DNA of 64,000 bases from Acanthamoeba sp. SK_2022b. Taxonomy: Eukaryota > Discosea > Longamoebia > Acanthamoebidae. The notes beneath the pieces are model-generated. The model worked only from the letters and a program-made list of their open reading frames with translations. It had not been told where the DNA came from and searched no databases. Positions 1 through 64,000 of this stretch are shown here, piece by piece (positions within the stretch are counted from its first letter, which is position 1; every line of letters begins with the position of its first letter). Position numbers and translations under genes: made by a program. The stretch covers positions 59,826-123,825 of the forward strand of contig JANDJZ010000093.1 in assembly GCA_027943245.1 (NCBI GenBank), written 5' to 3'.

Positions 1-1273
1 CGGGCATGCCGCTGTACGGGACCGACGCTCCGTAGTGCGGCGTGTACGGCGCGGCCGCTGCGGACTGCGACGCGGCGCCGGCCGTGGTCGCCTGCTGGTA
101 GAAGGACTTGAGCGAGTACACCGACGGGTTCCGCTCGAGCGGTGGCCGGGACGATGACGTCGGCGGCGTCGAGGCGGAGGCGGCGGCGGCGATGTAGGAA
201 GGCGGCAGCTGGTGGCTGTGTCGATTCGAGGACGACAGCAGCGACGGGGACAGAGTGGCCGAGGGCGACGAGGCCAGGACCGGAGAGGAGCCCATCGTGG
301 GCGACGTCGACGTGGATGCCGCGGACGAGCTCGGGTTGCTGCGGCGCAGCGACGAACCAAAGGCCTCGACGCTGACGTGGTCGCTGGGTCCGGGCGACAG
401 CGGCGGGTGGAGCAGCACTGGCACGTCCACGGCGCTCTGTTTCGTGTGCACAAGCATCTGCTGGTGTTGCTGCTGCTGCTGCTGGAGGAGGTGCTGGAGG
501 TGAAGCTGTTGCTGCTGTAGCTGGTACTGCTGCATTTGCTGGTGGTGAGCGAGCTCTTCCTGCTGCTGATTGCTTCTGGTGCTGCTGTTGCGGCGGAAGA
601 GGCGCGATGGCTTAGGCGACCCTCGGCTCGAGGTCGCGGGGAGCAGCTGCTCGATGCTGTGGGCGGGCAGCGGGAAGTTGCCAAGCCCGCCGCCAGCGTT
701 GCTGTTGCCGCCGCCGCTGGTGGTGGTGGGCGAGACGGTCTGGAAGAGCTTCTTATCTGGCGGGTAGCCCTGCATCAGGAGCATTCGCGCGGCGCGCTCC
801 TCTTCCTCGTCCTCCTCGTCGTCGTTGTTCTCGGTCATGGCCACTTGGCGGTCGTCCGACCGGCCGCGCCGGAGCAGTTTGCGGCGACGCTGCGTAGAAG
901 GCGACGGACCGCTCGAGGAGGAAGTCGGCATCGATTTCGGTGTGGATTTGGGTGATTCGACGCTGGGCAAGCACTCCTCCATGGCATCGTTGCTGTTGAG
1001 GAGGAAGTTGATTGAATTCTTCTTCTTGCCCTCGCGTTGCTGCTCGGATCGTGGCGAGTGGTGGGTGGGTGTCGTGGCGTCGTTGAGATTGGTGCTCGTC
1101 GCAGATGGTGTGCTCATCGTGTGGTGGAAGCCAAAGGCTGGGCTCGTCGCCGAGTTTCCCACAGCTGAGCCAGCGAGCGAGGAGGGCTGCGCTGCCACGA
1201 CGTCCATTGAATCGTCATCGATGTTGGTGCTCGAGGCTTCGAAGTTGAGCAGATTTGCGATCGATGGCAACAT
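1..1273 (-). CDS. Low-complexity, transcription-factor-like protein, 3' truncated by window edge
   Basis: Reading the minus strand from the ATG at 1273, the frame stays open for 424 codons to the window edge, so only the N-terminal part is present. An in-frame TGA lies six codons upstream, which fixes this ATG as the first. The protein begins MLPSIANLLNFE and has a second hydrophobic motif, KKKNSINFLLN, near residues 83-93. An acidic run (NNDDEEDEEEE) follows, then a glutamine/histidine-rich stretch and long Ser/Pro/Ala-rich segments. No enzyme fold is visible. Short motifs of the SIxxLL or FLLN type next to Q/S-rich sequence are common in regulatory proteins, so a transcriptional role is an inference only; the domain that would decide it would lie beyond position 1. 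No introns are needed in the visible part. Confidence 0.7.
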   Translation of the reverse strand, partial: MLPSIANLLNFEASSTNIDDDSMDVVAAQPSSLAGSAVGNSATSPAFGFHHTMSTPSATSTNLNDATTPTHHSPRSEQQREGKKKNSINFLLNSNDAMEECLPSVESPKSTPKSMPTSSSSGPSPSTQRRRKLLRRGRSDDRQVAMTENNDDEEDEEEERAARMLLMQGYPPDKKLFQTVSPTTTSGGGNSNAGGGLGNFPLPAHSIEQLLPATSSRGSPKPSRLFRRNSSTRSNQQQEELAHHQQMQQYQLQQQQLHLQHLLQQQQQQHQQMLVHTKQSAVDVPVLLHPPLSPGPSDHVSVEAFGSSLRRSNPSSSAASTSTSPTMGSSPVLASSPSATLSPSLLSSSNRHSHQLPPSYIAAAASASTPPTSSSRPPLERNPSVYSLKSFYQQATTAGAASQSAAAAPYTPHYGASVPYSGMP

Positions 1274-2554
1274 CTCGTCGATGATCGATCAAACCAATCG
1301 GCTCGTCTTCTCTATGTTCTGGTGAGGTGGTTGTGGCTGGTGGTGTAGTAAACAGGGAGCTCAGCGGAACCGGGGCAAGCAAGCTGCCTGTATTCAGGCC
1401 GATAAGAAGAAAAAGAAAGACGATTGATTCGTTAGTTCACGAGGGGACGGAAGCTGTTGCAGTAGAAGCGCAGTTGTCTTGTGTGTGTATGGACACACAC
1501 AAGCAAAAATACATAATACATAATATATATCCGTGTAGCCATGCACACCACCACCTGCCCCACTCGTCCCGACACGTCAACAGAACAGCTGAACAAGCGC
1601 AAGAGAGCTCTATGCGTGCTTAGCGCAAGTAGGTCCGACTCTAATAACACTCACAGTGACTTCTTCGATGGTGGCGAGCACACACCACTTGATCGACCAC
1701 GCACCAAACGAATACACACGAAGACGGGAAGGGCAAGAAGCCGCGGTACATACCTCGTGGTAGCGAAAAGAAAAGAGCAAGCTTGGCGCACAGTACTGAG
1801 CGCGTTGACACACGTTGGCCTGTGCCGCGTGGAGAGCGATACACCGCCGCAACTGTGTCGGGGGAGTAACGCAGAAGGGCTGCCGGGGCCTTTGTGACTT
1901 CGGTTGCGAGTCTTTCGACAACCGACACAGTGGCAGTGGCAGATTACAGCTCGAGCGTTGGCCTGAACAGGCTGTTGGCGCGGAGGGCAAACAAACAGGT
2001 TGAGCAGAGAGGGGGGTAGTGAATAGAAGCGTTGAGCCAGACTGGGAAAGTGAAGAAGCGCGAAAACGAAGACAACAACACGCGCCAAGAAGCAACGTGT
2101 AGAACACCATGCCATGATATGGTGACACGGGGAACATGTCTAATCACTCGCTCCGCCACACATTTCGCTTTAGCGATAACATACCCACCTGGAGGGGGAG
2201 CCCTGTGGGGTGCAACTGGGGGCCTTCACGGAATTGGTGCTGTGAGGCACAAGAGGCACGTTAATGGGCACGGCTATTCCGTCCCGTTGCTCAGCCCCAC
2301 CAGAAAAAGAGCGAAGAAACCGGTGGAACTGAACGAAGCGATCCCATTAATTTGATTGGCTCCGCAAGAAATAAACGATTGGGCCAAAGGCCACTTCAAA
2401 CATCTGGTGCTTTGCGTGCATCTCCGAACTTGACCTTCTTGTAACACGACCCAGGTACCAACCCGTAAAGAACTTGGGGGTATATAAAACAACGTTGCTG
2501 CTTGTTTGCAGATACAGATAACGGCCTGGGTTTGTTGTTCCGTCTTCGTGTTCA
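1274..2554. other. Intergenic stretch, no supportable gene
   Basis: This 1.3-kb stretch is less GC-rich than the flanking coding DNA. Short frames are open on both strands, but none shows a recognisable motif or plausible splice structure. A TATATAAA sequence occurs at 2481-2488 and works in either orientation on paper, but no convincing start follows it. It probably holds the promoter and 5' UTR of the minus-strand gene that starts at 1273. Confidence 0.5.
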
Positions 2555-3145
2555 TCAACACGTTCGGTCCACAAGGCGAAAGCCACCGCCGGTCGCCGCG
2601 TGTCCCTCCACCTCGCGCACAAAAACGCTGTGGAAACGGTACGCGCGCTCCCTGGGTTGTGCTGCGCCCGCCGTCTTCCGTCTGCGCTGCCGTAGGGCGC
2701 GCTGCGAGGAGGAACCTCGCTGCTGTTTCGGTGGCGCAGAAGGGCGAGAGCGCACGGCGGGCGACGTTGCTAGAACAAACGAGGTCTCCATCTTGATCCA
2801 CACCCCCGTTGCCGTTTTGCTGTTGCCAGATGTTCCTTGTTCGTTGTCCTTTCCGGTTTTGGAAGTGGGGTGGGTGTGCATCGTTCTCTTGCGTCGCTTT
2901 TCGCTCGTTCGCTTGGAGACCGGTTCCTCAGTTTGTCTTTTCTTGCGCTGTTGTTGAGAAGTTCGCTGTGTAGATGGAGAGGGCGAGGCTGCTCCGAGAC
3001 AGGGAGCCGTCGAGTTGTCGTTGAGGATGAAAGCGAGGGAATGTTTGAGAGAAGCGACTGGCCGCCACTCCAGATCATGGAGCTGGAGGTGCGACCCGTT
3101 CGAACAAAGCAGATTAGCGACGGTAGGTAGAGCGGTGGCGGTCAT
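2555..3145 (-). CDS. Doubtful minus-strand ORF sharing N-terminal motifs with the gene at 1-1273
   Basis: The minus strand is open from an ATG at 3241, or from the better-placed ATG at 3145, down to a stop ending at 2555. From 3145 the product starts MTATALPTVANLL and about 30 residues later has SLKHSLAFILND, echoing LPSIANLL and SINFLLN of the neighbouring gene on the same strand. A Ser/Thr/Gln-rich and then Lys/Arg-rich tail follows, with no known domain. Codon use is not clearly coding and the true 3' end may lie at an unrecognised intron. It could be a diverged paralogue, an upstream exon, or chance; I cannot choose between these from sequence alone. Confidence 0.25.
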   Translation of the reverse strand: MTATALPTVANLLCSNGSHLQLHDLEWRPVASLKHSLAFILNDNSTAPCLGAASPSPSTQRTSQQQRKKRQTEEPVSKRTSEKRRKRTMHTHPTSKTGKDNEQGTSGNSKTATGVWIKMETSFVLATSPAVRSRPSAPPKQQRGSSSQRALRQRRRKTAGAAQPRERAYRFHSVFVREVEGHAATGGGFRLVDRTC

Positions 3146-3401
3146 CAAGTGTCTCGTGGGCGGTGCGAGGTGAGATGGAAAGGCCAATGTCAGCTGACTT
3201 TTTTGGTGGCGGCCATCGGGCACGCTCGCTGACGCCGCCATCCGATTGGGTCCCTGGGGCTACCTACAAGAACCGCCCATCACCATCTGGCAAGTGCGTG
3301 GTTTCCAGCGGTGGAAAGCCATTTAAGGATTTGGTCGAAAGCACAGGTAACAACAACTAGGTGCCATGGCCTCGAGGACGGGGTGTCGAGGATGACGCCG
3401 C

Positions 3402-5025
3402 CTAGTGAAGGAAGGCCGAGGCCTCCTCCTTCTCCTCCTGCAGCTCCTTCTCGGTGACCTCCAGCTTCTCCCTCGAGAAGGCGTCGACGTCGAGGCCCTG
3501 CACGATGGTGTATTTGCCGTCCTTGCACGTCACCGGGAATGAGTAGATCAGGTCCTTCGCCACGCCGTACGAGCCGTCCGACCATACGCCCATCGACACG
3601 AACTCGCCCTGTGCAGTGGAATGTTCGTCGGTAAAAGGGCAACACAGAGAAGCAAAAATTTCATCGCTCACGTGGCGATAGCGCGTGTGTTCCCTGGAAC
3701 AGTAGCTGTGCGAGATTACGGTGTTGCGTCGCTGAGCACAGAGAGGGGAACGAACCTCGGGGGTACCCTTGACCCAATCCCTCATGTGGTCTACGATGGC
3801 CTGCGCGGCGGAAGCAGCGCTCGAGAGCTTCCTGGCGGCGATGATGGCGCCTCCTCTGTTCTGTACGGTGGTGATGAACTCGCCCTGCAGCCAGGCGTCG
3901 TCAGCCACAGCGCCACGCACCTGCGACTTGTTTCCACCAGCTACGGTCCACGATCGTGCATAAAGCACTACCGGTTAATCCTATGCACGATGCAGGCGAA
4001 GAGAGAGAGAGAGAGAGAGAGAGCGCGCGGAGAAAAGGAGAGGAGATCGTACTCGCCGAACCGGAAATGTAGGCGTGGTTGATGTCGGGGTACTGGGTCT
4101 TGGAGTGGTTTCCCCAGATGATGACGTTGTGGACCTGGTTAACGTTGACGTGCAGGCGCTTGGCGATCTGGCTCTTGGCCCTGTTGTGGTCCAGACGAGT
4201 GAGGCAGCTGAAGTTCTCCTTGGGCAGGCCGGGAGCCGACAGAGCGGCGATCAGCGCGTTGGTGTTGGCGGGATTGCCGACGACCAGAACCTGCACCGCC
4301 ACCAATGACCATGCATTGGGTAAGCACCTTGGGAGGGGGTGAAGAGGAGCTTGCCCCAGGAACATTCACACCCGCAAGGAAAGAGAAAGGAAATGCGAAA
4401 GAAATAATATTGGCACAAATAAAAATGGAAACCGATAAAAAAGAGGGGACCGGCCTGCACCTTGACGTCCTTGTTGGCGTAGTCGTTGAGGGCCTTACCC
4501 TGCACCTTGAAGATGCCGCAGTTGGCCTTGAGCAGGTCCTTCCTCTCCATACCCTCCTTCCTGGGCATGGCGCCCACGAGGATGGCGTAGTTGATGTTGG
4601 TGAAGGCCTCCTGCAGATCAGTGGTGGCCACCACGCCTGGCACAGAAGCGCACAGATCAGTACAGTCGAAGCGTACCGCAGACCGTTTTAGGGCCCTTTA
4701 TCGTATAAACTCGTCAGTGGAAGGCGCGGTACCGTGCACCAGGGGGGAGGCGGTGTCCTCAATCTCCATCACCACGCCCTTGAGGGACTCGATCATGGGG
4801 GGGATATCGAGGAGGTGGAGGATCACGGGCTGGTCCTTGCCGAACATGTCTCCACGCGCGATCGCGAAGATGAGCGAGTAGGCAATTTGGCCAGCAGCGC
4901 CAGTAATGAGCACTCTAACAGGTTCAGCCTGCGTTTTGTTTGTTCATCTGGTCAGCAGTGCTCGCGTCACAGTTCATCAAAGATTCGCGCAGATCTATAT
5001 GGGTTACTAGAAGAAGAGGTACCAT
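3402..5025 (-). CDS. NAD-dependent malate dehydrogenase, cytosolic type
   Basis: It interconverts malate and oxaloacetate with NAD. Six exons (5025-5023, 4928-4733, 4636-4461, 4290-4053, 3940-3756, 3608-3402) sum to 1005 nt, giving 334 residues, the usual length of cytosolic MDH. The protein opens [20 protein letters not shown], the Rossmann nucleotide-binding start of this family. The conserved NPANTN segment is at about 131-136, CLTRLDHNR gives the catalytic Asp near 159 and IIWGNHS the catalytic His near 187. There is no targeting peptide, which supports a cytosolic location. The first coding exon is only the ATG, followed at once by a 94-nt intron (GTACCT...GCAG); without it the conserved AEPVRV start has no in-frame Met. 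A (GA)n tract at about 4003-4022 lies in intron 4. Confidence is very high. Confidence 0.97.
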
Positions 5026-5254
5026 CTTGTTGTTGTGTTGTGGTTGGTGTGGTACGAGGTCAGAAGCGCGGTGTGGAACTGCCACCTTCGTGGCCCACGA
5101 AGAGGGATGCACCCCGAATTCTTTGCATTTCTCTCCGCTACAACTGCGGGAGAGTGCGTTGAAATTTGCCCCACGCGTCCACAAAGCACGGAGAGGGCGG
5201 GCAACATAACACAAACGGTGCGCAGCTGCTTGAGCTGTGGTCTGGGAAGGTGCG

Positions 5255-7255
5255 TTAAAGCTTGGCAAAGGCCAAGCAGGCGTTCGTGCCACCAAAGCCA
5301 AACGAATTGTTGAGCGCCACGTCGATGGTCCGTTGCTGCGCCTCGAGCGGCACGTAGTCGAGGTCGAGCTCGCCGTCCCCCGTGGAGGTCAGGTTGATCG
5401 TCGGCGGCGCCGTGTTCTGGGCGGTGCAGCCCGCGCAACGAACGAAACCGATTTGCGTGAGGAGTGCACCAGACACCACAAGAGCTGCCCTGAGGGGGCC
5501 GAGGTGTGATGTCGTACCGTGTGGAGCGCGAGGATGGTGAACACCGACTCCACGGCGCCAGCAGCGCCGAGCAAGTGCCCGACCGCTCCCTTGGTTGATG
5601 ATACCGCCAGCTTGTAGGCGTGATCGCCAAACAATCGCTTGATTGCCCGATTCTCGATCTCGTCGCCTGCCAGAGGGGAAGGCGAGCGTGTCAGTCGATT
5701 GAAGATGATGTGGCAATGGGAAAAGCCTCTCATAGATTACCCATGGGCGTCGAGGTGGCGTGGGCGTTGATGTAGTCGACAGCTTCCACGCCCAGGCCAG
5801 CATGCCGCAGTGCTGAAGCCATCGCCCGGTACGCCCCGTCGCCTGTTGCGCGGAAGAGTTCAGAATAGAAGTCCACCCCCCCTCGCGGCCGTTTGCCCCT
5901 GTGTGTGTGTGAGGAAGGGCGACTCACCTATCGGCGATGGCGCAGTGATGTGATGGGCATCCGCCGATAGTCCGTATCCCACCAGTTCGCAGTAGATTTT
6001 GGCTCCTCTTCGCTTGGCATGCTCGTACTCCTAAGGCGGACGAGAAAGGGTTGGGCGTGGAGGCACACACACGCACATGTAGATTGGAGTGGTGAGGGGG
6101 CAGTTACCTCCAACACCACGATTCCGGCACCTTCGCCCATCACAAACCCGTCCCTCTTCTCGTCAAACGGTCGTGAGGCCTTCTCAGGCTCATCATTAAA
6201 CTTGCTGGCCAACGCTCGCATGCGGCTGCGGGAATGGACGTCTTCAGCGTTGGACAAGCCCATGGGCTTGGTGGAGAAAAGTAGGAGGCAGCAATACCTG
6301 AAGCCGGCCAGCGCCAGCGGATGGATGCACGCCTCGGTGCCGCCCGCTACCATCACGTCGGCGTCGCCGTACTGAATGAAGCGAGAGGCATCGCCCAGAG
6401 CGTTGGCTCCCGTGGCACAAGCCGTGATGCATGCGTGGTTGGGGCCTGTATGTATGTGTGTGGGTGTGTGGGTGTGGGAAAGGCGAGGAAGAACGTTGTG
6501 ATGCAATGAAGTGTAGTGAGGAAGAGGAGACGACGAAAGCTTACCTCGTAGACCGTGAGCAAGGCTGATGCGCCCGGCGGCCATGTTTACCAATATCTTG
6601 GGGATGAAGTGCGGCGACACCTTGCGATAACCCTAATGGAGTGTGTTCGTAACACATAGCCTTGGACTGGGAATGGACTCAAAGGGGGCGAGGTACATGT
6701 GTCTGCAGCGTGTTGGCCGTGGAGACGATTTCGTCGAGCGTGCCGATGCCACTGCCCACCGCCACACCCTGTGCAGGAAGCCATGAGCATACGGAGGTGG
6801 GAGCGAAGCGCAGGAGATATACGTACGGTCCTCTCGCTCTCCGCGTCAGTGGCGGGGTGCCATTGAGCGTCGTCGAGGGCCTGGCGTGCAGCGGAGAGAG
6901 CAAACTGCAGGAAGGGCGGTGTGTGGGCCTGTTCCCTCTTGTCCACCCACTTGTCCAACTCGAACTCGCCTTGCTCGTCCTTTCCTACCCACCACAAGAA
7001 CTCGTATCAAAATAAACAAACAAAAAAAATAATAAAAAAAACATATTTGGCGCGAAGCATGTTGGATTAGGGAATGGAGTGGATACCTCTCAAGATGTTG
7101 GCAGCGATTTTGGCCGGCAGGTCACTCACATCGAACTGCGTAACGCGGCGAACGCCACATTCTGCACGAAGAAGTCGGCCCCAGGAGGCTTGCACTCCCG
7201 TGGCCAGCGGTGTCACCAGCCCCAGCCCCGTAACTACCACCCTCCGTTTGGCCAT
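5255..7255 (-). CDS. 3-oxoacyl-[ACP] synthase II (KAS II / FabF type, probably mitochondrial)
   Basis: It condenses malonyl-ACP with acyl-ACP in type II fatty acid synthesis. Ten exons (7255-7087, 6984-6827, 6768-6697, 6632-6545, 6445-6298, 6225-6108, 6030-5928, 5842-5741, 5666-5518, 5416-5255) total 1269 nt for 422 residues, matching bacterial and mitochondrial KAS II. It starts [17 protein letters not shown]. The Cys-His-His triad is intact: [13 protein letters not shown] (Cys near 172), [12 protein letters not shown] (His near 313) and [16 protein letters not shown] (His near 350), and it ends [17 protein letters not shown]. An in-frame upstream ATG at 7426 would add 57 residues rich in Arg/Lys with few early acidic residues, a possible mitochondrial presequence. 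I chose 7255 because homology begins there. Confidence 0.96.
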
Positions 7256-7598
7256 TTGCTTGCCCTCTCGTTGTTGTTTTCTTCTTTGTTCTTGGAAAAG
7301 CTTATTTTCACTCGAATATTCGCCAACTCGGAGCAATAAAAACGTGCGCCACGTCACGCGGGGTTTCTTGGCCGCACGAGGGAAACTCACAGACCAACTC
7401 CCCAGCAGGTCGCGTGCTGGCGCCACCTCATCTCGTTGGCTCTTCCTCTCGCTTTACACGTTTCTTGTTTTACGGCTAGACCGACACTCGTTCGTCTCAG
7501 CCTCCCCCGACCCTCGCCATCTCTCCACCCAGCCGGCAACTTGGGATCGGGACATTCCCAGCCAGGCCCATTTCTTCAACCTCTCATCTTCAACCTAA
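7256..7598. promoter_or_regulatory. Divergent intergenic region between KAS II and RING-finger genes
   Basis: These 343 bp separate two outward-facing start codons and must hold both promoters. No TATA box is evident. The minus-strand side stays open in frame with KAS II up to 7426, so part may encode a targeting peptide instead of being untranslated. Confidence 0.5.
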
Positions 7599-8835
7599 AT
7601 GAGTTCTCCCTCACCTCTACCCAACACCGCGGATGGGCGACGGTTCTGGTGCCATCAGTGTCGAGCCGAGATTCGACCAAGTAGCGATTTCGCCTGTTTG
7701 GGATGCGGCAACGATTTCATCGAAGAACTGGAGGACTCTGCAGAGGACGACCCCACTTCCTTCGTGGCGTTCGACCAACCGCCCGTGAGGACACCACAGC
7801 AAACGACTGCTCTCCCCCACCAGCCTCTTCTCTTCCCCTTCGCTCAGCCTGCCCAATTCCAAACGATGTTTGGCGGCAACCCGGGCATGGCTCCTCTCCA
7901 CCAGCAGCACTACACCCAGCCCGCTCCTCTCGATTTTGCCCAATTAGTGCAGCAAGTCGATACAATGATGCATCAAATAGCCGCTTCCCCGCAGCAGCAG
8001 CAGCAAGCCATGCCGCCCATCATGCAGGTGTTCAGCACTGGCGGCGGCGCCGTTCCCCCCATGAACTTTCAAGCGTACCGCTGCCCTCTTTCTGCTCTGT
8101 TGTGATGTCACGTTTCTTCTTCTGCTCTTCGGTCGAACTCTGCGTTTGCTTACTTGTTTGGCTGTTGGTCTTCTTCCAGGTTCATGCAGAGCATGCTCTC
8201 GGGACTGAATGGCGGCCAGATGGTCGGCAACCCGGGCGACTATGCATTCGGCAGCTTGGACAACATCATCACTCGCCTCATGGAGACTGCGGGGTGAGTT
8301 AATCCCTTCGATCCACTTAGTCCCTGCAACTTACACCAACACCTCTCTCCCTCTCTCTCGCTCTCCTTCTGGAACAGTGACCGCGGCCCACCGCCAGCGG
8401 CAAAGGACGTCGTGGAGTCTCTCCCTTCGGTGCGGATATCGCAAGACGCCGTCGACGCGCATGAAGACTGCGCCATCTGCAAGGACGAGTACACCGTCGG
8501 CGAAGAGGCCCTGAAGCTCTCCTGCGACCACCGCTTCCACCCAACTTGCATAAAGGAGTGGCTGGGCATGGTGCGTTCTCCCCGTATTGGTCGCTGTCGC
8601 GCTTCCGTCGGTCTGTCTCACCTCTTGTTTGCTTGCGTTGTGTGGTCTCGCGTAGAGAAACACATGTCCCGTCTGCAGATTCGAGCTCAAGGCGGCCGAG
8701 AAGCCGTCATCGACTAAGGGCAACGGCGGAGAGGGCAACAGCAACAACCGGCGAGGGGGAGGCGGCGGCGGCGGACGAGGGGGCAACAGCAACGAGAACA
8801 ACGCGGCCGACTCTCCGTTCCAGTTCTACCTGTAG
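7599..8835 (+). CDS. RING-H2 E3 ubiquitin ligase with N-terminal zinc ribbon (RNF126/RNF115-like)
   Basis: Four exons (7599-8074, 8180-8293, 8378-8570, 8656-8835) give 963 nt and 320 residues. Near the N-terminus WCHQCRAEI...CLGCGNDF forms a CxxC...CxxC zinc ribbon, as in BCA2/RNF126-type ligases. A Pro/Gln-rich middle follows. The RING-H2 domain reads CAICKDEY...LSCDHRFHPTCIKEW and continues across intron 3 as RNTCPVCRFEL, so all eight zinc ligands are present only in the spliced product. The tail is Gly/Arg/Asn-rich. The expected role is to bring an E2 to substrates; the zinc ribbon of this family binds ubiquitin or other partners. Substrates cannot be inferred. Confidence 0.92.
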
Positions 8836-9132
8836 ACTCCACCGCGACGCGCTCCTTCCTATTTATCCGCTTCGCAGAGAGAATGCGCCAGGACTGCCCA
8901 CAGCCAACCGCTCAGCGTAGCGAAATGAGCGTCCCACCTAACCTTTCCTTTGTACATTCTAGTTAGATCCACCAACCCCTTCTTCTTGTTACCAACGACT
9001 ATCGCGCATGCGTGCTTGGTATGACTTTTGTGGACTGGACCGGTTTATGGAAAGTTGCAGCTGGCCATGCCTTAGAAAGGGGGTTGCTATGCAATAGAAC
9101 GGAACGACAATTCTTATTTGGAGGTCGCTCGC

Positions 9133-10834
9133 TCACCGTTGACCGCCACGGCCACCTCTACCCCTCCCGCCTCGGCCGCCTCTTCCGCCACCTTCACGGC
9201 CACCTCCGCCTCTCCCACCGCCACCGCCACGGCCACCGCCTCGGCCGCCTCGCAGGGCTCGCCTCTCCTTCCTTGAGAGCCCATCGCCGCCGCCCTCAAC
9301 CTTGGCTTTCTTTGCTGGACCGCCGCCGCCCTTCTTGCCCCTCTTGTCTGCAGCTCCTTCTTCCTCCCTCTCCTTTCGCTTGTTATTGTTCTTCTCGACA
9401 GGGCCGCTGTCGCTGCTCTTCTGTTTCTTCTGTTGGTCGTTTTTGTTGGCCCCATGGACAGCACCGCGCGCCTCCTCCGTCTCCATCTTTCGTTTGTTGT
9501 CCCTGCGGCCCTGCTGCGCTCCCCTTCTCTGCGTCGGCTTCGCTTGCGCCTTTGGCTGTTCCTCGACGTCCTCCTCCTCCGATTCGTCATCGTCGTCATC
9601 ATTACCATCATCCTCTTCCTCCTCTCCCTCCTCCTCTCCTTCCTCTTCTTCGACTTCGGTGGGCCATTGAGGCAGCGGTGGCGAAGTGGCTCCCGGCCAC
9701 ACGAACATGTAGATCTCGGCTCCATCTGAAAGCATTCAGTACCGGTTAATGGTAAGGTGAGGCGATGCACGCACACCATGCAGCGCGCGACCTGCTCCTC
9801 AAGGTGAGAGCGGCGCACCTGTGGTGGGAGCGCCGCGGACGAGATCAGCCGAGGCCGTCCGCTTGTTCTCGTAGCCGGGGAAGAGCGACGCCTGGAACGG
9901 CTCCTGCTCATCCGAGAACGACAAGAACATGCACTCATGAGGACACACGCATAAGCGCGCACGGGCACACACGGGCCCGCACCGTCTTCTTGAGCACGAG
10001 ACCGGCCTTGCGCGCGAGGTCCTCGATCTGCCACTGTTTGTAGTGCGTCGACGTGCGGAGGGCCACATGGATCTGGCCCAAGCCGCCCGGCAGCAGCCAC
10101 GGGGCTGCCGACACAAAGAACTCGTAGAGCAGCTTCTGATTGCTGGTCACGCAAACAGGGAGAAGTGGTGTGAGCGCATGGGCGCACGTGCGTTCAAGGA
10201 CTGGGCCGTACCGCTTCACGATCTCCTGCTGGGGAATGGAGCTGCCGCCGGTGCTCCTCCGCCTCTGCTTGGTGTTGCCATCGTCAGCTCCCTTCTTCTT
10301 CTTAAGTTTCTTCATCTCCTTTTGTGGGCGGGCAGGAGCGTCTTCATCGTCCTGTCCGGCGTGCGGGAAGTTGAACACGATGCGATGGAATTGCTTGCGC
10401 TCCTTCGCCTTGGGATCGTTCAGCCATTTCTGCTCCTCGAGCCTGGTGGCATCAACGCCAAAGTAGGTCTGCACCTCGAGCTGCTTCAGCTCAGTGATGT
10501 TTCCGAGCGATGAGCGATACTTGGACCTGAAGTCGTTCAGGGAGTCGTAGCAGGTGGCCGTCAATCGCGAGCCACCGATGGAGTAGGCCAGCGCGCGGGA
10601 GAACGACAGATCTCCGTCGCCCACAATCAATATGTCGAGTTTGTTGGTGTAGGGACCCACCGATTTCGGATTGCAATTCGAAGCATGGAGCAATTTGTTA
10701 ATCTCAAGAAATGAAGACGAAGATGAAGCGGAAGCTCCGCCAAAGGCTGCTGGTGAGGCTCTTGGTGCCCGACGAGGACCTTTGCCACGGCCGCCAGCAC
10801 TGCCGCCCCTTCCTCCACCTCTTCCTCTGGCCAT
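9133..10834 (-). CDS. BMT5-like (DUF2431) Rossmann-fold rRNA methyltransferase family protein with RGG tails
   Basis: Four exons (10834-10212, 10142-9983, 9903-9819, 9725-9133) give 1461 nt and 486 residues. The core LDILIVGDGDLSFSRALA is the S-adenosylmethionine-binding start of the BMT5-like domain, found in yeast 25S rRNA m3U methyltransferase and in animal FDXACB1. Further conserved pieces are FHRIVFNFPHAG and LLPGGLGQIHVALRT. The N-terminus is a Gly/Arg (RGG) stretch. The C-terminal third is acidic, then Lys-rich, then a long RGG repeat, suggesting nucleolar RNA binding. A role in large-subunit rRNA methylation follows from the family; the exact uridine is not deducible. It starts 70 bp from the oppositely oriented TPR gene. 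Confidence 0.88.
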
Positions 10835-10904
10835 CTCCGCTGCTGCTTTCGATTGCTCAAACTAGTTTACAACGCGTTCCAAGAAATTGTAGTGAACTTA
10901 CAAG
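10835..10904. promoter_or_regulatory. 70-bp bidirectional promoter / 5' UTR
   Basis: Only 70 bp separate the start codons of the minus-strand BMT5-like gene and the plus-strand TPR gene, so promoters and both 5' UTRs must share or overlap this segment. No TATA box is present. Confidence 0.6.
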
Positions 10905-12627
10905 ATGAAGGTTGCACGCAGCTGCGGCGGAAGCTTACGCTCTGTTTGCCGCTTTGGGTTGCTGAACCATGTTCGCCCTGCGTCAGCTGTCCTGCTTCCC
11001 ACACGCTCCTCTCACCAATGCCGATTCACGACCACAGATGCCCAATCTTCGCCGCCAATTTCATCTTCATCGGCTTCAGCTGAACAACACAATTCCACGC
11101 GCGGGGCTGCTGGCAATGCTGGGCCAAAGACCTCCGCACACGACAAGGCGGATGAGCTGGTGCTGGCCGGCCAGCGCGAGGAGGCGGGCGGGAGGTGGGC
11201 TGCAGCACTTGCGGCCTACGACCAAGCAGTAGCCCTGCGCCCGGACTTACCTGCGGCCCACACCGCGCGAGCGCACATCCTCGCTCGAGCTGGCCGCCCA
11301 GAGGAGGCTCTTGCCGCCTACGAACAGGTAGCCACACCCACGCCACCGGGTGGTTGTGTTTGAGAACCCTACCTACAACGTGCCGTGCGCGCTACAGGTG
11401 CTTCGGTATGTGCCTGATCATCCGCAGACGTGCGTGGCTGCCGCACGGTGTCTAGTCGCTTTGGGCAGACCTGGCGAAGCTCTCAAGCAGCTGAGCAGAG
11501 TCGTGGAGGCGCATCCCAAGGTACGGGCGCCACTATACCCTCCTGTCCAGTTGTTGCGCCTGAGCCCAGAGGCTCGTTCTCTGTTGCAGAATGTGCCAGC
11601 CCGAGGGGAGCGTGGCGATCTGCACCTGCGCTACGGGCAGCTGAATGAAGCGACAAACGACTACAAGGCCATCATCGGCATCGACGAGCGCAACGCGGGC
11701 GCATGGCTCGGTACTGCCTCCACCTCACCCTCCGCTTAGCCTTGAGTTCTGTGGCAACTCACCTGTCTGCTTTATCTTCTTTCAGGGCTGGCCAGGGTGA
11801 GAACGTTGAAGGGACACATGGGAACGGCAAAGAAGGCGCTCGACTTGGCGCTGCGCTTCGCCACGGAGGCGTGGAACCGCGTGCAACAGCCCCCGGCGCC
11901 GTCGCCGCTCGTGAAGGAGACCAACTCCGCGGCGAGCACCGCCGACGCGGTCAGTCAGGAGTTTGATCCGCTGATGGCGAACCTGGAGACAGAGCGGGCG
12001 CGGATGCGGCTCAAAGACCTGGTGGCGGCCTACAGCTTCAAGGGCGTCTACCTGCAGGCCACCGGCCAGGCGGCCCAGGCCATCGACGCCCTCAACCACG
12101 CCATACGCTTGGCCGAGGCCTCCCTACCCGTCACAACCACTACGGCGGCCACTCGGCCTGTCCAGGCCAAGGAGAGCCACGACGAGTCACGGTCCTTGGA
12201 AGCGGCCGTGCTCAGCGAAGACCGAGCGCTGCTGAGCGATCTCTATTTCAAACGGGCGACCAACACGTTCCAGGAGCAGCGGTACGACGAGACCCTGCGC
12301 GACTGCGACATCGCCCTGCGGCACTCGGCGGGCAGCAATCATCTGGTCCGGCTCATCCGTGGCCAGTGCTACATGTTCGCTGGCCGCTTCGCCGACGCCA
12401 TCGCCGATCTCCAGCTCTACCTGCAAGCCGAGAAGAAGGCGAGGTACGCGCCCGCACCACACCGCCCATTCTTAGCTGTTGCTACATACTCACCACACCA
12501 CGCGATAAACAGAGTGGGAGCAGCGTCGGGCCAGCATGCGGACGCGGCAGAGGCACAGAGGCAGCAGGTGCGTGAGGCCATCGCTGAGTGTCGGCGTGCG
12601 CTCGGAGAGGCTCCACCCAACAAATAA
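10905..12627 (+). CDS. TPR-repeat protein with predicted mitochondrial presequence
   Basis: Five exons (10905-11327, 11398-11520, 11590-11710, 11786-12443, 12513-12627) give 1440 nt and 479 residues. The first 40 or so residues (MKVARSCGGSLRSVCRFGLL onward) are rich in Arg and lack acidic residues, typical of a mitochondrial targeting peptide. Several tetratricopeptide repeats follow, for example AALAAYDQAVALRPDLPAAH, with others around ALKQLSRVVEAHP, AIDALNHAIRLAE and AIADLQLYLQAEKK. TPR proteins act as scaffolds, so the partner is unknown. Intron 4 is a multiple of three with no in-frame stop, so a retained form would also be translatable. Confidence 0.85.
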
Positions 12628-12694
12628 TAAAAAAGGGAGCTCTAAAAACAAATAAAACAAAAGAAAACAAAAATCTAATCAGAGAAAGAGAAAG

Positions 12695-14642
12695 ATGGCC
12701 ACGAAGGAGGAACGAAGGAGATCGCGCACCTACAACTTCAGTGCAGGACCGGCCACGTTGCCCACCTCTGTTCTGGAGCAGGCCGCTCAGGAAACGCTCA
12801 ACTGGTGCGTGTCCTTGCCGGCAGCTGATCTAATCGATCTGTAGAATTGTGTGTATTGCCCGATGCGCACAACACGAGTGAGCCAACGTTTTGACACCTG
12901 CAGGAATGGCACGGGTATGAGCGTGATGGAGATGTCACACCGAGGCAAGGACTTCATCTCCATCCTGCACAAGGCCGAAAAGGACCTGCGCCAACTTCTG
13001 TACAGACCTTATCTCCGCCACACACATGCAGCCGACCACAACACTGAAAGGCGCGGGGGGGGGGCTATGTGCGCGCAGCAACGTGAGCGATGGGTACAAG
13101 GTGATGTTCCTTCAGGGCGGAGGCATGGGCATGTTCTCGTCCGTGCCGCTCAACCTGCTGGGCGACAAGACCACCGCCGACTACCTTGTTACCGGCAACT
13201 GGTCCGCCAAGGCCGCCTCAGAGGTACTCCTCCACGGCAGTCGCGTATGTGCACAACTTAGCGTTGAGTGTGCCGCTGTCTGCGCAGGCCAAGAAGTACT
13301 GCGACGTCAACGTCGTGGCCGACGCCACCGACTCGGGCTTCACCACCGTGCCCGAACGCAAGGCGTGGAAGACCAACCCCTCGGCCGCCTACCTTCACTA
13401 CTGCGACAACGAGACTGTGCACGGTGCGACTGCGCACGCCCTTCGCTTCAAGAGCTGAGCCATTGACCCTCGTCGAGCTTCCACGTACTGACCTCTTGCG
13501 TGCGATTGACAAGGCGTCGAGTTCCCGGTGAACTACTTCTCGAAGCAGGAGAACAAGGTCGACGTGCCCATCGTGGTGGACATGTCGTCCAACTTCTTTT
13601 CTCGACCCTTTGACGTTTCGCAGTACGCCGTCATCTACGGTAGCTCACCTCTCGGCGCTCTTAAAGAACGTGTGTGGTTGGTGGGGGGTGTGTGTGGATG
13701 GATGATGTCTCTGCTTGACGTTACACTCACGCCCGGCTTTGTACTTCCCGCAGGCGGTGCCCAGAAGAACGTGGGCATCGCCGGCTTGACGATCGGCATC
13801 GTGCGCGATGACATGCTTACCGTCAAGGACCGAAAGGGTACCCCCCGACTCTTCATTGAGAGCAGCGTGCTCGTCGCGCTTTACGTTCAACTCATCTCGG
13901 TCGCCATCATCATGTGATACGTCGTCTTCAATGATGCATTGCGTACAGGAGGCAACAACTGGAACGACTTCCTTCCCAGCGTGTTTGATTGGAAGAAGAT
14001 GGTCGAGAGCGAGTCGTGCCTTAACACGCCTCCCGTCTACGCCATCTACATGGCCGGCCTCTGCTTCGACTGGCTGGTACTCCTCCATCTTTCCTGTCTC
14101 TCCCATCAAGAGATGCAGCACAACACGCCTCGCGCGTCTCTGATTGACGACCAACCTCTCTTACGCACACCTGCCACACTGCCCAGTTGAAGATCGGCGG
14201 TCTTGATGAGATCGGCCGAAGGAACGAACGAAAGAGCGAGAAGCTCTACGCCTTCCTCGACCAAAGCAAGCTCTACCGCGCGCCCGTCTCCAAGGAGTTC
14301 CGTTCGCGGATGAATGTAGACTTCCGAGTGCGGGCCGCGAGCGCTGGAGGTAAGGGGGAGCGACTTGGGTGGGAGTGCGTGGCTGCTCTCCAGGCTTGGG
14401 TTGGAAGGGCAACCGTGAACTGAATGGGTCTGGGCTTTGATCTAGATGGCGTCGACCAGGCGTGGGATACGGCGCTCGAAGCGCAGCTGGTGAAGGAGGC
14501 CGAGGGACGGGGCCTGCTCAACCTCAAGGGCTACCGCACCGTGGGCGGCATGCGGGCCTCGCTCTACAACGCCCTGCCGGAGGAGGCCATCGACGAGCTC
14601 GTGACCTTCCTCACCGAATTCGAGGACAATAACCTCCACTGA
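12695..14642 (+). CDS. PSAT1: Phosphoserine aminotransferase
   Basis: This PLP enzyme makes 3-phosphoserine from 3-phosphohydroxypyruvate and glutamate in serine synthesis. Nine exons (12695-12804, 12904-12999, 13079-13223, 13288-13423, 13514-13639, 13754-13837, 13949-14076, 14187-14349, 14446-14642) give 1185 nt and 394 residues, somewhat longer than bacterial SerC. Landmarks are [19 protein letters not shown] at the N-terminus, [44 protein letters not shown] and [11 protein letters not shown] carrying the PLP-binding Lys near 209. The end [17 protein letters not shown] is also typical of the family. Only 67 bp separate it from the preceding TPR stop codon. Confidence 0.96.
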
Positions 14643-15204
14643 AGCTGTCAGCTGTTGGTCAAGGTAGCATCGAGTTCCAACACACGCTAGGCCCACAACA
14701 CGCCCTGGCAAAAGCAGCAGAAAATGCCGTTGCGACGTCGACCAGCAGAGCGAAGAATGACTGAACGAGTGGCTGGTCGCACGCATGGCCAGAATAGAGA
14801 GGTGGTCGCGAAATGACATGGCAGGTCATTCATTCGCTGACCGCTTTGTTGTGGTTTCACCATTTGCGCTTAACCCGCACAAGTCGGGGTTGTGCCGTTT
14901 TCTTTTGTCGTTCGCCGGTTGGTGTGTGGTCTGTCCGCCCAGTGTCACGCTCTTCTGAACCCCACCCAACCTTTTGCCCCGCTTGACCCGGCAGCTCGCA
15001 GAGGTACGGGGGTGCCCTCTATCTCGCGTAGCGTGTGCCGGCGTGGGAAAGTGGAGTGACGGTTGGAGGTGACGAGGTTGGCCTTGGCTCTCCGGAAGCC
15101 GTTACCAAGCGTGACCACCGGAAGCAAACTCATTTTTATTTTATTTTATTTTATTTCCAACAAATAATTGTTGGTAGGTTTCCGTTACGCGCGAGAGGAA
15201 GACC
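14643..15204. other. Intergenic stretch upstream of the Ras gene
   Basis: These 562 bp lie between the PSAT stop and the Ras start and hold no supportable gene. Position 15133-15156 has a T-rich (ATTTT)n run just before the Ras start region. Confidence 0.5.
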
Positions 15205-16590
15205 ATGTCGCTCTTTAAGATAGTCGTTCTGGGCGAGGGCGGCGTTGGCAAAAGCGCCCTCACGATCCAGTACTCGCAAGTACCCCCCCCCCCCGAACCG
15301 ATTAGCGCTTTCGCTTTCGCTTTCTCCCCTCCCCAATTTTTTTTAATAAAAAAAATGCGAACAAAACGCCTCACCGCCCTGTTATCGTTGTTGCGCGCAG
15401 CACTTCTTCGTCAAAGAGTATGGTACGCTATTGGCTGCGCTTTTGTTTTTTTGGACGCAATACTGGCCTACAGCACGCGCTGTGTCTCTCTGGCCACCTC
15501 TCGGGTATGTGCTGGTGTATTCACCCTCCTCCCGCTCTGCACCACAGACCCAACAATTGAGAGCAATTATTCAAAGACGGTCAACCTTGATGACATCGTC
15601 ACGATGCTGGTACGTTTCTACATCATGCCTCTTTGCGTTTTTCATCCTCTTTGGTGCTGCATTTCACAACGTTCGTTGAACCGTTGCATGCTCGCCACCA
15701 CCATCGTACAGGACATCCTCGACACGGCAGGTAAAGCTTTTCCTCCCTGCCTCGTGTTTGCGAGCTTTGCACGGGCCATGCGTGTCGGCCAAGAGCAGCC
15801 GCGTCTCACCCCGTTTGCCTACATTCAGGCCAGGAAGAGTACAGCGTGATGCGCAGTCAGTACATTCGTTCCGGAAATGGCTTCGTCCTCGTCTACGCCA
15901 TTACCAGCAGGTGAGCTGTTTCCCAAGCTGTCGCGCCGCCTTCTTCTCACATGCCACATGTCACCTTACATCACATTCTAGAGAGTCCTTCAATTCTCTG
16001 CCCAGCTTCAGGGACCAGATCCTACGAGTGAAGGATTCCGGTGCGTGACACACACATACACACAAAGAGGAAAAAAAAAAGGGGGGCTCTCCCGTGCTGG
16101 CCTGCATGTTCACACTGACCTGACCTCTGCTTCGTCATCTTCCTCCACTCCACTCGAAAGATGGATATCCGGTCGTGATCTGCGGCAACAAAGCAGACAT
16201 GGAAGACGCGAGAGAGGTGCCCAGGGAGGACGGGCAGCTGCTCGCCCAGAAGCTCAACAGCCCCTTCTTCGAAACGTCGGCCAAGACCCGAGTCAACGTC
16301 GAAGAGGCCTTTAACACGGTACCCCTGCTCCCACTGCCACACCACCAGCCTCCTGAGGTTTGCGCTGACGTTGTGTGTCGTGCGTTTGAAATGGCGTGGT
16401 CGTGTGGTGCGGACACACGCAGCTGGTGAGGAACATGAGGGCCAACATTGATTTCATTCGACAGAAGGAGGAGGAGAATAACATGATCGACTCGCCGAGG
16501 CGCACCAAGGAGGACAAGAAGGGCAGCAAACGCGGTTCGCGAGTCGGATCCAAACCCACGCTTGGCGGCGTCAAGTGCGTGCTCTCCTAA
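15205..16590 (+). CDS. Ras-family small GTPase with CAAX box
   Basis: Eight exons (15205-15279, 15401-15422, 15548-15609, 15712-15730, 15829-15910, 15982-16040, 16161-16318, 16423-16590) give 645 nt and 214 residues. All five G motifs sit at H-Ras-like positions: GEGGVGKS (10-17), DPTIES with the switch I Thr, DTAGQEEYS with Gln61, NKAD and ETSAK. The C-terminus has a Lys/Arg-rich hypervariable region ([16 protein letters not shown]) and ends CVLS, a CAAX box predicted for farnesylation and plasma-membrane attachment. Gly12, Gly13 and Gln61 equivalents are intact, so it should switch normally. Exons 2 and 4 are only 22 and 19 nt. A RasGEF lies 3.4 kb downstream on the same strand. Confidence 0.95.
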
Positions 16591-17019
16591 CAGGGGACCT
16601 CCCTGTTTCAGCCTGCCCACGCGCGAACCGACACGCCAAACCTCGAGTGATATTCCTGAGCGGCGGAGAGGCCAAGCACGGTGTGACGTGAGGGCACACA
16701 GCGAGTGGGGGCGACGTCCATTCGATAGAGCGGGCAACAGAAGAAAGCACGCGAGCGTTGTAACATACCAATTAATTCCACATTCGTGCACGCCTTTGCC
16801 AAACAAATACAACAAAATTTTATACACGCATTTTCTTTGGTTTGCGTTGTAAGAACGAAAAACGGCAAGAGCAAGGTGAAGCGGAGCAGCGTTTTTCGAT
16901 ACTTGATCTCGCCCTCTTCTCTTCTTCCTCCGTCTTCCCGCCACCTCCCGCAATCGCGATTCATTAATCGCCACCGGGACGAAATTTTGCATCGTAATCT
17001 TGCAACATCGGAGCTCAAG
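16591..17019. other. Intergenic stretch upstream of the pseudouridine synthase
   Basis: These 429 bp contain no supportable gene. The frame of the downstream gene stays open upstream to an ATG at 16786, but that extension (MHAFAKQIQQNF and onward) looks untranslated, and homology and composition favour the start at 17020. Confidence 0.5.
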
Positions 17020-17811
17020 ATGAAGAGGGCCTTTGACGAAATCAATCAAAAGGAGGAGCAGCCGGAAGCTGCCGCTACTTCTGCGCTCGTGGCAGAGACA
17101 CCTGCTGCCGTAACTGGCGAGGCGGCAGCGCAGGCACCTGAAGACGCGGCAGCCGACGCCAAGAAGCCCAAGCTCGACGAAACCAAAGACAAGGAGAAGG
17201 AGGAGACCGACGCTGCTGGTAAATCTCTCTTTGATTTATTTTTTGTTTTTTATTTTTTTTAATATTAATTTTCCTATTCTTTATTCACTTTTTGCTTTTG
17301 TGTGCATCAGAGGGAGGCGAGCAGAAGAAGCCGAGGTACCCCAAGCGGAAGGTGGCCCTTTTGCTGGGCTACAAGGGCACCAACTACATCGGCTTGCAGA
17401 GGTATAGGCCTGTCTGGCCATCGCACACATCGCGCGCAACGCTGATGAATGTCGGGAACGCGTGATGGGAACAGAAACCCGGGGTTCAAGACGATCGAAT
17501 CCGAACTCGAACGGGCCATCGTCAAGGCCGGCGGCATAGACGAATGGAACGCTGGCTCCTTCACCAAGGTCAACTGGCAGCGCTGCGCTCGCACGGACAA
17601 GGGCGTGCATGCGTGCCTCAATGTCGTTTCGCTAAAGATAGGTTCTCCCCGTCATCGCTGCGAGTGTGCGTGTTGATATCAACACGCGTGTCGCCACGAA
17701 CATGACCAGCTAACCTCGTCTATTGTTGTTGCGCCGTGCACATGGTGCTCGACCCGCCCGGCGTGCTCGATCGGATCAACACCAACCTACCCGATGACAT
17801 CCGCGTCTTTG

Positions 17812-17870
<59 letters not shown>

Positions 17871-18225
17871 CACACGCATACTCGAGTGTTGTATGGCGAA
17901 TACTTGATTCCACTCTTACGTGTTTTTTCCCCCTCGGACAGCCATTCGTCGCACGACGGGAGGCTTCGACTCCAAGAACAGCGTCGACTCGCGCATCTAT
18001 GAGTACCTTCTGCCTGGCTACATCCTCGCCCCCGAGGAGCCCAAGCCCCAACGTACGCTGCCTGTGCGATAGGCGTGTGTGTGTGGAATTTGTACTTTTT
18101 GCCTCCCTCCCTCACGCGTTTTTTTCTTTGGCAAGCAGCGGTGGATGCCGAGGGAGAAGCGCCCGCTGCCGAGGCAGAGGGTACGACTGACAAGCGCAAC
18201 GTTGTTCCCTTTTATTTCTAATTTC

Positions 18226-18260
<35 letters not shown>

Positions 18261-19391
18261 TAATTGACATTATTTATGTGCACGCTTGCAGTGCCCGTGG
18301 AGATTCCAGACTACAAGGTGACGCCGGAGCTGATCGACAAGCTCAACGAGTACCTGGAGGTGTTCAAGGGAACGAACAACTTCTTCAACTACACCATCCG
18401 CGTGGACAAGAACGACGCCTCTGCCAAGAGGTACATCATCTCCTTCAAGGTACGGGCAACCGCGGTTTCCCTCCCGATACTTCTTTGTCGTCAGTTTTGG
18501 TTCACCTTATTGGCCCCGCCAGTGTTCCGGTCCGTTTACCGTCGATGGAGTCGACTTTGTGCGCTTCGAGATCCAGGGCCAGAGCTTCATGCTGCACCAA
18601 ATTCGCCGCATGATCGGTATCCTCACGTCCAGAGCCTTTTTTGTTTTTAACATCTATTATTGGTTTGTTTATTCTCTCTCGTTTGTTTTTTGCTTATTTA
18701 TTATCATTATCATTGTTTTTGCTGATTTTGAACAATGCCTGATATTACGTCCGCGTTTCGTGCGCGTTCAGGAATGATTGTCTTCTTGATCAAGCGTAAC
18801 CTCCCGAAGGAAGTGCTCCACGCCACGTTTGTCCGCAAGGCGCCCGTCCCGACCGCTCCCTCGGAGGGGCTCTTGCTGCAGCAGGTACCCTGCCCTCCAT
18901 TCAAAGCTCTGCCTGTCGCAACCGTGTCAGTTGGTCGAGTGCGATTGCGAATTGCGCCTCCCCTCCTTCTCCCGCTCCTCTCTCTATCTCTCACATCGCC
19001 TTGTGATGCGCAGTGCGTGTACAAGGTGTACAACGAGGGCAAGGGCCGAAACTATGAGCCCATCACGTGGGAGGGCATCAAGGACCAGGTGGAAACCTTC
19101 CGGGCCGACCAGATCTACACTCACATCGCCGCCATCGAAAAGGAAACCAAAGTGTACGTGCCTGATGTTTGCGTGTGCGCGTGAGATACAATCCCTCATT
19201 GGGTGGATGACTGCCGAGACAGTTTTGCCGAGTGGACTGCAAAGCAGAGCCAATACCTGATCGACTACGAGAAGCTGCTGGACGACTGGAAGAACAACCG
19301 GCCAGAGGTGCCCTTCGAGCACAAGGGCCGACCGCCCAGGGAGATCGCCGCCGAAGCCGAAGACGCCTCCATCGCCGCCAAGGAGGACTGA
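17020..19391 (+). CDS. TruA/PUS1-family tRNA pseudouridine synthase
   Basis: Eleven exons (17020-17218, 17311-17401, 17475-17641, about 17710-17811, 17942-18052, 18139-18180, 18292-18449, 18523-18616, 18772-18884, 19014-19153, 19223-19391) give 1386 nt and 461 residues. After an Ala/Glu/Lys-rich N-terminus come KRKVALLLGYKGTNYIGLQ and CARTDKGVHACLNVVSLK, holding the catalytic Asp near 138. The Q-S-F-M-L-H-Q-I-R-R-M-I motif is the conserved C-terminal part of the active site. Eukaryotic members modify tRNA, and some snRNA or mRNA sites. The start of exon 4 is uncertain: the conserved segment from MVLDPPG has no AG just upstream; using the AG at 17708-17709 inserts about 11 odd residues. The third-last to last exons extend past the bacterial length. 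Confidence 0.92.
17814..17868. repeat. (CA)n microsatellite in an intron of the pseudouridine synthase gene
   Basis: About 27 CA units follow directly after the donor GGTA, so the repeat forms most of the intron between exons 4 and 5. A separate (TAA)n run at about 18226-18261 lies in the intron after exon 6. Confidence 0.95.
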
Positions 19392-19964
19392 AACTGAAAC
19401 TTCCACACAACCCGCGCTTGAACACATACAGAGTTTGACGCCCAAGATTACAGCACGTGGGCAGTGAGCTGGTGAAGGGCCATTGGAACTAACCCAAGCA
19501 AAGAAACGTCCACTTCACGGGCCAGCGGCGGGCTACGTGGTGGGCCTCGACTCCAACGCCTCGTGGCGGCCAGGGCAAATCAGCTGCTTCTCTCGCCATT
19601 GCCCGCTCCTGTCTCATGAGGCAGTTCCTGGCCGACGGCTGCGAGAGACAACGTGAAGCTTCGACAGGACACCTCACTGCCTGTAGATCGCTCGCAGTTG
19701 GGGTAGACAAAAGGAAAATCTGGCCAACTAGTGCTACCCGTCCGAATAATGAGACGAAAACTGCGGGCACCTTCTCTTCATGCCGTAAGTGCTCCCACTG
19801 GCCTGCGCAGTTGCTGCTGCGTTGCGATGAGCTCTTTGGTTGCGCCAACCGTTGTCGACATCAAATTAACTGTCCAATCTGGCGCGATTATTTTTCTTAT
19901 TATTGCAGGGTCGTAGGTTTGCTTCGGTGTTCTGGAAGGACGAGAGACCTTGCGGGCCATTTCA
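19392..19964. other. Intergenic stretch upstream of the RasGEF
   Basis: These 573 bp hold no supportable gene on either strand. They must contain the 3' end of the pseudouridine synthase transcript and the RasGEF promoter. Confidence 0.5.
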
Positions 19965-21872
19965 ATGGAGAGCCTGTCCGGTACGTCCACGCACGTTCCT
20001 TCTTTGTGTAGAGTGCTGAGGTGGTTGCGTTTTCCCACCTAATCTTTGCGTCCCTTCGACAGAAGCGCCTCAAGGTGACCTTCCTCGCTCAAAATGTACC
20101 CCCCCCCTCTCTTCGATCTTTTCCCTTTCGTTTTTCGTTCTTTTTTATGGCCATCTCCCCCCCCCGACAATCTTAAAGTGATTTTTTCGTTCATTTCGTT
20201 CGAATTTGAGCAGCGAGCGAGAATGGGCAGACCGAGACCAAGGCTGGCGGCGGCAGCACGGTGGCGGTGACTAAAAACCCATCGCTGGCTGCACGCGCGC
20301 CCCCGCCCACGCCGCCCTCTCCACTCCTCGGGTCTTCAGCTTCATCCACGTCTTCATCTTCGTCGCCTCCCTCACTCAAGGCCAACAGCAGCGGCAGCAG
20401 GGAGGTCCCGTCTGTGCCCACCGCCGACCTCCAGCAGCTGCTCCCTTCGCCCGCCTTGCCCTCTCCCCGCTCGCCGCGCGGCCTGCCCTCGCCCTCGCGC
20501 TCGCCCCGCTACGTGCCGCCCTCTGCCATCACCTCCACCACGACCCCGCCGCCCTCGCCGGTGCTCATCAATGGATCGCTGCGCAAGGCCGCCAAGAGCA
20601 AGAAACCGCCGCCGGTGCCGCCGGGCTCGTTGGGCTCATCGCCGTCGGCCACATCGTCTTGTTCGTCATCCTCATCGGTGTCGTCGCCACCGTCGTCGAC
20701 GCCGTCGTCGCCGCGTCGTGACGACGAACACGAGGAGCGCGATGGGAGCACGAAACAAAAGAAGAGCAAGAAGGACAAGAAGCTGAAGAAACTGAAGAAG
20801 AACCGACGCAGCATGTCCTTCAACACCCTGCCCATTCCTCACATCACATCGTCGGACACCCCTTCGCCGGTGTCGACGACCTCGTCCTCGACTTCGTCCT
20901 CGTCATCTTCAGCTTCATCTTCATTTTCATCTACGTCGTCTTCGTTGCTGCCCTCGCTGGACGGCCCATCGGGGCTAGACCGGTTCTCCCTGCGATCGAC
21001 CAAGTCCTACACCTCCATCCCCGGCGCGTCGTCCAACAACCCGGACGACCCATCGCGCACGCGCAAGGACGTCTCCATCCAGGTTGCTCTCTCTTCCCCC
21101 GTCTCCTCTCTCTTTGGTGTGCTGGCACGTGGCGCGATCTCTGTTCTTACCGGGTGTTTGTTCTCTACAACTGCAGGCGCAGCTGCAGCAGCACTTCCAC
21201 TTGTCGGCCAACAAATACGTGTCGCTGCTCACGGCCACACGACATCGCCAAACTTCCGTCGTACGATGCCCTTCCGCAAGCCCGCGCTTCGTGGCCAATC
21301 GACCTCTTCCCCCCCCCCCAACCACTTGTAATCACCGCCAACCGAATCGATGTGTTGTTGGGGGGCGGGCGACTCGTGGTGCCCAGGCGGAGGAGGACGA
21401 TGATGGCATCGACCGCTCCGCATGGCTTCAGAAGGCCCTGCGCAAGCACCCCGAACTTCTCAACCTCAAGGAACGGTAGGCGCACGTTATTTGTTGCTCT
21501 TGCGTCTCTAGATCGCCAAGCCAACGTCTCTCTCTCTCTCTCTCTCTCTCGCTTTCAGAATTTCGCCTGTGTCCCGCGCCGTCGCGTTCGGCCGCACTTA
21601 CAACGCTCCCTCGACCCCGACTTCCGGTACCCAAGAGACCATTTTATATTCCATTTTTTAATTCATTTATCAAATTAATAACTCGATCGATTATCTTCAG
21701 ACAAGGAGGGGTCTTCGAAGCCGAGAGAGACGACTGTGATGCTGGGCGAGGATATGTTCCTGGACAAGGGCAAGATTCTGCAGCTCATCATGCAGCACCT
21801 CTACCACGAGGGCCTCAAGCACTCTGCCCACGTCCTTTCTGGCGAAACCAACACCGATTGTATCCTCCGCTT

Positions 21873-21956
<84 letters not shown>

Positions 21957-23520
21957 GCGTGGCGTGTCCCTAATCGAGATGCTTCGGATTTGTTTTGTGG
22001 GGGTGCAGATATGGTTAACGAACTGAACGAGAGTAGGCTGGTGACGCTCCTGCGCATCGCCCTACGGGACACGGAGAGGATATGGGACCTCACCGTGGCC
22101 GACAAGGCGCACATGGACCGACAGGGCGACGACGATCTCGAAGAACACCTCAACGAACTCGAAATGCTCGAAGAAGGTATGTTGCCTCCTTACCCACCTA
22201 CACCGCAGCGCAGACGAGGTGTCGTCATTGGACGTCCAACGACGCACGCGCATGGGGCTATTCTCATCGTTGTAAATAGAACCACTGGAGAAGGACGTCA
22301 ATATTTGGCAAGAACCGGTGACGGGCAACATAGTGTGGAGCGACAAGCCGCAGGACAACGAGCCCAAGTCGATCCACTCGGCCAGCCTCAACAAGCTCGT
22401 CGAGAACCTCACCTCCGAGGCCAACCCCAGTACTCCCCTCCTCACCCCCATCCCATTCGTCACTTTTATTTCCTCATAATTTTAGAGCGATTTATTAGGT
22501 CTTCACAAAAAAACTATTTTTGTTTTATATTCATTGAAGTAATGAGTTTGCAACAATGCTCTCATATCATATGAGAGTGATTTATATATATATATATATA
22601 TACATAAGCTATTATTAACAAATCGGAATTGTCTATGCGCGAATTCATAGACATGACCTTCTTGAAGACTTTCCTTCTGACCTACACCACATTCACGACC
22701 GCCGAGAAGTTGCTCCACAAGCTCATCGAGCGGTATGACACCGATGGGGCACGGCCTCCTCTCCTCCGATCTGTCTGTCTCACCTCTGTGGCGTATGCAT
22801 GTGGCCTGTGCAGATATCATGTGCCTCAAGACAGAAAGCCGCCTAACACGCGACCAGAAGACTGGAACACGACCACGCTCATGCCCATTCGTCTGCGGGT
22901 ACTCTCTTTGGTGGCCAACTTCGAATAATTATTCTTTATTTTATTATTATATTTCCAGGTTTAATTCAAATGGCTTTGGTTTCCACAGGTGTGCAATGTG
23001 CTGCGGAAATGGATCGAGGAGTTCGAGGACGAGTTGTCATCGACGCGCCTGCTGCGGACGCTCAAGACCTTCCTCGAGACCACGCTCAAGCCCGACGGCT
23101 ACGTCGTCCTCGCCGAGGCCATGTCCGCTGCCCTCGCGCGCAAGGTAGGTCCCATATCACTTTTACATTCATATTAAAATATCATTAATAGCATTTTGAT
23201 ATTAATGAAATGCGAATCAGATGAAGCAGCGGGCAGGGGAGATTCCTCCGGCCACGATCACCGAGCCGCCACCGGAGCCCAAGGTGCCCCGCAACGTGTT
23301 CTCGCCGTCGCTGTCCCTCATGGACATCAACGACGAGGAGCTCGCACGACAGCTCACCCTCATGGAGTTCGAAACCTTCCGCGCCATCAGGGTATGCCAC
23401 CCACCCGCACCACTACGCCGCTGGAGTTGACCCTTTGCGTTGCTCTCCGCTCTGCAGCCATCGGAGTTGCTGAACCAGGTTTGGAATAAGCCCAAGCAGC
23501 GACATCGGTACACATACGTG

Positions 23521-23595
<75 letters not shown>

Positions 23596-24767
23596 GCACG
23601 GTGTGACGTGTGAGCCAGAACTGATGTGATTGAGTGCGTGTGTGTACATAGGGCGCCGAACGTGGTGAAGATGATTCGACGATTCAACGAGATCTCCAAT
23701 TGGGTCGCCACGAGCATCGTGCGCTCCGAAAAGATCCGGCAGCGCGTCAAAGTGATGACCAAGTTTCTACGCCTCGCTGACGTACGCCTTCCCGTTGATG
23801 TAGCACACGCACACGCACACGCACACGCACACGCACACTCACACTCACACGCACACGCACACGCACACGCACACGCACACGCACACTCACACGCACACGC
23901 ACACTCATACGCACACGCACAACACATCGTCATCATCCAGCGAACTCATGAAGAGCCCCAATGGTCGCGCACAGATTCTGCGCAAGATGAACAACTTCAA
24001 CACGATGGTGGCAGTGGTGGCCGGCATCAACGCGTCGGCGGTGCATCGACTCAAATGGACCAAAGAGGAGGTTCGCTTCTCCTCTCCCCCTCCCTCCCAT
24101 CCCGCAATCCGCAGGGGCATGCGCTGATGCACGCGCCACACACGACAGGTGATGAAGGGGATCTGGCCGCTGTTTGCAGAGTGCGAGCGACTGATGAGCA
24201 GCGAGGGGTCGTACAAGGTCTACCGCGCGGCTCTCTTCCAAGCTCGTCCGCCGTGCCTGCCCTATCTGTACGTAACACGTGGCCATGGCAGACACACACG
24301 TGTCGACACACACAGACACGCACATCGAGTGAGTCGCTCACGTCGTTACTCATGGACGTCTTGGTAGGGGCGTGTATCTGACGGACCTCACGTTCATCGA
24401 GGACGGCAATCCGGACTACATCAACGAGCTGATCAACTTCACCAAGCGCTCCCTCATCTACACCGTCATCGCCAAAATCCAGCAATTCCAGGTATGCGGT
24501 CCTGGGCACTGCTGCTCTGATCCTCTTCCATGTGTTGCCCTCGTTGCCATCAGTACTGATCGCTGTCTCTCCCCCCCCCCCTAATCCAATCATCCATTCT
24601 GGCCTGTGTGGTGGGCCAACTGTGTGCAGTTGCTGCCCTACAATTTTTATCCGATCCATCAAATCTGGGAGTACATCAAGACGTTCCCGGCGATGGAGGA
24701 GGCCGAACTGTACAGCACCTCCCTCAAGATCGAGCCCAGGAAGGCCGACCGCTCGGAAATCCTCTGA
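19965..24767 (+). CDS. RasGEF with N-terminal LisH motif (LisH - RasGEF_N - RasGEF/CDC25)
   Basis: It is predicted to exchange GDP for GTP on a Ras protein. Nineteen exons from 19965-19980 to 24630-24767 sum to 2829 nt (942 residues) with every phase matching. The first 300 or so residues are Ser/Pro-rich with a Lys-rich patch. Exon 7 encodes a LisH motif ([19 protein letters not shown]), a dimerisation element seen in many amoebozoan RasGEFs. The RasGEF_N region includes LNKLVENLT and [17 protein letters not shown]. The CDC25 catalytic part has [33 protein letters not shown] and [16 protein letters not shown]. It ends [16 protein letters not shown]. The acceptor of exon 16 is best placed at 23975, which restores the normal spacing to MNNFN. 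Three introns carry long TG or CA repeats. Confidence 0.93.
21875..21955. repeat. (TG)n microsatellite, about 40 units, RasGEF intron 7
   Basis: An uninterrupted 81-bp TG repeat fills most of the intron that follows the LisH exon. It is complementary to the CA repeat at 23525-23594 in the same transcript. Confidence 0.98.
23525..23594. repeat. (CA)n microsatellite, 35 units, RasGEF intron 14
   Basis: An uninterrupted 70-bp CA repeat lies in the intron between exons 14 and 15 of the RasGEF gene. Confidence 0.98.
23803..23922. repeat. CACACG/CACTCA-type repeat, RasGEF intron 15
   Basis: About 120 bp of six-base CACACG units, with occasional CACTCA or CATACG variants, fill the intron between exons 15 and 16. 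Confidence 0.95.
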
Positions 24768-24868
24768 TCTCTTCTCTCCCTCTTCTATCCTTGATGGTGT
24801 ATTATGAGTCGTTGCTGAGCGTCAAAGAGTATTTATTTGTTGCTTCGCACAAAGGCGTTGTGTTGATG

Positions 24869-25972
24869 TCATGTGTGCTCGTCGTCGATGCGGCGCAGAC
24901 AGGCGAGGGAGCAGCAGCGGTAGACGACCGGCATGTGGCGGAAGCGGATGACCCGACAGCGCAGCTCCTCAACAAAGACTGTCCACACGAAGCGCCCGCA
25001 GATCGAACACCGCGCGTGCTCGTCGAGGTAGTGCTCGAGGTCAACCGGCAATCGCAGCAGTGTGTCTGCTACTTGTGTTGTTGATGAAGATGGTGGTGGT
25101 GGTATAGAAGAGGGAGGAGAGGCTGGTGTAGGGGAGGAGGATCGAGACGTGAGGATGGCGCGGCCGGCGAGCTCCTTGAGCGTGCGCAGCGCGGGCAGGG
25201 ACTTGGGCAGGGCGCGTTGCTGGTCGACGAGGGAGGGAGACAGCAGCGGATTGGTGGTGAAGAACAGGCGGCCCTGGGGCGACATCAGCCGCTCCATGCG
25301 GCCAACCTCCACTGGGAAGCACTCCAGCTTGTTGCCCTCCACCTGCAACGAACGCAACGCCACAAGCTGGACCATGGGTTCAAATAAATATTTTTTTTAA
25401 CATTATCGTATTAAATATGTGATAATATTAAAACCTTTTACTTATATTTATGTGCGTTTATAAAAAAATATTAAAAATATTAAAAATATTCGTACCTCTA
25501 CGATGCGCCCAGGGAGCGACGTGAGGCAGTTGCGGGTGAGATCGAGCTCTGTGAGGTTGGTGAGGAGGGCCAGCTGAGGTGGAAGGGATGCGATCTTATT
25601 GTTCCACAGGCTGAGGCTCTCCAGATTGGGCAGCGCATAGCACATCTCCACTGGCAGTTGCGTGAGGTTGCCATAGCTCAGCTGCACTCGCGTCAGCTTC
25701 TGGCCCGCGCTCAACAGGCGGTCCACGGCTAGCGATGACAGTGGTCCGGTGATGGTGAGCGAGGTCAGGTCCGGTCCCGACGGATGCACGAACCGCACAT
25801 CTTCATCTTCAAAATCCGATCCTTCCTCTCCTTCGCCTGCATCGTCCACAAACAGTGACAGTGTGGAATGGGTTAGGGGCTTCGGATCTTTGCTCTCCTG
25901 CTCTCCATCTTCTTTTCTGTTCTGCTGCATAGAAGGCTTTTCTTTTTTCTCTTTTGCCTTTCTCTGAGCCAC
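24869..25972 (-). CDS. Leucine-rich repeat protein with C-terminal Cys cluster (LRRC28-like)
   Basis: Two exons (25972-25496 and 25366-24869) give 975 nt and 324 residues. Leucine-rich repeats include LESLSLWNNKIASLPPQLA, LTELDLTRNCLTSLPGRI and, in exon 2, LRSLQVEGNKLECFPVEV. The C-terminus carries CSICGRFVW...VVYRCCSLACL, a possible zinc site like the Cys-rich tail of animal LRRC28. The Ser/Pro-rich stretch before it (SSSPTPASPPSSIPPPPSSS) is in frame and I treat it as coding. LRR proteins of this type bind proteins; no specific partner can be named. It is tail-to-tail with the RasGEF gene, only 101 bp apart. Confidence 0.85.
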
Positions 25973-26062
25973 GGTGGCGCCTTCTTGTTGCTCACCTCGC
26001 CTCTATACCGCCTACAAGCGAAGAGTCGATGGAGGAGAACGTTATTCTAAGACTCGAAGGCA

Positions 26063-27010
26063 TCAGTCGTGGCCATAGTCCCTCAGCTTCACCGGGGCGC
26101 GAGCGTGAAAATCCGAGGCCGACAGGATAGACGGGTCGAACATCATGCTCTGCGGCAGGCGCGACGGGATGTCGACCTGGCCTGCGAGACCGGTTAATGG
26201 TGAGTTGAACCAACAGCAAGCACAGAGAAAGGAGGTGCGGCCAGTCGTGGTACCCTGCGCTCCAAGGAAGGGAGCCAAGATCTCCTCCAGGTCGCATTCG
26301 TTTAGGAAGTCAATGAAGTCCCTCTCGCGGATGCCCTGTAGGTTGTCAACCAAACCGCAAGGAGTGAGTCTGCCGTGGGGTCCAGGGCGCACAGAATGCG
26401 GGGATCACCTGTCCGGATTGATCGAGAGCTCGCACGGCAACCTCCATGGCGGCGCTCATCGTCACTCCGGGGGCGAGCACCATCTTGGTTTCCTTGCGCG
26501 CACGCATAGCATACAGATCCAAACAGTCTGCAGCCATCCCAGGCCGTGTAGTGTGAGCAGGGCTCCTTGTTAATACTGCGCTGCACACAAGAGCAGGATA
26601 CCTTTGAAGAACGCTTGGATGGCAGGCTTCTTCATCACTCCAGTGTTCTTGGGGTCGTAGTATCGCCACACGTCGGCTGCAATACCATCTACAATCAAGT
26701 CCATGTCCTCATCGATGTCTATCAATCCCACGCAGGTTAGATTGCAGCCAGAGCGCAAGGATAGGGGGAGCGGGTGCCTAGTGTGTCCGACAGGGAAGGG
26801 GGCTTGATGGTTCCCTTCTTCATCTCTTTGACCAAGCGTTGCTTGAGCTTTGGATCTTCGAAGATGGTCACCCCATCCTTGGAGGGGTAGATAGTTTCCA
26901 TCATGACCATTCCCTTCACGCTTGCCGCTCCCTGCCATTCCGTTTACCCCTGCTGTCAGCCACTGTCTTTTTTCCCCCGTGAGTGCGCGTACACGCAGAG
27001 GGAGTACCAT
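26063..27010 (-). CDS. EF-hand-like protein, 197 residues
   Basis: Six exons (27010-27008, 26931-26778, 26718-26602, 26527-26409, 26335-26254, 26181-26063) give 594 nt. The first coding exon is just the ATG, followed by a 76-nt intron, giving the start MGAASVKGMVMMETIYPSK; without that splice translation would begin at an internal Met seven codons later. Two helix-loop-helix units resemble EF-hands: VWRYYDPKNTGVMKKPAI and VRALDQSGQGIRERDFIDF. Both loops lack the usual Glu at position 12, so calcium binding is doubtful. The intron after exon 2 seems to use a GC donor. Function is unknown; it may be a small calcium-sensor relative. Confidence 0.75.
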
Positions 27011-27124
27011 TTTGTATGGCTTCCTCTACCGTCCCTTCCTTGTGGTATCGGCTGCGCCTACCATAAGAGGAATAATACAAGGAAAACATTTTCATTTCTT
27101 TTTTGATTTTTTTTGTCAGTAAAA

Positions 27125-28021
27125 TCAGTCGTGGTCGCCAATGCTTATGAAGACGAGGGCGTTGATGTCGTGGTGCAGGATCAGCACGCCTGATGTCGTG
27201 GCGTATCTCTTCTGCGCATGGTACAACGTGTGGGGCGGCTCCCCCAAGGCATCGCCTAATAGCGCTGCTGATGGAAGGAGGCTGCGCAGGGAGGCCTTGA
27301 TGGCGTCCAGGCCACCACTGTCGCGGGTGCGCACGACGAGCTGAAGCTCCATCCAGCGCATCATGGCGCTCGCATCCCTGAACCGCCGCAGTTGAGGCGC
27401 GTCAAAGCCTAGGGCCGCCACCACGTCTTCTAGATGGCGCATGCCGGGTGACAGCGCCGTGGCCGTAGGTGGCGCTGGTGATGACGATGTGGACGACGCG
27501 GTGTGGTGGGGAAACAGCCTGCTCAAGGACGCTGTGGAGCAGGTGGTTGAGGGGAGGCAGGCCAGTGAGGCGAGCGTGGGCGGGAGGAAGGAGGGGCGGG
27601 CGCCCAGGCGGAAGAAGGTGGGGTTAGGGGCGGCCTTGTGCAGCAGGCGCTGCAGTTCGCCCGCACGACGGTTCAAGAGTTCCAGCCGACACCACCACTC
27701 CTCGTACGTTGATGGTGCAGGCGGTGGAGACGAGGGACAAGATGAAGAAGAATGAAAATCCGAGTAGGAAAATGGAAGAGAGGGGATGAGATGGGGTGAA
27801 GAAGATGCAAATGCCACGTCAATCTGACGAGCGAGGTGGCTACGCCAGATTACGGGGTCGTGAGCCCAGCGGTGGAAGCGACGGCACACCGGCGCTGCCG
27901 ATCTCAGCAGATCGAGCGGCTCAAGGTGTGCAAAGATCGCCAAGGCCACCTCCTCTGCCAGCAGCTGCACCTCGCCCCCCTCCCCATCACCTTCTGCTCC
28001 CCCGATGTCTTCCTTATTCAT
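27125..28021 (-). CDS. F-box protein
   Basis: A single exon of 298 codons, unusual here because most neighbours are intron-rich. After an acidic/Gly-rich start, residues about 19-60 form an F-box: LLAEEVALAIFAHLEPLDLL then PVCRRFHRWAHDPVIWRSHL. F-box proteins join substrates to SCF ubiquitin ligases through Skp1. The middle is Ser/Pro-rich and the C-terminal half (HLEDVVAALGFDAPQLRRF and onward) shows no WD, LRR or Kelch repeats, so the substrate-binding mode is unknown. The next gene on the same strand starts upstream near 29463. Confidence 0.8.
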   Translation of the reverse strand: MNKEDIGGAEGDGEGGEVQLLAEEVALAIFAHLEPLDLLRSAAPVCRRFHRWAHDPVIWRSHLARQIDVAFASSSPHLIPSLPFSYSDFHSSSSCPSSPPPAPSTYEEWWCRLELLNRRAGELQRLLHKAAPNPTFFRLGARPSFLPPTLASLACLPSTTCSTASLSRLFPHHTASSTSSSPAPPTATALSPGMRHLEDVVAALGFDAPQLRRFRDASAMMRWMELQLVVRTRDSGGLDAIKASLRSLLPSAALLGDALGEPPHTLYHAQKRYATTSGVLILHHDINALVFISIGDHD

Positions 28022-28066
28022 TGCGCGAGCTGCCTTCCAAGAAGCTTTGTAATTTTGGATGCTGGT

Positions 28067-29463
28067 CTAGTCAAAGTAGGGGATGCCCTTCCACGCCAAG
28101 GCAGAGTCCTCGATGGAAGGCAGAAGGAGGCGCCAGAAGTCGAGGAAGATGGTCACCGTCATCCCCGCCGCAAGCGAATCGATGGTCGCGCGTGCCAGGT
28201 CCCACTTGTCACCGGCCTCTTCGTCCAACCTGCAAACCAAGGCGAGAGCCGCTAAGCTCAGAGTTGCAAACGATAACAGCTATAAACAGGGTCGAAGAAG
28301 AACCTGTAGAACATGGGGAAGGAAACGCAGAAGTAGATCGAGTAGAAGACAGAGCCCACCGTGTACATGAGGAACTTGTCCGTGTGCGAGTAGTAGGGCA
28401 CCTGGGGAGGGCTTCCGCGTGAGTAGTGGGGGCAGCGAGAGGCGCACACGCGCATAAAAAGAGTACCTCGGAGATGGTATACGTCTCCATGAAGGCGGTG
28501 ATGACCGACATCACGAAGATGAGAAGCGAGCTGACGATGAACCGGAAGACCTTGTTTGAAGGATACAGCGAGCTGTGGAAGAAGAAGAAAGTGAGACAAC
28601 GAGCCACTTGCTCCATTCACACAGCGCACAGTGCGCACCTGGTCCAGAAGCGTCTGAGCAGAATGGTAGAGACCGTGTGGTAGGAGCAGAAGTAGGCGTG
28701 CGTGATCAAGTAGAGGAAGAACGGCACCTAATCACCGAAAGAGGGAGAGAGGGAAGAGCGAGATCGCGCGTGAGCCCGTCTGGGGCAGGCAGGGCAAAAG
28801 CGTTCAGGTACGACTGGCAAGCGGAGGAGGAAAGAGACGTACGTCATTGAGCATGATGGTGACGGGGAAGGAGTAGGACGCGCCCAACACCTTGTAGAAG
28901 TAGTGCGTCCAGAAGTAGTTTCCCACGAATCCGAACAGCCAGATCCACACATTCGCCTACGGCCAACAAAGGGAGACAACGCGAGCCCGCGTGCGCCACT
29001 CACTCAGCTAGGCCACTCAACCAGCCCAAGGCTTTTTATAAACGTGTAGTCCAAAGAAAGAAACACATACCTTGAAGAAGTATCTCTCGGTAATGGGCGT
29101 GTTCTTCTCGGCGGGCGAAGGGAAGAGGAGAGGGACGAAGAGGAAGGGCAGCGAAATGCTCAGCCCCAGCGCCAAGTACTCAAAGTCGCTGAATTGCTTG
29201 TACACTTGCGTCACCTGCACACATGCACACAAGCACACATCCGGAGAGAGATAGTGAGGCCTCACAGAGAACCAGGTCTCGGTTTGCGCAGACACACCCA
29301 GCTGTGGGTGCAGTGGTGTGGAGGATACACGGTACCACGACGAGGCCAAAGACGGCTATCCAGGCCACGCTGAGAACGAGGAACACCTTTTCGGTGTGTC
29401 TCTTGGCCTCACGCGCACTCAGCCACCGCGGCTCATCCCTCCGTTGCGCGACGTTCTTTGGCT
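28067..29463 (-). CDS. CPI1: Cycloeucalenol cycloisomerase (first coding exon not found)
   Basis: It opens the cyclopropane ring of cycloeucalenol to obtusifoliol in cycloartenol-based sterol synthesis. Seven exons (29463-29336, 29214-29071, 28956-28843, 28727-28639, 28572-28467, 28401-28304, 28229-28067) encode about 280 residues, the length of plant CPI1. Family landmarks are FGFVGNYFWTHYFYKVLGAS, ITHAYFCSYHTVSTILLRR, VFYSIYFCVSFPMFYR and DKWDLARATIDSLAAGM, with several membrane segments. An acceptor at 29464 (ATTACAG) precedes EPKNVAQRRDEP and no in-frame ATG exists inside this exon, so a very short upstream exon ending in phase 1 is required but not located. It is expected in the endoplasmic reticulum. 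Confidence 0.9.
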
Positions 29464-29780
29464 CTGTAATTGTTTCCAATTTGTACAAAGATTTAAAGAA
29501 CGAAAACGGAGATTCATAAAATGCGTGACGAAGGCACAGGAGTCAATGCCGGCATCAAGGGGACATATACGCTTCTTCATCAGTGGTACACGAAGGCAAA
29601 ATATTAGCAATAATCAGAAATAAAGGCCAGTTCAAAATCATAAAAATATACCGATTAGTCGACAAGAACGAAAGAGCGGGAAAGCTGTTTTCTGGGTTGG
29701 TCATTCCGCATTTGTTGTTGTCTGAAGGATGAGGGTGCTTGCTTAGTTGCTGGGGCACGATCTAGTTAGCAGGACTCACC
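29464..29780. other. Divergent intergenic region, probably with the missing CPI1 first exon
   Basis: This AT-richer 317-bp stretch separates the CPI1 gene from the plus-strand phosphatase. Several ATGs exist on the minus strand, but none joins to the acceptor at 29464 in the right phase with a convincing donor. Confidence 0.5.
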
Positions 29781-30329
29781 ATGCAGAAAGAAGCCAAGGA
29801 CAAATTTGGCGGCGAGGCCGATGCAATTCTCGACTATCTGTACCTGGGCAGCATGGAGGCGGGCTCAGCCCCACTGGACCAGCTGAAGGCGAGAGGCATC
29901 ACCCATGTGCTCATACCGGCCAGGATACCCGACTTTGAATACGAACAACATGGGTCACAGTTGGTTTACAAGCATCTCTCGGTCGACGACAACCCTCGAT
30001 ACCCAATAGTGCCCCTGCTTCCCGAGGCAATTGCTTTCATCGAAGAGGGCAGGAAGTCTGGAGGGCGTGTGCTGGTACATTGCCAGTACGGTATTTCGCG
30101 CAGCGCATCCTTTGTGATTGCGTACCTCATGGCGCTCAACCAGTGGGACTTTGAAGAAGCTTGGCGATTCGTGGGCAAGAGGCGACCAGCAGTGGCCTCC
30201 AACCTGATGATGTTCAAGGACCAGCTCAAGCTGTGGCACCGACTTGAGTACTGTCTGCCACCCACCCCACCCCCCGCTCTCTCGCCGCAGGAGCGGAAGT
30301 ACCTCGTACGGCACACCAATAACACATAA
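29781..30329 (+). CDS. Dual-specificity protein phosphatase
   Basis: A single-exon gene of 182 residues. The signature RVLVHCQYGISRSASFVIAY holds the HCx5RS loop with the nucleophilic Cys near 101 and the Arg near 107. The general acid is probably Asp69 or Asp70 in HLSVDDNPRYP. The early ADAILDYLYLGSMEAG is typical of small atypical DSPs. It should remove phosphate from Ser/Thr/Tyr residues of a target protein. There is no targeting, MAPK-docking or rhodanese domain, so the substrate is open. Confidence 0.93.
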   Translation: MQKEAKDKFGGEADAILDYLYLGSMEAGSAPLDQLKARGITHVLIPARIPDFEYEQHGSQLVYKHLSVDDNPRYPIVPLLPEAIAFIEEGRKSGGRVLVHCQYGISRSASFVIAYLMALNQWDFEEAWRFVGKRRPAVASNLMMFKDQLKLWHRLEYCLPPTPPPALSPQERKYLVRHTNNT

Positions 30330-30598
30330 AGTTCATCACGTGTGGCATCTTGAATAAATAAAGGGTTCTGTGGAAGAGAAAGGGGAACTGCGTTCCTCCG
30401 TGGCCAAACGGCTTCCGTCAGACATCGCTTGGACTTTCCTCCGTTCCTCATCGCCTTCCCCTTCACCTCTCTCCGTCAAGACACTACTTGAGGCGGCGAC
30501 TTGACGGAAAGCCTCTCTTGCTCTAAAACCCACTTACACCTCGAAACAGAGAGCCAACCATACCTACACTCCCTCTACACTTTTATCAAGCGTAGCAC

Positions 30599-31309
30599 AT
30601 GAAGCACCTCTTCTCCCTTGTGCTGCTGGGCTTGCTGGCCCTCGCATCGTTGGCCTCTGCAGCCGATAACGACCAACTGGAGCTGCCCCTCCTCGGCCGA
30701 GAAGACGACATCGCGCCGCAGGAGCCGCCGTCCATCGAGCCCGCCACCAACGACGCCTCGACCAACGCTGACGCGCCCAACTACGCTGACGCTCTGCTGC
30801 CTATCCGGCCCTCCAACAGCGATGGAGACGCCGCCGTCGCTACTTGTTCATCTGCCAAGTCGTGCGGTCGCTGCCTGGTACGCCGCGAGTAGTGAGCGCG
30901 AGTGGTGTAGAGGACACAACCCAACCGCTGATCATGGCTCTCCCCCTCTCACACCCATGTTCTACTTGCACAGTCGGGCAACTATGGCAAATGCGGCTGG
31001 TGCGGAGAGCACGGCGACGAGGGCCGCTGCTACGACTGCGTCATGGTCGAGGGCAAGTGCGTCGGGTCGACCCAGGAGTGCTCCCACAGCTGGAACGCGC
31101 GCGTGTGCCCGAGCAGCCACCACGCTGGCCGCGACTTTGTCCTGAGCGTGGGGGCCATCATCGGAATCACCGTGGGCGGCGCCTCGGCCTGCGCGCTCGC
31201 GCTATGCGCGTGCTGCTGCTGGATCTGCTTCCGCAGGCGAAGGCGCCACTACCACGAAGAGCTCGGCCACCACCATCACCACGACAGGCACGGCTACGTT
31301 CTCGTCTAA
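30599..31309 (+). CDS. Secreted/membrane protein with PSI-like Cys-rich domain and one TM segment
   Basis: Two exons (30599-30877 and 30974-31309) give 615 nt and 204 residues. It begins with a clear signal peptide (MKHLFSLVLLGLLALASLAS). An acidic linker leads to a cysteine-rich module, CSSAKSCGRCL joined to GNYGKCGWCGEHGDEGRC and more Cys, resembling a PSI/plexin-type knot. One transmembrane helix follows (GAIIGITVGGASACALALCA), then CCCWICFRRRRR and a short cytoplasmic tail with a His cluster ending GYVLV. It looks like a small type I surface protein. I do not recognise an orthologue. Confidence 0.75.
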
Positions 31310-31427
31310 GACAAGACACGACGAGCCTGATTGTTGTTGTTGATGATGAACATAGATAGATAGACTTCATACACACATGCTTATGATGTTTGCCAATCGT
31401 CCAAACTCGGGTGTCACACCGGTTGAC

Positions 31428-32552
31428 TCAGATCATGCCGGCGCACGAGGCAGCGCCGCAGTGGCACTCCCTCCTCTTGCTCTTCTTGTCGCGCCTGCCG
31501 TGACGACGCGAGGGGAGATTTGGGGGGGAGAGCATGATCAGCAAGCCGTACAGGCATTTCCACTGCTTGTGCGCTGCGGACAACTGTGAAAGCAAAGCAC
31601 AAGCAATCGTCGACAATCGCGACGACGTACTCGGCGTTATCGTACTGGAAGGCATAGTCGTAGGTGATCTCGTGCCCCTTCTTGATCTTGACCGCAGCAA
31701 AGATGCCCAGGCGCATCTGCTCGCCGCACTGCCACCTTCACCCCACCCAGAGTTAGGGGCGCATGTGCGCGTGTGGAGAGACAGCAAAGTGTGTGGCGTG
31801 GGGGATGGGGTAGCATACCGTTCGACGACGCAGTTGGGCATGCAGGAGTGGTTGATGAAGCGGGCCGCGTTGCCCTTCTCCGCGGCGTCGACGTACCACC
31901 TCCTGGTCATGGCACCGGCCTTGACGCCCTCGTCCGTCCCGCCGCCGTCGCCCTCGGCCTCGTCCTCGTCGTCGCTGTCGCTGCTCTCCGCGTAGTCATC
32001 CGAGTCGGCGTAGTCGTCCTCGTCCTCCTTGTACTCGTCCTCGTCGTTGTCGCCGAGGCTCTTGTCCCTGGCGTCGGAGGCCGCCCCTCGGTCCGGGCTG
32101 CCCGTCGACTTGTCGCCATCGCCGCCGCCGCCGGTGAACAGCCCGCCCAGCTTGGGCATGGTGCAGAGCAGCTGAGCCAGCTCCTCCTCCTCGCTGCCTT
32201 CGTCGTGGTTGGCCTCCTGGGCGCCCTCCTGCTTCATATGGACCGGCGCGGCAGCCTCCCTCCCTTCCCTCTTGTCTTCTCGAAGCACCTCGTCCTTCTC
32301 CCTCTCCCTCTCTTCCTTTGGCTCGACGTGCATTGAGGCCGACTCGCCGTCGCCGCCGTCGTCGCCCTTGCCGGCCTTGGATTCGGCCTTGCCCTCCCCC
32401 AATTCCTTGGCGCCGCCCGGCGCCTTCTTCTTCTCGCGGGCGCGCTTCTTCTTCTCCCTCTCCCGCTCTCGGCGCTTGTCCTCCTCGATCTGTTGGTAGG
32501 TACGCCTGCGCCGCTTGGGAATGAAGACACACGTCGAAGCCATGCCCTGCAG

Positions 32553-32626
<74 letters not shown>

Positions 32627-33366
32627 GCGCGCGCGCCAGCCACATGAGTGAGTCGGCGTCAGGCCAATGGCCGCCTAACGGCGTGAGCGAGTGAACCTTT
32701 TCCACGCAGCGGCTGCAGGGAGTCTCGTGCGAGCAGGCCAGGTGCGACATGCGGCAGTTGCTGCAGGCCAGCTTGAGGCCCTTCCTGCTCTTCCGGTCCC
32801 GCATCTCCTCCTCGGTCTTGGGCTTGGGCAGCTTCTTCTTGACCGACCTCTGGGCCTCCTTCGGGTCCTCGGGCTCAGACGTGTTATCCCTGCCCTCCCC
32901 AAGCGATGCCCGTTTGGGACTGTGACAGCGTGTTGGCGTCTGTGTCTGTGCTGGGGGAGGCCACTCACTTCGTTGAAGACAAGGGGCGGCGTACATGGAC
33001 CTCCTGTGCATTGACACCTTCTGCGAGTAGAGTTCCATGAAGTAGCAGTTGTCTTCGTCCTCCCTCCGCTTCATTCGGCGGTTCTTCTCCGTCTCGGATA
33101 TGACCTGCCAGCACGGACGGGGGCAGCGGGACATGAAGTTAGCGATCGCTCACACGACACGGGGACCCCGCCACGAGCGGGACTGTCGTCAGTTCTCTTC
33201 GTACCTCCCCCACATACTCGATGATGAGCGAGCGCGGCTTGATGGTCGCCTCTGCAATGACGCCGTATCCCTGGATAGAGACATGTGAGTCCCCCAGGAG
33301 GTGGAAGCGAACTCTTGCTCATGGTCGATCCGAGGGAAGGGGATGGGCCTCACACACACGCGTACG

Positions 33367-33413
<47 letters not shown>

Positions 33414-34905
33414 CTTCTTCTTTGTCTTCACCAGAGCGATCGGAGCCACCTTTCCCTTGGTCAGCCGCTGGTTCTTGCACTTGGCTGGAGCACACACGCA
33501 CATGCACACAGTGTGAGCTGCCTGACAAACGCTCGGGATGGGAGGCAGAGGCTGGCGCTGTACAAGAGCACTTGCAGGGGTCCTCGGTGGCGTTGCTGTG
33601 GCAGCACTCCATCTGCGCGCCGCTGGTAACACGTGTTACACAGAAGTGGATCTCGATTGCGTGCACAGCCACCGACGGCGGCGAGACCGTGGCGAGACGA
33701 TGTAAGTGGGGCGAGTGTACCGACACGGACAGGATGAACAGTTTTCCGCGCACTCGCATCCCATGATGCGCTCGAGTTTGGGCTTCCTGCACCTGCCGGT
33801 CCCCAAGGGTAAGAACCGACGAGCTCGTCACAAGACACACACACAGAGAGAGAGAGGCTTTCGGGTTTAAATGGAGTGTAACTTGTAGACGTTGGCCTCG
33901 ATGTATTCGAGGCCTGTTATCTTGGGCAAGTCGTCGAGCGTCCACACCTTGCCGGACTTGTGTCGCTTGCTCTTGTTCTCCTTCTTCTCCTTCTCCTTTT
34001 TCTCCTTGTGCGCGTCATTGACCTCGGCCGCCGCTACTGACGTCGTGCCGCTCCTATTCCTTCTCAAGGTCTTGACCTTGGTAGCCTGTTCGCTGGCGCT
34101 GGCGTCGCTAAAGCTCCTCTTCCTCCCCCCGTTGCTACCGTTCTCGGCGTCGGGCTTCGAGTTTTCGTTCGGGCGCTGGCGGCTCCGACTGCCGCTCGAA
34201 TCGCGCCTGCGCAGTCGCAGGCCTCCGTCGTTGCCATCGGACTCGTCGTCCGAGTCGGCTTTGAAGACTCGCTTGGGCCGCTCCTTGGTCGCTCTGTCTC
34301 CCTCGCTGCGGACTTCGTAGTCGGGGTCGTCCGGGAAGAAGCAGGAGATCGCAGCTAGAGACAGGAAGCTCTCCTCCTGGGCCTCCACGGCTATGCCAAA
34401 GAACGACTGCATGGGTTCCGCGAGAAGGGTCAGCCGACCTAGTGGGCTGCTATTGCGGCCTGCTACCAAGTTGAGAGGGCCTACGCACCTGTCGATGCTG
34501 CTTGATCGATTGATCGATAAGAGCTTGCCGAGTGTTAGTGCTGGTCGTGGTGGAGACGGAAGAGCCACCCACGGCCCGACTCGAATCAGGCTTTGGCAGG
34601 TTCGGTATGCCTAGGCCTCGTTCCAGCCCGAACGGGGCCAGAAGCTGTCTCCACGCTTCCGCCTCGACGGTGGGTGCGTAAAAGCTGTGCGAGGTCCCCT
34701 CAAGCTGCCGCGGAGCGATATGTGATTGCGTAGAGGCAGTGCTATTGCTCTTTTCTTCCTTGGCAGCTGCCGTTGATTCCCTTTCTGCTTCCCGTTTGCG
34801 GCCGCCATCTAGCAGTTGAAGGAGCGAGGCCTCCGCCTCGTGGCTGGCCAAATCGCTCATCTTGGGCGTCAATTTACGAACGCGGCTGGGCCTCCGATTC
34901 TCCAT
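31428..34905 (-). CDS. AWS-SET-postSET histone lysine methyltransferase with a Zn2Cys6 cluster inserted in the SET domain
   Basis: Twelve exons (34905-34489, 34406-33883, 33786-33699, 33612-33564, 33484-33414, 33270-33205, 33104-32995, 32919-32697, 32546-31819, 31735-31627, about 31583-31552, 31494-31428) give 2484 nt and 827 residues, all phases matching. A charged N-terminal third precedes an AWS-like zinc module (MGCECAENC...YIMECC...CKCSSKCKNQRL, about 330-370). The SET domain starts GYGVIAEATIKPRSLIIEYV (from 384) and reaches NCYFMELYSQ (about 434). About 300 residues then intervene, with Cys 494, 497, 504, 510, 513 and 522 in Zn2Cys6 spacing followed by basic RRRRTY and a long acidic region. 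SET resumes WYVDAAEKGNAARFINHSCM (733-752), WQCGEQMRLGIFA, HEITYDYAFQY, and ends with postSET ECHCGAASCAGM. The AWS suggests H3K36/H3K4-type specificity. The exon 11 acceptor is ambiguous (31583 or 31562). Confidence 0.88.
32554..32636. repeat. Alternating purine-pyrimidine tract (CA)n(CG)n in a SET-gene intron
   Basis: On the plus strand about 35 CA units run directly into GCGCGCGCGCGC. In the transcript this is the 3' part of the intron between exons 8 and 9, so the GU repeat reaches almost to the acceptor GGCTGCAG. Confidence 0.95.
33366..33413. repeat. (CT)n(CA)n tract in a SET-gene intron
   Basis: About 12 CT units followed by 11 CA units lie at the donor side of the intron between exons 5 and 6. 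On the coding strand the donor itself begins GTGTGTG. Confidence 0.9.
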
Positions 34906-35274
34906 GGCCTTTGTACAACGATTTTGTTAAAGCCGGCAGTCAATCTTGCGAGTAGCGCAAACTGGCTCGGCCTTAGAGATAGTTGGGAAAATGGCCCACC
35001 GCGCTAAACAGGCAAGGGACACACCCGCCCACCCAATAGCCTTTTTAAGGCCAAAAGGAAGACCCAGGCCCCAAGCGGCATGTCACAGTAACGTAACCGT
35101 TCTGGACTCCGCTGCCCTGGCTCAGACTGCCCCCTTTGGCCAAGTGTGGCTTCTCGGCGGGGCATGGCGGCTGCCTCTTCCCCATCGCGTTATGCCCAGC
35201 ACAGCCTTCACACAGGAGCTAAAATCTCTTTTTCTTTTTGAATTTTCAAGGGAAGGGGTTAAGGAAATTGCTAT

Positions 35275-35677
35275 TTATTTCTTGAGGCGATCGGACTGCA
35301 CAAACGAGGGGAGGTAGGGGTTGAGCCACGGCTGCGCTGCGAAGAACAGGCCGCCCACCGTCAAACAGCTGCCCACGAAACCCAGCCAGCCCTTGGACGT
35401 CACTGTTGCGACCAGGTGTGGTGAAACTGAGCTTTTTGTAGCAATCAAATAAATAACGTTGGATACCTTTCTGGCCCAGGAGGTCGGTGCCGCGTCGTGC
35501 CCCAACGAGGCTGTAGAGACCGGCAATGGTCATCATACCGCCACTGGCCAGGTGGCACGGAATGCAGTCCTCTCGGTCATACCGCCGCGGTTGCTGTTGT
35601 CTGGCATCGCCACTCTTCAACGCACCATCCGGGACGGGGGTGGGCGCACTCTGTCGCTGTGCGGGGTCGCCTGACAT
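35275..35677 (-). CDS. Small two-TM protein, DMAC1/TMEM261-like (DUF4536)
   Basis: Two exons (35677-35467, 35402-35275) give 339 nt and 112 residues. A polar N-terminus with several Gln/Arg residues is followed by DCIPCHLASGGMMTIAGLYS, a CxxC motif next to a Gly-rich membrane helix as in the DUF4536 family. Exon 2 supplies a second helix, GWLGFVGSCLTVGGLFFAA. The animal member DMAC1 helps assemble the distal membrane arm of mitochondrial complex I, so a mitochondrial inner-membrane role is likely but inferred from a short motif. Confidence 0.65.
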
Positions 35678-35878
35678 GTTGCTTACGGAGCGGGCAGAAG
35701 ATCAATCAAGCGCTAGTGCTGCGCTCGAATCAAAACAATCTTTGCCTGAACTTCCGGGAAAGGAGCCGAGAAAAACAAGAGCTGCAACCTGGCGTGTGCG
35801 GTGATGTCATCACCAAAAACTTAAATGTACACACGGGTGGTTGCTCTCTTTGCTGGGGGCCACAGCAGATCTCGAGAC

Positions 35879-38800
35879 CTATCCCCTTGCGTTTCTCAGC
35901 AGGCCCACTTGCTCATCCTCGTCCTCGTCGGGCGAGCCTTCGGCCGCGAGATCGTCCTGGGTGGCCGATCGTCTGCGCGCCTTGCCGCTGCCCGTGGCCG
36001 GCTTTGTGTCCGAGTCGTCCCTGCCCGTCGAACGTTTTCGGGTGCCGCTCTCGCCCGTCTTCTTGTCCAGCCGGCTGCTGAGGATGACGAAGCTTCCGCT
36101 CCGTTTCATCTTGCTGCTTTTGCTGTCCTTTTCCCCTCCCTCGCCCTCCTCGGCCTTCTCCTTTGTAACTTCCTTCTTGGGGTTTCGTCGGGAAAAGCTG
36201 AGCCCGCGCTTGCGCCCACCGCTGCTCTCCTCCTCCTCGCCTCCGCTTTCGTCGTCCTTCGCAGACCCCAAGGACAGAGTCGAGTTGGGTGGCGAGCCCT
36301 TGCCGGCGTCCTCCTCGCCGCTGCTGTCGGCCTTGGACGAGAAGAGGCGGAAGCGGCGCGGCGTGCTGTTGGGGCTGCTGGTCGTGGTGATCAGGCTTCC
36401 GGGCGCCCCAGAGGGTGACATCGGGTTCGCCGCCGACAGCCTACGGCTCTTTCGTCGCGGTGCCACCGCGCTGTTGGTCGAGCCACCCAGCCCGGCGCCC
36501 GAGCGCGGCGACTCTGGGGGCGACGCAGTGGTGGAAGGCGAGACGGGCAGGTAGGAGCCGGAGCCGGGCGATGAGGGCCAGTTGTGAGGGAGGGCCGGAT
36601 ACGACGACGAGAGGGACGTGAACGAGAGCCGAGATCCCACGGATCCACTGGGCGAGTTCAGCTGCGCGGGGGAGGAAGCGGGGGAGGGCGCCGCCTGACC
36701 CTGGAGGCTCAGGTCAAGGCCCTTGCGGCCGGGGGCATCTCGCGGGCTCAGCATCCGCCCCCGAGGCGACAAGCCGAGTCGCTGACAGTCCTCACCGTCC
36801 CCCTAGACCACAACATCGCCAGCCGTGGTCAGTCAACCAGGTACGAAACGAGTCTACATCGAAGAAACTGTACCACTGCCCGAATGGGTCTGATTGTGGC
36901 GTGCTGGAGTACGTCACCTAAAGTTCCCCGTCTCGGGTCTACGCTAGTGAGAATAGAGAAGAGCGGTGGCCGATGGAACGGAGGGTACTACGGTGACGGG
37001 CTGAGACATACCACCTCCAAGGGACGCCGATTTATCCTGCTTGTTGTCAAGGCTGATGATCTTGAGCGTGCCGCGCTGGAGCTGTCGGGACGATTTCGAT
37101 CGAGGCATCTTCATCGTCTTGGAGTCGTAGGACTTGCCTGTGGGCGCACCAATCATCGCTCGTTAGCCCACACGAGTGGCGCTTCTGTTGGGTTTGTTGA
37201 GGGGGAAACGACAAACGGACCTGTGTCCGTTGGTTCGTGCTCCTCCACGAGCTTCTTCTTGTACTTCTCGATGGAGCTGATCCACTTCACCTTCTCCTCC
37301 GGCGACCTGGCGTATACTACCCAGTTCTTGCTCTTGGTCTTCTTGGTCTCCTTCGCCGCCGTGTCCTTCTCTTCCCACAGCTCGAATACGTTTTTTGTAG
37401 CTGTGTGTGGAGTGGAACATGTGATTCACAACAAACCAGTAGGTGTGGGGCTGCACAGTGGCTACGTTACCTGGCGTGTCCTCGATATCTCGGATGAGCA
37501 CTAGCGTCAACGGTAGCCACACCTTCACCTCATAAATACCTGTGTACACGTGGGAGGGAGCGTTAATGGACCGCATACAGGGAGGCAACAGGTGGGTGGA
37601 ATTACCTTTCCGTGGCGAATGACTGCCGTCGCCTTGTTGGTCCTCCTTTTCCTTTGCTCGTGCGTCCTTCTTGAGCTTGGCGATGATCAGCAGGTCATTG
37701 AAGAGGAAAAACTTCCTGACTCCCTTCCTGTGCAGGCTCTTGGACAAGTTGAGGTCGGCCTCCAATTTGAACACGCGTCGCGGTTCCAAGAGCGTTCGCT
37801 GGTGATATTTACACAAGGATGAGCGTCGGCCAACGGAGCATGCGCCAAGCGACAGGCTGAGTGAGGGAAGGCCTACCTTGCCGATGCCTGTAAGCGAATG
37901 CTGAATCTCCATCATCTTGCTGATGTTCTGTGCTTTGAGGTGGTGCTTGTTCAAGTGTTCTGCGACACTGTTGACCTATGTAGGTGGGCAGATATCGTGC
38001 GCGGGCACGTCAGAACGTCGACTCAAGCAGCTTGTTAACGTAAGCACGTACCTTGTCAAGAGCAGCACGAAGGTCCTCTAGGTCATTGTGTCCTTCGGGC
38101 GTGTATTTGATGAGTTCCTGGATTCCATCAACAAGAGGTTGTTCAAGTTACTCTTAAGTCGTCATGATAGGTCAACAACGTCGCACGTACTCTGATGAGC
38201 AACGGGTATTTACAGATGCGCTGTACAGGTTTGATGAGGAAGGAGGTTAAATAGAGGTTTTGGCACTGTGGTTCCATTTGCATCTTCTACGAGAGTCCGA
38301 GAAGATTGAACACGAAAGCGGCGTCAGTTCAAGTTCAAATACGGAAGCAAGGCCCGCGAAAGAGAGCTCGGGGCGCACTTTCAAAAAGGGTCCGAAGTAG
38401 GCGTTGCGTTGTTTGAGCTGCCGCACGACCACCAGCGCATCGGTGTGCTTGATTGTGTAGGTCGTGTAGAACTTGAGGTAGTCGGCCTGGAAACACGACG
38501 AGTAGACGCAACAGAGCGTGGAGGTCAGGCGACCAGGCGACGAGGTGACACGGTGAGGCGGCCCGTTGGTACCGTGGTGAGAAAAACGTCGCCCAGGCAG
38601 CAGTCTGAGCCAAGGAGGTATCGCTCCTCAAGTTGGGCCAAGAGGGTCTTGTTTACGGTGAGTAGTGTGGGTAGGTTGATGAAGATCTGCCCGATCTCGT
38701 CCGGCGTCAAGATCTTTTTCAGCGGTTGGAGATAGTACTGCATACCATGGAGGGACAAGAGAATGAGGAATCTCTCAAGCGTTGCCAGCATCACGGTGCA

Positions 38801-39224
38801 GGAGTGATCGAACCTTATTGACGACCTCAAGTGATTTGACGTAGGCGCGTTCGGTCTCGATGATCTCCTCTAGGGCCTTCAGCCGCTTGTAGGCCTTGTG
38901 TTCGGCCTCCGATGCAAAGACCCGGGCCTCGGCGCTCTCACTCACCAGGCTGGCCCGTCGTCCTGGTGTCTCGCCACCACTGATCCCGCTCCCGCTGTTG
39001 CTGCTGCGGCTACGCGTACCGCTCCCGCTCTCATCGTCGTCGGTGGTGGGGGAAGACGAGAGGCGATCGGATTGGTCGTCCTCGCCCCGCGGCTCCCCGC
39101 GGAGTGGAATGGGGATGTTGGCGATCCTTCCCTTGGGGGGCGACCCTACCTCTTCGATGGCGCTGTGCGATCCATCGCTCTCCTCGCTCTCGAGCGTCAC
39201 AATGATGTCCTCACTGTCCGACAT
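35879..39224 (-). CDS. Rho guanine nucleotide exchange factor (DH-PH)
   Basis: Twelve exons (39224-38814, 38737-38573, 38486-38379, 38286-38191, 38117-38052, 37975-37877, 37798-37606, 37539-37471, 37400-37221, 37137-37012, 36889-36858, 36802-35879) give 2469 nt and 822 residues. The acidic N-terminus starts MSDSEDIIVTLESEES; an in-frame ATG at 39263 would add 13 residues. The DH domain runs from ALEEIIETERAYVKSLEVV through the signature FLIKPVQRICKYPLLIRELI. The PH domain includes RKFFLFNDLLIIAKL and VKWISSIEKYKKKL. The last 300 residues are Ser/Pro/Lys-rich and probably phosphorylated. It should activate a Rho/Rac GTPase at membranes. Exons 10-12 are the least certain; the 32-nt exon 11 was placed by phase and by protein-like sequence. 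Confidence 0.9.
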
Positions 39225-39720
39225 CCTCTGCTTTTTGTGTGTTTGTAACTCGTGAATCACCAAGCCTCGTTATCCTCGCGATTTCGTTGCCTTCGTTTGC
39301 TACGTTATCTCTTTCTTTTCCTGTTGCCCTTCTATCCTTTAGCAAAGCTTCCTGTCCATAAGAGGGAGGGGGCTTGATGGCGAGGATTTGGAGGATAGGC
39401 AAGAAAAAGATGATGAGGAGGTAGACTGGCCGAACAACCACAGAAGAGCATAAGAAACCGCTTTAGGAAGGAGGGGTGGTGCCAATCAGAGCTCCAACGA
39501 GGTAAAAAGGCTAACGCCTGCCCCCGCATATCTGCACCTTTTCTGCGCTATTGCTTCTAAAAAGGTATGAAATGTCAGCAATGTTTGGCATCCTTGGTGT
39601 GGCCTATTTTATTCTTCGTAACGGTAATAAATAAGTTGGTGGGCCAGCACAGCAACTGTTCGGGAAGGCGGCGGAGGAAGAGAGTTGGGGGGACGTTCCA
39701 GAGGGAGGCAGAGAGAGGCA
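39225..39720. other. Intergenic stretch between RhoGEF and UTP15
   Basis: Both neighbours are on the minus strand, so this 496-bp stretch holds the UTP15 3' end and the RhoGEF promoter. No supportable gene is seen. Confidence 0.5.
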
Positions 39721-42195
39721 TTATGTGGAGAGGGGTGCGGGCATGGCGGCAGCGGCGACGGCAGAGTTGATGAGCATGTCGAGCGTGCCGAGGAGTCGCA
39801 AGCTCTGTTCCTGGAAGTAGATTTCCTTGTCGACCTTGAGCATGAGCTTCTGGAGCATGCCGGAGATCATGTCAGACTGGCCCATCACTTCGCTGTAGAT
39901 GTCTGCATGTACACGATTGGATGCGCGAACGGGGTAAGGCGTAGGCGACTAACAGCGCAGGAGGAGCACGGGGTGCCGGGCGCGTACTGAGGATGATGTG
40001 GGCCACCCTGATGAGCAGCGAGGAATACCGCGGCTTGTTGATGTTGGCCGTGACGTAGATCAGGATGGGCGCCAGCGCAACGTCATTCCTTCCGGCGAGG
40101 GCGCGAGCCAGCGCCTTTCTGTGGGCCAACTCCTCGAGCAGCGGATAGATCTTCTTGGGATTCATCTGTTTATTTAACGATATACACGTTAATAAATGTG
40201 CAACGAAACAATAATAATAATAATAATAAATCAAGAGCTGCTAGCAAATAATCAAGCAGAAGGCGACTGTACCTTAAGCGCATCGTCCAGGGCCTCCTTG
40301 TAACGGAAGGCTCGCATGAAGTGATCCGCTCGCGTCATCTTTTGCTTCGATACGGCGTACACGACATGATCGTTCTGTTGGAGAAGACGAGTAGAAGCGA
40401 GGAAAGACGAGTGAGCGAAGTGGTTCATTCAGAATCAGATGGGTAGGCGTGAATGCGAGAGCGTGGCCTCGGGAAACGCACCGGAGCGATGCGTCGGGCC
40501 CGCAAGAACGACCTGTGAGACCCGCCCTGGAGCGAGTCCTTCTTGGCCAGCGCCTGCGAGTGCTCGGACGACTTCTGCGGACGATGACGAATCGAGAGCA
40601 TGCCATCGCTCAGACCGGTCACCAAATGCGTGTTGTCGGGCTGTGTACCACACACGACAAAGAATTAGAGGAAACGTGTAGGCACAATATAGATTTTTTT
40701 TTTTTATTATCCGGATTATATTTTTTATGAGAATAATAATAGTTAAAAAAAAAATGCAGGCAACGATAGGTACCGAGAGAGCGGAGCACAGGATCGGGGC
40801 GTTGTATTTGATGGTGTGCACGACGGAGTAGTCGACAACATCATAAATCTTAAGATGTTGATCAAGCGAACCGGAGATGAGACGGGAGCCGTCGGCCTGG
40901 TCAGTGGCAATAGATAGGCATCGGTCAGCTAGGGCCCGGCATCTTAACCAAGCGAATCACGCGCACGCACGCACGCACGCACGCACACACATACACACGC
41001 ACACACACGTTGACGCCGTACGTTGAAGGCCAGCGTGGTGATGGCCTTTTGGTGGTTGGACACCGAGCGGATCATGCGTCCGCCAGCCAAAATGTCCCAG
41101 ACTCGAATCTCGTTGTCCGAACCTGTCGTCGTTGTTGTTATTGGAGGAGAATGGAGAGGTAAGGCGTGGTTGGTCATCAGTCGAGGAGGGGACACCGAAA
41201 GTGGCCAATGGCGGCGGATGGCGACGACGTACCGGCGGTGAAGAGAAGAGTGGAGGAGGGGAAGGGGAGAACGGCCTCGAGCGGATGGCCGTGGTTGATC
41301 TTGATGACGGGCTGGCCCGACCGGGTGTCCCACAAAATGACTCGGTGGTCGTAGCCGCCGCTGATCCACAGCGCGGGGCTCGATGCCACCGTCGATCCGC
41401 AGCGCACGTAGTCCTGTTGTTCGCGATCAAGATCAATACACAATCCACATACGAGAAAGGGAGAGGGAGAGGGAGAGGCGAGGAGGTCTGATGGTGCACC
41501 TGATGGCCCTTCATGATCTGGATCTCCTTCTCCGTGGGCAAATCCCAGTATCGCACGGTCTTGTCGTCGGACGAGGAGAAAATGTGCACGTTGTCGAGCG
41601 ACCACTTGGTCACGTGAACGGGACTGGGGGCAAGAGCAAAGTGAGCCACGGCTGGCAACCAGGACCTGGGAAGAGATGGTGTGCATGCGTGCGTGTGCAC
41701 TCACCTCTCATGGCCTCGGAGCGAACGGAGGATGGCACGAGAGCCCAAGTCGAAGATCTGAATGGTGGGGACCTCACCGCCGGCGACGAGCAGCTTGCCG
41801 TCATTCCTGTAGCTGGCGGAGTAGGCGACGTCCCTGAAGCGCGAGAGGGTCTTCACGGGCTTGTGGCTGGCCGAGCTGTAGATCTGCACGCGGCTGCTGC
41901 TCGTCACGGCAAAGTTGTGCGGCGCGATGGGCGAAAAGTTGATGCTCGTGACCGCTCCGTATTGCTTAATCAACACCGGAAACTGAAATCACATCACAAG
42001 GTCAAAAAATCAGCCAAATTTGAATCACTCATTCAACCAAAATGAAAATCGCAAGTAAAATTGCATGGATTAAAATTTGGACGCAAGCGAGATGATTACC
42101 TTGAACTGCTTCCAATGCCGTTGCTCGCTCGTGGAGACATTGGTGGGGTCTCTCGGGAAATGCTTTTTCGGGAGGACACGGTACTCCTGCGCCAT
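39721..42195 (-). CDS. UTP15: UTP15, WD40 subunit of the U3 snoRNP / small-subunit processome
   Basis: It is needed for 18S rRNA processing in the nucleolus and, in other species, for rDNA transcription as part of the t-UTP group. Ten exons (42195-42100, 41982-41705, 41623-41500, 41413-41233, 41122-41022, 40896-40774, 40640-40482, 40374-40273, 40165-39988, 39902-39721) give 1524 nt and 507 residues, close to the human length. WD40 repeats include VAYSASYRNDGKLLVAGGE, HIFSSSDDKTVRYWDLPTEK and LWISGGYDHRVILWDTRSGQ. The C-terminal UTP15 domain has KALARALAGRNDVALAPIL and RYSSLLIRVAHIIL. Exon 6 must begin at 40896 (GACCAG|GCC) to keep WD spacing; an earlier acceptor breaks the phase. Confidence 0.96.
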
Positions 42196-42834
42196 TTTTG
42201 TGTGTGTCGATGCTGCACCGCCGGCGGCTTACCAAACCTTCTTCCTTCTTTCCCCATTTCTTCCACTCCCTTCCAGTGTCCGAAATTTCCCAGGCCCTGC
42301 CGTGGCGGCCGCTCGCTCACGGGTGCGACCCGCAAGTGCCACCCCAAAGAAGTACGAGAAGGGTTGAAGCCCGCCGGCAAAGAGCCTTGTGGCATAATGT
42401 CCGCCGTCCGAATAGTAACACCCCAACCAAAGGTGTGCAGACAATCACCTGTCTAGTCATCAGGTAGAATGGAGCTCAGCTACCGAAACGCCAAACTGAG
42501 CTGCTTCGCTGGCTGATCTTCCCCAAGATAACACCCTGCACCTTCTAAGCTTTAACGTTGGGGAGGGACCTACTCCAGCCAACGTTACACCCTAAGGCCC
42601 ATGCTCATAAGAAACTAGCCAATGGCTTTGAGAAGTTGAACTCCTCCCTCACTCCGATGTGGGCGTATGAGCTTCAAGGAAGGCCAGGGGTAAAGCCACT
42701 GTGAGTCTGGAATGTCAACTTTTCTGTGATATTAACTATCAAGATGTCAAACATTCTTTCAAATGGTCGCAGGGCGATACCAGACAGCCTAACCTCCTGC
42801 CCAATAGGGTCTGCTCCGAGGTTGCTTCGACAGG
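42196..42834. other. Divergent intergenic region with a hairpin and short repeated motif
   Basis: This 639-bp gap separates outward-facing UTP15 and the secreted-protein gene. Positions 42553-42587 form a strong imperfect hairpin: TAACGTTGG and CCAACGTTA arms with an inner GGAG/CTCC extension, a two-base bulge and a seven-base loop. TAACACCC-like words occur at 42416-42424, 42529-42536 and 42586-42593. No ORF is convincing. Confidence 0.6.
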
Positions 42835-42843
42835 TATATATGA
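42835..42843 (+). promoter_or_regulatory. TATA box of the secreted-protein gene
   Basis: TATATATGA lies 67 bp upstream of the ATG at 42910. The in-frame ATG at 42850 is too close to the TATA box to be in the mRNA, which supports 42910 as the start. Confidence 0.7.
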
Positions 42844-42909
42844 GCGACCATGAGGGCGGGAGTAAGCCACTCTAAACACCGACAAAGCACCATCACACCC
42901 GCCTCTACC

Positions 42910-43814
42910 ATGACGTACACAACCACTACCCTCTTGATCGTGTGTCTAGTGGCCTGCGTGGCCATGCCCCGCGCCGCTGCGGCTACCTACTACGTCGACG
43001 CCAACAGCACTTGCACGTCCTCGTGTGGCACGTCAGAGTCGCCCTTCCCCACGATCGGAGAGGCGCTGCGGGCGCTGAACAACAATGGCGGTGAGGTGGT
43101 GGTCCGAAGCGGCACCTACACGGGCACCGACAACTACAATCTCACTGTGGCCTCGTCCGACCTCACGCTGCGCTCGGAGAGCGGCGACCCCGACGCGACC
43201 ATCATCAACTGCGCGCGTCAGGGACCGGGCCTGATCGTCCAGTCGAGCACCTTCAACATGAATGGCTTCACCATCCGCAACTGCGTGGCCGAGAACGGCG
43301 GAGGCATGCTCATCAAGTCCACCTACACCGTACGCCTTCCACACAACGTCTATGTCGTAAACTTATGAAGTCTCATACAGCCCCCCCCCCACATCTTCCC
43401 CCCGTGAAGGTATTGCGCAACATCAAGTTCCAGGGCAACCATGCCACGAAGAACGGCGGGTCGGTGTGGAGCTGGAGCAACGCCGTCGAGGCCTACAACA
43501 CCACCATCAGCGCCAGCACGAGCGACAACTACGGCGGAGGCGTCTACCTCGAGTCGGCCAACCTCAAGCTCTACAACTCGCGCATTCAGTACAACAGCGC
43601 CAACGAGGCCGGCAGCCAGCTCTATTGCAAGTCGGCCGCCGTGCAGATCGACAGCGACTCGTCCGTCGACCGCGCCGCCTCGGCCGAGTGCCACCAATGC
43701 TCCATCACCTACATGAACGGTGGCGCGCTTAGGTGCTCCCCGGCGGGCTCGCGCGTCGGCGGCTCGTCGGCTCTGCTCGCCGTCTTCAACCGTCTTCTCG
43801 CCGCACTGTACTGA
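42910..43814 (+). CDS. Secreted protein, parallel beta-helix (pectin-lyase-like) type
   Basis: Two exons (42910-43329, 43410-43814) give 825 nt and 274 residues. The signal peptide is MTYTTTTLLIVCLVACVAMP with cleavage probably after RAAA. The mature part reads TYYVDANSTCTSSCGTSESPF, the Tyr-Val-Asp start common in repeat-rich beta-helix proteins. Rungs such as NGGEVVVRSGTYTG, GPGLIVQSSTFNMNGFTIRN and DNYGGGVYLESANLKLYNSR follow. Many N-glycosylation sequons and Cys pairs are present. The last residues (GSSALLAVFNRLLAALY) are hydrophobic and could be a GPI-anchor signal. A cell-surface or carbohydrate-active role is possible; no catalytic residues are identifiable. Confidence 0.82.
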
Positions 43815-43906
43815 TTGCAACGCACGCACTGCGTCCTGTCATGTAAATACACCGTCACTCAACACATACACACATGCGTGCGTGCACAACGTGTCGCCGT
43901 GGTCGA

Positions 43907-44629
43907 TCACTGGACCTCCTTGACTTCGTAGAGGTCGTGCCTCTTCTGCTTGGACACCGGCAGCATCTGGCGGACCTGAGCACTCCGGAAGTGAGACAGG
44001 CCTGACCACCCACACTCCCAAATGGGAGAGGCGCCGGCTGTACCTCCTCCACTTTCCCCAGGTCGATGTCGGCGTAGACGATCGCCTCGCCGTGCTCGGT
44101 GGTAGCCACCACCGTTCCCCTATGAACGTAGGTCATCAATACACACGCAAGCCTTGGCGCCGGGAGGGCCGCGGGCAGGGCGACGCACCAGGGATCGACG
44201 ACGGTCGAGTGGCCCCAGGCCTGGTACTTGGAGTCGGGGTTACGGGCGGGGGACACCGTCGCAACGTAGAGCTGTGCACATTGCGGTTTAGTGGCACGTG
44301 TGCTGCACGCCTGCTGAGTAAGGCCTAGAACGACAAGTCGCAAGGCAGACCTGGTTGTCCACTGCGCGCGCGCGCTGAAGAAGCTCCCAGTGCGCGGGCC
44401 CGGTGGTGGTGTTGAAGGCTCCCGGGTACACCATCAGACTCACCCCTGCAATCGCGCCCAGCGCGTGTGAGTCGCCACCTCCCGATCACAAGAGCGCAAA
44501 AGGGGGACCGCGTATACCGCGCTTGGCCAACACTTGCGCCATCTCGGGGAAGCGGATGTCATAGCAGATGCCCAGACCAACGTCGCACCACTCTGTACTC
44601 GGACAGATTGGGTGTGTGTGTCGTGTGTG

Positions 44630-44671
<42 letters not shown>

Positions 44672-45447
44672 CCAACGAGTGGGGGGAGCGTACCGGTCTT
44701 AAACGATGTAATGCCGTCTCCCGGCGAAAGCGTGTCCGACTCCCTGTATGCACCAGCACGTGAGCGAAGACTGCATGGCTTAACCACAGGCTGCGAGGAG
44801 GCGTACTGGAACGTGATGCCAGGCCTCCCTTCGCCGGCCGGCACGCAAATGTCAAAGAGGTGCACCTGCGACGCAAGCCAGCTGCTCAGTAAGTGTTGCG
44901 ACTCACGAGTGTAGCGGCCAAGACGAGGCGGCCCGAGCACACCTTCCGATGCTTGGCAATGATGTTGCCCTGTGGGTCGTACACGACGCTCGTGTTGTAC
45001 AGCTTATCGCCTTCGCGCTCGGGGATGGAGCCTGGACGTGGGACATTCAACAGTTGATGATTGAATCAGCGAAGCAGCAGAGGGGAGCGGGGGCGACTGT
45101 GATGCTGGTACCGCCAACGAGGTAGACAGAGTGCTTGCGAGCGGCCTCCTGCAGCATGGCCGTCGATGGGCCACCAGGGACTGCCTCTGCGTAAGTCGGG
45201 AACGAGTCGTTCGAGTAGGGGCAGTTGAAGCACTCCTGTGCACGGGTGAGGGTTGGTGAGTCTGCAGATTATAAGGAACAGATTAGGGGTGAGGAGGGTG
45301 CGCAACTGGGAGCGAAACGAGGCGAGCGCCATTGTCGACTGCCTGTGCGATGAGGTCACGTGCCCGCGCCAGGTTCGCCTCCTTGTCCGCTCCTACCAAC
45401 AGCTGCAGTCCTGCGAATCTGAACTTGCTCGCTCGTGCTGCGGCCAT
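43907..45447 (-). CDS. NIT2: Omega-amidase NIT2-like carbon-nitrogen hydrolase
   Basis: Ten exons (45447-45307, 45235-45112, 45031-44943, 44865-44807, 44743-44694, 44592-44518, 44445-44351, 44271-44189, 44119-44044, 43975-43907) give 861 nt and 286 residues, the usual length. The nitrilase-fold Glu-Lys-Cys triad is visible: [10 protein letters not shown] near the first strand region, [14 protein letters not shown] with the Lys, and [16 protein letters not shown] with the Cys. [14 protein letters not shown] is typical of NIT2. It converts 2-oxoglutaramate or 2-oxosuccinamate to the dicarboxylic acid plus ammonia in the glutamine transaminase pathway. Spliced exons restore every motif. There is no targeting peptide, so it is probably cytosolic. 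Confidence 0.93.
44612..44670. repeat. (GT)n microsatellite in a NIT2-like gene intron
   Basis: GT repeats with two early TC interruptions lie in the intron between exons 5 and 6; on the coding strand they read as CA. Confidence 0.9.
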
Positions 45448-45598
45448 GTTTGATACTTTTTTGTTTTTTCTTTAGATAGATGGATTGTTTTTTTTAATGT
45501 TTTTTAAATTCGGCAAAAATGGTCATACACCACGCTCAAGATGCATCCCCACAAAAACGGCCGCTGCTCCGCTCGCACTTCCTCCCCTCGCTCGCGTC

Positions 45599-46747
45599 TT
45601 ACGCGTGTCGGGCAATTCGCTTCTCCATGTAGAAGCAGGGAGCGCCCTCGTAGTCGATTTCGCTGTGGGTCTGGTAGCCGCACTTCTTCCAGAACGCATG
45701 CGGGGCCGGCAGGGAGACGAGCGTGAGCCAGTCGAAACCGGTTGACTTGGCCACCTCCTCGACATAGGATGTGAGAGGCGACGTGAGGCCCTTGCCGCGG
45801 AACTTGGGCGAGATAGAGAGCTCGTGGGTGTAGAGGCAGTTGGCCTTCACAGTGCCATCCTCGGCGTTGGATTCGCCCTGGCCTCGGTAGGTGGAGATGG
45901 CCTGCTCCAACTTCTCCGTGTCGCCATCGTAGAAGATTTCGCCTTTGAAGAAGGGTTGGTAGAGAAGATAACCAGCGATCTCCCTGCAAAGAGAGAAGAG
46001 AGTGAATAAATTGAAGTTGGAGTTGAATTTAGATGACAGTTGTCGGGTAACGGAGTCAAAGAGAGATATAACGTTACCACTGGACGGTAGGCTGCTGCTC
46101 TGTGGGCTCGGTCGGCACCATCAAGACGACCATACCCTCGGGATAGAGCTTCATACGGTCAAGATAGGACTGCCTATCTTCGCAGTGATGGGGCTCGAAG
46201 CAGGCTGCCTGAATCTCCATGCACTTGTCTATGTGAGATTCGGCCATCTGCACCAGCTTGCAGCCCTTTCCTGAAGAACGAAGATGGGGAATTAGTTAGC
46301 GGAGGAATTGGCACAGGAGAATTCTGCAGAAGGCAGGAGAGGACAAGATCGCGTACCCTGTGGTCCCACCTTGTACTGCAGGACGCGCTCACTCTCTCCA
46401 GTGTGGAGGGGGTGAGACTCGGCGCGCCCCAATGGGGTGGGTGTGTTTAGATTCGCCCCATCGATGCTAAAAACGATACGGCAACTTGTGCCCAAGGAGG
46501 AAATCAAAGAAGCCGGTGCTGCGTAGGGAGAAGCAAAATTAGAAGTGGTGTCGTCGAGAGTAGCTACAACGTTGATAAAAAAAATCAACAGATTAAGTGA
46601 AAAGAAGTGGGGAACGCACTGATCCTCCAGAGTCTGGCGATCACCCTTCAGGTGGTACTTGACGGCCTGGCCGCGCAGGAAGGTTCGGAGATCGTCATTG
46701 GGGAGACCATCTAACAGGATACTACTACTACTATTACTAATCTCCAT
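45599..46747 (-). CDS. GNAT-domain acetyltransferase-like protein
   Basis: Four exons (46747-46620, 46466-46357, 46270-46078, 45983-45599) give 816 nt and 271 residues. The N-terminus is MEISNSSSSILLDGLP. The C-terminal half has the GNAT acetyl-CoA-binding region, LYTHELSISPKFRGKGLTSP, with an R-G-K-G motif like the Q/RxxGxG/A pyrophosphate loop, then HAFWKKCGYQTHSEIDYEG. Gene-level support is good but exon 2's acceptor (TTTTTAG|C) was chosen mainly by phase. The substrate is unknown; similar single-domain proteins acetylate small molecules or protein N-termini. Confidence 0.78.
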
Positions 46748-47261
46748 GAAAGCTGTGATCGATGTTCGGGTACTTGTTTAATTGGGGAATGTGGGTCGCG
46801 ATTACTTCAAAACGTACGAAGCGTTTTGATTCTGAAGGGGTCAAAAACGAACGAGTGAGTATCGGAGGCAAGCTTGGATTTGACCTTAAATCAACTGGCG
46901 AGATGGGTGGATGGCTTACGTAAGCGCGGCGCGTGGTCTTGTCGGTGAAAGGTGTGAAAAAGGTGCTGGAGAAGAGACACTGGCAATCTCGCCCGGCCCC
47001 CGAGGATTTTATGGCGGGGCCAGAAGCCAAGGACGCCGGAGGAATGTTGGGAAATATTCTCGATTCTCAGGGTCGACACTTTTTCTATTGGCGGGTTGCA
47101 GAATTACCCAACTGTCGACGTGTGACAACACAGGAAATTCGGATAGAGGACCACAGCAAGTTAAGATGGTGGCGGTGGTTGCGTTCACAACCCGTGAGCT
47201 CGAGGATCTCACCTCCGCAGGTGATCGCAACAAAAGAGACCACGGATTGCCGGCAAGCTCC
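46748..47261. other. Intergenic stretch between aminopeptidase and GNAT genes
   Basis: The aminopeptidase frame appears to continue downstream of its likely last splice site, but that extension (ending at 47009) has no homology and I treat it as 3' UTR. The rest holds the GNAT promoter, with no other gene seen. Confidence 0.45.
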
Positions 47262-50200
47262 TTAGTGGCTCGCGGCCCTGGAGCGCAGGAAGCGCATGAG
47301 TCAAGGGCCATGGTGGCGAGGGAGGGGTAGAGAATGTACCACTCGGCGAACCACTTGCCCATGGCGTCGCCGTCGGTGGCCAGCCAGCGGGCATTGGAAT
47401 TGATCTTCTCCACGGACTGCCTGACGGCGCGCTCGGCCGAGGGGGCCTTGTGGACGGCAAAGAAGGCCTCCACCTCCTTGGCCTTCTCCTCGGTGGTGAA
47501 GTCGGCGGAGGTGGTCTGCACGAGACGCGCCAGCAGGAAGCCGCCGTCGTAGCGGGTGAACAGCTCGTCCCAATTCTGCTGAACAAACTTCCACGCCAGC
47601 TCCCTGCCCTTGCGGTTGGCCGCGACGCTCGCAACGACGAACACGGTGTCCTGCGACCGCACTTCGGGGCTCATCGCGAACTCCAAAGTCCTTTGCTGTT
47701 GTTTTTATAATTAAAATAAATAACGAAATAAAATAATAAAAATTGAACGTGAGTGTTCCAGCTGTGCGCGCTGGCGGTGCAGTGGCTGGAAGTGTACCAG
47801 GAGTTTGGGATCGCTGGAAGCGCCGAGGGCGCGCATGCAGCGCTCCTTCTCCTCGTGCAGGTCTGTCTCACGGAAGATTCGGAGCACGGACTCGTACACG
47901 CTGTCGTCGCCCTCAGGGGCGTTGGCCAGGCAGATCCTGATGGCACGTGACAGTGCACATGTAAGCGTGGTATTCTCATACCTAGACCGTCGGCGAAACC
48001 AGACGCCAGAAAGGGACCCGTTGCTGTACCTGTAGACGGCGCTCCTCAAATCGGCGTGGAGCGAGGAGCGATCGTCGAGGAACCTCTCGAACCTCTTCTT
48101 GGCCTCGGCAATCGTGCCGGCGTGGCCTACACAGGACAGATAGGTAAGATAAAAAGATAAAAAGATAAAGATATAACGATAAAGTTGGAGAGATAAAGAT
48201 AAAGAGATAAAAGTGAGCCACTGCGTGATCACAACTGACGCAGGAGCCGCTTGTGCTGCAAGGTTGCAGGTCTGGTACCGTATTTGCCGGCGGCGCCCAG
48301 CACGAGCGTCCTCAGCAGCGAGATGAGGTGGCCCTCGCCCTCCTTGGCGTCCCAGCCCACCTTGTTGACCACCTGCACATGCCGATGAGCAAGCAATGAT
48401 GATCAGGCAAGCGGTCAGAAAGGAGATGAGCGGTCGGCCTGGTTTGGCGTGAGCAAGCGCACGTTTTCGTAGAGCGACGCGGCATAGCGGGAGAAGATGG
48501 GGTAGTAGTCCGTGGCGGACAAGACGGTGGCGAGGTCTCCCAGGTTGGCCGAGAGGTCGCTGTAGACGGTGTAGTTCTCCTCGTTCTTGTAGGCACTCAG
48601 CAGGGCCAGGACGTGGGTGGTCGGCAGCATTCCTACGCGCACGCACGCATTACGAGGTCAGCCGGTGCCGCACGCCGTGCGTGATGTAGCATCGCGATGG
48701 GCGATGGGTACCGGCTCTGGCGAGGGCAAAAGCGTCGCCCTGGATGCCGAGCCTGTCGGCGGCCGAGAGCTCAAGCGACTCGATGGGCTTGCGGAGCCTG
48801 TTGAGAAGCTCGTCGGTGTACCTCACCCGGTAGAAGCCGGTGACGTCGGGGTTGAACTTGATCCAGTCGTCCTTGCCGGCCTTGACGGTGACATTCGAGG
48901 TCTTGTCCTTGATGATCTGCTGGACCGTGCCGTGCGGGGTGACGACGCCGATGGGCACCCACCACAGCGTGGAGATGGTGGGGTCCTCGCCGGTCGAGAG
49001 GAAGCGGCTCTGGGTCACCTGCAGCGTGGTCTCGTCGCCCTTGGTCTCCTTCTCGCTCACGTACAGCACGGGGTAGCCGTCCTGCACAGCGCCTCGCCGC
49101 TCAGCACGAGCACGCGGCCGCACTACACGGGCAGGAGCGTGGCGGTACCTGCTTGGTCCAGTGGTCCATCAGCTCCTTCACGGGCTTGCCCGAGGTCTCG
49201 CTCAGGGCCGCCCACAGGTCCTGCGTGGAGAGGCGCCCCAACACCCCACAGGCTCAGTCGGGAGATCGGCAACGCGGAGGAGTCGCGAGGGAAAGGAGAG
49301 GGAGGGTGGTGGGAGGGGCACCTCGGTGAGAGCGTTGGCGTACTTGTGCCTGTTGAGGTAGATGTTGAGGCCCTTCTTGAAGACGTCGTTGCCGAGGAAG
49401 GAGGCCAACATCCTGACGATGGAGCAACCCTTGCTATAGGAGATGATGTCAAAGATCTCGTCGATTTCGGCAGCGTCGCTCACTTCCACTTCCACCTGTG
49501 CGATTTGATTGTGACGGGCCCACTCGAGTCAGCGCGACTTGTATGCGAACAAAACGAAGAAGGCGGTGATGAAGTCAAGGGAGCGTGTACGGGATGGGTG
49601 CTCTTGAGGCAATCGAGGTTGAAGGCGCGACCCAGATCGGAGAAGACGAACTGTGTCCAGATCTGCACAGCGGAGCCATCGACACACAGGTGCCTGTCAG
49701 CAACAGCCACGACGAGGCCACTGCGTTGTGAGGGCGGGAGGGAGGCGAACGTACGTCCCACTCGGGGAAGCAGTGGTCAACGGCCAGGTACTCAATCCAC
49801 GAAGCGAAGCCTTCGTTGAGCCACAGGTGGGTCCACCATTCCTGCAATGACACAAAGGGTTGGGCCGTTGCGGTCAATCATTGGCCGTTGTTTGAACATC
49901 CTGCCACGTGCTTCGCCACTATGGTTGGGGGGGGGGCGTGGTGTGTCGCGACGCACGCACCATGGTGACCAGGTTGCCGAACCACTGGTGGGCGAGCTCG
50001 TGACCGACCACCAGGGCCACCCACTGCTTCGACGCAGCGGAGGAGTTGACGGGGTCGACCAGCAGGGCAGTCTCCCTGTAGGTGACCAGACCCCAGTTCT
50101 GGCCAAAGCCCAAGAGGCGCACACGCAGAGCGATCAGCGACCATCACGGAGAGAGAGAGAGAGAGAGAGAGAGGAGCGGGGAGGGAGATGCGCGGCTGCC

Positions 50201-51418
50201 GTTCATTACCTCCATGGCGCCGGCGGCGAAGTCGGGGATGGCGATCAGGTCGGACTTGGGCAGAGGGTAGGGAATGCTGAAGTAGTCTGTGGGGGGAGCT
50301 CTCAGTGAGTTCGAGGGAGAAAGGAAGGACTCGCTGGGGGCTGTGTGCGTACCTTCGTAGAAGGGGAGCGACTTGACGGCAACCTGGAGCGCAAAGAGGC
50401 CCTGCTCGCTCTTGCCGAGCGGGGTGTAGACGCGCACGACGACGCCGTTGCTGGTCTTGTCCTCGACGTAGTCGAACTCACCCACGACAAAGGCCAGCAG
50501 GTAGGTGGACATGATGGGCGTCTCGCCGAAAGTCAGCGCCTTCAGGTCAGCGTCCTTTCTAGTCTCCGACACCTGACGGTAGCAATGAAGAAATAAATTA
50601 ATGTAACAGTATTCAATGTAAATAAATAAGTAAAAATAAAGATATATATATATATCTGGAAAAAGCAGCGAAGTTGGCCACGACTCCACATGAAGCGCAG
50701 GCGGGTAAGGAGAGGGCTACGCACGACGGGCATGTTGGAGAGAGCAGTGAGGGCCTTGGGGACGACGAGAGTCAGCACGAAGGTGGCCTTGAGGGCGGGC
50801 TCGTCCCAGCAGGGAATGGCCCTCCTGGCGTCGGTCGGCTCGAACTGGGTCACGCCCATGTAGACCTCCTCCTTCTGCGCATTCGTGTACTTGCTGCGGT
50901 AGAACCTGGTTGAAGCATGGTACCGCCACGTCGAGGTCAGCAGAAGGAGGCAGCTGGCAGGGAGTTGAGAGGGTGAGGGAGAGGAGGTGCGCACCCCTTG
51001 AGCTTGTCGTTGAGGATGCCGGTGAAGACGATCTTGAGCGTGGCAGAACCGACCGGCAGGGTCTGGTCGAAGGTGAAGGTGGCGGTCTCGCGCTTCTCGT
51101 CGTAGTCGATCTTGGTGGCAGTGAGGGCCTTGTCGCCGGACTTGAACTCTACGCTGCTGATCTCAAGCTCGATAGAGTGGAGCACGATCTCGGTGGTTTC
51201 CTTGCGCACCTCGATCGTCACCTCTTCCTCACCACTACATCGCGCAACCAATTAAGCACCAGGCAATTTGATGAGTTCAGCGCCAAAGGCACGATCTTTG
51301 CGTAGAGCAACCGGTACCTGAAAGTGAAGTTCTTAAGGTCGGGCACCAAGGTGATGTTGTACTTGGATGGCTTGACTGTTGCCGGCAGAACAACTCTTTC
51401 CTTTTGCGTCTGCTCCAT
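47262..51418 (-). CDS. M1-family zinc aminopeptidase (puromycin-sensitive type)
   Basis: It removes N-terminal residues from peptides in the cytosol. About 16 exons from the ATG at 51418 to a stop at 47262 encode roughly 880 residues. It starts [20 protein letters not shown] with no signal peptide. The exopeptidase motif [13 protein letters not shown] spans an intron. Zinc ligands are in [17 protein letters not shown] (HExxH) and [15 protein letters not shown] (the distal Glu). [20 protein letters not shown] is also characteristic. The ERAP1-like C-terminal helical domain follows, for example [20 protein letters not shown]. The last exon (47277-47262) adds only AASH after WFAEW; reading through that intron instead gives a long unlikely tail. 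Puromycin-sensitive aminopeptidases act on peptides released by the proteasome. Confidence 0.93.
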
Positions 51419-51611
51419 TGTGAATCAAGAAGATTTAGAGTGGAACTGAGCTTGTGCAGTTCAGAGGTAGATCTCCGCCAGCAAAGCCACACGAAGTCGA
51501 CAGAAGATTTCCGTTTCATCCACATTTCTCCAAAACCAAAAAATGCTCAAAAAAAAAGCCAAATAACAAACAGTAAATAGATGCAAAAAATCACTTTGCT
51601 GATTTCTTGCA

Positions 51612-54600
51612 ATGGAGAAGGGAGATTCTGGTGCGCCTGCCAGCCAGCAGCCGACGACGTATGATCACTTTCTGCAGACCCACAAGTCGCAGCTGGAGGG
51701 TATCGGCTTGCCCGAGGCTCTCTGGAAGGTGCGAATTTATCATCTTCCCGGCATTCTGCCACCTGCGTTACTATCCTTGAGCACGCCTTGCCCACGCCCG
51801 AGCTTGTGAATCTCCCTCTGCTTCTCGTCCCCATCTTCAATCTTGGCTGATCTGATGTTGTGATCGTGATTAACGATTTCCCTCCATCTCCGTTCTGCAG
51901 CGCTTGTTCATCAAGCTGAAGGCGCAGATCTTTGACGCTGCCGACTCATTCGAGTTCGAGTACGATCCGAACACCACCATCACCGGCGTCGAGTACCGCG
52001 TCGTCACCAAGAAGGCCCTCCAGCCGCTCTCCGACGTCTTCGTCATCGACCATGCCTGGTACGGCCCGCTTTGCCCTGCCGTTCTGTCGCAATGACGCCG
52101 GGCCCGATCGCTCACCCACGCCGCACGCAGGACGACCACTGCCTACAAGGCACGCGAGCAGCTCCAGACCATCCCTCATCTCCTTCAGCGCATGGCCCGG
52201 CTCACTGGGGTGTCCGACGACGATGCCGACGTCACTGGTACTCCTCCGCACGCCCGCGACAAGGGGAGGCGGCGGCGGCGTGACTGACTGCGTTCCTCCC
52301 CGCCCATTCAGACGACGAGCAGAAGAAGGCGCTGGTGGACAAGGTCTGGCGGGCGATGTGGCGTTTTAACCAGACCTACACCGTTAACACGGCTCAGGGC
52401 GAGCAGATGACCATGTGGTGTACGCGTCTCACCGCGTTGGTGGTGGTGGTGGTGGTGGTGGTGGGGGAATCGGAGCCTCCGACCTGACCTCGTGCTTTCC
52501 TCGTCTGTTGCGTGCCACCAGATGTGATGGACGAGGCCGGGTCCTGGATCACCCACAGCGATGAACCCAACTTCATGGTCAAGCCCATCTTCTGGCTCTA
52601 TGCAGGTGCACTGCGCTCGGTTTCACACCAATCCCCTATCGTGCTCGCGCGCTCATGCCTGTCTCTGCGTGCGCGTACCCCAAACCGAATTCAGGCATCG
52701 CGTACACCCTGATGTGGCCCATCAAACCGCTCGCCGAGGAGGAGGCGGTGACGAGGGACTTTTTGCTGGGCGTGACGCAGCAGAGGCGCGAGCGGTTCAT
52801 TGCCTTCTTCGACGATGATCGCCGCGAGGTGCTGGCCCAGCTCATCGAAGAGGAGGTCGCCGAGGGCGCCTCCGCAAAGAGCCAGCAGCAGCAGCAGCAG
52901 CAGCCGCAGCAGGCCCAACCCGAAGAGGCGAAGAAGGCAGGGGACGCCGACGTGCCCGCGAGCCAGCCGGCCAAGGCCAAGGCCAAGAGCAAGGCCAAGC
53001 TCCCGCTGAAGCTCTTCACGCCCTACAAGCTGGTCCGCTCCCACCTGACCCGCAAGGAGTTCGTCTTCGAGGACAACATCAACCTGGCCAACATCTGGTG
53101 GCTCTACGACCGATTCAAGTACGCTTGCCTGCCTCGCCTCCTTCTATTTATCTTGGGCGCGCAGCCGCGCTGGCCGACGAGAGTGAGGGCGTGGAACTCA
53201 CGTCGGTGCGCTCCTCCCGCGTGTCAGGGATTTCGCCGAGCTCAAAAAGACCGAATCCGCGCAGCAGCCCATCTACGTCAACCAGTTCCCCAACGACAGG
53301 TATCGATCATGCATGCGCGCTTTGCGTGCACGCAGACACGATGCTTGAATCATCGTGGCCGATGAGCCTGCCAAGTTGACGACCACGCGTTCGCTTCACT
53401 CACCCCGCGTCAATCCACACGCGCTCAGTTGCATCACGGTGAAGGACCTGCTGGCCGAGACCGTCACGGGCGTGCTGGGCGAGGTGCCCTGGCTCCCGCG
53501 GACCTACAACCTGGAGACCCAGCTGCCCGCCTTCATCGCCGACTATCACAGCCGCCAGGAGAAGAAGGACGACAACCTGTGGATCGTCAAACCCTGGTGC
53601 GCCTCGTTACCGTCATCATGCTCGTCGTCATCCACTCCAGATGTCTCACTGTCTGCGCAGGAATCACCGAAGACATCGGGGCCATCGTCAGGCAGATCGA
53701 AGTCGGACCCCGAGTGGTACAGAAGTGTACGTGCTTCAATAGCTTTATTCCTCTGTGTCTATGGTTTCTTTATTATTCTATTCATTTGATATCACAATAA
53801 TGTGTCGATGAGACAGCAAATCAAAATTCAAAGTGTATGTGTGTCGCGTAAATCGGTAATCTAATGTGCACGCGCGTGCGTGTGTGCAGATATCACGCAT
53901 CCCTTCCTGATCGACCAGAAAAAGTTTGACATGCGCTTCCTCGTGCTCGTCAAGTCCATCGAACCGCTCGAACTCTATCTTTACAATGTACGCCCCCCAA
54001 TTCTCTCTCTCTCTCTCTTCGAACGACAATCACCAACGTGTCTCCTTCGGCGCAGGTTTTCTACCTTCGCTGCGCCAACATCCCGTACTCACTGGAAGAC
54101 TTCGAAAACTTCCAGAAGCATTTCACCGTACGTTCGATCGTGAATGGAGGAGGGGGGGGGTAGCACGTCGCGGGGTCACCCAGCCACGCAGCGCTGACGC
54201 GCTCACCGCGCTTGGGTTCGTCGGGGGGTGGGGCGGCGACGTAGATTATGAACTACGTCGAGGGTGCCGAGCTGAAGCAGATCCCGGACACGGAGTTCAT
54301 CCCCGAGTACAACAAGCAGAGGCCCGACGCCACCTGGCAGGAGGCCGTGCAGCCCAAGATCCACCAGCTCGTCGTGCAGCTCTTCCAAGCGGCCAAGAAG
54401 ACCCGGAACGGCATTCGTCACCTCCCCAACTGTCGCGCTGTTTACGGTACGACTCGAGGCCTTCAGTAGCTTAGTTAGTTGCAACTTGCAGCTGACGCCC
54501 AAGGCGTTGGACCGCGCAGGCCTGGACTTCATGGTGGATTCCGAGGGTCAGCCGATGTTGCTCGAAGTCAACTACAATCCCGACACCTCGAAGATCTGCA

Positions 54601-54698
54601 AGTGGGCGCCCTCCTTCTGGAACGATACCCTGGCCGTCCTCTTCCTCGACGAGGACAAGTGGCGGGATGCCGGTGCCAGGGTCACCAAGCTCTGCTAA
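51612..54698 (+). CDS. TTLL12: TTLL12-like tubulin-tyrosine-ligase family protein
   Basis: Starts MEKGDSGAPASQQPTTYDHF and ends at a TAA at 54696-54698; about 12 exons. The N-terminal half (RLFIKLKAQIFDAADSFEFE, TMWYVMDEAGSWITHSDEPN, YTLMWPIKPLAEEEAVTRDF) is the SET-like region typical of TTLL12, followed by a Gln-rich linker. The TTL half has KLVRSHLTRKEFVFEDNINL, PRTYNLETQLPAFIADY, DNLWIVKPW, FDMRFLVLVKSIEPLELYLY, FTIMNYVEGAELKQI and LLEVNYNPDTSKICKWAPSF. The last exon is best joined at GCGCAG|GCCTGG. TTLL12 members are poor tubulin ligases linked to tubulin and histone regulation. The conserved PWNxAR segment could not be reconstructed around 53598-53665. Its start lies 193 bp from the aminopeptidase start. 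Confidence 0.87.
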
Positions 54699-55761
54699 TT
54701 TGTGGGTGGGCCAATGAAGGGCAAGTCGCTGTCTCCAGACCTCCCCACGCGTTATGGTGCCCCATCCCCTTTCTCCTGGTTTTCGGGCCGAGGCCCACAG
54801 CTGCAGCACAGAGCACGCCCACACACGCGCATCACGGGCAACCCCAATCTTGTGCCTGCCTGGCGAAGCTGGTTCACAGGGCGATGGTGACGGTGGCGGT
54901 CGATGAGGAGGCAAGGGCCTTTTTGCAGCTTTAAGAATGGGCGCTCAGTGATCCAGCCGTGTGTCGGCCCTCTTCCGCGGCCGGGGAGAAGTGGGAGAAA
55001 GCGAACTGAAACGAGTACGCGTTAGGGTGTCTGCCGTGCTACAGCGACCCCGTCGTGCCATTTAGTGTGCCCTCCGCGCTGGAGCTCCAGCTGGGCAACC
55101 CTATCGACAGGGTCGCCGCCCCCCCACGCCCGCTTCCCCACAGCTGCTTCCCCAGTTCTTTCGCCTCGGTTTCGCGCCACTTGAACAACAAAGGGCCGCC
55201 GCCATTGCGTTGCGAAGGGCGTTCACCCCGAATTTCGCGCCGCGCCACACGCTGTGGGCCAGTCTCTTTTTCGTTCCTCTCGGCCTTGCTTGGACCGAGG
55301 CAAAAACAGAGAGCGTTCTGCACGCGAGAGAGCGACAACAGCAGCCAAGAGAGAAGAGAGAAGCGAGAGCATCTTTGGAGAGTGAGAGCCGAGACCTGAC
55401 GGAGCAAGCGAGAGTGAGAGCTTAGGGGGAAGCGAAAATCGGCAGATTTTTTTTTATCACATTCAAGACGACGCCGATCCTTCCTTCTCTCTTTTGGTCG
55501 TGTTTTCATTTTAAACATCTTTTGCCGCTCTACCTCTGCATCACCATTGACCTCCGTTAAAGCGGGAAGCGTTTGCGGCGATCGCTTCAATTTTAGTTTG
55601 AATTTAAGTTCAGAGAAAATTGAATCACCCTGGGTGCGACCACCGGGTAACACACCAACGCGAGCGAACTCAACCATAGAACGCAGGCGGGTGACGACGG
55701 CTCTGCACACGGGGCGCCGAGACCGACGGATTACACGAACGCGACGTCTCACGAGACTTAA
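54699..55761. other. Intergenic stretch upstream of the deubiquitinase
   Basis: This 1.06-kb stretch contains no convincing gene. A long minus-strand frame (56190-55039) crosses it, but overlaps the DUSP exon antisense and has no recognisable content. Purine-rich GAGAGAGA segments occur near 55325-55425. It probably holds the promoter and 5' UTR of the downstream gene. Confidence 0.5.
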
Positions 55762-58700
55762 ATGTCGAAGAACGGAAGAGAAGGAGCGAGTGGAGGGGGA
55801 TCCCGAAAGCGACCGCCTCCCGCGCAGCAGAGGGAGACCATCAAACCGTGGCTGGAGAGCGCCAAGCAGCCGACACTCAAGATAGCCGACGTCTACTACG
55901 TCATCTCCACAAAATGGCTCAACCAGTGGAAGACCTACGTGGGCTTCGACGAAGCGACCGCCACACCGGCAGCGGAAGCAGGGGATGGCGGTGACGGCGA
56001 GCAGGCACAGCGGAAGCCACCCAACTCCATCGATAACAGTGTCCTGCTCAAGGACCCAGGCTTCAAGGCCAAGGGCAACGAGCCCGTAATCAAGACTAAG
56101 GCCGCCGAGGGCGTGGATTTCCTTCTCATACCGCAGAAGCCCTGGGCCTACCTCTACAAATGGTACTGCCAGCCCCGCAGAAAGATTCATTTTAATTCCA
56201 AAAATATCACACTATACTGTATTACCACGCAGAATTGCAGCGGGCGCATTTATGAAAATCAATTTTTTTATTGGAGTTATTATTTGCAAATGTTTTTTAA
56301 AAACAATATTACTCTTTTATTATTTGCCTTCAGATTATTATTATTTAAATAAGTGCAAAATACGCTTATCCCGTGGGATGTCGGGCGGGCTTTATATGTT
56401 GTTATGCGCCCGCACATTCTCCAGAACCCTCTACCCGATCACCTCTTGTGCGTGTGTGTGTGGCACGGTGGTCGTAGCGGTGTGGAGCCTGCTAAAATAT
56501 CCCCCGCGCTCATGTTTGGTGCGAGGAGCAATTGAGTCACCATCGGGCTTTCTTTCTTCTTGTGCACGTTTTTGCTTTTGTTGGCTCTGCGCTGTTGTTT
56601 CACCGTCACCACTCTTCATGATCCTGTCCCACCGGTCCTCACCATCATCGACGCCTCGCACTCGTTCCTTTGTGGCCCATGCTTGTTCTGCTCCTTTGCC
56701 TCGTCAGGTACGGCGGCGGTCCAGAGCTGCCGCGCGAGGTGATCGGGGACGGCAAGGAGGGCAAGACGCTGCGCGTCGAAGTGTTCCCACTCGCCCTGAC
56801 CTGCAAGAACACCAACACCGAGGGCCTCATCAACCCCTTCTCCGCCATCGGTTCGCCCCGCTTCCTCTCCTCCTCCTCCTCCTCCTCCTCTCCCCCCTCT
56901 TGCCCAGACGTGCCTGAGCCTGACAGCTGTGACTTCGCTGCGTATGCAGAGGTGGTGGTCAGCAAGAAGGCGACCGTGGGCTACCTAAAGTCGCTCGTAT
57001 GTCGCAAGATGGAGCTCGACGCCGCCCACACGCGCGTGTGGAACTACATCAAAAACACAGGTACATTAAAATCCATTATTTCTTTTAATCTTATTTTTAG
57101 ATTTATTAATATACGGAAAAAAAAACAAAAAAAAAAAAAAAAAAACAATGCAGGCAAGCTGATCAAGGAAGAGAACGTGACGCTGGAGGAGGCCAAGCTG
57201 GTGGACGGCCAGAGCCTCCTCATCGAGGTGCGACTGGACGACGGCTCGTGGCCACGCGACGGCATGAAGAAGCGAAAGAGCAGCGCCAGCGTCAAGGACA
57301 AGCTCAATGAAGGTGCCTTTGGCTCTTCACCTCCCCCCTCCTCAAATGTGCGGCGATCGACTCAACCCTCCCCCTTCCTCACAAAGGCAAGCGAGGCGGT
57401 TCCCTCATGCTGTCCTCCACACTGAACAACATGAAGGCGCTTCTCGGTACGCTGCTGGGAGCGCCGTGTGCTGTGGTGGCGCGCGCCCGTCTAACCGACC
57501 GAGCGGTGGTGGCGCAGGCATCGCGGACGAGTATCAGCCGAAGAAGTACCAGTCGGGCAGCCACCGGCCGGTGGGCAGCGCCGGCGGCAGCGGAGGCAGC
57601 GGCGCCTACAGCTCGTCGAGCGGCGACGTCAAGGCCCGACCCGGCACCTCCAAGGGCGTCTGTGGCCTCGTCAACCTCGGTAACCAGCCTCCCCCCTCTC
57701 CCTCCTCCCTCCTCTCTCTGCCACCTTTTGTATGTCGTCACACATGTGTGCTCACCGTGCGTGTGCCGTGTAGGGAACACGTGTTTCCTGAACTCGGCCA
57801 TCCAGTGCCTGAGCAACACGGTGGCGCTCACAGAGTTTTTCCTGTCCGACGCCTTCAAGGCCGACATCAACAAATCCAATCCCCTCGGCATGAAGGGCCA
57901 GCTCGCCGAATGCTACGGTACCTCCCTCGCCCCGCCCTGCTGATCACATCAGCAGGCCACCGCACATCAACACCCACGAGCCGCGCATGCTGACAAACCA
58001 TTGGCGTGTATGCTATGTTGTGTTTGTGTGGACGCAGGTGCGCTGTTGAAGCGGGTGTGGTCGGGCGAGTACTCGGCCGTGGCGCCGCGCAACCTCAAGC
58101 GCTGCATCGGCAAGTACGCGCCGCAGTTCAACGGCTTCTCACAGCACGACGCTCAGGAATTCCTCGCATTCCTGCTCGACGGTCTCCACGAGGACCTCAA
58201 CCGAGTGCGCCTCTCTCTCCCTCTCTCCCTCCCCTCCCGACATGCTCCGGACAGGCATCCCATGCTGATCTGTTCGCGCATCGGCCTGGTGCTGTGCAGG
58301 TATTGAACAAGCCCTACGTGGAGATCAAGGAGAGCGACGGCCGAGCAGACGAGGAGGTGAGCAAGGAGGCCTGGGAGTGCCACCTGAAGCGAAATCGATC
58401 GGTCATCGTCGACCTCTTCCAGGGGCAGCTCAAGAGGTACACGCACACGCCGCCTCGCCAAATATTAATTCATTTATTAATTAATTATCAAATAAATCGC
58501 GCACGCAGCACGGTGATGTGCCCAGAGGCCAAGTGCGGGAAGGTGAGCATCACGTTCGATCCCTTCATGTACATTTCCCTCCCTATGCCCCCCGAGAGCG
58601 ATCGCCTCATCGACATCATCCTCGTGCCCAACGAACCGCATCGGGTACGCCACACACCTTACCTCGCCCCTTCTCGTCACCCGATGTTGGCTCATCTTTG

Positions 58701-61661
58701 TTGCGGACACAGAAGCCGACCATGTACAGCATCAAGTGCGCCAAGTCGGCGCGGGTCCAATTTTTGAAGGAGAAGCTCGAGGAGTACTCGGGCCTCAGCA
58801 GGCGCAAGATCTCCATGGTCGACATCGAGGACCACTACATCCACGGGTTCATCCCCGACGCGCGCTCCGTCGCCACCTTCCGCACCAACGCCACCGCCTT
58901 CGCGTACGCGCTCCCCCCCCCCTGCTCCTCCTCCCTCCACTCGGCCGCTGCGCGTGGCTCACACTCCTCTGTGATCTCTGGGCGAATCAGCTTTGAGACG
59001 GTGGGGCCCGTGGACCCCAAGCAAGCGCTGCGAGTGCAGGTCCTCCACCGACGGGTCAACCCGGCGTTCCTCAACTCTCCCAAGGCCTCTGATCGTACGT
59101 TCTATCCGCTACTCGATTGTATTGTATTATATTGTAGTGTTGTATTTTGAACTTTAATATAATGTTTTTAACACATGTGTTAAAAACATTATATTTGTGC
59201 TCACTCTCTGTGTGGGTGCAGCGGCGCTGAACCCGCGGAAGGTGCCCCGGCAGGCGTTTGGCATGCCGTTCGTGATGCATCTGTCTGCGAAGCGTACCAC
59301 CGCGCGACAGCTCTACACTATGGTCTGGCACCGCCTCTCCCGATTCATGAAGCGCGACATCACCCGACCGTGCGGCAGTACGTTACGAAACACACACAAC
59401 ACAAATCACGCTTATGCTTACGCTTGCGTGCGCATGTACAGCCGAGGACAACAACTTTGCCGAGCCCAACGGCATTGGCAGCTCGCCGTCGTCGTCGTCC
59501 CCGATGCAGGAGCAGCACACGGGCGAGGACGGCCCGCACGCGGCGGTGGCCGCCACCAAGGACGGCGCCGCTGCGGCCAAGTCCGACGACGAGCAGGCTG
59601 GCGCCGGCGCAGAGAACGAAAGCGACGCGCTGCGACGGCACGGCGCAAAGAACGAAGACGACAGCGAGGTCGACACGGCGTCGACGTCGTCGCTGATGTC
59701 GACGCGGGAGGAGAGCGGCGCGCGGCACAAGGCCAAGGAGGTCCAGCAGGAGGGCTACACCGACACGGAGAGCGGCAGCATGAGCGGCGAGAGCTTCAGC
59801 ACCGGCGGCAAGGAGAAGGAGGAGTCCAAGGAGAGCCGCGAACGCGACAGCGTCTCCACGGCCAGCGGCGCAAAGCCGAGCGCCAAGCCGACCAGCAGCG
59901 GCGTCTCGAGCTCTGCCAGCAGCAGCAGCAGAACGGGCGCATCGTCTTCGTCGTCGAGCTCATCGTCCGCCGCCGCGCAGTCCTACGCGCCCTTCGCGTG
60001 GCCGCCGCAGTTGGACTTCACCCTCGACTGGGACAAGCTGCCCTTCCGCCTCTCCTACGTCGCCCAGAACGGCAGCTCCTGCGGCAAATGCTCCTACTCG
60101 AGGTAACCGCTTTGATCAATTAATTTTATTATTATAATAATTTATGTTTACTATAATAATTTATTTTATAACGTGAAGAAGGACAATATTAATATTTTAT
60201 AACGTTGGCAGTACGTGCACGGGGTGTCCGATCAAGCCGGACGACGAGCCGCTCAAGTTCAAGCAGGTCAACCTGCCCACCATCGCTGTCGATTGGGACC
60301 CCAAGCTCCTGCGCGAGTTCCTGTCCATCGAAAAGGCCGAGGAGATTGAGGACCATGAGAGCGTGGTCACCAACAAGAAGCAGGCCAAGAGGCGCCTGTG
60401 CCTGGACGACTGCTTCCGCCTGTTTTGCATGAACGAACAGCTGGGCGAGAACGACCAGTGGTACTGCCCCAACTGCAAGGACTTCCGCCAGGCCCGCAAG
60501 AAGTTCGAGCTCTGGCAGATGCCCAAGACGCTCGTGATCCACCTCAAGCGGTTCCAGTACACCCGCTTCTCCCGCGACAAGATCATCACCTTCTGCGACT
60601 TCCCCCTCACCGGTACTCCACACACACACCCTTTTTCCACTACACGTCATGCCATGTCATGCCACGTCACGTCACTGCTCGACCGAGGGGGCCAGGTTGT
60701 TGACCATGGTGGTGTCGTGGTGGTGGTGGTGATGGTTTGCATGCGATCAGGTCTGGACCTGTCCGAGTACGTCCAGAACTCGGCGCAGAGTCCCATCTAC
60801 GACCTCTACGCCGTAGCGAACCACCAGGGCGGCCTGGGGGGCGGCCACTACACGGCCTTTGGGCTCAACGCGCGCGACAACCGGTGGTACCACTTCAACG
60901 ACGGGTCGACGACGGCCGTGTCGGAGGAGGCCGTGCGCACGTCGGCGGCCTACGTCCTGTTCTACAAGCTGCGGGAGGACGCCGGGCCGGCCAAGAGCAG
61001 GGGCAAGGGCCAGAAGGAGAAGGGGAGCGACAAGGAGGCCAAGAACGGGGGAGACGTTAAGGTGGCGGCCGAGGTCACGTCGGGCGAGGACGAGGCGGCG
61101 ACGGGCAAGGGCAAGGGCAAGGAGGTCGTCGACGCCAAGGACGCGGACACGGACGGCATGGTCGCCATCGAGGAGCAGGGCAGCGGCGCCGCGGCGTTCG
61201 TGGGCGGCAAGGAGAAGAACGCGAGCCGGACGGTGAGCGTCGAGAGCGTGGCGGTGGTCGAGGAGCAGCTGGCGGACACGGGCGAGCGACGACAGCTGGG
61301 CAGCAGCGCCAGCAGCACGAGCAGCAGGAAGGACAGGAAGAAGGGCAAGAAGAGCGCCGCTGCGGACAACGCCGACGGGCTCGGCAGCAGCCGCAGCCGG
61401 ACGAGCACGAGCGGTCGAAGCAGGAGCGGGACGAGCAGCAACGGCGCGTCGTCGCCCTCGAGGACCGCGGGCGTGTCCTCGTCGTCTTCGTCGTCGCTCG
61501 ACAGCAACAGCAGCGCTGTGAGCAGCAAGAAGGCCAAGAAATCAAAGGAGAAGGAGAAGGAGAAGGAGAAGAAGGAGAAAAAGTCAAAGAAGGAGAAAAA
61601 GGAGAAGAAGGAGAAGAGCAAGAGCAAGGACACGACGTCCCGAAAAGAGAAGGCAGCCTAG
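55762..61661 (+). CDS. Ubiquitin-specific protease, DUSP-Ubl-USP architecture (USP4/USP15-like)
   Basis: A large gene of about 15 exons. The N-terminal DUSP domain reads [33 protein letters not shown] Ubl-like region follows ([31 protein letters not shown]). The catalytic core has the Cys box [56 protein letters not shown], the His box [12 protein letters not shown] and YHFNDGST. A long Ser/Glu-rich insert splits the catalytic domain, as in USP4/15, before [14 protein letters not shown] and the zinc-finger-like [19 protein letters not shown]. The C-terminus is a roughly 220-residue Lys/Ser-rich tail ending SRKEKAA. It should remove ubiquitin from proteins. The first intron (56163-56707, 545 nt) is unusually long and AT-rich. 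Confidence 0.94.
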
Positions 61662-62161
61662 TCAGAGAAGCGGACCGAAGAGGAGGCGGGGGAAAGGAAA
61701 GTATGTACACAGCTACATGCAAACAGCTATAAAACAATTGCCAACCAACGAACCGTGGTGTCTCTCAATGGGGTCCCTACTTCCTGCTGTGGTGCTCGTG
61801 TGCAATAACCCTCAAGAGCCCCCATCCCCAACCATGCACGTGTAGGTGACGTCTTGCGGCAATGTCGGGCAGCCTTTTCGGACGGAAGGTGCCCTTCTTG
61901 CCATAGCCGCCGCCCTTCGTGGTCCCTTCGTGTGCAAGGGCACATCAAAAGCAAGGTTGAAAATGGTGAAGTGGAGGTTTGCCTTTCCTGGCGGGTGCGG
62001 AAGCAAATGACTTAAGGTGGCGCCGCGTCGAGAATATCAGATATTCTGCAGCCAGGTTTCAAGGTGTTTCAATGCAACAAACCGGGATTTTTGCGGTCAG
62101 GGAGAGCTTTCCGCGGGAGCTTCAGATGTTCTGACCCATAACGGTACTTGTCTCCCAAAGG

Positions 62162-62169
62162 TATATAAG
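62162..62169 (+). promoter_or_regulatory. TATA box
   Basis: TATATAAG followed by a G-rich stretch matches a core promoter on the plus strand. The first downstream ATG is at 62324. Confidence 0.5.
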
Positions 62170-62323
62170 GGGGCCATGCCCTGATTGAAAAGCAGAGTTG
62201 TTTGGACCTTCTCCGCCTCCAGTCGGGCTGGTTCAAACAATTCAGAGCTACCAGCAGTAGTCTCTCTCGTCTGTACTGCAACCCACGGTGCAGGCTTCGG
62301 TTCATCTCCCCCGCCGTTAAAAA

Positions 62324-62835
62324 ATGGTAGAGATACCATGGTATGGAGAGGGATCGAATAGGCGCTGCATTCTGGGCCCAGGGATGGGTGGGCTCTCTGC
62401 GCTGTCTGGTCTGGTCTGGCAGTTCCGCGGGGCCCCTAAGGTGGGCTGCCTTGCTGGACCGGATGGCCGGCTCCCTCTGCGTGAGGCTCTCCCTATGCCT
62501 TCCCGTTTGCTCGGCGGGGAGGACACGGGCATGAGCCTCCTCATTGGTACCATTCTACAAGAACCAAAAGAAACAAGTAGGCTGAATCAGAGGCTGAAGA
62601 AGACCAGTACTGCATCTGATGCCTAGTTTACTGGTAAGGCAACCCATCGCCAGCCAGCAGGAACACCAACTGCCGCTGGGTCACCGAGGTGCGCGGCCTA
62701 CCTACTCACTCCCTTCCCTCTCTCTTCATCGTTGGTGATCGGCCCTGTTCTCACCTTGCGCGTGCACCTTGTTTCGTGAGCAGGAGGGCATCCACTTCCC
62801 GGAGAGGGAGCAAGTGGAGGCCAAGGAGCGCCACT
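62324..62835 (+). CDS. Possible small spliced gene, exon structure unresolved
   Basis: Downstream of the TATA box an ATG at 62324 opens a 100-codon frame (MVEIPWYGEGSNRRC and onward). A different, more protein-like path joins exons: one ending at 62545 before GTACCA (frame GHGHEPPHW), one at 62661-62688 (NTNCRWVTE, acceptor CAGCAG) and one from 62784 (EGIHFPEREQ to a TAG at 62833-62835); these three join in phase. A further acceptor at 62930 (TTTATCAG) precedes SNKTKGGSLLSRMRSLCSKC. No family is recognised and a complete start-to-stop model was not obtained, so this marks a candidate only. Confidence 0.25.
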
Positions 62836-63572
62836 AGCAATTGTAAGAATATCCACCTATTTATGTCTGGCCTTGTGTCCCCTTGACTTGTACCCGTCTT
62901 TGGTTGCTACGTTGTTGGTTCTTTTATCAGTTCCAACAAGACGAAAGGCGGCAGCTTGCTCTCCCGCATGCGTAGTCTGTGCTCAAAATGCCGCCTGGAC
63001 AAGGAAAACCAGCAGCTTTGGTGCCGAATCGCGCGTCGAAAAGGGGTGGCTAAGGAGAGAAAGGAACTGTAAAACAAGGGATCCCGCCAGCGGTAAAGGC
63101 TCGCTCGGCGCACTTGGTCGTGAGATCGTGCGTTCGAGTCCCACCCAGCTGTAACGGCTCCTCCCTACTCTCCTTTTTTGGCCTTGTCCTTTTTTGCACC
63201 AGCAAATCTTCGCAGCCCATGTTTTCCTTTCACTCTTTTCTTGCTCTTCACCAAAAGAAAACCAAAGAAAACGGACACTCACAGATGACCAGCTTTACTG
63301 GCCATACCAATGCTCACCCATGCATCAAGACCTACAGTGGCCAAGGCTACAAGGTGTGTGGCTGAGCTGCCAGTGAGGTGGGGCCGGATAGGCTTTGAAG
63401 TGTTTTCTCTTCTCACAAAATGTGGTAGGTCCCATACAACTGGGGCGGGGAGCCAGCGACGTCGCTCTCTCTGTGCAGTGTACCAGCTTGCGCGCTCGTC
63501 TCTGGCCAGGGCCACTCTCTTTCCCCCTCCTCTCTTCTTGGCTCGAGTCGTTGCGCGAAGCGCGGTCCTCCC

Positions 63573-64000
63573 TCAAGCCTGGGCCTTGGTCGGGGTGGCG
63601 CCGCCCTTCTTCCTCGGGCTCTTGGCGGGCGTTGTGGCAGCGGCAGCTGGGCTCTTGGCGGGCGTGGCGGCCTTCTTGCCCTTCTTGCCAGTCGGCGTGG
63701 CCGGCGTGGCAGGAGTGGCCGGCGTGGCGGCGGCGGCCTCCTTGGTGGGAGTGGACTTCTGCTTCTTGGTGGGCGTCACCTTGGTGGCCTCGGGCGTGGC
63801 GGGAGGGACGGCCTCTCCCGTCGCCTTTCGCTTCTTGGTGGGCGTCACCTTCTCGGCGGCGGCCTCGGGTGTGGCGGTGGCGGCGGCGGCGGCGGGGCTC
63901 TTGGCGGGCGTGGCGGCCTTCTTGCCCTTCTTGCCGTTGGTGGGAGTGGTGGTCGTGGCCGCGGGCGTGGACGGAGCGGCAGGCGTGGCGGGAGCGGCCG
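63573..64000 (-). CDS. Histone-H1-like / Ala-Pro-Thr-Lys-rich protein, 5' part beyond the window
   Basis: The minus frame is open from the window edge to a stop ending at 63573, giving the last 140 or so residues. The sequence is almost entirely Ala, Pro, Thr, Lys and Gly, with repeated blocks: GKKGKKAATPAKSP occurs twice and VTPTKKRK/VTPTKKQK twice. Such (S/T)P-K and PAKSP repeats are typical of H1-type linker histone tails and other chromatin-binding proteins, with many possible CDK sites. The globular domain that would confirm H1 is outside the window, so nucleolar or other low-complexity proteins remain possible. Confidence 0.65.
   Translation of the reverse strand, partial: AAPATPAAPSTPAATTTTPTNGKKGKKAATPAKSPAAAAATATPEAAAEKVTPTKKRKATGEAVPPATPEATKVTPTKKQKSTPTKEAAAATPATPATPATPTGKKGKKAATPAKSPAAAATTPAKSPRKKGGATPTKAQA

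Follow-up and report, generated by a model that had tools for sequence, protein, structure and literature searches.

A predicted SET-domain methyltransferase gene of Acanthamoeba with a GAL4-type zinc cluster between the two parts of its SET domain

A stretch of 64,000 nucleotides from Acanthamoeba sp. SK_2022b (contig JANDJZ010000093.1), hereafter the window, was analysed; all coordinates refer to it. An Acanthamoeba profilin matches the window with 96% identity along its full 125 residues, in line with this origin. According to our reading of the sequence, positions 34905-31428 of the minus strand carry an intron-rich gene. Spliced in silico, ten exons with GT-AG joins yielded an open protein of 838 residues in which the first part of a SET domain (SET-N), a 324-residue insert, the second part (SET-C) and a post-SET segment follow one another. 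The model with the best codon and splice score contained a further intron at 32994-32890 and predicted a protein of 803 residues with an insert of 289 (residues 432-720). The features are as follows; the evidence for each is given in brackets.

34489..34905, minus strand: exon 1, start codon at 34905, without known domain (spliced translation, Pfam)
33883..34406, minus strand: exon 2, charged low-complexity stretch, then start of the Cys-rich pre-SET region (translation, Pfam)
33721..33792, minus strand: exon 3, Cys-rich AWS-like region (translation, Pfam)
33564..33622, minus strand: exon 4, further AWS-like region (spliced translation)
33414..33484, minus strand: exon 5, CKNQR, the end of the AWS-like region, up to the SET edge (translation, PDB alignment)
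33205..33270, minus strand: exon 6, SET-N (GYG...EYVGE) (translation, Pfam, PDB alignment)
32995..33104, minus strand: exon 7a, end of SET-N (NCYFMELYSQ, to 33021) and first residues of the insert (translation, codon and splice scores)
32890..32994, minus strand: inferred extra intron, gtacgc...ggcag, frame-keeping and without coding bias (codon and splice scores)
32697..32889, minus strand: exon 7b, basic lead-in and Cys 1-5 of the zinc cluster, first Cys codon at 32765 (translation, Pfam)
32547..32696, minus strand: intron with a (GT)n run, splitting the zinc cluster (translation, genome relatives, splice scores)
31819..32546, minus strand: exon 8, Cys 6, KRRRRTY, charged E/R/K stretch, acidic stretch and SET-C with RFINHSC (one open frame)
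31631..31735, minus strand: exon 9, further SET-C, YDY (translation, PDB alignment)
31428..31494, minus strand: exon 10, post-SET CxCx4C and stop codon (translation, PDB alignment)

From the splice sites, exon 3 may alternatively end at 33727, which would shorten the Cys-rich stretch by two residues. Three further genes were noted nearby. On the plus strand, a dual-specificity phosphatase gene lies at about 29782-30300 (Pfam DSPc, 100.9 bits; HCQYGISRSAS read by eye), and 30596-31309 encodes a small protein that has a signal-like start and a hydrophobic stretch and is rich in Cys in its middle; its first 92 residues had no Pfam match at E ≤ 0.01. A small minus-strand gene at 35275-35701 resembles DMAC1/Dmo2, a complex I assembly factor, but its score of 21.7 bits falls short of the cut-off (27). 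For A. castellanii, 6.2 introns per gene are given (Clarke 2013, PMC4053784).

The SET domain and the position of the insert

With the whole protein as query at E ≤ 1, SET was the sole Pfam match, with 80.8 bits distributed over two separate stretches (cut-off 22.4). Removal of the insert raised the score to 87.7 bits against the same cut-off of 22.4, in one stretch covering positions 1-104 of 105. The N-terminal 314 residues had one Pfam match, to another family and below its cut-off. SET enzymes are recognized by the catalytic motifs GxG, RFxNHSCxPN and the Y of the DY motif, together with post-SET CxCx4C. When aligned to Set2-type chains, the spliced protein kept all of these as GYG, RFINHSCMPN, YDY and CHCGAASC.

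A PDB search with the insert-free piece returned 121 matches at E ≤ 0.001, the best of which (E 4e-37) we take to be Set2. The best 35 of the 60 matches listed from these 121 were the H3K36-type enzymes Set2/SETD2, NSD and ASH1L, as judged by molecule name or, for chains with generic names, by general knowledge; this class assignment is thus a ranking of PDB matches. Upstream of SET, the spliced translation contains an AWS-like Cys-rich stretch with ten Cys and a CKNQR motif. Neither splice form gave a Pfam AWS match with the limit relaxed to E ≤ 10. Thus, of the order AWS, SET-N, insert, SET-C, post-SET given in the original prediction, the part from SET-N to post-SET was recovered and the AWS assignment was not. 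Because the AWS-like stretch lacks a Pfam match, membership of the H3K36 class is likely but unproven, and the predicted methyltransferase is best filed as nearest to that class (Set2/NSD/ASH1), not as a member of it.

The insert sits between YFMELYSQ and WYVDAAEKGN, which adjoin each other when the three best PDB chains are aligned. We take the insertion point to be the turn between two SET strands, one ending in YFMEL and the next beginning with WYVDA. Nine SET loci of the same genome were also compared with the insert-free piece. Three of them align across the insertion place (L001 on contig C339, L002 on C1074 and L021 on C846) and all three are insert-free; five align beyond this place only and one had no match. 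The PDB chains and the 3/3 genome loci agree with the earlier statement that the two SET parts are normally adjacent.

The zinc cluster and its relatives

The translated insert contains six Cys spaced C-x2-C-x6-C-x5-C-x2-C-x8-C and followed by KRRRRTY. The original prediction had described this spacing and a basic segment behind it, and both are present; relative to the 803-residue model, where the cluster Cys span residues 482 to 510, it numbers the Cys and WYVDAA 12 residues higher. Profile searches, which had been proposed as a check on the prediction, supported the zinc cluster as they had the SET domain: Pfam Zn_clus scored 30.3 bits with the insert alone and 34.1 bits with a 66-residue piece against a cut-off of 21, these pieces having been scanned apart. 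When all 838 residues of the protein were scanned at E ≤ 1, Zn_clus did not appear among the matches, an absence that we take as a putative filter effect of the highly charged surroundings.

Shuffling the 289-residue insert 200,000 times never gave the cluster spacing; this result and the genome relatives described below rule out a chance pattern of six Cys. Among PDB chains, the cluster matched Pho7, PUT3, GAL4, HAP1 and others, with a best E of 0.0003. The search gave 18 matches at E ≤ 1, of which three were histone doublets in which no single stretch passed alone.

At least six places in the genome, including the cluster of the insert, scored above the Zn_clus cut-off. The SET and Zn_clus searches of the genome were made exon by exon, and their counts are therefore lower bounds. 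Searched against the genome, the insert gave eight matches, two of which were the insert itself and the rest of which lay on C574, C800, C221 and, more weakly, at three other places. The closest relatives, on C574 and C800, are 41% identical to it over 74 residues. The zinc-cluster proteins at these two places, L028 (C574) and L029 (C800), give alignments to the insert that are identical to each other in every letter over the 74 residues, so that the assembly would contain either a duplicate or both of two haplotypes. The contigs matched by SET (17 matches) and those matched by Zn_clus (6) had only C1063, the window's own, in common. Scans of two collections that are not eukaryotic gave 0 relatives: three stretches fit a pattern in viral_contigs and four were matched in genome_contigs. 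Clarke 2013 (PMC4053784) counts 22 factors of the zinc cluster type for A. castellanii and 3 for Dictyostelium.

The cluster is followed by a basic stretch of 30 residues rich in E, R and K, with a net charge of +7, and farther on (about 32051-31943) by an acidic stretch of 50 residues with a net charge of −22. A long acidic region after the cluster had been foreseen and is thus present, behind the E/R/K stretch. No dimerisation element was identified for the cluster. The position of GAL4's main DNA-contact lysine is occupied by His.

These features bear on whether the cluster reads DNA. The fusion could be real and the cluster not a specific DNA binder, serving instead, in a loop that SET tolerates, as a spacer stabilised by zinc or as a module for protein contacts. 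In keeping with such a role, RMSHLAC in the cluster has fewer basic residues than RLKKLKC, the DNA-contacting segment of GAL4, and the acidic region lies farther downstream. However, in the PDB alignment PUT3 likewise has His at this place (RKRHIKC), as do the genome relatives (RSSHVAC and KMAHTAC), and the basic KRRRRTY directly follows the cluster. We consider a spacer or contact module unlikely, though it fares better than either of the alternatives discussed in the next section, and favour a cluster that engages DNA.

Coding continuity across the insert

As training data, the codon model had one independent ORF, 60177-61658, which alone passed the filter; the splice model had nine introns, all from the SET gene itself. 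The resulting scores rank models but are uncalibrated, and the score for full inclusion of the insert contains no splice-signal term. In the frame of exon 7, codon usage gave a coding score to ~33015, none from 33015 to 32890, and a coding score again to 32697. The bases between 33015 and 32890 are open in this frame yet without coding bias. We infer that a frame-keeping intron at 32994-32890 best explains this gap; the edge of the insert on its 5' side (33017-32890) is thus a modelled junction, derived from the scores of one ORF and nine introns. The original prediction, which set exons 7-9 within 33104-31819, probably has an intron there too. Inside the inferred intron, at 32968, we also observed a strong GTGAGT donor with no fitting in-frame acceptor in the ranges scanned; it may belong to another isoform or be a base error of the assembly.

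After the (GT)n intron, codon usage was coding-positive from 32546 to 31836, into SET-C. From 32546 into SET-C the other five frames scored lower at every step and were nearly always negative (one reached +0.8). Relatives in the genome that are not split here align across the (GT)n intron junction with no gap, and this alignment supports the junction. A single open exon, read in one frame, contains the last part of the cluster, the acidic region and SET-C, so the fusion on the SET-C side is independent of any splicing guesses. That the region between SET-N and SET-C is nothing but intron is ruled out by its in-frame codon bias and by the Zn_clus homology.

The insert might be an alternative cassette, such that a long form with the cluster would be targeted to DNA and a short form, joining SET-N directly to SET-C, would be an ordinary SET enzyme. 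In-frame donor and acceptor pairs that give a nearly uninterrupted SET do exist, an intron at 33015-31903 among them. Against this, in-frame GT/AG pairs are common in the region (26 listed) and donor 33015 is weak (−1.6). On our rough score, the best model skipping the whole insert lost 138 bits relative to full inclusion, and the six best such models lost 138 to 150 bits, nearly all of it coding score. This loss implies that the insert looks coding, but does not imply that it is never skipped. We regard a cassette as improbable.

We attach a similarly low probability to the cluster and SET-C forming a separate gene, or to the fusion being an assembly artefact, in either of which cases there would be no protein with a cluster inside SET. 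The break in coding bias at 33015-32890 falls right between SET-N and the cluster, the donor at 32968 lacks an in-frame acceptor in the scanned ranges, and the assembly comprises 1129 contigs for 44.9 Mb. However, the frame is the same on both sides of the break, which is accounted for by a well-scoring intron. SET-C, moreover, shares the exon and frame of the cluster, and without SET-N would be half a domain. Nor was a second home in the genome seen for either SET half: 8 of the 11 genome matches of the insert-free SET were its own exons and the other three were only 32-34% identical. The sequence evidence confirms, at the level of the gene model, the split SET domain with a Zn2Cys6 insert that had been predicted: Pfam finds SET in two stretches, the cluster lies in frame between the halves, and one gene with a continuous in-frame coding region is predicted to encode them.

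Known inserts in SET domains and a proposed role for the cluster

SET domains with inserts have been described. SETDB1, an H3K9 methyltransferase that is an active enzyme, carries a long insert of low complexity and largely acidic character, which separates SET-N from the strand before GN..R..NHSC and presumably lies at the same place in SET as the Acanthamoeba insert. The SETDB1 insert is not known to contain a zinc cluster, and SETDB1 has Tudor and MBD domains, whereas the Acanthamoeba protein had no Pfam match to Tudor or MBD and its SET is nearest to H3K36 enzymes. A PDB search with SETDB1 sequence letters found no SETDB1-named chain among the 60 of 100 matches listed. Enzymes of the SMYD family also have a zinc-binding domain inside SET; theirs is a MYND finger of another fold at an earlier position, and the Acanthamoeba protein had no Pfam MYND match at E ≤ 1.

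Set2/SETD2, NSD and ASH1L share with the Acanthamoeba protein the SET and post-SET regions (the best of the 60 PDB matches listed) and a Cys-rich stretch before SET. They differ from it in that the three chains with alignments shown are insert-free in that loop, and in that Pfam AWS is unmatched in the Acanthamoeba protein. With GAL4, PUT3 and Pho7 the shared feature is the six-Cys spacing, the Acanthamoeba cluster scoring above the Pfam Zn_clus cut-off. Zn2Cys6 transcription factors usually carry the cluster near one end, whereas here it is located within an enzyme domain. We know of no other Zn2Cys6 insert in a SET domain. Inserts in SET are thus not new, as SETDB1 and SMYD illustrate, but an insert of the Zn2Cys6 kind is, as far as we know.

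On balance, we favour the view that the gene encodes a SET enzyme nearest to the H3K36 class whose insert of ~290 residues bears a GAL4-type cluster, and that this enzyme is held on DNA while it methylates nearby H3. The SET fold would close across the insert loop and the zinc cluster would stand out from it. The cluster may bind DNA as a monomer, possibly at a short CGG-like half site. Once bound, it would keep the enzyme at certain promoters, or on the DNA of nucleosomes, where histone H3 nearby would be methylated. The acidic stretch might restrain the cluster or contact histones. The most likely role of the cluster, as far as sequence can indicate, is to keep the enzyme on DNA, by sequence or generally, during H3 methylation. 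That it could be a sequence-specific DNA reader that targets methylation, as originally proposed, goes beyond this and is offered as inference only. A stronger form, in which binding to a DNA site would both place the enzyme and reshape the SET loop, so that the neighbouring nucleosome is methylated at chosen genes only, seems to us doubtful.

Histone methyltransferases generally reach genes via partners or by reading other marks. If the favoured reading is correct, the Acanthamoeba protein would by itself link DNA sequence to histone mark, in a genus with an expanded zinc-cluster family. A zinc cluster inside a catalytic domain would also offer a natural model for the tolerance or use of inserts by SET domains.
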